In this document: one piece after another, positions 1-32,910 of the stretch
How positions within the stretch are numbered: position 1 is the first letter of the stretch
Layout: each line of letters opens with the position of its first letter
Source: an uncultured Magnetospirillum sp.
Lineage (GTDB): Bacteria; Pseudomonadota; Alphaproteobacteria; Rhodospirillales; Magnetospirillaceae
Assembly (NCBI RefSeq): GCF_903853455.1
Contig: NZ_CAINTR010000074.1
Span: 1-32,910, forward strand
Direction: 5' to 3'
DNA length: 32,910 nt
Translations under genes and position numbers: made by a program
The notes under the pieces: model-generated
The model's input: the letters and a program-made list of their open reading frames with translations, nothing else
What the model was told of the DNA's origin: nothing
Databases searched by the model: none

Positions 1-104
1 CGCCGTGGAGCTACATGGCGGCGACGGTCGATCCCGCCGACAATCCAGGCCACAACGCGCCCTCCACACCCGATATCCTGCCGGGCATTATCCCGGTCGC
101 ATGA
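1..104 (+). CDS. C-terminal end of an unidentified protein (partial)
   Basis: The frame whose codons begin at base 3 is open from the window edge to TGA at 102-104. It encodes about 33 residues ending in ILPGIIPVA, with G or C in most third positions as in the real genes here. The protein is cut by the window edge and I do not recognise it. Its stop overlaps an ATG at 101 in ATGA fashion, which suggests coupling to the hydrolase gene that follows. With so few residues the call rests only on codon bias and the overlap. Confidence 0.4.
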   Translation, partial: PWSYMAATVDPADNPGHNAPSTPDILPGIIPVA

Positions 105-125
105 TCTGGCCCGCAAGGTGGGTGA

Positions 126-923
126 TGGTTACCGGTTACGCTCAACCTGTCCTATGAATGGGGCTGTACCAGCGGGGTGGCGCCGTCGCCCGACGGTTCG
201 GCCAGCCGCCTGCGCCGGACCCTGGACTGGCCGTTCGACGGGCTGGGCAGCAGCGTGGCGGTGCTGAAGACCAAGGGTGCGGCGGGAGACTACTTTTCGG
301 TGACCTGGCCGGGCTTCGCCGGGGTGCTGACCGCCATGGCGCCGGGCCGCTTTTCGCTGGCGGTCAACCAAGCCAAGGACTGGCACGGCAAGATGACCCG
401 GCTGGCGGAATGGCCGGTGGCGCGGCTGCGCTTCTACGTCTCCGGCGCCCTGCCGCCGGTCCATCTCGCCCGTCAGGTCTGCGAGGAGGCCTCGGATTAC
501 GACGCGGCGGTGCGGATGCTGAGCGAAATGCCGGTCTGCCTGCCCGCCTTCTTCGTGCTGTCGGGAGTGCGGCCCGGCCAGGGCTGCGTCATCGAGCGCG
601 AGGGGCGGCGGGCCCATGTCCATCCCACCCCCGAGGTCTGCGCCAATCACTGGCTGTTTCCCGGCCTGCACGGACGGGGGCCGTCGCCGCTGCAACGCAT
701 CGACCGCCTCAGCGACCACCAGCGCATCAGCCATGCCCGCCGCGCCGCCCTGGCCGCGCGCCAGCAGGCGGATGATGGCCAGGGGTTCGGTTGGCTGACG
801 CCGCCGGTTCTGTGTCCCGACACCAAGGTGGCCTGCATGGCCGAGGCGGGTCATGGCTGGATGGCGGTCCAAGGGATCGAAGGCATGGCCGCCGCCACCG
901 AAATCCTCTCGGTGACGGCCTGA
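126..923 (+). CDS. Acid-ceramidase/NAAA-like Ntn hydrolase, 5' end uncertain or frameshifted
   Basis: The frame is open from 126 to TGA at 921-923. It encodes a probable N-terminal-nucleophile amidase of the acid ceramidase/NAAA type, which cleaves itself before a Cys and then hydrolyses linear amides. The motif SYEWGCTSG carries the candidate nucleophile Cys (165-167). RTLDW follows, with Arg and Asp 17 and 20 residues after the Cys, and ANHWLF places an Asn about 160 residues after it. In human NAAA the matching residues are C126, R142, D145 and N287. The first ATG or GTG in this frame is GTG at 177, which lies downstream of the nucleophile. A coupled ATG at 101 is in another frame and stops at 157. 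The gene therefore uses a rare start such as CTG 147, or carries a frameshift near 130-140. The usual N-terminal propeptide is not visible. Substrate unknown. Confidence 0.65.
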   Translation, partial: WLPVTLNLSYEWGCTSGVAPSPDGSASRLRRTLDWPFDGLGSSVAVLKTKGAAGDYFSVTWPGFAGVLTAMAPGRFSLAVNQAKDWHGKMTRLAEWPVARLRFYVSGALPPVHLARQVCEEASDYDAAVRMLSEMPVCLPAFFVLSGVRPGQGCVIEREGRRAHVHPTPEVCANHWLFPGLHGRGPSPLQRIDRLSDHQRISHARRAALAARQQADDGQGFGWLTPPVLCPDTKVACMAEAGHGWMAVQGIEGMAAATEILSVTA

Positions 924-974
924 ACGATCGGGTATAGTGTCGCCCAACCGCCACCGGAACCGGGCCAATTCCAC

Positions 975-2522
975 ATGACTTCCGCTGCCGCCGACCGTCC
1001 CCGTCCCCTCGTGCTCTGCATCCTCGACGGCTGGGGCTGGCGGGAGGAGCGCGCCGACAACGCCATCGCCCTGGCCAAGACCCCCAACTGGACCCGCTTC
1101 CTGGCGGCCTACCCCCACGCCCTGCTGCAAAGCTCGGGACTCCAGGTCGGGCTGCCGGTCGGGCAGATGGGCAATTCCGAGGTGGGACACATGAATCTCG
1201 GCGCCGGAAGGGTGGTGATGCAGGAGCTGCCGCGCATCGACACCGCCGTGGCCGACGGCTCGCTGGCGCGCAACCCGGCGCTGACCCGGATGATCGCCGG
1301 CGTCAAGGCCACGGGCGGCACCTGCCATCTGATGGGGCTGCTGAGCCCCGGCGGCGTCCATTCCCATCAGGATCATCTGGCGGCGCTGGCGCGGACCATC
1401 GCCGATGCCGGGGTCACGGTGGCGGTGCACGCCTTCCTCGACGGCCGCGACGTGCCGCCCAGCAGCGCCAAGGAGTATCTCGCGCGCTTCCAGGCCGACA
1501 TCGCCGGCCACGACGCCTTCGTCGCCACCGTGTCGGGGCGCTATTACGCCATGGACCGCGACAAGCGCTGGGACCGGGTGCACCTGGCCTGGAACGCCCT
1601 GGTCGAGGGCAAGGGCGAGACCGCGCCCGACGCCATCGCCGCCGTGACCCTGTCCTATGCCGCCGGCAAGACCGACGAATTCGTCCTGCCCACCGTGATC
1701 GGCTCCTATGGCGGCATGAAGGACGGCGACGCCCTGTTGATGGGCAATTTCCGCGCCGACCGGGCGCGGGAGATCCTGGCCTGTCTGGTGGATCCCGCCT
1801 TCGACGGCTTCGCTCGCCCGCGTCAGGTGGACTTCGCCGCCCGGCTGGGCCTGACCGAGTATTCCAAGGACCTCGACGTCTTCCTCGACGCCCTGTTTCC
1901 GGCGGAACCGCTGTCCAACATCCTGGGCGAGGTCCTCAGCCGCGCCGACCTCAAGCAGCTTCGCATCGCCGAGACCGAGAAATACGCCCACGTCACCTTC
2001 TTCTTCAACGGCGGCCGCGAAAAGGTGTTCCCCGGCGAGGAGCGCATCCTGGTGCCCAGCCCCAAGGTCGCCACCTACGACCTCCAGCCGGAGATGTCGG
2101 CGCGGGAGGTCACCGACAAGCTGGTGGCGGCCATCGAAGGCGGAAGCTTCGACGTGGTGGTGGTCAACTACGCCAATGGCGACATGGTCGGCCATACCGG
2201 TTTCCTCGCCGCCGCCATCACGGCGGTCGAGACGGTGGATGCCTGCCTGGGACGGCTGGAGGCGACGGTGATCGCCGCCGGCGGAGCCATGCTGGTCACC
2301 GCCGATCACGGCAATGCCGAACTGATGAAGGACCCGGTGACCGGCCAGCCCTACACCGCCCACACCACCGGGCCGGTGCCGCTGGTGCTGGTGGCGCCGC
2401 CGGCCGGCGTCAGCGGGATCAAGGACGGGCGGCTGGCCGACGTGGCGCCGACCATGCTGGCGCTGCTGCATCTGGCGCAGCCGGCGGAGATGACTGGGCA
2501 CTCCCTGCTAGGAGCTTCATGA
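975..2522 (+). CDS. gpmI: 2,3-bisphosphoglycerate-independent phosphoglycerate mutase
   Basis: This cytosolic enzyme interconverts 3- and 2-phosphoglycerate in glycolysis and gluconeogenesis, using two metal ions and a phosphoserine intermediate. The product is 515 aa, normal for the family. LDGWG with a metal-binding Asp (D18) is near the N-terminus. GQMGNSEVGHMNLGAGR holds the catalytic serine at about residue 68. NYANGDMVGHTG and TADHGNAE supply the C-terminal metal ligands. ATG 975 fits the N-terminus expected just before the LDGWG strand, although no strong ribosome-binding site precedes it. Its stop overlaps the next gene by 4 bases (ATGA), so it heads a translationally coupled envelope operon. 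Confidence 0.97.
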   Translation: MTSAAADRPRPLVLCILDGWGWREERADNAIALAKTPNWTRFLAAYPHALLQSSGLQVGLPVGQMGNSEVGHMNLGAGRVVMQELPRIDTAVADGSLARNPALTRMIAGVKATGGTCHLMGLLSPGGVHSHQDHLAALARTIADAGVTVAVHAFLDGRDVPPSSAKEYLARFQADIAGHDAFVATVSGRYYAMDRDKRWDRVHLAWNALVEGKGETAPDAIAAVTLSYAAGKTDEFVLPTVIGSYGGMKDGDALLMGNFRADRAREILACLVDPAFDGFARPRQVDFAARLGLTEYSKDLDVFLDALFPAEPLSNILGEVLSRADLKQLRIAETEKYAHVTFFFNGGREKVFPGEERILVPSPKVATYDLQPEMSAREVTDKLVAAIEGGSFDVVVVNYANGDMVGHTGFLAAAITAVETVDACLGRLEATVIAAGGAMLVTADHGNAELMKDPVTGQPYTAHTTGPVPLVLVAPPAGVSGIKDGRLADVAPTMLALLHLAQPAEMTGHSLLGAS

Positions 2523-3982
2523 CGCTACGGCCGCTCGCTGTCGGTGTGCTGGTCCTGCTCTTGGGCGGGAGCCCGCCGGCTTTGGCCACCTGGGACCATC
2601 CGGTGGACGCCACCGAGCGTCTCAAGGAGCTGGAAGGGCAGTTGGAGCGCTCGCGCGCCGAGCACGACGAGATCAAGCAGAAGGCCTCCGCCCTGGCCGA
2701 GGAGACCACCCGGCTGCGCGCCGACATGGTCAAGGCCGCCCGCGCCGCCCAGGAGAGCGAGGACCTGCTGTCCGAGCTGGAGGTCCAGCTGGAGGATCTG
2801 CGCACCCGCGAGATCGACCGGTCCGAGGCGTTGCAGCGGCGGTCGCAGCAGATGGTCGGCGTGCTGACCGCCTTGCAGCGTCTGGCCTGGCGGCCGACCG
2901 AGGCGCTGCTGGCCCAGCCGCAAAGCCCCGCCGACACCGTGCGCTCCGTCATCCTGCTGCGGGCCGCCGTGCCCCAGATCGAACAATCGGCGCGCGACCT
3001 CAAGGTCGAGATCGATCTGGTCACCAAGCTGCGCGCCGACATCGGCGACCAGCGCAAGAAGATCGCATCGACCTCCGGCCGCCTGGAGGACGAGCATCTC
3101 CGCCTCAAGGACATGTTCGAGCGCAAGAGCGTGGTGCAGCAGGAGACCGAACAGGAGCGCCGCGCCGCCGAGCTGCGGGTGAGCGAACTGGCCGGTCAGG
3201 CCGAGGATCTGCGCGACCTGCTGGCCCGGTTGGAGCAGGAGCGCGAACGCCGCATGGCCGAGGCCGCCGCCAAGGCCGCCGCCGAACGGGTGGCGCGCGA
3301 CGTCGAGATCACCGCCCGCCGCGTTGCCCGCGAGGCCGAGCAGGCGGCCGAACGCGCCGCCCGCGACGCCGAGCTGGCGGCCCAGAAGGCGCAAGCCCAG
3401 GCCGCCGCCGTCGCCCGCGAACGGGAGCTGGCCCAGGCCCGCGCCGCCCACGAGGCCGAGTTGAAGGCCCAGGCCGAGGCCAAGGAAGCGCAACTGGCGG
3501 CGCAGCAGGCGACCCACGATGCCGAAAAAGCCGCGCGCGAGGCCGCCGCTACCCGGCCGGTCCGCGCCGACAAGCCGTTCAGCCAGGCCATGGGCAAGCT
3601 GCCCTATCCGGCGCGCGGCCGGGTGGTCGAGGCGTTCGGCCAGACCAACGACGTCGGGCATGTCACAAAAGGCATTACCATCCAGACCCGCAAGGCGGCC
3701 CAGGTCATCGCGCCCTATGACGGACAGGTGGTGTTCGCCGGTCCGTTCCGCGGTTATGGCCTGCTCTTGATCATCGAACACAGCGAGGGCTATCATACGC
3801 TGCTCGCGGGAATGGCTCAGGTCGATTGCAATGTCGGACAAAGACTTACCGCGGGGGAGCCCGTCGGCGTGATGGGGCAGGACGACTCCAAGCCCAACCT
3901 CTATGTCGAGCTGCGCCATGGCGGCCAGCCGGTCAACCCGTTGCCTTGGCTCACGGCACAAAAAAGTAAGGCTAGTGGATGA
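2519..3982 (+). CDS. envC: EnvC-like murein hydrolase activator with degenerate LytM/M23 domain
   Basis: This is a 487-aa exported protein. Residues 1-23 form a Sec signal peptide ending in PPALA. Two long Ala/Glu/Arg-rich coiled coils follow (about 30-115 and 170-345). A LytM/M23 domain occupies roughly 355-480, from GRVVEAFGQ to VNPLPWL. The zinc ligands of active M23 peptidases are missing: the usual HxxxD is GHVTKGI, the HxH segment reads YHTLLAGM, and the late His before ELR is a Tyr (LYVELR). That matches EnvC-type factors, which bind and activate septal amidases rather than cut peptidoglycan themselves. It sits between gpmI and ctpA with 4-base overlaps on both sides, a common alphaproteobacterial order. 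The amidase partner is inferred. Confidence 0.9.
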   Translation: MTLRPLAVGVLVLLLGGSPPALATWDHPVDATERLKELEGQLERSRAEHDEIKQKASALAEETTRLRADMVKAARAAQESEDLLSELEVQLEDLRTREIDRSEALQRRSQQMVGVLTALQRLAWRPTEALLAQPQSPADTVRSVILLRAAVPQIEQSARDLKVEIDLVTKLRADIGDQRKKIASTSGRLEDEHLRLKDMFERKSVVQQETEQERRAAELRVSELAGQAEDLRDLLARLEQERERRMAEAAAKAAAERVARDVEITARRVAREAEQAAERAARDAELAAQKAQAQAAAVARERELAQARAAHEAELKAQAEAKEAQLAAQQATHDAEKAAREAAATRPVRADKPFSQAMGKLPYPARGRVVEAFGQTNDVGHVTKGITIQTRKAAQVIAPYDGQVVFAGPFRGYGLLLIIEHSEGYHTLLAGMAQVDCNVGQRLTAGEPVGVMGQDDSKPNLYVELRHGGQPVNPLPWLTAQKSKASG

Positions 3983-5358
3983 TTCGCAAGATATTGATCG
4001 CGGCGGGGACCTTCGCCCTGCTGTCGACGACGGCTCTGACCCCGGCCTGCGCGCAGGCGGCGGAGCGCAAGGAAACCTACAAGCTGCTCGACCTGTTCGC
4101 CGACGTCTTCGACAAGGTGCGGTCGGACTATGTCGAGCCGGTCAATGACGAGGAACTGATCGAGGCCGCCCTCAACGGCATGCTGTCCTCGCTCGACCCC
4201 CATTCGAGTTACCTCAACCCCAAGAACTCGAAGGACATGGACATCCAGACCCGTGGCGAGTTCGGCGGCCTCGGCCTCGAAGTCACCATGGAGAGCGGCT
4301 GGGTCAAGGTGGTCTCGCCCATCGACGACACCCCGGCCTTCCGCGCCGGCATGCAGCCGGGCGACTTCATCACCCATCTGGACGGCGAGCCGGTGCAGGG
4401 CCTGTCCCTGTCGGAAGCGGTCGACCGCATGCGCGGCGTCGCCAACACCGACATCAAGCTGACCGTGCGCCGCGTCGGAGTGGAAAATCCCTTCGAGGTC
4501 AAGCTGACCCGCGCCGTCATCAAGGTGCAGACCGTCAAGGGCCAGACCCAGGGCGACATCGGCTATATCCGCATCTCGCAGTTCAGCGCCACCACCAACG
4601 ACGACCTGAAGCGGATCATGGCGCAGTTGAAGAAGGACATCGGCAAGCCGCCGACCGGCTTCGTCATCGACCTGCGCAACAATCCCGGTGGCTTGCTGGA
4701 TCAGGCGGTGGCGGTTTCGGACGCCTTCCTGGAAAAGGGCGAGATCGTCTCGACCCGCTCGCGCCGCCCGGAAGACACCCAGCGCTTCAACGCGCGGCCC
4801 GGCGACATCGCCGACGGGCTGCCGCTGGTGGTGCTGATCAACGACGGCTCCGCCTCGGCCTCCGAGATCGTGGCCGGCGCGCTGCAGGACCACAAGCGGG
4901 CGGTCATCATGGGCACAAGGTCGTTCGGCAAGGGCTCGGTCCAGACCCTGATCCCGCTGCCCGGCCACGGCTCCATGCGGTTGACCACGGCGCGTTACTA
5001 CACGCCGTCGGGCCGGTCGATCCAGGCGGTGGGCATCGAGCCCGACATCAAGGTGCAGCAGTCCCGGATCGAACTCATCGCCGGCGCCGAGCACGAGCGT
5101 CGCAGCGAGGCGTCCTTGCGCAAATCCCTGCCCAATCCCGACGGCACCACCGTCGACAAGGACAAGGAGAAGGAGAAGGAAAAGGAGAGGTTGCAGCAGG
5201 AGGCCAAGACGGCCGCTCCGGCGGCAGCTCCCGCCACGGGGGCCAAGCCTGACGCGCCGGCGGTCATCAAGCTGGGCGATCCGGCCCAGGATTACCAGTT
5301 GGCCCGTGCCCTGGACCTGCTGCGCGGCCTGTCCCTCTACCACCCGGCCGCACGGTAG
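3979..5358 (+). CDS. ctpA: Carboxy-terminal processing protease (S41 family, PDZ)
   Basis: This 459-aa periplasmic serine protease has a signal peptide ending near ACAQA (about residue 26). An N-terminal helical segment follows, then a PDZ domain around 95-175 with the GLGLEV and GMQPGDFI motifs, and the S41 catalytic core to about 370. The Ser-Lys dyad is Ser293 in GSASASEI and Lys318 in FGKGSVQ. Their spacing of 25 residues is the same as in E. coli Prc. The tail (about 385-425) is Lys/Glu- and Ala/Pro-rich low-complexity sequence. CtpA proteases trim periplasmic and envelope proteins. The gene overlaps the EnvC-like gene by 4 bases, which suggests the pair is made together for cell-wall remodelling. 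Substrate not known. Confidence 0.95.
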   Translation: MIRKILIAAGTFALLSTTALTPACAQAAERKETYKLLDLFADVFDKVRSDYVEPVNDEELIEAALNGMLSSLDPHSSYLNPKNSKDMDIQTRGEFGGLGLEVTMESGWVKVVSPIDDTPAFRAGMQPGDFITHLDGEPVQGLSLSEAVDRMRGVANTDIKLTVRRVGVENPFEVKLTRAVIKVQTVKGQTQGDIGYIRISQFSATTNDDLKRIMAQLKKDIGKPPTGFVIDLRNNPGGLLDQAVAVSDAFLEKGEIVSTRSRRPEDTQRFNARPGDIADGLPLVVLINDGSASASEIVAGALQDHKRAVIMGTRSFGKGSVQTLIPLPGHGSMRLTTARYYTPSGRSIQAVGIEPDIKVQQSRIELIAGAEHERRSEASLRKSLPNPDGTTVDKDKEKEKEKERLQQEAKTAAPAAAPATGAKPDAPAVIKLGDPAQDYQLARALDLLRGLSLYHPAAR

Positions 5359-5370
5359 GGCCGGGCGCTC

Positions 5371-6777
5371 ATGGCCGCGGATCGTCACGACGACCTCGAC
5401 GACCTCGACGAGTTGGATGAGGAGCCATCGTTCGAGATCGTCGTCGACGAGCCGAAGGTCAGGAAACCGATCAACCTCAAGCCGCTGCTGATCGGCTTGC
5501 TGGTGCTGGTCCTGGGCGGCGGTCTGGGGGTGGGGGCCTATCTGCTCACCGCCTACGACGCCCGCGACCTGATCGGGTTGCTCGATATCGGCGAATCCGA
5601 GCCGCGTCTGTCCCTGGAACTGCCGGGACGGGGGGACGAGTCCAAGGGGATCGAAGCCCCGCGCGGCGGCGGGTTGCTGACGCCGCCCGGTGCCGTGGGG
5701 GGAAGCGGTCCCGGCGAGATGCTGAAGGCGACGCCCGACGACGCGCCGCCGCCGATGGAGACGGCCAAGGCCTCGCCGGAGGGTCCCGCCGCGTCTTCGG
5801 CCCCGTCGGCGGCGGTCGATCCCGCCGCCGAAGCCCTGGCCAAGCTGGAAGCGGGAACGGCGCCGCCTCCGCCGATGCCCAAGGTGGCGGCGGTGGACGC
5901 GTCGGGCATGCCGACCCAGCCGTCGCCCCGCACCGCCGAGAAACAGCCGCCCAGCTACGATTCCATGACGACGCCCAAGGGCGAGGTCAAGCCGCTGTTG
6001 GCCGCTCCGCTCAAGGATCTGGTGCGCAAGACCCAGGCCGGCGACCTGCCCTATCCCGGTCCCGATGGCCGCCAGCCCTGGCAGGTCTACGCCCGGCCGT
6101 GGTCGGGGCCGGCCGACAAGGGCAAGGTCGCCGTGGTGGTGGTTGAACTGGGGTTGGACAAGGCCGCCACCGAGGCCGCCATCGCCAAGCTGCCGCCCGA
6201 GGTGACCCTGGCTTTCAGCCCCTATGCTCCCAGCCTGGACAAATGGATCAAGAAGGCCCGCGATTACGGCCACGAGGTGCTGATGTCCCTGCCGGCGGAA
6301 ACCGGGGGCGCCATCCCCCGTGACCCCGGCCCCTACGGGCTGATGAGCGCGCTGTCGCCGGAGGCCAATCTCGACCGGCTGGAGACGGTGATGTCCAAGG
6401 GCGCCGGCTATACCGGGCTGGTGTCGCTGGGGGGGCTCTACGGCCTCTCGCCGCAGATGGCCGCCACCTTCGCCGCCATCAAGGACCACGGGCTGCTGTA
6501 TGTGGGCGACGGCACCCCTCCGGCCGACCATGCCCCGCCCAATGTCCCGGTCACCGCCGTGATCGATGGCGACCCGTTCCGCGAGGCCATCGACATGCGC
6601 CTCAATCAGGTCAGCATGGCGGCGCGCACCAAGGGCCGCGCCGTCGCGGTGGTCAATCCCCGGCCGTTGTCGTTCCTCCGCCTGACGACCTGGCTGAACG
6701 ACCTCGACGGGCAGAATCTGGTGCTGGTCCCGGCCTCCACCCTGGTGCAAACCCCTGCTTCTCCCGGAAAGTCATGA
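5371..6777 (+). CDS. Divergent polysaccharide deacetylase family protein (YibQ-like)
   Basis: This 468-aa protein begins with an acidic Asp/Glu-rich cytoplasmic stretch (1-35) and one transmembrane helix (about 42-65, LLIGLLVLVLGGGLGVGAYLL). A Pro/Ala-rich linker follows to about 210. The C-terminal domain (about 230-465) starts KGKVAVVVVELGLDKAATEAAIAKLP and contains EVTLAFSPYAPSLDKW, as in the divergent polysaccharide deacetylase family. These typically follow envC and ctpA in proteobacteria. Classical NodB metal motifs are not obvious, so activity is uncertain. It starts 12 bases after ctpA and overlaps rppH by 4. The role is probably in the envelope; the exact function is unknown. Confidence 0.85.
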   Translation: MAADRHDDLDDLDELDEEPSFEIVVDEPKVRKPINLKPLLIGLLVLVLGGGLGVGAYLLTAYDARDLIGLLDIGESEPRLSLELPGRGDESKGIEAPRGGGLLTPPGAVGGSGPGEMLKATPDDAPPPMETAKASPEGPAASSAPSAAVDPAAEALAKLEAGTAPPPPMPKVAAVDASGMPTQPSPRTAEKQPPSYDSMTTPKGEVKPLLAAPLKDLVRKTQAGDLPYPGPDGRQPWQVYARPWSGPADKGKVAVVVVELGLDKAATEAAIAKLPPEVTLAFSPYAPSLDKWIKKARDYGHEVLMSLPAETGGAIPRDPGPYGLMSALSPEANLDRLETVMSKGAGYTGLVSLGGLYGLSPQMAATFAAIKDHGLLYVGDGTPPADHAPPNVPVTAVIDGDPFREAIDMRLNQVSMAARTKGRAVAVVNPRPLSFLRLTTWLNDLDGQNLVLVPASTLVQTPASPGKS

Positions 6778-7286
6778 GCAAGAGCAAGAAGCCGCCGCGT
6801 CTGGCCTATGAGGACCGCCCCTACCGCCCCGGCATCGGTCTGGTCCTGCTGAACCCCCGGGGTCTGGTCTTTGTCGCCCAGCGCATGGACACGCCGGGCG
6901 ACGCCTGGCAATTCCCCCAGGGCGGCATCGACGAGGGCGAGGATCCGCGCCAGACCGCGCTGCGCGAGATGGAAGAGGAGATCGGCACCGCCAAGGCCGA
7001 GATCATCGCCGAGTCCAAGGACTGGCTGTCCTACGACCTGCCGCCCGAGGTCGCCGACAAAAGCTGGAAGGGCCGGTTTCGCGGCCAGAAGCAGAAGTGG
7101 TTCTGCGCCCGCTTCACCGGCAGCGACGCCGACATCGACCTCGCCACCGAGCATCCCGAATTCTGCCGCTGGCAGTGGATGGACTTGGCCGCCGTGCCGG
7201 GGCTGATCGTGCCGTTCAAGCGCCCGCTCTATGACCAGGTGGTCGCCGAATTCCTCCCCATCGCCCAGGCGATGGCGCGGGGCTGA
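6774..7286 (+). CDS. rppH: RNA pyrophosphohydrolase (Nudix)
   Basis: RppH removes pyrophosphate from the 5'-triphosphate end of mRNA and so primes it for RNase E decay; relatives hydrolyse dinucleoside polyphosphates. The product is 170 aa. A complete Nudix box (G-x5-E-x7-REMEEEIGT) lies at residues 50-72, preceded by DAWQFPQGG. The family's WLSYDLP and KWF motifs follow. The start ATG overlaps the yibQ-like stop by 4 bases. It is the last gene of the five-gene operon; a 10-bp hairpin follows its stop directly. Confidence 0.95.
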   Translation: MSKSKKPPRLAYEDRPYRPGIGLVLLNPRGLVFVAQRMDTPGDAWQFPQGGIDEGEDPRQTALREMEEEIGTAKAEIIAESKDWLSYDLPPEVADKSWKGRFRGQKQKWFCARFTGSDADIDLATEHPEFCRWQWMDLAAVPGLIVPFKRPLYDQVVAEFLPIAQAMARG

Positions 7287-7287
7287 G

Positions 7288-7312
7288 CCCGCAAAGAAAG
7301 AATCTTTGCGGG
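7288..7312 (+). terminator. Hairpin terminator candidate after rppH
   Basis: CCCGCAAAGA (7288-7297) and TCTTTGCGGG (7303-7312) form a perfect 10-bp stem with a 5-base loop, starting two bases after the rppH stop. No T-run follows, so it may instead stabilise the mRNA 3' end or act as a weak terminator. Confidence 0.5.
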
Positions 7313-7411
7313 AAGCGGGAAATCGCGACGTTTTGTTGCGCTGCAACCTTGCCTTCCCCTGGGGGTGTTGGTAGGCTGCCGGCCGATTTTCACTAACCGG
7401 AGGCCTTTCCC

Positions 7412-8299
7412 ATGGCGACCACCGCGCGGCCGCGCCGCTCCGTTCTGTACATGCCCGGCTCCAATCCGCGCGCCCTCGACAAGGCCCGGACCTTGGCCGC
7501 CGACGGCCTGATTCTCGATCTCGAGGACGCGGTGGCGCCCGATGCCAAGGACGATGCCCGCGCCCAGGTGGTGGCGGCGGTGGCGGCCGGCGGCTATGGC
7601 AGCCGCGAACTGCTGATCCGGGTCAACGGCCTCGCCACGCCGTGGGGCGCCGCCGACGTGGCCGCCGCAGCCGGTTCGGGGGCCGACGGCATCCTGATCC
7701 CCAAGGTGGAAAGCGCCGACATGGTGCGTCAGGTCGAGGCGGTGATGACCGCCAACGGCGCCCCTGCCGCCATGGCCATCTGGTGCATGATGGAGACGCC
7801 GCGCGGCATCCTGCGCGCCGAGGAGATCGCCGCTTCCAGCCCGCGCATGGCCGGCTTCGTCATGGGCACCTCCGATCTGGCCAAGGATCTGCACTGCGCC
7901 CATACTCGCGACCGCCTGCCCATGATCGCCTCGCTGTCGCTGTGCCTGCTGGCGGCGCGGGCCTATGGCTTGGCCGCCATCGACGGCGTCTATCTCGACC
8001 TCAATGACGACGAGGGCTTCGAATACGCCTGTCGCCAGGGCCTGGAGCTGGGCTTCGACGGCAAGACCCTGATCCACCCCAAGACCATCGACGCCGCCAA
8101 CCGCGTCTTCGCCCCGTCCGAGGCCGAGATCGCCTGGTCGCGAAAGATCATCGCCGCCCACGCCGAAGCCGCCGCCGCCGGCAAGGGCGTGGTGGTGGTC
8201 GATGGCAAGCTGATCGAGAATCTGCACGTGGAGAACGCACGGCGCATCGTCGGCCTGGCCGAGCGCATCGCCGGGTTGCAGGCCGAACTCAAGGGGTAG
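7412..8299 (+). CDS. HpcH/HpaI aldolase / citrate lyase family CoA-ester lyase
   Basis: This 295-aa TIM-barrel enzyme belongs to the CitE / malyl-CoA lyase superfamily. Visible motifs are RSVLYMPGSNPRALDKA at the N-terminus, LILDLEDAVAP (metal-binding acidic cluster), RVNG, GILIPKVES, CMMETPRGI and GFDGKTLIHPKTI near the C-terminus. Members either cleave malyl-, methylmalyl- or citramalyl-CoA or hydrolyse malyl-CoA. The sequence alone does not tell me whether this is a lyase or a (3S)-malyl-CoA thioesterase. GGAGG lies 8 bases before ATG 7412, supporting that start. It is a single-gene unit, separated from rppH by 125 bases and closed by a strong terminator. Confidence 0.85.
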   Translation: MATTARPRRSVLYMPGSNPRALDKARTLAADGLILDLEDAVAPDAKDDARAQVVAAVAAGGYGSRELLIRVNGLATPWGAADVAAAAGSGADGILIPKVESADMVRQVEAVMTANGAPAAMAIWCMMETPRGILRAEEIAASSPRMAGFVMGTSDLAKDLHCAHTRDRLPMIASLSLCLLAARAYGLAAIDGVYLDLNDDEGFEYACRQGLELGFDGKTLIHPKTIDAANRVFAPSEAEIAWSRKIIAAHAEAAAAGKGVVVVDGKLIENLHVENARRIVGLAERIAGLQAELKG

Positions 8300-8307
8300 G
8301 GGAGAGT

Positions 8308-8332
8308 GGCCCCGGCGGGTGCCGCCGGGGCC
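8308..8332. terminator. Bidirectional terminator between convergent genes
   Basis: GGCCCCGGCGG (8308-8318) pairs perfectly with CCGCCGGGGCC (8322-8332) around a GTG loop: 11 bp, all G/C. It lies between the stop of the CoA-ester lyase and the stop of the NDUFA9-like gene. There is no T-run on either side, but position and stem strength suit termination for both strands. Confidence 0.7.
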
Positions 8333-8338
8333 GATCCA

Positions 8339-9343
8339 TCACGCCGCGTCGGCTTCGGGGCGGTTGTGCTTGCCGTAGCGGTTCAGGTAGAGCGGCAGGA
8401 CGGCCTCGGCCGCCGTGGGGGTGATGCCCAGCTCGGCCACACCCGGCTTGCCGCCGCGCACCACGTTGTCCACCTTCATCAGCCGAACCTGATCGCGGGT
8501 CAGCATGGGATTGGGCATCAGTTGCAGGAAGGCGGCCTGCACCATGCCGAGGCCGAACGGCACCGGCACCAGATGGCATTGCCGGCCGGTCACCTGGAGC
8601 ACCAGCTCCATGATTTCCTTCATGGAGTAGCGGCGCGGGCCGCCCAGCTCGTAGACCTTGCCGGCCAGACGGGAATCATCCAGCACCGCGGCGATGGCGG
8701 CGGCGACGTCGCCCACATGGATCGGCTGGAAGGTCGGGCCGCCCGAGCCGAACAGGTCGATGGAACAGCCGCCCTCGCCGCAGACCGGCTTGAAGCCGTC
8801 GCTGGTGAACACCGGCAGGACCGGCGATATCATGGCCATTTTGCCGAAGCGGTTGAAGAAGTCGTCGTCGGGGCCGAACACCACCGAGGGGCGGATGATG
8901 GTGGCGCCGGGGAAGGCGGCCAGCACCGCCTCTTCGCCGGCGGCCTTGCTCCGCGCATAGGCGGATTCGGAATTCTTGTCGGCCCCCAGGGCCGACATGT
9001 GCACCAGCTTGGTGATGCCGGCGGCCTTGGCGGCGGCGGCGACGTTGGCGGCGCCCTTGACGTGGACGGCCTCGAAGCTGCGCGAGCCGCGCTCATAGAG
9101 AATGCCCACCAGATTGACCACGGCGTCGGCGCCGGCCACCGCCATGGTGACGGCGGCGGGGTCGGTGATGTCGGCGCGCAGCGGCGTCACCTGTCCCACG
9201 TCGCCCATGGGCTTCAGAAATTCGGCGGCGGTGGGGTCGCGGACCGCCGCGCGGACCACCCAACCTTGCGCCGCCAGCCGACGCACCAGCGTCCGGCCGA
9301 TGAAACCCGATCCCCCGAATACCGTGACCAGACGCCGAGCCAT
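8339..9343 (-). CDS. NAD(P)-dependent epimerase/dehydratase, complex I NDUFA9-like
   Basis: This 334-aa atypical short-chain dehydrogenase has an N-terminal Rossmann motif TVFGGSGFIG (G-x-x-G-x-x-G). Further motifs are NLVGIL, HMSALGAD, a Tyr-Ala-Arg-Ser-Lys active-site-like segment (YARSK) and RPSVVFGP. The closest family I recognise is the NDUFA9-like group, related to the mitochondrial complex I accessory subunit that holds NADPH. A Cys-containing segment (GFKPVCGEGGCSID) interrupts the expected VFGPDD...PIHVGDV region and is longer than I expect for the family. It is transcribed alone on the minus strand. Catalytic activity and substrate are unknown; a role in respiratory complex I is inferred from family only. 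Confidence 0.8.
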   Translation of the reverse strand: MARRLVTVFGGSGFIGRTLVRRLAAQGWVVRAAVRDPTAAEFLKPMGDVGQVTPLRADITDPAAVTMAVAGADAVVNLVGILYERGSRSFEAVHVKGAANVAAAAKAAGITKLVHMSALGADKNSESAYARSKAAGEEAVLAAFPGATIIRPSVVFGPDDDFFNRFGKMAMISPVLPVFTSDGFKPVCGEGGCSIDLFGSGGPTFQPIHVGDVAAAIAAVLDDSRLAGKVYELGGPRRYSMKEIMELVLQVTGRQCHLVPVPFGLGMVQAAFLQLMPNPMLTRDQVRLMKVDNVVRGGKPGVAELGITPTAAEAVLPLYLNRYGKHNRPEADAA

Positions 9344-9474
9344 CAGCTTGCCTCCCTATGAGTCGACGGAACAGCGCTTCGCCGTCCCCCACATTCGGGT
9401 AGGAAGCTAGCCCATAACGCCGAATCGTGTAAAGGCCGGGCTGGCAAAAAGCTGAATTGATCGCGAAATCTTCG

Positions 9475-9503
9475 TTGACATGGCGGGCGGGCTCGCCTAT
9501 TTC
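9475..9503 (+). promoter_or_regulatory. Sigma-70-type promoter for tRNA-Leu
   Basis: A perfect TTGACA (9475-9480), a 17-base spacer and TATTTC (9498-9503) lie about 38 bases before the mature tRNA 5' end. That leaves a short leader for RNase P to remove. Confidence 0.65.
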
Positions 9504-9541
9504 TTCGCGCCTCGGACGGCTCGGCCGTTCGTAGGCTACCT

Positions 9542-9628
9542 GCCCAGGTGGCGGAATTGGTAGACGCGCACGGTTCAGGTCCGTGTGGCAGTGATGTCGT
9601 GGAAGTTCGAGTCTTCTCCTGGGCACCA
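9542..9628 (+). tRNA. tRNA-Leu (anticodon CAG)
   Basis: This is an 87-base class II tRNA with CCA encoded. The acceptor stem GCCCAGG pairs with CCTGGGC, followed by A and CCA. The D-loop contains GGAATTGGTAGAC, typical of bacterial tRNA-Leu. The anticodon stem is CACGG/CCGTG around loop TTCAGGT, putting CAG at 9576-9578 to read CUG. A long variable arm follows, then the T arm with GTTCGAGTC. CUG is the dominant leucine codon in the neighbouring genes, so this is likely a major isoacceptor. Confidence 0.97.
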
Positions 9629-9633
9629 TCTCC

Positions 9634-9657
9634 CTCCCCCCGTTCACGCGGGGGGAG
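9634..9657 (+). terminator. GC-rich hairpin after tRNA-Leu
   Basis: A 9-bp stem (9634-9642 with 9649-9657, six C paired to six G) with loop TTCACG lies 5 bases after the tRNA CCA end. It could terminate the tRNA transcript or mark its 3' processing. It also resembles one arm of the CTCTCCC-type intergenic repeats seen elsewhere in the window. Confidence 0.45.
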
Positions 9658-9715
9658 AGGTGGAGACAACGGACGCGGCACCGCCAGCCCAGCCAGGGCA
9701 ATACAGGAGCCGCAC

Positions 9716-10327
9716 ATGACCGTTCACTATCACATCAACGATCTCCCCGCCGACGTGAACCTTGGTGCCGTGGTCGCCATCGACTCCGAAACCATGGGCC
9801 TCAACCTTCAGCGCGACCGCCTGTGCGTGGTCCAGTTGTCGGCCGGCGACGGCGACGCCCATGTGGTCCACTTCCCCCAGCCGAAGTGGGACGCTCCCAA
9901 TCTGACCAAGCTGTTCGCCGATCCCAAGGTGGTGAAGCTGTTCCACTTCGCCCGCTTCGACGTCGCCCAGATCCACCGCTATTTCGGCGTGCGCTGCGAG
10001 CCGGTCTACTGCACCAAGATCGCCTCGCGGCTGACCCGCACCAACACCGAAAGCCACAGCCTCAAGACGCTGTGCAAGGAGTTCCTGGGGGTCGACCTGT
10101 CCAAGCTCCAGCAAAGCTCCGATTGGGGCGCGCCCACCCTGAGCGCCGACCAGTTGGCCTATGCCGCCTCGGACGTGCTGTATCTTCACCAGTTGAAGGA
10201 CAGGCTGGACGTGCTGCTGGACCGCGAGGGGCGCCGCGCCCTGGCCGAATCCTGCTTCCGCTTCCTGCCTGACCGGGCCGACCTCGACCTGGCCGGCTGG
10301 GATGCCGAGGACATCTTCGCGCACTGA
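9716..10327 (+). CDS. rnd: Ribonuclease D family 3'-5' exonuclease
   Basis: This 203-aa DEDD-superfamily 3'-5' exonuclease is likely to act in RNA (tRNA precursor) 3' trimming. The DEDD motifs are visible: AIDSETMGL (DxE), a FHFARFD segment, and YAASDVLYLHQL (YxxxD). Only the exonuclease core is present and the HRDC domain of E. coli RNase D is absent, as is usual for the short alphaproteobacterial form. The frame is open further upstream through the tRNA gene, but ATG 9716 with AGGAGC 5 bases before it is the sensible start. It lies directly downstream of tRNA-Leu, a fitting but possibly incidental pairing. Confidence 0.9.
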   Translation: MTVHYHINDLPADVNLGAVVAIDSETMGLNLQRDRLCVVQLSAGDGDAHVVHFPQPKWDAPNLTKLFADPKVVKLFHFARFDVAQIHRYFGVRCEPVYCTKIASRLTRTNTESHSLKTLCKEFLGVDLSKLQQSSDWGAPTLSADQLAYAASDVLYLHQLKDRLDVLLDREGRRALAESCFRFLPDRADLDLAGWDAEDIFAH

Positions 10328-10342
10328 CGCTTTCGTTCTGCT

Positions 10343-10473
10343 CCTCGCCCGCTTGCGGGAGAGGAAGGGGCCCGCCGCGAAAGCGGTGGGACGGTGAGGG
10401 CCTTTGGCTCAAACAGACGCGCCCTCACCCGGCTCGGCTTCGCCTCGCCACCCTCTCCCGCAAGCGGGCGAGG
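10343..10473. repeat. Nested palindromic intergenic repeat (CTCTCCC/CCCTCACC type)
   Basis: A 22-base arm at 10343-10364 returns as an exact inverted copy at 10452-10473. Inside it, GGTGAGGG (10393-10400) matches CCCTCACC (10432-10439). A GAAA-capped 8-bp hairpin with one G-T pair sits at 10371-10390. The architecture resembles bacterial interspersed mosaic elements. A related unit occurs at 22841-22966. It fills most of the 219-base gap between rnd and hldD and contains no gene. Confidence 0.8.
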
Positions 10474-10546
10474 GATTTCGCTCCCCGCTTGCCGGGGCCG
10501 CCGGGCCGGCCTATAACCGAGGCGGTTCCATCTGGCGGAGAGTGCG

Positions 10547-11533
10547 ATGATCCTCGTTACCGGCGGCGCCGGCTTCATCGGGTCCAACATCCTGGCGGCC
10601 TTGGAAGAGCGGGGCGCCGGCAAGCTGGTGGTCTGCGACCGGCTGCGTTCCAACGACAAGTGGCGCAACATCGCCAAGCGCGAGCTGGCCGACATCGTCC
10701 ATCCCGAGCAGTTGTTCGACTTCCTCGAAGCCAATCGCAAGAACATGGAGGTGGTGTTCCACATGGGCGCCATCTCGGCCACCACCGAGACCGACGCCGA
10801 CAAGATCCTGGCCAACAATTTCTCGTTGTCGCTGGCGCTGTGGAAGTGGTGCGCGCTGAACAACGTGCGCTTCATCTACGCCTCGTCGGCGGCGACCTAT
10901 GGCGACGGCGCCCAGGGGTTCGACGACGACTGCTCCATGGAGCATCTGGCCAAGCTGCGACCGCTGAACGCCTATGGCTGGTCCAAGCAGCTGTTCGACC
11001 GCCGGGTGGCGCGCAAGGTTTCGGTCGGGTCGCGGCGGCCGCCGCAATGGGCCGGGTTGAAGTTCTTCAACGTCTACGGACCCAACGAATACCACAAGGG
11101 CAACCAGCAGAGCGTGGTGGCCCAGGTCTATCCCCATGCCGAGAAGGCCGCCGCCTATCAGCTGTTCCGGTCGCACAATCCCAAATATCCCGATGGTGGT
11201 CAGCTGCGCGACTTCATCTGGATCGACGACGTGGTCGACGTGATGATGTGGCTGCTGGAGAATCCCGCCGTCAACGGCGTGTTCAACGTGGGCACCGGCA
11301 AGGCGCGCTCGTTCCTCGACCTGGCCAACGCGGTTTATCGGGCGGTGGGGCGCGAGCCGCAGATCAAGTTCCGCGATACTCCCATCGAGATCCGTGACAA
11401 GTACCAGTACTTCACCCAGGCCAAGATGGACCGGCTGCGTCAGGCCGGCTATTCCAAGCCCTTCACCACGCTGGAGGAGGGAGTGGAAACCTATGTGAAG
11501 CGGTTTCTCTCGGCCTCGGACCCGTATCGCTGA
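10547..11533 (+). CDS. hldD: ADP-L-glycero-D-manno-heptose 6-epimerase
   Basis: HldD makes ADP-L-glycero-D-manno-heptose, the heptose donor for the lipopolysaccharide inner core. The product is 328 aa. It has an N-terminal NADP-binding TGGAGFIGSN and the family's DRLRSNDKWRNIAK and HMGAISATTE. The catalytic Ser region is SSAATYG and the Tyr-x-x-x-Lys is YGWSK. KFFNVYGPNEYHK and RDFIWIDDVV follow. GGAGAG lies 6 bases before ATG 10547. Its stop TGA shares one base with the lgt start (TGATG), so the two are coupled. Confidence 0.95.
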   Translation: MILVTGGAGFIGSNILAALEERGAGKLVVCDRLRSNDKWRNIAKRELADIVHPEQLFDFLEANRKNMEVVFHMGAISATTETDADKILANNFSLSLALWKWCALNNVRFIYASSAATYGDGAQGFDDDCSMEHLAKLRPLNAYGWSKQLFDRRVARKVSVGSRRPPQWAGLKFFNVYGPNEYHKGNQQSVVAQVYPHAEKAAAYQLFRSHNPKYPDGGQLRDFIWIDDVVDVMMWLLENPAVNGVFNVGTGKARSFLDLANAVYRAVGREPQIKFRDTPIEIRDKYQYFTQAKMDRLRQAGYSKPFTTLEEGVETYVKRFLSASDPYR

Positions 11534-12348
11534 TGCTGTTCTCCCTCGTCTATCCCCAGATCGACCCCGTCGCCCTGCAATTGGGGCCTTTCGCCATCCG
11601 TTGGTATGCCCTGGCCTATATCACCGGGCTGATGCTGGGCTGGCGGGTGGTCAAGTTCCTGGTGGCCCGGCCGCCCCACGCCCTGACCGAGATGGAGGTC
11701 GATGACTTCCTGGTCTGGGCCACCCTGGGGGTGGTGCTGGGTGGACGGCTAGGCTACGTGCTGTTCTACAAGCCGCTGTATTACCTGGCCAATCCGCTGG
11801 AAATCCCCATGGTCTGGCAGGGCGGCATGTCGTTTCACGGCGGCGCCCTGGGGGTGATCGGCGCCATTATCCTGTTTTCGCGGCTGCGCGGCCGCAACCT
11901 GTTCCAGGTGGGCGACGTGATCTGCTGCGTCGTGCCCATCGGCCTGTTCTTCGGCCGCATCGCCAATTTCGTCAATGGCGAGCTGTTCGGCCGCATCGCC
12001 CCCGACGCCGAGCTGGCCATGGTGTTTCCCCATGGCGGGCCGCTGCCCCGCCATCCCAGCCAGTTGTACGAGGCCGGTCTGGAAGGCTTGGTGCTGTTCA
12101 CCGTCATGATGCTGCTGTGGCGCTTCACCGACATCCGCAACCGCTTTGGGGCGCTGTCGGGGGTGTTCCTGGCCGGCTACGGCATCGCCCGCATCACCGG
12201 CGAGTTCTTCCGTCAGCCCGACGCCCATCTGGGTTTCCTGTGGGGCGGCGCCACCATGGGCCAGTTGCTGTCCATCCCCCAGGTGGTGGTGGGGCTGGTG
12301 CTGCTGGCCTGGGCTTGGCGTAGCCATCAGCCCAAGGCGGCCGGATGA
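11533..12348 (+). CDS. lgt: Phosphatidylglycerol-prolipoprotein diacylglyceryl transferase
   Basis: Lgt is the inner-membrane enzyme that attaches diacylglycerol from phosphatidylglycerol to the lipobox Cys of prolipoproteins, the first lipoprotein maturation step. The product is 271 aa with about seven hydrophobic segments. The conserved YALAYITG, SFHGGALG and the Lgt signature GRIANFVNGELFGR are present, followed by HPSQLYEA. The last also marks the C-terminal half of the family. It overlaps hldD by 1 base and the methyltransferase by 4. Several lipoproteins with lipoboxes are encoded in this same window. Confidence 0.96.
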   Translation: MLFSLVYPQIDPVALQLGPFAIRWYALAYITGLMLGWRVVKFLVARPPHALTEMEVDDFLVWATLGVVLGGRLGYVLFYKPLYYLANPLEIPMVWQGGMSFHGGALGVIGAIILFSRLRGRNLFQVGDVICCVVPIGLFFGRIANFVNGELFGRIAPDAELAMVFPHGGPLPRHPSQLYEAGLEGLVLFTVMMLLWRFTDIRNRFGALSGVFLAGYGIARITGEFFRQPDAHLGFLWGGATMGQLLSIPQVVVGLVLLAWAWRSHQPKAAG

Positions 12349-13418
12349 GTCTGGCGGCCCTCCTCGCCGAGCGCATCCGGGCCGACGGCCCCATGGGTGT
12401 CGATGTGTTCATGGCCGAGGCGCTGGGCCATCCCCAATACGGCTACTACATGGGCCGCGATCCGTTCGGGGCCGGCGGCGACTTCACCACCGCCCCCGAG
12501 ATCAGCCAGATGTTCGGCGAGTTGATCGGGCTGTGGGGCGCCATCGTCTGGCAGTCCATGGGCGCGCCGGCGCGGGTGGTGCTGGCCGAGATCGGGCCGG
12601 GACGCGGCACCCTGATGGCCGATCTGCTGCGTGCCGCCCGGACCCTTCCGGCCTTCGCCGCCGCCATCGAGGCTTATCTGATCGAGACCAGCCCGGCTTT
12701 ACGCAACCGGCAGGCCCAGACCCTGGCCCAGGACAAGGTCACCTGGCTGGAGCGGTTCGAGGACCTGCCCGAGGGGCCGCTGCTGCTGGTGGCCAACGAG
12801 CTGTTCGACGCCCTGCCCATCCGCCAGTACGAGAAACGGCCGGACGGCTGGGTCGAGCGCAAGATCGGCCTCGACGAGGCCGGCGGCTTCGTCTTCGTCG
12901 CCGGGGACGTGGTGGTGTCGCCCGCCCTGGCGCCTGAGGTCCTGGCGGCGCCCATTGGGGCCGTCGCCGAGATCTGCGAGCCCGGCCGCGCCCTGGCCGC
13001 CGCCATCGGCCAGCGGCTGGCGACCAGCCCCGGCGCCGCCCTGATCGTCGATTACGGCCCGCCCGCCAGCGGCGCCGGCGACAGTTTGCAGGCGGTGCGA
13101 AGCCACCGCTATCATCCGGCCTTGGCCGATCCCGGCCATGTGGATCTGACCGCCCATGTGGACTTCCAGGCCCTGGCCGAGGCCGGCGCCGGGGCGGGAG
13201 CGGCGGCGCATGGCCCGGTGTCGCAGGGCCGCTGGCTGCTGCGTCTGGGGATCGAGGAGCGTACCGTCATGCTGATGCGCAACGCCACCCCGGATCAGGC
13301 CGCCGACATCGCCGGCCGCGCGCGCCGCTTGATCGATCCCGGTGAAATGGGCACCCTGTTCCAGGTTCTCGCCCTGGCAAGCCCCGATTTGCCCACTCCT
13401 CCCGGTCTGGATGCCTAA
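12345..13418 (+). CDS. Class I SAM-dependent methyltransferase, MidA/NDUFAF7 family
   Basis: This 357-aa protein belongs to the family of the mitochondrial complex I assembly factor NDUFAF7, a protein arginine methyltransferase. Family marks include HPQYGYYMGRDPFGAGGDFTTAPEISQMFGE near the N-terminus (written here only as key blocks GYY, GGDF, TAPE). The SAM-binding AEIGPGRGTLM, IETSPALR, ANELFDALP and IVDYG segments follow. The start overlaps lgt by 4 bases and pgeF follows 5 bases after its stop. The lgt-midA-pgeF order is common in alphaproteobacteria. The bacterial substrate is not established. Confidence 0.88.
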   Translation: MSLAALLAERIRADGPMGVDVFMAEALGHPQYGYYMGRDPFGAGGDFTTAPEISQMFGELIGLWGAIVWQSMGAPARVVLAEIGPGRGTLMADLLRAARTLPAFAAAIEAYLIETSPALRNRQAQTLAQDKVTWLERFEDLPEGPLLLVANELFDALPIRQYEKRPDGWVERKIGLDEAGGFVFVAGDVVVSPALAPEVLAAPIGAVAEICEPGRALAAAIGQRLATSPGAALIVDYGPPASGAGDSLQAVRSHRYHPALADPGHVDLTAHVDFQALAEAGAGAGAAAHGPVSQGRWLLRLGIEERTVMLMRNATPDQAADIAGRARRLIDPGEMGTLFQVLALASPDLPTPPGLDA

Positions 13419-13423
13419 GCCCC

Positions 13424-14191
13424 ATGATCACCCTGTCCGCCTTGAACGATTTCAACCGCATCCGCCATGGGTTCTTCACCCGTGAAGGCGGCGTGTCGCA
13501 GGGCCTCTACGGCTCGCTGAACTGCGGCCCGGGATCCAAGGACGACCCGGCAGCGGTGCGGGAGAACCGGGGCCGCGCCATGGCCATGATGGACCTGCCG
13601 GTGGAATCGCTGGCGACGCTGTACCAGGCCCATACGGCCGACGTGGTGGTGGTCACCGAAGCCTGGCCGGCGGGGCAGTCGCCCACCGCCGACGCCATGG
13701 TCACCAACCGCCCCGGCATCGCTCTCGGCATCCTCACCGCCGATTGCGCGCCGGTGCTGCTGGCCGACGGCAAGGGCGGCGTGGTGGCGGCGGCCCATGC
13801 CGGCTGGAAGGGCGCCCTGGGCGGCGTGCTGGACAACACCGTCAAGGCCATGGTCGAACTGGGCGGCAAGACCGCCAACATGGTCGCCGCCATCGGGCCG
13901 TGCATCGGCCACCGCTCCTACGAGGTCGGGCCGGAATTCCCTGATCCCTTCCTGGCGGAAGACGCCCACAACATCGACTTCTTCGCGCCGTCGTCCCGGC
14001 CCGGTCACGCCCTGTTCGACCTGCCCGGCTACATCTCGCGCAAGCTGGCCCGGCTGGGCGTGATCGACGTGACGCGGGTGCCGGCCGACACCTGTCGCGA
14101 CGAGGCACGCTTCTTCAGCTATCGCCGCACCACGCTGCGGGGCGAGCCCGATTACGGCCGCCAACTCTCGGCGATCCTGCTGGACCGATGA
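13424..14191 (+). CDS. pgeF: Peptidoglycan editing factor PgeF (YfiH, multicopper polyphenol oxidoreductase fold)
   Basis: PgeF prevents or removes misincorporated amino acids (such as Ser for Ala) in peptidoglycan stem peptides; homologues were earlier called laccases. The 255-aa product carries the metal-site residues His70 (YQAHTADV), Cys108 (TADCAPV) and His125 (AHAGWKG). RHGFFTREGGVS is at the N-terminus, and GPCIG and DTCRDEARFFSYRR come later. It is probably cytoplasmic, with no signal peptide. It is the fourth and last gene of the hldD operon. A copy of the structured repeat element begins 12 bases after its stop. Confidence 0.93.
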   Translation: MITLSALNDFNRIRHGFFTREGGVSQGLYGSLNCGPGSKDDPAAVRENRGRAMAMMDLPVESLATLYQAHTADVVVVTEAWPAGQSPTADAMVTNRPGIALGILTADCAPVLLADGKGGVVAAAHAGWKGALGGVLDNTVKAMVELGGKTANMVAAIGPCIGHRSYEVGPEFPDPFLAEDAHNIDFFAPSSRPGHALFDLPGYISRKLARLGVIDVTRVPADTCRDEARFFSYRRTTLRGEPDYGRQLSAILLDR

Positions 14192-14202
14192 GAGCCTTTT
14201 TT

Positions 14203-14282
14203 GCCCCTCAAGCGCCGGGCGGCGAACTCCGTTCGCCTTGGCTTTCGCGCCATGGGGCGCGCCGGGCTTTGCCCGCAACTCC
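14203..14282 (-). repeat. Structured dispersed repeat, full copy A
   Basis: This is the complete copy in minus orientation. Read on the minus strand it has GGAGTTGC, a 5-bp hairpin with a 3-base loop (14263-14275), a 6-bp hairpin with a 4-base loop (14246-14261), the linker CGAAAGCCAA, a 7-bp hairpin with a 3-base loop (14221-14237), and a tail close to GCCCGGCGCTTGAGGGG. The same order of hairpins and linkers occurs at 25341-25420 with different stem bases. The copy ends directly at the ATG cluster of the following lipoprotein gene. Confidence 0.8.
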
Positions 14283-14288
14283 ATGGCA

Positions 14289-15158
14289 ATGAATAAATTC
14301 ATAGCCATGTCGGTTCTCCTGCCGCTTTTGCTGCTGCTGGCGGCCTGCGGCGACATTCCCCAGCCGTTCCGCCACGAGGGCACCAATCTGGCGCTGGCCC
14401 CGGCGGCGGCGCGCGGCGTCGAGGTCCGGCCGCTGGACGAGTCGCCGCGCTCGGCCCAGTTGGCAGCCGCCATCGTGCGCCGCCTGCTGGAGGAGGAGAT
14501 TCCCGCCTCCACCCGCGCGGTGGTGCCCGGCGCCTGGGTGCTCAGCGCCAGGGCCGAGCCCGCCGCCGGTGCGACCGTGCTGACCTGGACGCTGGCCCGT
14601 TCGGGCGGCGAGGCCCTGGGGGGGCTGGAGCAGAAGGTCCCGGCGGGACCTTGGGCGCGGGCCACCCCCAAGACCATCGACCTTATCGCCGCCGAAGTGG
14701 TGGACAAGCTGACGGGGCCGCTGCACGGCGACGGTCCCAAGACGGCCGCCGGAGTGGTGGCGCCGGTGATCCGGCTGCTGCCGCTGACGGGGCTGCCGGG
14801 CGACGGCGACACTGCCCTGGCCACGGCCATGCGGACCATGCTCAAGCGCGACGGCCTTACGGTGGTGGATGGCGAGGCGCCGGCCGACTTCCTGCTGCGC
14901 GGGCAAGTGACCCTGTCGCCCGGTCGTCCCGGCGAGGAGATGCTGGCGGTGGCCTGGACGGTGACCAGCCGGAGCGGCGAGGATCTCGGCACTTCGTCGC
15001 AGCAGGGGCCGGTGCCCAAGGGGCGGCTGGCCGGCCCTTGGGGCTCGCTGGCCAGCGACATCGCCGCCGGAGCCACCGACGGCATCGGCCAGATCCTTCG
15101 CGCCGCCGTGACGGCCAATGCCGGCGGCAAGGGCCTGGCTACGCCACCATCTCGATGA
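14289..15158 (+). CDS. Predicted outer-membrane or periplasmic lipoprotein, unknown function
   Basis: This lipoprotein of about 289 aa has a signal peptide MNKFIAMSVLLPLLLLLAAC whose lipobox LAAC puts the lipidated Cys at about residue 20. The rest is soluble and Ala/Gly-rich, with two similar-looking stretches (AAAIVRRLLEEEIPA and ATAMRTMLKRDGLTV) that may reflect a repeated fold. I do not recognise a family. In-frame ATGs are at 14283, 14289 and 14307. I chose 14289 because it gives a compact charged n-region. No Shine-Dalgarno is visible, because the repeat element ends immediately upstream. The 3' end overlaps the convergent VOC gene by 20 bases. Confidence 0.75.
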   Translation: MNKFIAMSVLLPLLLLLAACGDIPQPFRHEGTNLALAPAAARGVEVRPLDESPRSAQLAAAIVRRLLEEEIPASTRAVVPGAWVLSARAEPAAGATVLTWTLARSGGEALGGLEQKVPAGPWARATPKTIDLIAAEVVDKLTGPLHGDGPKTAAGVVAPVIRLLPLTGLPGDGDTALATAMRTMLKRDGLTVVDGEAPADFLLRGQVTLSPGRPGEEMLAVAWTVTSRSGEDLGTSSQQGPVPKGRLAGPWGSLASDIAAGATDGIGQILRAAVTANAGGKGLATPPSR

Positions 15159-15972
15159 AGACGCCGCAGGCATCCGCGGCGGCGACGCGCAGCGTGCCGT
15201 CGGGATCGCGGCTGTGGGGAACGCCGTTGGCCCGCAGCACCCTCGCCGCGATGTCGGTGCTGGCTACGGTAACGGTCATGGCCACCAGGGCCGGCGGCGG
15301 CGGAACGGGTTCGTCCTCGGCTTCGGGATGCAACTGGTCGAGGTCGTCGGGCCGGCACAGGAACACCAGGCCTCGGCCGCTGTGGACCGTCACGGTCTCG
15401 TCGGTGGCGGTGGCGGCGGCCGGTCCGATCAGGCGGTCCCAAGCCGCCATCAGCCCGACCGGATCGGCCACCAGGGCGGTGACCGAGGCGATGGCGGCGG
15501 CGGTGTTGGCATGGTCGGTCCAGCCGGGTTGGCGCAGCAGCTCCGGCGTCAGGTGCTGGCACAGGAACGAAGGCACTCCCGGCGTGGTGTCGGGTGGCAG
15601 CACCCCGGCGACGAAGCGGGCCAGTCGCGGTCCGTCTTGGGTGGGGATGGTGCGGCTGAGGCTGCCGGGCGGTTCCAGTCCCAGGCGGGCGGCGTCGGCA
15701 GCGGCGTCGGCACTGCCGAACACCAGCCCCATCAGCCCTTCCCGCGTCTGGGTGAAGGCGCGCAGCCGCTCCGCCGGCTCGCCCTCGCCCTCCGCCGCCA
15801 ACAGCTCGATGTAATCATTGCCGAACATCAGGCAGCGATTGGCGGTGCCCCATTCGGCATGCTCTCCCCGCGCCGACAGGGTGAAGCCCAGCCGCCGGAA
15901 GGTCTCCGAGGCGGCGTCGAGGTCGCGCACCGCCAGGATGACATGGTCGAGACCGGTGATATGACGCGACAT
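15139..15972 (-). CDS. VOC-superfamily (glyoxalase-like) protein
   Basis: This 277-aa protein opens with the classic VOC strand GLDHVILAVRDLDAASETFRRLGFTLS. An internal GTANRCLMFGNDYIELL segment follows, and a second VOC half ends with VFIEMVA. It fits the glyoxalase-like domain family with two beta-alpha-beta-beta-beta units per half. His in LDHV and Glu in YIEL/FIEM are candidate metal ligands. The substrate is unknown. GGAGAGGAA lies 8 bases before ATG, supporting the start. It follows tyrA on the same strand after 59 bases that contain a partial structured repeat, so it may be co-transcribed with the aromatic amino acid genes. Confidence 0.85.
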   Translation of the reverse strand: MSRHITGLDHVILAVRDLDAASETFRRLGFTLSARGEHAEWGTANRCLMFGNDYIELLAAEGEGEPAERLRAFTQTREGLMGLVFGSADAAADAARLGLEPPGSLSRTIPTQDGPRLARFVAGVLPPDTTPGVPSFLCQHLTPELLRQPGWTDHANTAAAIASVTALVADPVGLMAAWDRLIGPAAATATDETVTVHSGRGLVFLCRPDDLDQLHPEAEDEPVPPPPALVAMTVTVASTDIAARVLRANGVPHSRDPDGTLRVAAADACGVFIEMVA

Positions 15973-15992
15973 GGGGCTATTCCTCTCCGTGA

Positions 15993-16026
15993 GCGGGCGA
16001 GGCGCCCGCCCGGCGATTGAGGGACA
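15993..16026 (+). repeat. Structured dispersed repeat, partial copy D
   Basis: A 7-bp perfect hairpin GCGGGCG-AGG-CGCCCGC (15993-16009) is followed by the tail CCGGCGATTGAGGGACA. It corresponds to the last hairpin and tail of the full element, again with its own stem sequence. It lies in the gap between tyrA and the VOC gene. Confidence 0.65.
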
Positions 16027-16031
16027 AACAA

Positions 16032-16919
16032 TTAAGCCTGCTTGGCGTCGATGATGGCGCGGCGGATGGCGCGGGTCTCGGTGAAATGCTTTTGCAGCAC
16101 CTCGCCCTCGCCCCAGCGGATGGCCCGTTGCAACGCGGTCAGATCCTCGGTGAAGCGCTGGAGGACCTCCAGCACCGCTTCGCGGTTGTTGAGGAAGACG
16201 TCGCGCCACATGATCGGGTCCGAGGCGGCGATGCGGGTGAAGTCGCGGAAGCCCGAGGCCGAGAACTTGATCACCTCCTGCTGCATATGGCCTTCCAGGT
16301 CGTTGGCGGTGCCGACGATGGTGTAGGCGATCAGATGCGGCAGATGGGAGGTGATGGCCAGCACCTTGTCGTGGTGGTGGGGGTCCATGACCTCCAACTG
16401 GGCGCCGACCCGCCGCCACAACTCGGACAGCTTGGCCAGCGCGGTCTCGTCGGTGCCGGGCAGCGGCGTCAGAATGTGCCAGCGGCCCTCGAACAACTCG
16501 GCGAAGCCGCTGGTCGGGCCGGAATGCTCGGTGCCGGCGATGGGATGGCCGGGGATGAAGTGGACGCCTTCGGGGATGTGCGGCCCCAGGTCGCGCACCA
16601 CCGCCAGCTTGACCGAACCGGTGTCGGTGACGATGGTGCCAGGCTCCAGGTGGGGGCCGATGGCGCGGCCCACCTCCTCCATGGCGCCCACCGGCACGCC
16701 GCAGACCACGAGACCGGCGCCCTTCAATGCCTCGGCGGCGTCGCCGAAGGCTGCGTCGACCACGCCGATCTCCAGCGCGGTCCGCCGTGCCGCCTCGTCG
16801 ATTTCCAGCGCTACCAGCCGGTTGGCCAGACCATGCTTGCGGATCGCCCAGGCCAGCGACGAGCAGATATGACCGATGCCGACGAAGCAGACGGTGTCAA
16901 AGATCGGTTGATTGGTCAT
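16032..16919 (-). CDS. tyrA: Prephenate/arogenate dehydrogenase
   Basis: TyrA oxidatively decarboxylates prephenate (or arogenate) with NAD(P) in tyrosine synthesis. The product is 295 aa. The N-terminal nucleotide-binding motif reads VGIGHICSSLAWAI, in which the third Gly of the usual GxGxxG is a Cys. VTDTGSVK, FIPGHPIAGTEHSGP (catalytic His) and LAITSHLPHLIAY are all present, so the enzyme is probably active. ATG 16919 overlaps the hisC stop by 4 bases. It is the third gene of a chorismate mutase-hisC-tyrA run. No C-terminal ACT domain is seen. Confidence 0.94.
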   Translation of the reverse strand: MTNQPIFDTVCFVGIGHICSSLAWAIRKHGLANRLVALEIDEAARRTALEIGVVDAAFGDAAEALKGAGLVVCGVPVGAMEEVGRAIGPHLEPGTIVTDTGSVKLAVVRDLGPHIPEGVHFIPGHPIAGTEHSGPTSGFAELFEGRWHILTPLPGTDETALAKLSELWRRVGAQLEVMDPHHHDKVLAITSHLPHLIAYTIVGTANDLEGHMQQEVIKFSASGFRDFTRIAASDPIMWRDVFLNNREAVLEVLQRFTEDLTALQRAIRWGEGEVLQKHFTETRAIRRAIIDAKQA

Positions 16920-18007
16920 CCCTTGACGAACTCCGTCAGGGTGTCGACCACCACCTGGTTCTCCTCGCCGGTGCCGATGGTGATACGCAGGCAATCGCCC
17001 AGGCCATAGGCCGCCACGGCACGGACGATGACGCCCCTGGAGCGCAGGAATTTGTCGGCGCTGGCGGCATCCTTGCCGGCGGTGGCGGGGAAGCGCACCA
17101 GGACGAAGTTGCCGACGCTGGGGACCACCTGAAGGCCCAGGGCGGCGATCTTCCCGCTCAGCCAGGGCAGCCAGTAGTCGTTGTGGCGCTTGCACAGATC
17201 GGCGTAGTCGGTGTCCTCGAACGCCGCCAGACCGGCCGCCAGGGCCGCCGAGCTGACATTGAAGGGATTGCGCACCCGGTTCAACACCCCCACCACGTTT
17301 TCCGGGCCATAGGCCCAGCCCAGGCGCAGGCCGCCCAGGGCGAACATCTTGGAGAAGGTGCGACAGACCACGGTGTTGTCGCCGGAATCCACCAGTTCCA
17401 GGCCCGAGGTGAAGTCGTTGCGGGTCACGAACTCGGCATAGGCGGCGTCGATCACCAGCAGCACATGGGCGGGCAGGCCGGCGCGCAGGCGCTCGACCTC
17501 CGTCGCCGGCAGATAGGTGCCGGTGGGATTGTTGGGATTGGCCAGGAAGACGATCTTGGTCCGGGGCGTCACCGCCTTCAGCAGATTGTCCACATTGGCG
17601 GTCAGCTCCACCTCGGGGGCGGTGACCGGAGTGGCGCCACAGGCCTTGGAGGCGATGGAGTACATCAGGAAGCCGTGGGCCGAGTACAGCACCTCGTCGC
17701 CGGGGCCGGCAAAGGCGCGGCACAAGATGCCCAGCAGCTCGTCCGAGCCGGCGCCGCAGACGATGCGGTTGGCGTCGAGGTCGTAGCGCGCCGCGATGGC
17801 CTGGCGCAGTTGCTCGGCGCCGCCGTCGGGATAGCGGTGCATCTCGGCCGTCATGGCGCGCACCGCCTCCATGGCCTTGGGGCTCGGCCCCAGGGCGCCT
17901 TCGTTGGAGGACAGTTTGACGGTACGGCTGACGCCTTCGATGGCGGATTCGCCGCCCACATAGGGGCGGATATCCATGATGCCGGGGCGGGGCGCGGGAG
18001 CGGTCAC
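16916..18007 (-). CDS. hisC: Histidinol-phosphate / aromatic aminotransferase
   Basis: This 363-aa PLP-dependent class I/II aminotransferase has KLSSNEGALGPSP at the N-terminus and IVCGAGSDELLGI. FLANPNNPTGT follows, then IDAAYAEF. FSKMFALGGLRLGW holds the PLP-binding Lys, and RITIGT is near the end. HisC enzymes of this group transaminate histidinol phosphate and often also aromatic oxo-acids. Its place between chorismate mutase and tyrA suggests it serves prephenate, phenylpyruvate or hydroxyphenylpyruvate here, possibly in addition to histidine synthesis. It starts 35 bases after the upstream gene and overlaps tyrA by 4. Confidence 0.92.
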   Translation of the reverse strand: MTAPAPRPGIMDIRPYVGGESAIEGVSRTVKLSSNEGALGPSPKAMEAVRAMTAEMHRYPDGGAEQLRQAIAARYDLDANRIVCGAGSDELLGILCRAFAGPGDEVLYSAHGFLMYSIASKACGATPVTAPEVELTANVDNLLKAVTPRTKIVFLANPNNPTGTYLPATEVERLRAGLPAHVLLVIDAAYAEFVTRNDFTSGLELVDSGDNTVVCRTFSKMFALGGLRLGWAYGPENVVGVLNRVRNPFNVSSAALAAGLAAFEDTDYADLCKRHNDYWLPWLSGKIAALGLQVVPSVGNFVLVRFPATAGKDAASADKFLRSRGVIVRAVAAYGLGDCLRITIGTGEENQVVVDTLTEFVKG

Positions 18008-18042
18008 GGGCTAAGACTCCTGATACAACGGGAAAACGAGGG

Positions 18043-18918
18043 TCAGACGAGGGATTCGGGTGCCAACGGGGTGGCGTAGCCGCCGATCACCGAAACGTGG
18101 CTGATGGGGTCCTTGGGGGCCACCAGCATGGTCAGGCGCGGATCGGCGGCGGTGACGTGGCCGAGAATCTCCACCAGATGCAGCCAGACGCCGCCGTGGC
18201 GGTAGATGGCGAGCAAATCGGCCGGTTCCAGCCCGCCGGCCGACAGCACGGCGCGCAGGCGGTCGCGGCTGACATCGGGGCCGGTCTCCAGCACCAGCAC
18301 GGTGCGGTCGTCGCCGCTCTCGTCGTGGTCGCGGCAGGCGATCGCCAGCGCCTGGGGCGGTTCGGGCGAACCCTTGACCGGGGCGACACCGGCGAAAGGC
18401 AGGCGCGCCACCACGCGGGGCGGCTCGCCGCTGCCCACGGTCAGGCTGGCCCACCACGGCTCGGCCTCGTCGGCGATCTCGGTGCCGGGGGTCAGCGGGA
18501 TCACGCCGACCGAGGCATGGCCGTCGGCGACGGCGCGCACCACCTGGCCGGCGCTGCGGTAGACGTGCAGCGGCGCCACCAGGCCAAAATGATTGCGGGC
18601 CATCTCGATGCTGGCGGTGCTGCGGCCGACGGCGTGCACCGCGACCGTGATGCCGCCCTGCAGCACCGAGAAGGCGCCCATGATCTCGCGCCAGATGCGG
18701 ACCAGCGCCATCTTGGGGAACACGCCGTGATGGCGCCCCAGCAGACGGCGCAGGACCATGGCCTCGCGCGCCGGGCGCAGCGAGATGCTGCCGGCCGGCT
18801 TGGCGGCGGCGATGCTCTCCACCACCGCCGACCGCTGCATCAGCAGGTCGTGGATCGAATCGTCGATACGATCGATCTCGCGGCGGAGCTGTTCGAGGTT
18901 GGCGCTGTCCTGGCTCAT
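18043..18918 (-). CDS. Chorismate mutase (AroQ) with degenerate prephenate dehydratase-like region
   Basis: This is a 291-aa protein. Residues 1-90 are an AroQ chorismate mutase with Arg12/13, Arg29, Lys40, Arg51-Glu52 and Gln87, closely matching the E. coli spacing R11, R28, K39, R51-E52, Q88. It should convert chorismate to prephenate. Residues from about 91 resemble the dehydratase and ACT layout of PheA: GITVAVHAVG, VGVIPL, and a C-terminal VIGGYATPL like the usual V-G-S-Y-P-x-P-L. However, the dehydratase marks P-I-E-N and T-R-F are missing (VGVIPLTPG; DDRTVLVLE). The back half is probably regulatory or vestigial. ATG 18918 precedes the mutase helix by a few residues. It heads the operon with hisC and tyrA. 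Confidence 0.85.
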   Translation of the reverse strand: MSQDSANLEQLRREIDRIDDSIHDLLMQRSAVVESIAAAKPAGSISLRPAREAMVLRRLLGRHHGVFPKMALVRIWREIMGAFSVLQGGITVAVHAVGRSTASIEMARNHFGLVAPLHVYRSAGQVVRAVADGHASVGVIPLTPGTEIADEAEPWWASLTVGSGEPPRVVARLPFAGVAPVKGSPEPPQALAIACRDHDESGDDRTVLVLETGPDVSRDRLRAVLSAGGLEPADLLAIYRHGGVWLHLVEILGHVTAADPRLTMLVAPKDPISHVSVIGGYATPLAPESLV

Positions 18919-18998
18919 GGGCAACCGGCTGTGATCCGAAAACGCAATCCAAGGGGGTTTAGGTGTAGTTCGGCAGCGTCCGGAAATCAAAGAAAACG

Positions 18999-19027
18999 TT
19001 GACAGTCCCGGCCTTCGACCATAGCTA
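18999..19027 (+). promoter_or_regulatory. Candidate promoter for metX
   Basis: A perfect TTGACA (18999-19004) is followed after 17 bases by TAGCTA (19022-19027), a weak -10. The predicted leader to ATG 19058 is only about 25 bases, leaving no room for a SAM riboswitch after this promoter. The divergent chorismate mutase gene starts at 18918, so this 139-base gap controls both directions. Confidence 0.5.
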
Positions 19028-19057
19028 ATCGTCTCCCCGCTTTTGACAAGCGAGCCC

Positions 19058-20275
19058 ATGACCGTGTCCGAGCCAGCCCTTCCCGCTTCATCCGCCACCC
19101 CCGACCTCAAGGTCGAGCTGGGGCGCGACCGGCCGATTCGGCTGGATTGCGGGGTCGAGCTGGGGCCGATCACCGTCGCCTACCAGACCTATGGCCGGCT
19201 CAACGCCGACAAGTCCAACGCCATCCTGATCTGCCACGCCCTGACCGGCGACCACTATGTGGCCGACCCTCACCCCATCACCGGCAAGCCGGGCTGGTGG
19301 AGCGAGTTGGTGGGACCGGGCCGGGTGTTCGACACCGACCGCTATTTCCTGATCTGCTCCAACGTGCTGGGCGGCTGCATGGGCACCACCGGGCCGGCGG
19401 ATGTCAACCCGGCCACCGGCCAGCCCTGGGGGCTGTCCTTTCCGGTGATCACCATCGGCGACATGGTTCAGGTTCAGGCGCGGCTGGTGGATTATCTCGG
19501 CATCGGTCAGCTGTTCTGCGTGGTCGGCGGTTCCATGGGCGGCATGCAGGTGCTGGAATGGGCGCAGAACTACCCCGACCGGGTGTTCTCGGCCATTCCC
19601 ATCGCGGCGGCGGCGCGGCATTCGGCCCAGAACATCGCCTTCCACGAGGTCGGGCGCCAAGCCATCGTCGCCGATCCCGACTGGTGCGACGGCAATTACC
19701 TGCTGGAGGGCAAGCGCCCCCATCGCGGTCTGGCGGTGGCGCGCATGGCGGCGCACATCACCTATCTGTCCGAGCCGGCGCTGCATCAGAAGTTCGGCCG
19801 CAATCTCCAGAATCGCGACACGGTGGCCTATGGTTTCGACGCCGATTTCCAGGTGGAAAGCTATCTGCGCCACCAGGGATCGACCTTCGTCGATCGCTTC
19901 GACGCCAATTCCTACCTCTATATCACCCGCGCCATGGATTACTTCGACCTGGCGGCCGAGAATGGCGGCACCCTGGCCAACGCCTTTCGCGGCACCCGCA
20001 CCCGTTTTTGCGTGATCTCGTTCACCAGCGACTGGCTGTTTCCCACCTCGGAAAGCCGCGCCGTGGTCCAGGCCCTCAACGCGGTGGCGGCCAATGTCAG
20101 CTTCGTCGAGATCAAGTCGGACAAGGGCCATGACGCCTTCCTGCTGGACGAGCCGGAATTCCACGCCGCCCTGACCGGATTCCTCGAAGGCGCCGCCGCC
20201 CATCGCGGCCTGCCGCCCGGCAAGGGGGGGGCGGCGATGATGATGCCCCGTCGCTCCGGAGGAGCGCGAGAATGA
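19058..20275 (+). CDS. metX: Homoserine O-acyltransferase (MetX family)
   Basis: MetX acylates homoserine (acetyl- or succinyl-CoA) in methionine synthesis. The 405-aa alpha/beta hydrolase has [11 protein letters not shown] and the nucleophile elbow [13 protein letters not shown]. The Asp is in SFTSDWLFP and the His in [11 protein letters not shown]. Acyl donor choice cannot be read by eye. ATG 19058 is preferred over a TTG 15 bases upstream. The last residues ([15 protein letters not shown]) are unusual: the coding DNA there has eight consecutive G (20224-20231) and three tandem ATG. The stop overlaps the metW start, as usual for the metX-metW pair. Confidence 0.93.
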
Positions 20276-20901
20276 TGATGATGATGTCCAACGGCAATCT
20301 GCGCGTCGATCTCCGGTTGATCGCCGACATGGTCGAGCCGGGCTCGCGGGTGCTGGACGTCGGCTGCGGCGAGGGCGCCCTGCTGGATTGGCTGGGGCGG
20401 ACCAAGAATGTGGACGGGCGCGGCATCGAGCTGTCCATGGCCGGGGTGTCGGCGGCGGTGTCGCACGGCCTGTCGGTGATCCAGGGCGACGCCGACACCG
20501 ACCTCAAGGACTATCCCTCGGGGGCGTTCGACTACGTCATCCTCAGCCAGACCCTCCAGGCCACCTACGAGCCCAAGACGGTGCTGGCCAACATGTTGCG
20601 CATCGGCCGCCGCGCCATCGTGTCGTTTCCCAATTTCGGCCATTGGCGGGTGCGGACGCATCTGCTGCTGCGCGGTTCCATGCCGGTGACCGACACCATG
20701 GCCTATGAGTGGTACGACACCCCCAACATCCATTTCTGCACCATCCGCGACTTCCTCACCCTGTGTCGCGGCCTCGGCATCACCGTGGACAAGAGCATCG
20801 CCCTGGACCGCGAGGGCAAGGTGCTGCCGCTGCCCAATTGCGAGGGCATCGCCAACCTGTTCGCCGATCAGGGCCTGTTCGTCCTGTCGCGCAAGGGTTA
20901 G
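20272..20901 (+). CDS. metW: Methionine biosynthesis protein MetW (SAM-dependent methyltransferase fold)
   Basis: This 209-aa class I methyltransferase-fold protein has [15 protein letters not shown] as the SAM-binding loop. [20 protein letters not shown] and SFPNFGHW are typical of MetW. MetW works with MetX in methionine synthesis in bacteria that use this route. The frame starts with five consecutive ATG codons (20272-20286), the first overlapping the metX stop as ATGA. GGAGGAGCG lies a few bases before. Any of the five could be used, so the N-terminal length is ambiguous by four residues. Its 3' end overlaps convergent gluQRS by 4 bases. Confidence 0.93.
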
Positions 20902-21764
20902 AACCCCGCCATCTCCCGCACTTCGGCCGGCGATTTTCCCGCTTCGCGCAGAGCCCGCAGCGTCAGCGAGCGGTCGCGCTTGGCGAAGCGGCGGCCGTGG
21001 GCGTCGGTGAGCAGGCGGTGGTGGGCATAGGCCGGCACCGGCAGATCCAGCAGGGCTTGCAGCAGGCGGTGGACATGGGTGGCGGCGAACAGGTCCTCGC
21101 CGCGCGTCACCAGGGTCACCCCTTGCAGAGCGTCGTCGACGGTGACCGCCAGATGATAGCTGGTGGGCGTGTCCTTGCGGGCCAGCACCACGTCGCCGAA
21201 CAGATCGGGGCGGGCCTCCACCCGGCCGGCGGCGCGGTCGTGCCAACTCAGCCGCCCGGCGCGGCGGACCGCCTCGCCCATGTCCAGCCGCAGGGCATGG
21301 GCGAGGCCGGACTCCGGGCGCTCGGCCCGTTCGGCGGCCGACAGCATCCGGCAGGTTCCCGGGTACAATGGCCCGTCGGGTCCGTGGGGGGCGTTGCCGG
21401 CCTGGGCGACATCCGCGCGGGTGCAGAAACAGGGATAGAGCAGCCCCGCCTGCTCTAGCCGGGCCAGGGCGGCGCGGTAATCGTCGAAATGCTCGGACTG
21501 GTGCCGCACCGGACTCTCCCAGGTCAGCCCCAGCCATGCCAGATCGGCCAGGATGGCGGCGGTGAAGGCCGGGCGGCAGCGGGTGGTGTCGATATCTTCG
21601 ATGCGCAGCAGGAAGCGGCCGCCGGCCCGCCTCGCCTCGGCCTCGGCGAACAGGGCGGAATGGGCGTGGCCGAGATGCAGCTCGCCGGTGGGGCTGGGGG
21701 CAAAGCGGGTAATTATCAATGGAATGTGAATGTTTGGGTTGGTGCCGAGGCAAGACCATACCAT
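20898..21764 (-). CDS. gluQ: Glutamyl-Q tRNA(Asp) synthetase
   Basis: GluQRS is a truncated GluRS paralogue that attaches glutamate to queuosine in tRNA-Asp. The product is 288 aa (273 from the alternative start) and has only the catalytic domain without anticodon-binding domains. The HIGH-type motif is HLGH in TRFAPSPTGELHLGHA. LLRIEDIDTTRC is the following family block. The zinc-site Cys pair is CFC with Y and C in LYPGTC. The KMSKS-like loop is FAKRDRS. ATG 21764 gives a 15-residue extension before the usual I-I-T-R-F start; TTG at 21719 would give the canonical N-terminus. Neither has a clear Shine-Dalgarno. Confidence 0.92.
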   Translation of the reverse strand: MVWSCLGTNPNIHIPLIITRFAPSPTGELHLGHAHSALFAEAEARRAGGRFLLRIEDIDTTRCRPAFTAAILADLAWLGLTWESPVRHQSEHFDDYRAALARLEQAGLLYPCFCTRADVAQAGNAPHGPDGPLYPGTCRMLSAAERAERPESGLAHALRLDMGEAVRRAGRLSWHDRAAGRVEARPDLFGDVVLARKDTPTSYHLAVTVDDALQGVTLVTRGEDLFAATHVHRLLQALLDLPVPAYAHHRLLTDAHGRRFAKRDRSLTLRALREAGKSPAEVREMAGF

Positions 21765-21799
21765 ATTGATTGACTGATTCTAATCCGACAGGAGCTCCC

Positions 21800-22489
21800 A
21801 TGCCGTCCAAACCCACCGTCGGGCTGTCCGGTTCCCCCGCCCTGACCGTTCATACCGTCGAACCCGCCTCCGGCGGTCCGGCGGCGCAGCTGGTGGTGCT
21901 GCTGCACGGCGTCGGCGTCGATGGCAGCGACCTGATCGAGCTGGCCCCGTTCTTCGCCGGCATCCTGCCCGATGCCGCCTTCGTCGCCCCCGACGCGCCC
22001 CAGGCCTTCGACCTGGCGCCGTTCGGCCGCCAGTGGTTCAGCCTGCAGGACCGCGCTCCCGAGGTGATCGCCGCCGGCGTGCGCGAGACCGCGCCTATCC
22101 TCGACGCCTTCATCGACGAGCAGTTGGCCCTGTGGGGCGTAAGCGATTCCGACCTGGCGCTGGTGGGGTTCAGCCAGGGAACCATGATGGCGCTGCATGT
22201 GGGCTTACGCCGCGCCAAGGCGCCGGCGGCGGTGGTGGGCTTCTCCGGCGCCCTGGTGGATGCCGCCGCGCTGGCCGGCGAGATTACCGCCCGGCCACGG
22301 GTGCTGCTGATCCATGGCGAGGATGACGAGGTGGTCAATCCCGCCAGCCTGCCGGCGGCGGAGCAGGCCCTGGCACGGGTGGGGGTGCCGGTGCTGACCG
22401 AGCTGCGCCCCGGCCTCGGCCACGGCATCGACGGTCCCGGCGCCCAGTTGGCGCTCAAATTCCTGGGCCAGACCTTCGGAATCGAATAA
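21800..22489 (+). CDS. Phospholipase/carboxylesterase family alpha/beta hydrolase
   Basis: This 229-aa serine hydrolase of the carboxylesterase/thioesterase family (YpfH-like) has VVLLHGVGVDG (oxyanion region) and the elbow GFSQGTMMALH with the nucleophile Ser. The acidic residue is in HGEDDEVVNP and the His in GLGHGIDGP. The natural substrate is unknown; relatives hydrolyse short acyl esters or thioesters. The frame is open from 21770, but ATG 21800 has GGAG 5 bases before it and gives a normal N-terminus. It is divergent from gluQ and followed by a palindromic repeat pair. Confidence 0.88.
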   Translation: MPSKPTVGLSGSPALTVHTVEPASGGPAAQLVVLLHGVGVDGSDLIELAPFFAGILPDAAFVAPDAPQAFDLAPFGRQWFSLQDRAPEVIAAGVRETAPILDAFIDEQLALWGVSDSDLALVGFSQGTMMALHVGLRRAKAPAAVVGFSGALVDAAALAGEITARPRVLLIHGEDDEVVNPASLPAAEQALARVGVPVLTELRPGLGHGIDGPGAQLALKFLGQTFGIE

Positions 22490-22508
22490 TGCCCGCCCTT
22501 CCGTGATC

Positions 22509-22621
22509 CCCCTCGTCACTCCCGCGAAAGCGGGAGTCCATGGTGGGGGCGGCGATGAATTCGCCGTGGAAAGCTTGTTGCGCGGAGGCCTGGATTCCCG
22601 CTTTCGCGGGAATGACGAGGG
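22509..22621. repeat. Inverted pair of GAAA-capped palindromes (family CGTCATTCCCGCGAAAGCGGG)
   Basis: The left unit at 22509-22540 and right unit at 22591-22621 are inverted copies. Each holds a hairpin CCCGC-GAAA-GCGGG (or its complement). They differ at two places that pair with each other: the left stem ends ACTCCC/GGGAGT and the right one ATTCCC/GGGAAT. The roughly 50-base middle holds no gene. A second pair of this family is at 25150-25285. Confidence 0.8.
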
Positions 22622-22660
22622 AAAAAGGCCATTTTCCACAGCCTTCACTCAAGCTAAAGC

Positions 22661-22690
22661 TTGCAATGGAGGGGCGGGACTCCGTATTTT
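22661..22690 (+). promoter_or_regulatory. Promoter for SRP RNA
   Basis: TTGCAA (22661-22666), an 18-base spacer and TATTTT (22685-22690) end 7 bases before the first base of the SRP RNA (22697). This is the expected distance for transcription to begin exactly at the RNA's paired 5' end. Confidence 0.6.
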
Positions 22691-22696
22691 CCCGGC

Positions 22697-22792
22697 GGGA
22701 GATCGGCGGTGGACGGATCGTTCGCCAACCCGGTCAGGTCCGGAAGGAAGCAGCCGTAACGATTTCCGGTTCGGGTCGCTGTCCGATCTCCC
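22697..22792 (+). ncRNA. ffs: Signal recognition particle RNA, small bacterial (4.5S) type
   Basis: This roughly 96-base RNA folds as one long hairpin: GGGAGATCGG (22697-22706) pairs with CCGATCTCCC (22783-22792). The conserved apical part GGTCAGGTCCGGAAGGAAGCAGCC (22732-22755; GGAA tetraloop and Ffh-binding internal loops) is unmistakable. It partners Ffh in co-translational membrane targeting. A pyrimidine-rich stretch (CCTTCTCTTCTGTTC) follows and may end transcription. The ffs-dnaX-ybaB-recR order is widespread in bacteria. Confidence 0.96.
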
Positions 22793-22840
22793 ACCTTCTC
22801 TTCTGTTCATAGCCTCAATCGCCAACGCTCGTTGGGCTTC

Positions 22841-22966
22841 CCCCTCTCCCTCGAGGGAGAGGGCCGGGGTGAGGGGGAATTGCGTCTCCGGAACCGTCGC
22901 CGGGGCGGACCCACTCCCCCCTCACCCGACCCTTCGGGCCACCCTCTCCCTCAAGGGAGAGGGGCA
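22841..22966. repeat. Nested palindromic intergenic repeat (second CTCTCCC/CCCTCACC unit)
   Basis: The left arm CCCTCTCCCTCGAGGGAGAGGG is itself a perfect palindrome (22842-22863). The right arm at 22943-22965 is nearly the same, with A for G at the centre. Inside, GGGGTGAGGGGG faces CCCCCCTCACCC, followed by a small CCCTTCGGG hairpin. The order of blocks matches 10343-10473, so the two are one family. Together with the promoter, SRP RNA and the 22509 pair, this accounts for the 527 bases between the esterase and dnaX; no protein gene is visible there. Confidence 0.75.
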
Positions 22967-23016
22967 TTACGGTCAGCGCCCTTTGCATCTCCGGCGGCGC
23001 GATATATCCTGCCGCC

Positions 23017-24810
23017 ATGAGTGACAGCCCCGCCCCCGCTCCCTACCGCGTTCTGGCCCGCAAATACCGGCCGACCGACTTTTCCGGCCTGATCGGGCAG
23101 GACGCGCTGGTGCGCACCCTGTCCAACGCCATCCAGAGCGGGCGACTGGCCCATGCCTTCGTGCTCACGGGCGTGCGCGGTGTCGGCAAGACCACCACCG
23201 CCCGCATCATCGCGCGGGCGCTGAATTGCGTCGGGCTCGACGGCAAGGGCGGCCCCACCATCGACCCCTGCGGCGTGTGCGAGCATTGCCGCGCCATCGC
23301 CGAGGACCGCCACGTCGATGTGCTGGAGATGGACGCCGCCAGCCGCACCGGCGTCGATGGCATCCGCGAGCTGATCGAGAGCGTTCGCTATCGCCCGACC
23401 TCGGCCCGCTTCAAGATCTACATCATCGACGAAGTGCACATGCTGTCGACGGCGGCGTTCAACGCCCTGCTGAAGACCCTGGAAGAGCCGCCCGAGCACG
23501 TCAAATTCGTCTTCGCCACCACCGAGATCCGCAAGATTCCGGTCACCGTCCTGTCGCGCTGTCAGCGCTTCGACCTGCGCCGGGTCGAGATGGACGTGCT
23601 GGCCAAGCATTTCGCCGGCATCGCGGTCAAGGAGCAGGCCGAGATCGAGCCCGCCGCCCTGAGGCTGATCGCGCGGGCCGCCGACGGTTCGGTGCGCGAC
23701 GGCCTGTCGCTGCTGGATCAGGCCATCAGCCACGGCGCCGGTCTGGTGTCCGAGGCCCAGGTCCGCGACATGCTGGGACTGGCCGACCGGGCCCGCGTCT
23801 TCGACCTGCTGGACGCGGTGATGACGGGCGAGGTGGCCGGGGCGCTGGACCAGATCGCCGACCAATACGCCGCCGGCGCCGACCCGGCGGTGGTGTTGCA
23901 GGACATGCTGGAGCTGGTCCACTGGCTGACCCGGCTCAAGGTCACCCCCGACGCCGCCGACGCCACCACCGTGTCCGAGACCGAGCGGGTCAAGGGCCGC
24001 CAGATGGCCGACGGGCTGTCGCTGGCCGCCCTGACCCGCGCTTGGCAGATGCTGCTGAAGGGCCTGGGCGAGACCCGCTCCGCTCCCAATCCGTTGCAGG
24101 CGGCCGAGATGGCGGTGGTGCGCCTCGCCTATGCCGCCGAGTTGCCCACCCCGGCCGAACTGGTGGAGCAACTGCGCTCCAACCCGCCGCCGGCGCCCCG
24201 TGGTCCCGGTGGCGGCGGGGGAGGAAGCGGCTTTGTCGGCGGCGTGGCCGATGCGGTCTCCGGCCATCATACCGGCGGCAACGGTGGGATAGGTGGTGGG
24301 GGGGGCGGCGCCACCGCTCTCAAGATGCAGCCGGCTTTCGTGGCGCCGCCGGTGCAACTGCCGGCCATGCCCGCCGGCTTCGCCGAGGTGGCGGCGCTGT
24401 TCGCCGACAAGCGCGAGGGCATCATCGCCATGCAGCTGCGCACCCAGGTCAACCTGGTGTCGTTCGAGGCCGGTCGGATCGAGTGGCGCCAGCACGGCAC
24501 CGCCAACGCCGACCTTCCCCCCAAGGTGGCGCGGCTGCTGTCGGAATGGACCGGCCGGCGCTGGACGGTGTCGCTCAATTCCTCCGATCCGGCCCAGCCG
24601 ACCCTGACCGAGCAGGAGGCCGGCGCCGAGCTGCGCCGCCGTCAGGACGCCGCCGAGCATCCCCTGGTCAAGGCGGTGCTGGCCGCCTTCCCCGACGCCG
24701 CCATCGAGGCGGTGCGCGAGTTGGAGCCCGAGGCGCCGCCGGAACCCCTGGCCGAGTATTTCGACCCGTCGCTCGACGGCGAGATGTTTCCTGGAGAAGA
24801 AGACCTATGA
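23017..24810 (+). CDS. dnaX: DNA polymerase III subunit tau (gamma/tau)
   Basis: DnaX is the clamp-loader ATPase that also links polymerase cores in the replisome. The product is 597 aa. Walker A GVRGVGKTT is at about 52-60. The zinc-binding Cys are C71, C85, C88 and C91. Walker B is IIDEVHM and sensor 1 is TVLSRCQRFDLRR. The AAA+ lid and collar domains extend to about 375. A Gly-rich linker (about 390-435) then leads to the tau-specific C-terminal domain. The linker DNA has eight G in a row (24298-24305), a possible slippage site, but no short gamma product is obvious. ybaB overlaps by 4 bases. Confidence 0.96.
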   Translation: MSDSPAPAPYRVLARKYRPTDFSGLIGQDALVRTLSNAIQSGRLAHAFVLTGVRGVGKTTTARIIARALNCVGLDGKGGPTIDPCGVCEHCRAIAEDRHVDVLEMDAASRTGVDGIRELIESVRYRPTSARFKIYIIDEVHMLSTAAFNALLKTLEEPPEHVKFVFATTEIRKIPVTVLSRCQRFDLRRVEMDVLAKHFAGIAVKEQAEIEPAALRLIARAADGSVRDGLSLLDQAISHGAGLVSEAQVRDMLGLADRARVFDLLDAVMTGEVAGALDQIADQYAAGADPAVVLQDMLELVHWLTRLKVTPDAADATTVSETERVKGRQMADGLSLAALTRAWQMLLKGLGETRSAPNPLQAAEMAVVRLAYAAELPTPAELVEQLRSNPPPAPRGPGGGGGGSGFVGGVADAVSGHHTGGNGGIGGGGGGATALKMQPAFVAPPVQLPAMPAGFAEVAALFADKREGIIAMQLRTQVNLVSFEAGRIEWRQHGTANADLPPKVARLLSEWTGRRWTVSLNSSDPAQPTLTEQEAGAELRRRQDAAEHPLVKAVLAAFPDAAIEAVRELEPEAPPEPLAEYFDPSLDGEMFPGEEDL

Positions 24811-25130
24811 AGAACCTTGGGAATTTGATGAAGCAGGCCTCGCAGATGCAGGCCAAGATGACCGAGATGCAGGCCAAGATGCAGGAGATCGAGGTCACCG
24901 GCGCCGCCGGGGCCGGCATGCTCCAGGTCACGCTGAATGGCAAGTTCGAGATGAAGAAGGTCAAGATCGACAAGTCGCTGATGGTTCCCGACGACGTCGA
25001 GGTGCTGGAAGACCTGCTGCTGGCCGCCTTCAACGACGCCAAGGGCAAGGCCGAACTCCTGATGCAGGAGGAAATGGCCAAGCTGACCGGCGGCCTCAGC
25101 CTGCCCGAGGGGTTCAAGCTGCCGTTCTGA
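24807..25130 (+). CDS. YbaB/EbfC family nucleoid-associated protein
   Basis: This 107-aa protein begins MKNLGNLMKQASQMQAKM, the family's amphipathic helix, and continues with IEVTGAAGAGMLQVTLNGKFEMKKVKID. It ends in GLSLPEGFKLPF, the normal family C-terminus. YbaB/EbfC proteins form dimers that bind DNA with low sequence preference. The gene overlaps dnaX by 4 bases and precedes recR, the usual order; co-expression with recombination and replication genes is inferred from that. Confidence 0.94.
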   Translation: MKNLGNLMKQASQMQAKMTEMQAKMQEIEVTGAAGAGMLQVTLNGKFEMKKVKIDKSLMVPDDVEVLEDLLLAAFNDAKGKAELLMQEEMAKLTGGLSLPEGFKLPF

Positions 25131-25149
25131 GGAGGGTTCACCCTCTTGT

Positions 25150-25285
25150 CGTCATTCCCGCGAAAGCGGGGGCCGAAGGGAACGCGGAGCGGACAATCCA
25201 TGGGGCGGGCGGCGAAATCTCAAGGACTGGGCCGAGGCTTTGGCCTGGCATGGACCCCCGCTTTCGCGGGGGTGACGAGGTGAGT
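25150..25285. repeat. Inverted pair of GAAA-capped palindromes, second locus
   Basis: CGTCATTCCCGCGAAAGCGG at 25150-25169 faces the reverse form ATGGACCCCCGCTTTCGCGG at 25249-25268, which continues GGGTGACGAGGTGAG. It is the same family as 22509-22621, again straddling a short gene-free spacer just after a gene (ybaB). This pair and the structured repeats that follow fill the 310 bases between ybaB and recR. Confidence 0.75.
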
Positions 25286-25291
25286 GAGGGC

Positions 25292-25318
25292 CGCATCCCG
25301 CCCGGCGATTGAGGGACA
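25292..25318 (+). repeat. Structured dispersed repeat, truncated copy C
   Basis: CGCATCCCGCCCGG and GCGATTGAGGGACA match the second half of the last hairpin plus the tail of the full element 3' of it. The preceding bases cannot form the hairpin. The copy appears cut at the hairpin loop, next to the palindrome pair that ends at 25285. Confidence 0.6.
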
Positions 25319-25340
25319 CGAATCGACGAGCCCGAGGCGA

Positions 25341-25420
25341 GGAGTTGCGGCCAAAGGCCGGCGCCGCTCATGCGGCGAAAGCCAAGGGATGCGGAACGCA
25401 TCCCGCCCGGCGCCTGAGGG
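25341..25420 (+). repeat. Structured dispersed repeat, full copy B
   Basis: GGAGTTGC (25341-25348) is followed by hairpin CGGCC-AAA-GGCCG (25348-25360), hairpin CGCCGC-TCAT-GCGGCG (25362-25377), the linker AAAGCCAA, hairpin GGGATGCG-GAA-CGCATCCC (25386-25404) and the tail GCCCGGCGCCTGAGGGA. All three stems are perfect. Compared with copy A at 14203-14282, the stems differ in sequence but keep pairing, while the linkers are the same. It ends about 20 bases before the recR start. Confidence 0.8.
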
Positions 25421-25440
25421 ACATACATAACGGAACCAAA

Positions 25441-26034
25441 ATGGTCGGACCCGAGATCGAGCGCCTGATACAACTCCTTTCGCGGTTGCCGGGGCTGGGG
25501 CCGCGCTCGGCCCGGCGCGCCGCCCTGCGTCTGGTGGAAAGGCGGGAAACCCTGCTGATCCCCCTGGGCGCGGCTATGACCGAGGCGGCGGCCAAGGTCA
25601 AGACCTGCTCGGTCTGCGGCAATTTCGACACCATCGACCCCTGCGCCATCTGCTGCGACCCTCGCCGCGACGCCGCGCTGCTCTGCGTGGTCGAGGACGT
25701 GGCCGGGCTGTGGGCCATGGAGCGCACCGGCAGCTTCAAGGGCCGCTACGCCGTGCTGGGCGGGTTGCTGTCGGCCTTGGACGGGGTAGGGCCGGAGGAT
25801 ATCGGCATCGCCCGGCTGGTGGAGCGCGCCCGCGACCCGGCGGTCAAGGAAGTGATCCTGGCCACCCCCGCCACGGTGGAGGGCCAGACCACCGCCCACT
25901 ACGTCGCCGACCGGCTGGCCGATTGCGACGTGTCGGTCACCGGCCTCGCCCATGGCGTGCCGGTGGGTGGCGAACTGGACCACCTGGACGACGGCACCAT
26001 CACCGCGGCGCTACGGGCGCGGCGGAGTTTCTGA
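25441..26034 (+). CDS. recR: Recombination mediator RecR
   Basis: RecR acts with RecF/RecO to load RecA on single-stranded gaps. The product is 197 aa. A helix-hairpin-helix region [19 protein letters not shown] comes first. A C4 zinc finger follows with C56, C59, C68 and C71 ([16 protein letters not shown]). The Toprim domain starts [35 protein letters not shown] and a [15 protein letters not shown] Walker-like C-terminus follow. The frame is open upstream through repeat DNA, but ATG 25441 gives the canonical N-terminus. No clear Shine-Dalgarno is present; the AAATAAC-like AT-rich sequence before it follows the repeat tail. Confidence 0.95.
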
Positions 26035-26169
26035 CCCCAATCGCCTGTCCGCGCCTTGCTACTATTACGTCCGTCCATCTTGACGGGATTTCGCGCCTGC
26101 CCTTTTCTTTCAAGGCGCTGGAGCGGCCGGTTTCGGCAAGCATCGTGATGACGCGGGGGGGGGGTGGCG

Positions 26170-26736
26170 ATGAGGGGTGCATTCCGGGGGATTTGCCTGC
26201 TTTCCGTCATGATGCTTGGCGCCTGCGCCACAGCGGGGCAGAAATTCGAGCTGCCGAATCCCTCCGTGGGATCGGAACAATCCCGTGTCATCTTCTACCA
26301 CACCGGGAACGATATCTTTAACCGGGCGCCCGCCAATCTTTATCTCGATGACAAGCCCGTCTGCCTGTCCCGTGAGGGCGAAGCGGCCGCGTTTGATGTC
26401 GCACCCGGTGAGCACTCGCTGAAGATCCATACCAAGCTGACGTCTGGTACCTCGGTGCTGTTCTTCACCACGGAAGCCGGGAAAACGACTTATGTATCCG
26501 GTGGGACCAACACCAACCGCGCTGTCGTCGGCGCCCTGTTCGGCGTTCTTGGCACCTTGGCTGTGTCCGACCGCAGCACACCGGGGGGAGGTCATGTCTT
26601 CCTGGAACTGTCCTCCAAGGAGGCGGCGGACAAGGAAATGGGCAAGATGGAGCGTTCCAGTTGTCCCCCCGATTTCAAGGCCCCGCCGGCTCCCCCCACG
26701 CCCTCGCCGTCGTCACCGTCAACGGCGGCGCGGTAG
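26170..26736 (+). CDS. Small lipoprotein, possibly DUF2846-like
   Basis: This 188-aa predicted lipoprotein has a signal peptide MRGAFRGICLLSVMMLGAC with lipobox LGAC. A beta-rich domain follows (VIFYHTGNDIFNR, ANLYLDDKPVCLS, FDVAPGEHSLKIHT, TTEAGKTTYVSGG), resembling the carboxypeptidase-like beta fold of DUF2846 proteins. A Gly/Val stretch comes next, then a Pro/Ser-rich tail. I chose ATG 26170 over GTG 26164. Ten consecutive G (26155-26164) sit exactly where the ribosome-binding site should be. Third-position G/C bias is weaker than in neighbours (for example ATCTTTAACCGG), suggesting a less constrained or acquired gene. Confidence 0.7.
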   Translation: MRGAFRGICLLSVMMLGACATAGQKFELPNPSVGSEQSRVIFYHTGNDIFNRAPANLYLDDKPVCLSREGEAAAFDVAPGEHSLKIHTKLTSGTSVLFFTTEAGKTTYVSGGTNTNRAVVGALFGVLGTLAVSDRSTPGGGHVFLELSSKEAADKEMGKMERSSCPPDFKAPPAPPTPSPSSPSTAAR

Positions 26737-26756
26737 GCTCGTCTCGCCCTCACCTG

Positions 26757-27056
26757 TCAGCGTCCGGCGATGTGGCGTTCGCTCCGCTCGTCCTGCTCGT
26801 GATGGCGGTCGGGGTGGTGCGCCGCCGCCTGCTGGGGATGCGGCACTCCCTCCTCGCGGTAATGGGGGCGGGGCGGCGGGGCCGGCCGGACGACATAGGT
26901 GGGCGACGTCACCCAATAGGTGGGAGCGGGCTGGTAATAGGCGCCGCCGTAATCCGGCGAGGACCATGTGGGGCCACTCATGGCATAGGGGGCGATGACG
27001 CAGCCGCTCAAGCCGACGCTGAGCAGGGCGACCGTGGCGAGCAGACGGATTTTCAT
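26757..27056 (-). CDS. Small lipoprotein, unknown function
   Basis: This 99-aa protein has a signal peptide MKIRLLATVALLSVGLSGC with lipobox LSGC. The mature part is Tyr/Pro-rich (YYQPAPTYWV, VVRPAPPPRPHY) and ends in a His/Asp/Glu/Arg-rich tail. It is likely anchored in the envelope. The His-rich tail could bind metal, but that is a guess. GGGAG lies about 8 bases before ATG 27056. It is convergent with the lipoprotein ending at 26736, 20 bases away. Confidence 0.7.
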   Translation of the reverse strand: MKIRLLATVALLSVGLSGCVIAPYAMSGPTWSSPDYGGAYYQPAPTYWVTSPTYVVRPAPPPRPHYREEGVPHPQQAAAHHPDRHHEQDERSERHIAGR

Positions 27057-27133
27057 GGACGTTCTCCCACCCCCGGTTGGGGGGCTTCATGGGATCCATG
27101 CTGTTCGCCTTCGGTGTCAGGACGATGGTGGGA

Positions 27134-27604
27134 TCATGGCGAATTCGCCTTAAACGATGGTTCGAGGACGGTATCGACCCGGCGGTTCCTGGCCCAGGCC
27201 GCTTCGGTGTGGCGAGGATCGGCGGGGCGTTCCTTGCCGTAGCCGACGACCGTCATGCGTTCGGACGGAATGCCCCGGGCGGCCATGTGGGTCGCGACCG
27301 CCTTGGCCCGGCGTTCGCTCAAGGGCAACGAGAACTCCCGCGTCCCGTGCTCGTCGGTGTGTCCCTCCAGGATGATGCGATAATCGGGATGTTGCTTCAG
27401 CCAGACGATCTGGCGATCCAGCGCCGCCGTGGCGGTGGGGCTCAGGTCCAGATGGCCGTTGGCGAAGAACACCCGATGGCCGACCCGGGCGTAGAAGTCT
27501 CCCGGGCCGTCCTCCTCCGGTTGGGCGGCGACGGCCCGCATCATCGGTGCCGCCGCGAGGGCGGCGGCGAGGCGGCGCAGGAAATCGCGGCGGCGATGGG
27601 CCAT
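27134..27604 (-). CDS. OmpA/Pal-like peptidoglycan-binding protein with twin-arginine-type signal
   Basis: This is a 156-aa protein. Its N-terminus MAHRRRDFLRRLAAALAAAP has an R-R-x-F-L pattern and a moderately hydrophobic Ala-rich segment ending AVAA, typical of a Tat signal. An OmpA C-terminal domain follows from about residue 45: VFFANGHLDLSPTA, ILEGHTDEHGTREF, LSERRAKAVATHMAARGI and VVGYGKERP, with Asp and Arg positions that bind diaminopimelate in the family. No lipobox is present. The ATG shares one base with the stop of the GST gene (TGATG), so the two are coupled. Confidence 0.85.
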   Translation of the reverse strand: MAHRRRDFLRRLAAALAAAPMMRAVAAQPEEDGPGDFYARVGHRVFFANGHLDLSPTATAALDRQIVWLKQHPDYRIILEGHTDEHGTREFSLPLSERRAKAVATHMAARGIPSERMTVVGYGKERPADPRHTEAAWARNRRVDTVLEPSFKANSP

Positions 27605-28221
27605 CAGGCCGCCCGTTCCACCCATTCCCGCATGGCCGGCAATGCCATGATCGCGTCGCAATAGGCCCGTGACACGGCACTCACCGGCAGGTGATAGGTG
27701 CGGACGCGGCTGACCACCGGCGCGAACATGGCGTCGGCGATGGAGAAGCGTCCGAACAGGAACGGCCCCCCGGCTCCGAAGCGGGTGCGGCAATCGTTCC
27801 AGGCGGTGTCGATGCGGGCCATGTCGGCTGTGACCTCGTCGGGGATCTCGGCCATGGGGGTGTCGGCCAGCACGTCCATGGGGCAGTCGCGCCGGAGCGG
27901 CATGAAGCCCGAATGCATCTCGGCCGCGACGGCGCGGGCCACCGCGCGGGCCTGGACGTCGTCGGGCCACAGCTTCGCGGCGGGGAAGCGCTCGGCCAGA
28001 TAGTCGCAGATGGCCAGCGAGTCCCAGACCTTGAAGCCGTCGTCCTCCAGCAGCGGCACCTTGCCCGAGGGCGAGTGCTTGAGGATCTCCGCCTTGGTGT
28101 CGGGTTGGCGCAGGGTGACCTCGATCTCGCCGAAACCGATTCCGGCGGTCTTGAGGGCCAGCCAGGGGCGCAGCGACCATGATGAAAAACGCTTGGTGCC
28201 GATGACCAGGGTGAGAGCCAT
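27604..28221 (-). CDS. Glutathione S-transferase family protein
   Basis: This 205-aa cytosolic protein has an N-terminal thioredoxin-fold domain (LVIGTKRFSSWSLRPWLALK, with a Ser as likely glutathione-activating residue; GKVPLLEDDG; and WDSLAICDYLAE, the SxAI/ExxAI glutathione-binding block). An all-helical C-terminal domain ends around FGRFSIADAMFAPVVSR. The substrate is unknown. GGAG is about 10 bases before ATG 28221. It is divergent from the aminopeptidase across 66 bases and translationally coupled to the OmpA-like gene after it, an unusual pairing of cytosolic and exported products. Confidence 0.88.
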   Translation of the reverse strand: MALTLVIGTKRFSSWSLRPWLALKTAGIGFGEIEVTLRQPDTKAEILKHSPSGKVPLLEDDGFKVWDSLAICDYLAERFPAAKLWPDDVQARAVARAVAAEMHSGFMPLRRDCPMDVLADTPMAEIPDEVTADMARIDTAWNDCRTRFGAGGPFLFGRFSIADAMFAPVVSRVRTYHLPVSAVSRAYCDAIMALPAMREWVERAA

Positions 28222-28287
28222 GTTATATTCTCCGGTGACGGCGAAAGCGAAATATTGTCTAACGAAAGTGGGAATGGATAGGAGGAA

Positions 28288-29691
<1,404 letters not shown>

Positions 29692-29777
29692 CAAATCGTC
29701 ACAGGATGATGACGGCCATTGCCGGATGCCTCGGCCTCGGCTAAAAAGATTTCGTCGTCGCAACGAATGAGTGGGTG

Positions 29778-30143
29778 ATGGGCGTTCCTCTGAAAGCAGT
29801 GCAGGCGCTTGATCTTTGGCGGGGAGCCATTGTCGAGAGCGTGCGTCGGGATGCTCCCGATCTGTCTGCCCGTCAGATGGCTCTGCTGCTGACCGTCTAC
29901 CTGACCCCGCCGCCCCATACGGTGCGGGGTCTGGCCGCCACCCTCAACATCTCCAAGCCGGCGATCACCCGGGCGCTCGACCGCCTGACCGAGTTCGGTC
30001 TGGTCAAGCGCAAGGTGGACGAACAGGACCGCCGCTCGGTTCTGATCCAGCGGACCGTCAAGGGATCGGTGTTCCTGCGCGAGTTCGGCGACATCATCGT
30101 CTCCGCCGCCGCCACCGCCATCGCCTCGGACGGCGCTACTTAA
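29778..30143 (+). CDS. MarR-family transcriptional regulator (short)
   Basis: This protein of about 121 aa has a winged helix-turn-helix: QMALLLTVYL, TVRGLAATLNISKPAITRALDRLTEFGLVKRK, then the wing DEQDRRSVLIQRT. That is the MarR pattern, with Asp-x-x-Asp-Arg-Arg in the wing. The protein is shorter than a typical MarR and lacks most of the first and last dimerisation helices. The start is ATG 29778 (GTG 29775 is adjacent). The last 8 bases overlap the 3' end of the convergent TAXI gene, so the two transcripts could interfere. Target and ligand are unknown. Confidence 0.85.
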   Translation: MGVPLKAVQALDLWRGAIVESVRRDAPDLSARQMALLLTVYLTPPPHTVRGLAATLNISKPAITRALDRLTEFGLVKRKVDEQDRRSVLIQRTVKGSVFLREFGDIIVSAAATAIASDGAT

Positions 30144-31200
30144 TCACTCCGGCATCGAAATAATAGGCCGAGGCGCCGCCATGGAGCGGGATGCCGGTGC
30201 GTTCCATTTCGGTGGCGGACAGGCGGAACAGCTTGCCGCGCGGCTGGTTGTCGGTCAGCAGGATCTGGGTGCTGGGATGCCACAGCGCGCGGGTCACCCC
30301 GTAGATCAGGTCGTAGGGCTGGTTGGCGCCGGTGACCAGCATGACCCCCACCTCCAGCGTCTTCACCTCCGTCGCGAGCCCGGCATAGGTGTCGGCGGGA
30401 ATGGTCGCGGCGCCGAGGAAGGGATACTTCGCCCGCATCCTGTCCGCCTCCGGTCCGGCGATGGGAACCAGGTCGACAGCGGTCCGCTGGGCCAGTTCGG
30501 TCAGGATGGGGACGGGGTCGGCGTCGATCACCAGCATGGCGTCCAGGGTGCCGGCGGCCATGGCGTCGGCGGCCGGTCCCGGCGGCAGGGCGCTGAGCCT
30601 GAGCTGGGACTCGGTCAAGCCGAAGGCGGCCAGCAGCAGGCGTCCATGCACCAACTCGCCGGACTCCTTGCCGCCGAACGACACCCGCTTGCCCTTGAGG
30701 TCGTGGACCGATCGGATATGGGCGTCGCGCCGGGCCACCAGATGCAGGCTTTCGGGATAGAGCATGGCGATGGCGCGCAGATTCTTCGCCGCCCCCTTGT
30801 CCTTGTAGAGGCCGGTGCCGTGATAGGCCCAATAGGCGATGTCGGACTGGACCAGGGCGGCATCCAGGCGCTTGGCCTCGATGGCCTCGATGTTGGCGAC
30901 GGAACCGCCGGTGGATTTGGCCACCGCCACCATGCCCGGTACTCCGCATGATCCGCCCTTGTCGCAGTCGCGCGAGCCCGGCGGATTGCTGATGGCGTTG
31001 GCGAGCAGGCCGCCGAAGGCGAAGCGGGTTTCGGCGGTCGGGCCGGTTCCGATCTGGAAAAAGCGGATGTCCTGGGCGAGGACCGTTCCGACCGCCACCA
31101 CGCCGATGGCGGCGGCCAGGGCCAGCCGCCGTATAGGGCGGAGGATGGCGTTCGGGACATGCCGGGGAGGCTTTCCCGGCGCGGGACGGTTTGTCGGCAT
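30136..31200 (-). CDS. TAXI-family TRAP transporter solute-binding protein
   Basis: This exported protein of about 354 aa has a positively charged N-terminus, then a hydrophobic segment LALAAAIGVVAVGTVLAQ (about 35-52). The TAXI fold begins FFQIGTGPTAETRF. GSVANIEAI, LVQSDIAYWAYHG, YPESLHLVARRD and DLKGKRVSFGG are typical for the family. A Cys-containing insertion (GSRDCDKGGSCGV) lies near residue 85. It would bind a small solute in the periplasm for a TRAP permease, but no permease gene is in the window. ATG 31200 is chosen because upstream in-frame starts add a sequence without signal-peptide character; the ribosome-binding site is weak. Confidence 0.85.
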   Translation of the reverse strand: MPTNRPAPGKPPRHVPNAILRPIRRLALAAAIGVVAVGTVLAQDIRFFQIGTGPTAETRFAFGGLLANAISNPPGSRDCDKGGSCGVPGMVAVAKSTGGSVANIEAIEAKRLDAALVQSDIAYWAYHGTGLYKDKGAAKNLRAIAMLYPESLHLVARRDAHIRSVHDLKGKRVSFGGKESGELVHGRLLLAAFGLTESQLRLSALPPGPAADAMAAGTLDAMLVIDADPVPILTELAQRTAVDLVPIAGPEADRMRAKYPFLGAATIPADTYAGLATEVKTLEVGVMLVTGANQPYDLIYGVTRALWHPSTQILLTDNQPRGKLFRLSATEMERTGIPLHGGASAYYFDAGVIK

Positions 31201-31415
31201 ATTGCGTTTACGTGCTTTGTGGTCGATGGGCCGGGCCGCGCGGCAGCGCTGGACTCCTGATCCGGACAGGCTAGCACAACCGCTCCATATTAATAAGTAC
31301 TCATATTGCGACGCGTTCCTCGACAGGGCCGCGCGGCAGGGCATACATCTTGCCCATTGCGCACGGCGTCAAAGCAGGCAGAATGTGCGCGGCGACTTTG
31401 GGGGGTGCCATCCGA

Positions 31416-32450
31416 ATGACGGATGATGATGGACTTAAACCGATCAATGACAGCGACATGGATTCCATGTTCGTGTTGCCGCTGTCGATCATTCCGCTGC
31501 AGACTCCGGCTCTTCAATCCGCGAAGCTGATCAAGAACGTGCGGCTGCGCAGCGCCGTCGAGATTTTCTCCGACATCCAGACCGGCTCGGGTCAGGTGGA
31601 CGTGGAGGCCTTGCCGGCCATGTTCGGCTGGCCGGTGGATCAGGTTCACCCCGATCTCGGCATCATCCGCCGTCTGGCGCTGTTGCCCAGCTACGACGTC
31701 TACTCGTTGCGCATTTCGCTGCGCGAGCACGGCATCCCGGTCAACGACTACGCCGCGCTGAAGCTGTCGCCGGAGAAGGCGTCGGAACTGACCCGCTACA
31801 TGATCATGTTCACCCGGCCGCTGATGAAGATGATCTATTCGGGCGAGGATGTGCACGTCGAGTCCTACGACGACCTGATGAAGCTGTTCCGCGACCCCGA
31901 CATCAAGAAGGCGCGCCAGCGGCTGGAGACCATGGCCCAGAGCCTGAACATCGACATCTTCGACGTGCCGCGCTTTCTCGAGGATTACGGCGACACCTTC
32001 ATGTCGCTCAGCTATTTCCGGCACTGCCTCGACCGGCTGGAACCCTATTTCACCGCCTGCGTCCAGTCCATGAACCCCATCCGCAGCCACTTCCAGCTCA
32101 AGCAGAACGTCAACCTGATGAAGTCCTGCAACATGATCGAGGAAGTGATCAACTCCATCAGCGCCTCCATTTCCGGGCGGCTGGAGGTGTTCGACAAGCG
32201 CACCCGCGAGATGTGGGAAAACATCACCCAGGAGGAGTTCCGCGCGGTCAAGGGGATGATCGAGCGCTACCACGTCACCATCGGCGCCGCCTTGTGCGGC
32301 CTGACGGTGAAGATGAGCGCCTTCGCCAAGATGTTCCCGCGCCCCAATTCCGGCGGGCCGATCAAGCGGGCGGATTTCATGATGACCGAGATGCTTCAGG
32401 GGATCGACCTGATCCGCGACGTGGACAAGCAGTTCTCGTCGCACTCGTAA
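31416..32450 (+). CDS. Conserved protein of unknown function
   Basis: This 344-aa soluble, largely helical protein has no signal peptide or membrane segment. I believe similar proteins occur in other Rhodospirillales, but I know no function. Striking stretches are LPLSIIPLQTPALQSAKLIKN, LPSYDVYSLRISLREHGI, a Met/Tyr-rich region RYMIMFTRPLMKMIY, LEDYGDTFMSLSYFRHCLDRL, and a helical block IEEVINSISASISGRLEVFDKRTREMW. It ends near GGPIKRADFMMTEMLQGIDLIR. Two regions suggest coiled-coil or four-helix packing. ATG 31416 has GGGGGTG about 9 bases before it. A strong hairpin follows the stop. It is divergent from the TAXI gene across 215 bases containing an AT-rich patch at 31285-31310. Confidence 0.85.
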   Translation: MTDDDGLKPINDSDMDSMFVLPLSIIPLQTPALQSAKLIKNVRLRSAVEIFSDIQTGSGQVDVEALPAMFGWPVDQVHPDLGIIRRLALLPSYDVYSLRISLREHGIPVNDYAALKLSPEKASELTRYMIMFTRPLMKMIYSGEDVHVESYDDLMKLFRDPDIKKARQRLETMAQSLNIDIFDVPRFLEDYGDTFMSLSYFRHCLDRLEPYFTACVQSMNPIRSHFQLKQNVNLMKSCNMIEEVINSISASISGRLEVFDKRTREMWENITQEEFRAVKGMIERYHVTIGAALCGLTVKMSAFAKMFPRPNSGGPIKRADFMMTEMLQGIDLIRDVDKQFSSHS

Positions 32451-32453
32451 TAC

Positions 32454-32484
32454 AAGCCGCGATGAGCCGGGCTCATGGCGGCTT
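32454..32484 (+). terminator. Hairpin terminator after the 344-aa gene
   Basis: AAGCCGC and ATGAGC pair with GCTCAT and GCGGCTT around a 3-base loop, giving 13 bp with a single G-G mismatch, starting 4 bases after the TAA. A short TTGGTT follows rather than a long T-run. Confidence 0.6.
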
Positions 32485-32546
32485 GGTTAGGCGCGCGCCT
32501 CAGGGCTCGGGCAACCACGCCCCGGCCGCGTCACACCCTTGTCGTA

Positions 32547-32738
32547 TTAATTCCGAAAGCCGAGATCGCTGCGTTCGCGGTGGTCGAGCATGGCCATTTC
32601 CAGGTCCAGCAGCCGCTGAGCGTTCCAGCGCCGGGGCAGGCCGGCGGCGCGCGCCAGCAGGCGGCGCAGCGAGGTGGCGATGCCGAGGTTGATCTCGAAC
32701 TCGAAGGTCGCGGTGTGGGTCAACTGGTGCAGGGGCAT
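32547..32738 (-). CDS. Small basic protein, possibly DUF1127-like
   Basis: This 63-aa protein has an Arg/Leu-rich middle (RRLLARAAGLPRRW) and ends LLDLEMAMLDHRERSDLGFRN. That resembles the DUF1127 pattern of a helix ending in L-x-D-x-G-[ILF]-x-R. Members of that family in alphaproteobacteria include small RNA-binding regulators of phosphate and stress responses; whether this one acts so is unknown. GTTGAG, a modest ribosome-binding site, precedes ATG 32738. Good third-position G/C bias supports it being real. Confidence 0.55.
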   Translation of the reverse strand: MPLHQLTHTATFEFEINLGIATSLRRLLARAAGLPRRWNAQRLLDLEMAMLDHRERSDLGFRN

Positions 32739-32776
32739 GGCTCAACCTCGTCAGGGGCGTTCGTTCTTGTTGGCGC

Positions 32777-32910
32777 GCGACAATTACGGTGGCCGGTCAG
32801 CGACAATTAGGATGACCGGTATGAGACACCGTCGAGTAGCACCTATACCGCTATCACAAGCAAGCATTGCTCAGCAATAAGGAAGTGCAGCGACAATTAC
32901 GGTAATTGTC
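32777..32910. repeat. GCGACAATTA repeat cluster, probable edge of an insertion element
   Basis: GCGACAATTA occurs at 32777, 32800 and 32890. The first two are 23-base tandem units (GCGACAATTAcGgTGgCCGGT / GCGACAATTAgGaTGaCCGGT share all but three bases). The third runs into a perfect 19-base palindrome, GACAATTAC-G-GTAATTGTC, at the window edge. Tandem terminal repeats of this size are known for IS21-family ends, but no transposase frame is in view. The stretch 32820-32890 is richer in A/T than the rest of the window. Confidence 0.45.

Follow-up and report, generated by a model that had tools for sequence, protein, structure and literature searches.

The window analysed here, a stretch of 32,910 nucleotides from an uncultured Magnetospirillum sp., holds two copies, A and B, of a hairpin-rich element. 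What kind of element keeps its stems paired and not their letters, and how is it tolerated at the joints between genes? Both copies lie where the sequence-only reading had placed them (Table 1), and its description of them is borne out: the linkers are common to A and B, the three stems of one copy are unlike those of the other, and all six stems pair. Copy A, read on the minus strand, runs GGAGTTGC, GGGC/GCCC, CGCGCC/GGCGCG, AAAGCCAA, GGCGAAC/GTTCGCC and GCCCGGCGCTTGAGGG; copy B, on the plus strand, runs GGAGTTGC, GGCC/GGCC, CGCCGC/GCGGCG, AAAGCCAA, GGGATGCG/CGCATCCC and GCCCGGCGCCTGAGGG. Because copy A has an extra hairpin 5' of GGAGTTGC, the element is longer than 80 bases; with this hairpin 0 and the A-rich end included, it spans about 14192-14309. 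Element-sized stretches fold with z scores of -3.46 (copy A) and -2.57 (copy B), and other stretches of the same copies with -1.25 and -2.20, the score depending on the stretch folded. Copy A is antisense to both neighbouring genes, and the 34-codon frame through it has no Pfam match. Copy B lies in a joint of 313 nt that has no bridging frame. As separate observations, CGTC-type repeats (GTCATTCCCGCGAAAGCGGG...) are present at 22510-22542, 22591-22621 and approximately 25154-25280, one pair being immediately 5' of copy B, and the small SRP RNA (RF00169) is located at 22697-22795 on the plus strand.

Table 1. Copies of the element and their neighbours in the window
Feature	Position	Strand	Basis or remark
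Copy A core: GGAGTTGC, hairpins 1-3, AAAGCCAA linker, tail	14203..14282	-	sequence and fold
Hairpin 0 of copy A, 5' of GGAGTTGC	14282..14309	-	fold: 11 pairs, one mismatch
A-rich 3' end of copy A, beyond the tail	14192..14202	-	sequence
34-codon frame antisense through copy A	14188..14292	+	start overlaps pgeF stop (ATGA), stop overlaps next ATG (ATGA)
Copy B core	25341..25420	+	sequence and fold
Short hairpin 0 of copy B, GCC-CGA-GGC within CGACGAGCCCGAGGCGA	25324..25340	+	read from sequence
Reduced copy 5' of copy B: right arm of hairpin 3 and tail	25292..25318	+	
Reduced copy: 5-bp hairpin 3 and tail alone	15995..16023	+	
PgeF family gene (TIGR00726), adjoining copy A	13424..14191	+	family match
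Gene adjoining copy A, without family match	14289..15158	+	
YbaB/EbfC gene, before copy B	24807..25130	+	family match
recR, after copy B	25441..26034	+	family match

Four copies had been counted in the window. The 15-base tail pattern does have four exact matches (14205 on the minus strand; 16009, 25301 and 25406 on the plus strand), two of which belong to reduced copies. A loose tail pattern (at most two mismatches) is not commoner in the window alone than in its shuffles (8 vs 5.9), so that the decision against chance falls to the genome-wide search. In the genome of the window (5.18 Mb, hereafter G000; other G numbers are related genomes, and L numbers are loci read), the 16-base tail pattern GCCCGGCGNYTGAGGG has 163 exact matches, 87 forward and 76 reverse, and the reversed pattern has none; the individual copies read are the listed part of these 163. 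Copies A and B are not due to chance. They are members of a modular hairpin family, bigger than had been reported, and the many copies that the sequence-only reading had asked to be searched for do have paired stems.

We then present an overall view of the family in related genomes. Of 60 genomes, counting G000, 38 contain the tail, and none of the 16 other members of the genus lacks it; copy numbers per genome range from 0 to 163, and the control count is 0. The longer pattern GCCAAG-N10-22-tail is present in 21 of 289 genomes drawn from Alphaproteobacteria. A draw of 299 from the phylum gave 8 genomes with the pattern, every one of them within Alphaproteobacteria; counted by hand from the rows, about 213 genomes outside this class in the phylum draw have none. 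Among the matches listed are Azospirillum sp. RU38E (101), Paramagnetospirillum kuznetsovii (61), Nitrospirillum viridazoti (49), Telmatospirillum siberiense (49), Falsiroseomonas stagni (19), Sphingomonas sp. Root710 (14), Magnetospirillum fulvum (13), Azospirillum endophyticum (10), Oleisolibacter albus (10) and Erythrobacter dokdonensis (4). Judged by these pattern matches, the hairpin family is scattered through Alphaproteobacteria. Copy B has no match among the plasmids of PLSDB or the phages of INPHARED, nor has the peptide of the coding type described below in PLSDB. The element pattern matches 40 IMG/VR stretches, one of which (IMGVR_UViG_2708742415_000004) has a match spacing identical to that of a contig of Azospirillum sp. 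RU38E.

The three hairpins first described do exist in copies A and B as paired stems; on the whole, however, they are only one module set of a mosaic. The commonest type consists of hairpin 0 (often after ATACCGA), GGAGTTGC or GGAGGCAAGG, hairpins 1 and 2, AAAGCCAA, hairpin 3, GCCCGGCGNYTGAGGG and an A-rich end, and in some copies a further hairpin at the right end closes with GGTAT. The loops are mostly AAA or AAG in hairpin 1, for example TCAT, TCGT or ACAT in hairpin 2, and mostly GGA or GGAN in hairpin 3, the stem of which mostly has 6-8 bp. The stems are unlike in copies of other orders, which retain AAGCCAAG and the tail, both required by the search pattern itself, as well as the GGAN loop. 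Modules are absent from L007, L041, L064 and L066 and in tandem in L079, L114 and L116. A nested two-hairpin insert occurs in eight own copies, by hand reading in hairpin 1 or 2 of seven and in the coding type of one, the stretches read being element-centred. Not every member folds better than its shuffles: one coding variant, L063 (z +0.15), and one Nitrospirillum copy, L133 (z -0.40), do not. A modular build is known from BOX elements. In addition, a few observations were made beside the family itself. Tandem arrays with four-hairpin units of about 108 bases are seen in L089, L114 and L116 (IMGVR_UViG_2708742415_000004, listed as viral). A related shorter repeat, found near 144 on the plus strand of L015 and near 690 on the minus strand of L068, consists of a ATACCGGCGAA hairpin, a CAGCCGCCATTGCGGCGGC hairpin, GGCCAAG, a hairpin and CGCCCGGCGAGGGGC. 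The start of L022 and the end of L066, two contig ends, have a common stretch that resembles an insertion sequence end and lies inside or beside elements.

The pairing of the stems is the most regular property of the family. In G000, 76 of 98 own tails yielded a parsed hairpin 3 and 22 did not; the pattern behind the set of 75 copies demands C before the tail and excludes one own copy, which has a broken stem 3. These 75 copies reduce to 35 distinct sequences, whose left arms are of 20 kinds. Each of the 35 is paired over its five inner pairs; re-dealing the right arms leaves 47% of cells paired (maximum 60%). The other genomes give 96 distinct hairpins 3 with 94% paired, 74 of them perfect over five pairs and 22 imperfect; with one copy per locus, 93 distinct hairpins are 94% paired against 49% re-dealt. 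Sliding the partners by one or two bases leaves at most 44% paired in G000 and 47% elsewhere. Since related copies are not independent, these comparisons serve as descriptive controls. The claim of compensated stems between constant linkers thus holds on a much larger set, the linkers being nearly fixed. Hairpin 2 is found in 58 of the 75 own copies, compared with 5 of 75 shuffled, and in 94 of 162 copies of other genomes. Favoured stems tend to be genome-specific, and stems pair whichever way the copies face. Linkage between the hairpins of a copy is not significant in G000, being reached by 61 of 500 shuffles (n=58) and by 151, 183 and 195 of 2000 (n=33), but is reached by only 2 of 500 in the mixed set of other genomes; for this reason, free exchange of hairpins is not claimed. 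At the joint before RdgB, where the upstream gene is one that we take to be RNase PH, G000 has GGGGCC/GGCCCC and its relative G014 has GGGGTC/GACCCC; the whole upstream hairpin is also unlike, and all are paired. The difference possibly reflects replacement by another copy.

The sites of the copies vary among relatives. The pgeF joint of copy A is filled in 1 of 30 loci, that of G000 alone, and the recR joint of copy B in 3 of 30, namely G000, G011 (two copies with a variant tail) and G005 (inverted). When 99 G000 tails are compared with 800 kb of G011, both flanks are present for 22, which make 17 distinct sites. By hand reading, 13 of these are without a recognisable copy, two hold decayed copies (L009, L073) and two hold different copies; the flanks of L003 are just 70-72% alike, and L074 may retain a trace. 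The two with different copies are recR and the L069 joint, which carries tandem sets of other element types in each species. That relatives are mostly without copies at the same sites shows that the copies are insertions. The RdgB joint is filled in G000 and G014, and G011 has a shrunken element with an open frame there; among the 10 other genus members without the element, 7 show a single ATGA (hand reading). The G000 element has ATGA on both sides against one ATGA in the empty sites, a repeat based on few sites such as this one, with relatives too distant to fix the ends. In a check for terminal inverted repeats, we find left ends like ATACCGACGA and some right ends GGTAT, one or both being absent in many copies.

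With gene calls from a codon-based caller made for this analysis, both neighbours are called for 94 tails (5 of the 94 still being called inside a gene). Among them, 49 tails point the same way as co-directional genes and 15 the opposite way, 22 are convergent and 8 divergent; without the coding type, the numbers for co-directional genes are 36 and 15. For most co-directional and convergent tails, no more than about 25 nt separates the tail end from the following start or stop. Of 101 own tails, 26 have an ATG at precisely +9 after GAGGG, 22 of these with an open frame of 100 codons or more; shuffles give 1.2 per offset. The corresponding figures for other genomes are 12 of 183 (8 open) and 2.1. 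The GAGG of the tail is, by its letters, Shine-Dalgarno-like. In ordinary G000 genes, GAGG ending 10 nt before ATG is rare (2 of 46 occurrences), and the spacing is at the long end for the genome.

Frames that run through the element are most pronounced in one variant, the coding type (CGGAGCGNAGCGGAGGAGCCAAG), which is present in 12 of the 60 genomes, G000 included, and is restricted to this genus. Its frame starts on an overlap with the upstream stop and stops on an overlap with the next ATG. Of 17 candidates in G000, 14 have a small frame ending on the ATGA of the next gene or unit; these frames include one of 50 aa, in a copy with the nested insert, and two of 25 aa, in shortened copies. 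The remaining three are L023, which runs into a gene, and L032 and L077, which are wrongly labelled coding type, type labels being assigned by regular expression and rough. Outside G000, 26 copies were read, 15 of which have an NTGA start and an ATGA end; the TGA of that start also closes an upstream open frame of 146 codons or more in 13 of these 15, and in one, L348, the next frame has just 53 codons. (An automated count, which took any NTGA as the end, gave 12 in G000 and 16 elsewhere and included L021, which is bridged by a different frame, and L356; for the other genomes 15 is used.) Four of the 26 (L346, L349 and L363 twice) form an in-frame fusion with the following gene or unit; the fused copies L346 (in G016) and L349 (in G013) have the same downstream protein, and L363 (in G008) has repeated units. 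The others are L352, open at a contig end, L341 and L361, which end on ATGA with no start in view, and the broken copies, namely L356, which stops in its own tail, and L344, L350 and L353, which have an in-frame TAG. Stem and spacer lengths depart from the usual 16 + 9 in L343, L354, L358 and L359, which keep the frame nevertheless, and in L341 and L356, which do not.

Bridging, meaning a frame whose stop shares bases with the following start, is also countable over all co-directional joints with an element in G000. It is seen in 19 of 58, against a mean of 7.1 (maximum 14) for shuffled interiors and 5 and 5 joints for the two frame shifts; joints that lack the element give 4 of 39. The other 39 of the 58 element joints are unbridged, copy B among them. 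With the coding type set aside, 11 of 47 joints are bridged, including that of copy A, against 4.6 in shuffles, a modest excess that is reached by 1 of 300 shuffle sets.

In agreement with the sequence-only reading, Rfam and the literature searched gave no described repeat that matches the family. No Rfam 15 family reaches its gathering score, the best sub-threshold match being at copy B (14.7 bits vs 95.4 needed), and the reading as a known RNA family was rejected on this lack of a match. The tail strings and the description of the family were not found in the literature searched, most subscription journals lying outside its coverage. The excerpts of PMC3733652 describe CGTC- and GTAG-tagged palindromic repeats, the former predominantly in Alphaproteobacteria and without a known transposase; these REPs are short, palindromic and intergenic, near and between genes, as the present element is. 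The CGTC-tagged REP is described there as a single hairpin of 8-9 bp with terminal CGTC, a loop of 4-5 nt and a CCA tail. The present element, by contrast, consists of several hairpins in a row, joined by long fixed linkers, and has a mostly 6-8 bp hairpin 3 with a GGA or GGAN loop and a TGAGGG tail; the copies read have GGAG, not GTAG, before the core. Rickettsia palindromic elements, as presented in the excerpts of PMC10969869, are likewise alphaproteobacterial, can stay open and are fused to genes in frame; the coding type also keeps its frame open through the element. They insert within genes, however, and the present family, which mainly bridges stop/start overlaps and is only exceptionally fused (4 of 26 copies outside G000), is set apart from them by this description. 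The enterobacterial RU-1, RU-2 and RU-3 (about 100-170 bp) are MITE-like, with open frames and in-frame gene fusion, and stop/start bridging and free stems between fixed linkers are undescribed in the excerpts of PMC2759123, which sets them apart by description. The BOX elements of Streptococcus pneumoniae, mentioned in the excerpts of PMC10969869, are likened by description as intergenic structured repeats of another host group. We file the hairpin family as a variant among the miniature palindromic elements.

Structure kept in either orientation, sites present or absent, tandem growth and nesting argue for a mobile element handled as a folded strand. Our preferred reading, which we hold as somewhat probable, is that A and B belong to a non-autonomous mobile element, a chain of hairpins handled as a folded strand and tolerated in operons because translation continues. 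An enzyme supplied in trans would handle the element as a folded single strand, recognising the linkers by sequence and the hairpins by shape, so that the stems might change provided that they pair. An insert entering a stop/start overlap, for example ATGA, would repeat those bases and both genes would thereby stay whole. The tail (TGAGGG, 9 nt, ATG) could serve as a Shine-Dalgarno site for the next gene; owing to this site, and to an insert that is open in the frame handing on the ribosome, copies would persist in operons.

A selected RNA had been proposed instead. The structured family with compensated stems stands, and an RNA is not the reading we prefer, because sites are empty in relatives, copies face both ways and pairing holds in either orientation. 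In its specific form, hairpins selected in the transcript would protect the upstream mRNA end or gate the tail as the ribosome-binding site of the next gene. The excess of tails facing the same way as co-directional genes (49 vs 15), which persists without the coding type, the scarcity of divergent cases (8 of 94) and the ATG at +9 would fit such a cis-acting element; yet 45 of the 94 tails are outside the same-direction setting and all distinct own stems still pair, and neither the empty sites nor copy numbers from 0 to 163 among 60 relatives agree with it, so we consider it unlikely. A separate small RNA gene, repeated across the genome, would explain a compact structured unit with conserved unpaired motifs, but copies abut both neighbouring genes with little room for a promoter, sites and copy numbers vary, and Rfam has no match, all of which makes this reading hardly credible.

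Two other alternatives concern how the DNA itself is copied. Template switching, arm conversion or copying of hairpins from other copies might keep stems perfect without selection on shape. GC-rich perfect hairpins, tandem and nested copies, and the whole hairpins that differ between G000 and G014 at the RdgB joint, where the types that take their place are present elsewhere in the genome, speak for such a mutational process; by itself, it leaves the constancy of linkers and loops across orders unexplained, and we regard it as rather improbable. A REP-type element moved by a tyrosine transposase of the IS200/RAYT type would likewise be short, palindromic, intergenic and present in many copies. 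The survey for Y1_Tnp (PF01797), the transposase family covered, finds no match in G000, nor in G001, G011, G021 and G040 despite their 155, 74, 85 and 42 tails, and finds one in eight genomes without tails (G037, G039, G041, G043, G044, G045, G047 and G051) as well as in G014 (84 tails), G013 (56) and G038 (26); tail-rich G024, G032, G034 and G035 were left out of it. A mover of this type, missing from G000 and not tracking copy number in the relatives surveyed, is thus disfavoured, and we hold the REP reading to be very improbable.

A wider form of the preferred reading of a mobile element handled as a folded strand can be put forward tentatively, as possible rather than probable. The family may be a class-wide alphaproteobacterial mobile element kept partly by shape, which in one genus has become a translation-transparent insert: it would enter a four-base stop/start overlap, repeat it, bring a Shine-Dalgarno site and hand the ribosome on via its own frame. 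The copies may also account for the short predicted proteins and the N-terminal extensions (MSE...RPGAQRRSQ..., RPALEGHKQ) of these genomes. An insertion between tightly coupled genes of an operon should break translational coupling, and this repeat looks built to avoid that; several species of one genus offer natural replicates of it at many gene joints. The repeat makes two questions accessible to testing, how a DNA element is kept by shape and not by sequence, and how operons tolerate insertions.
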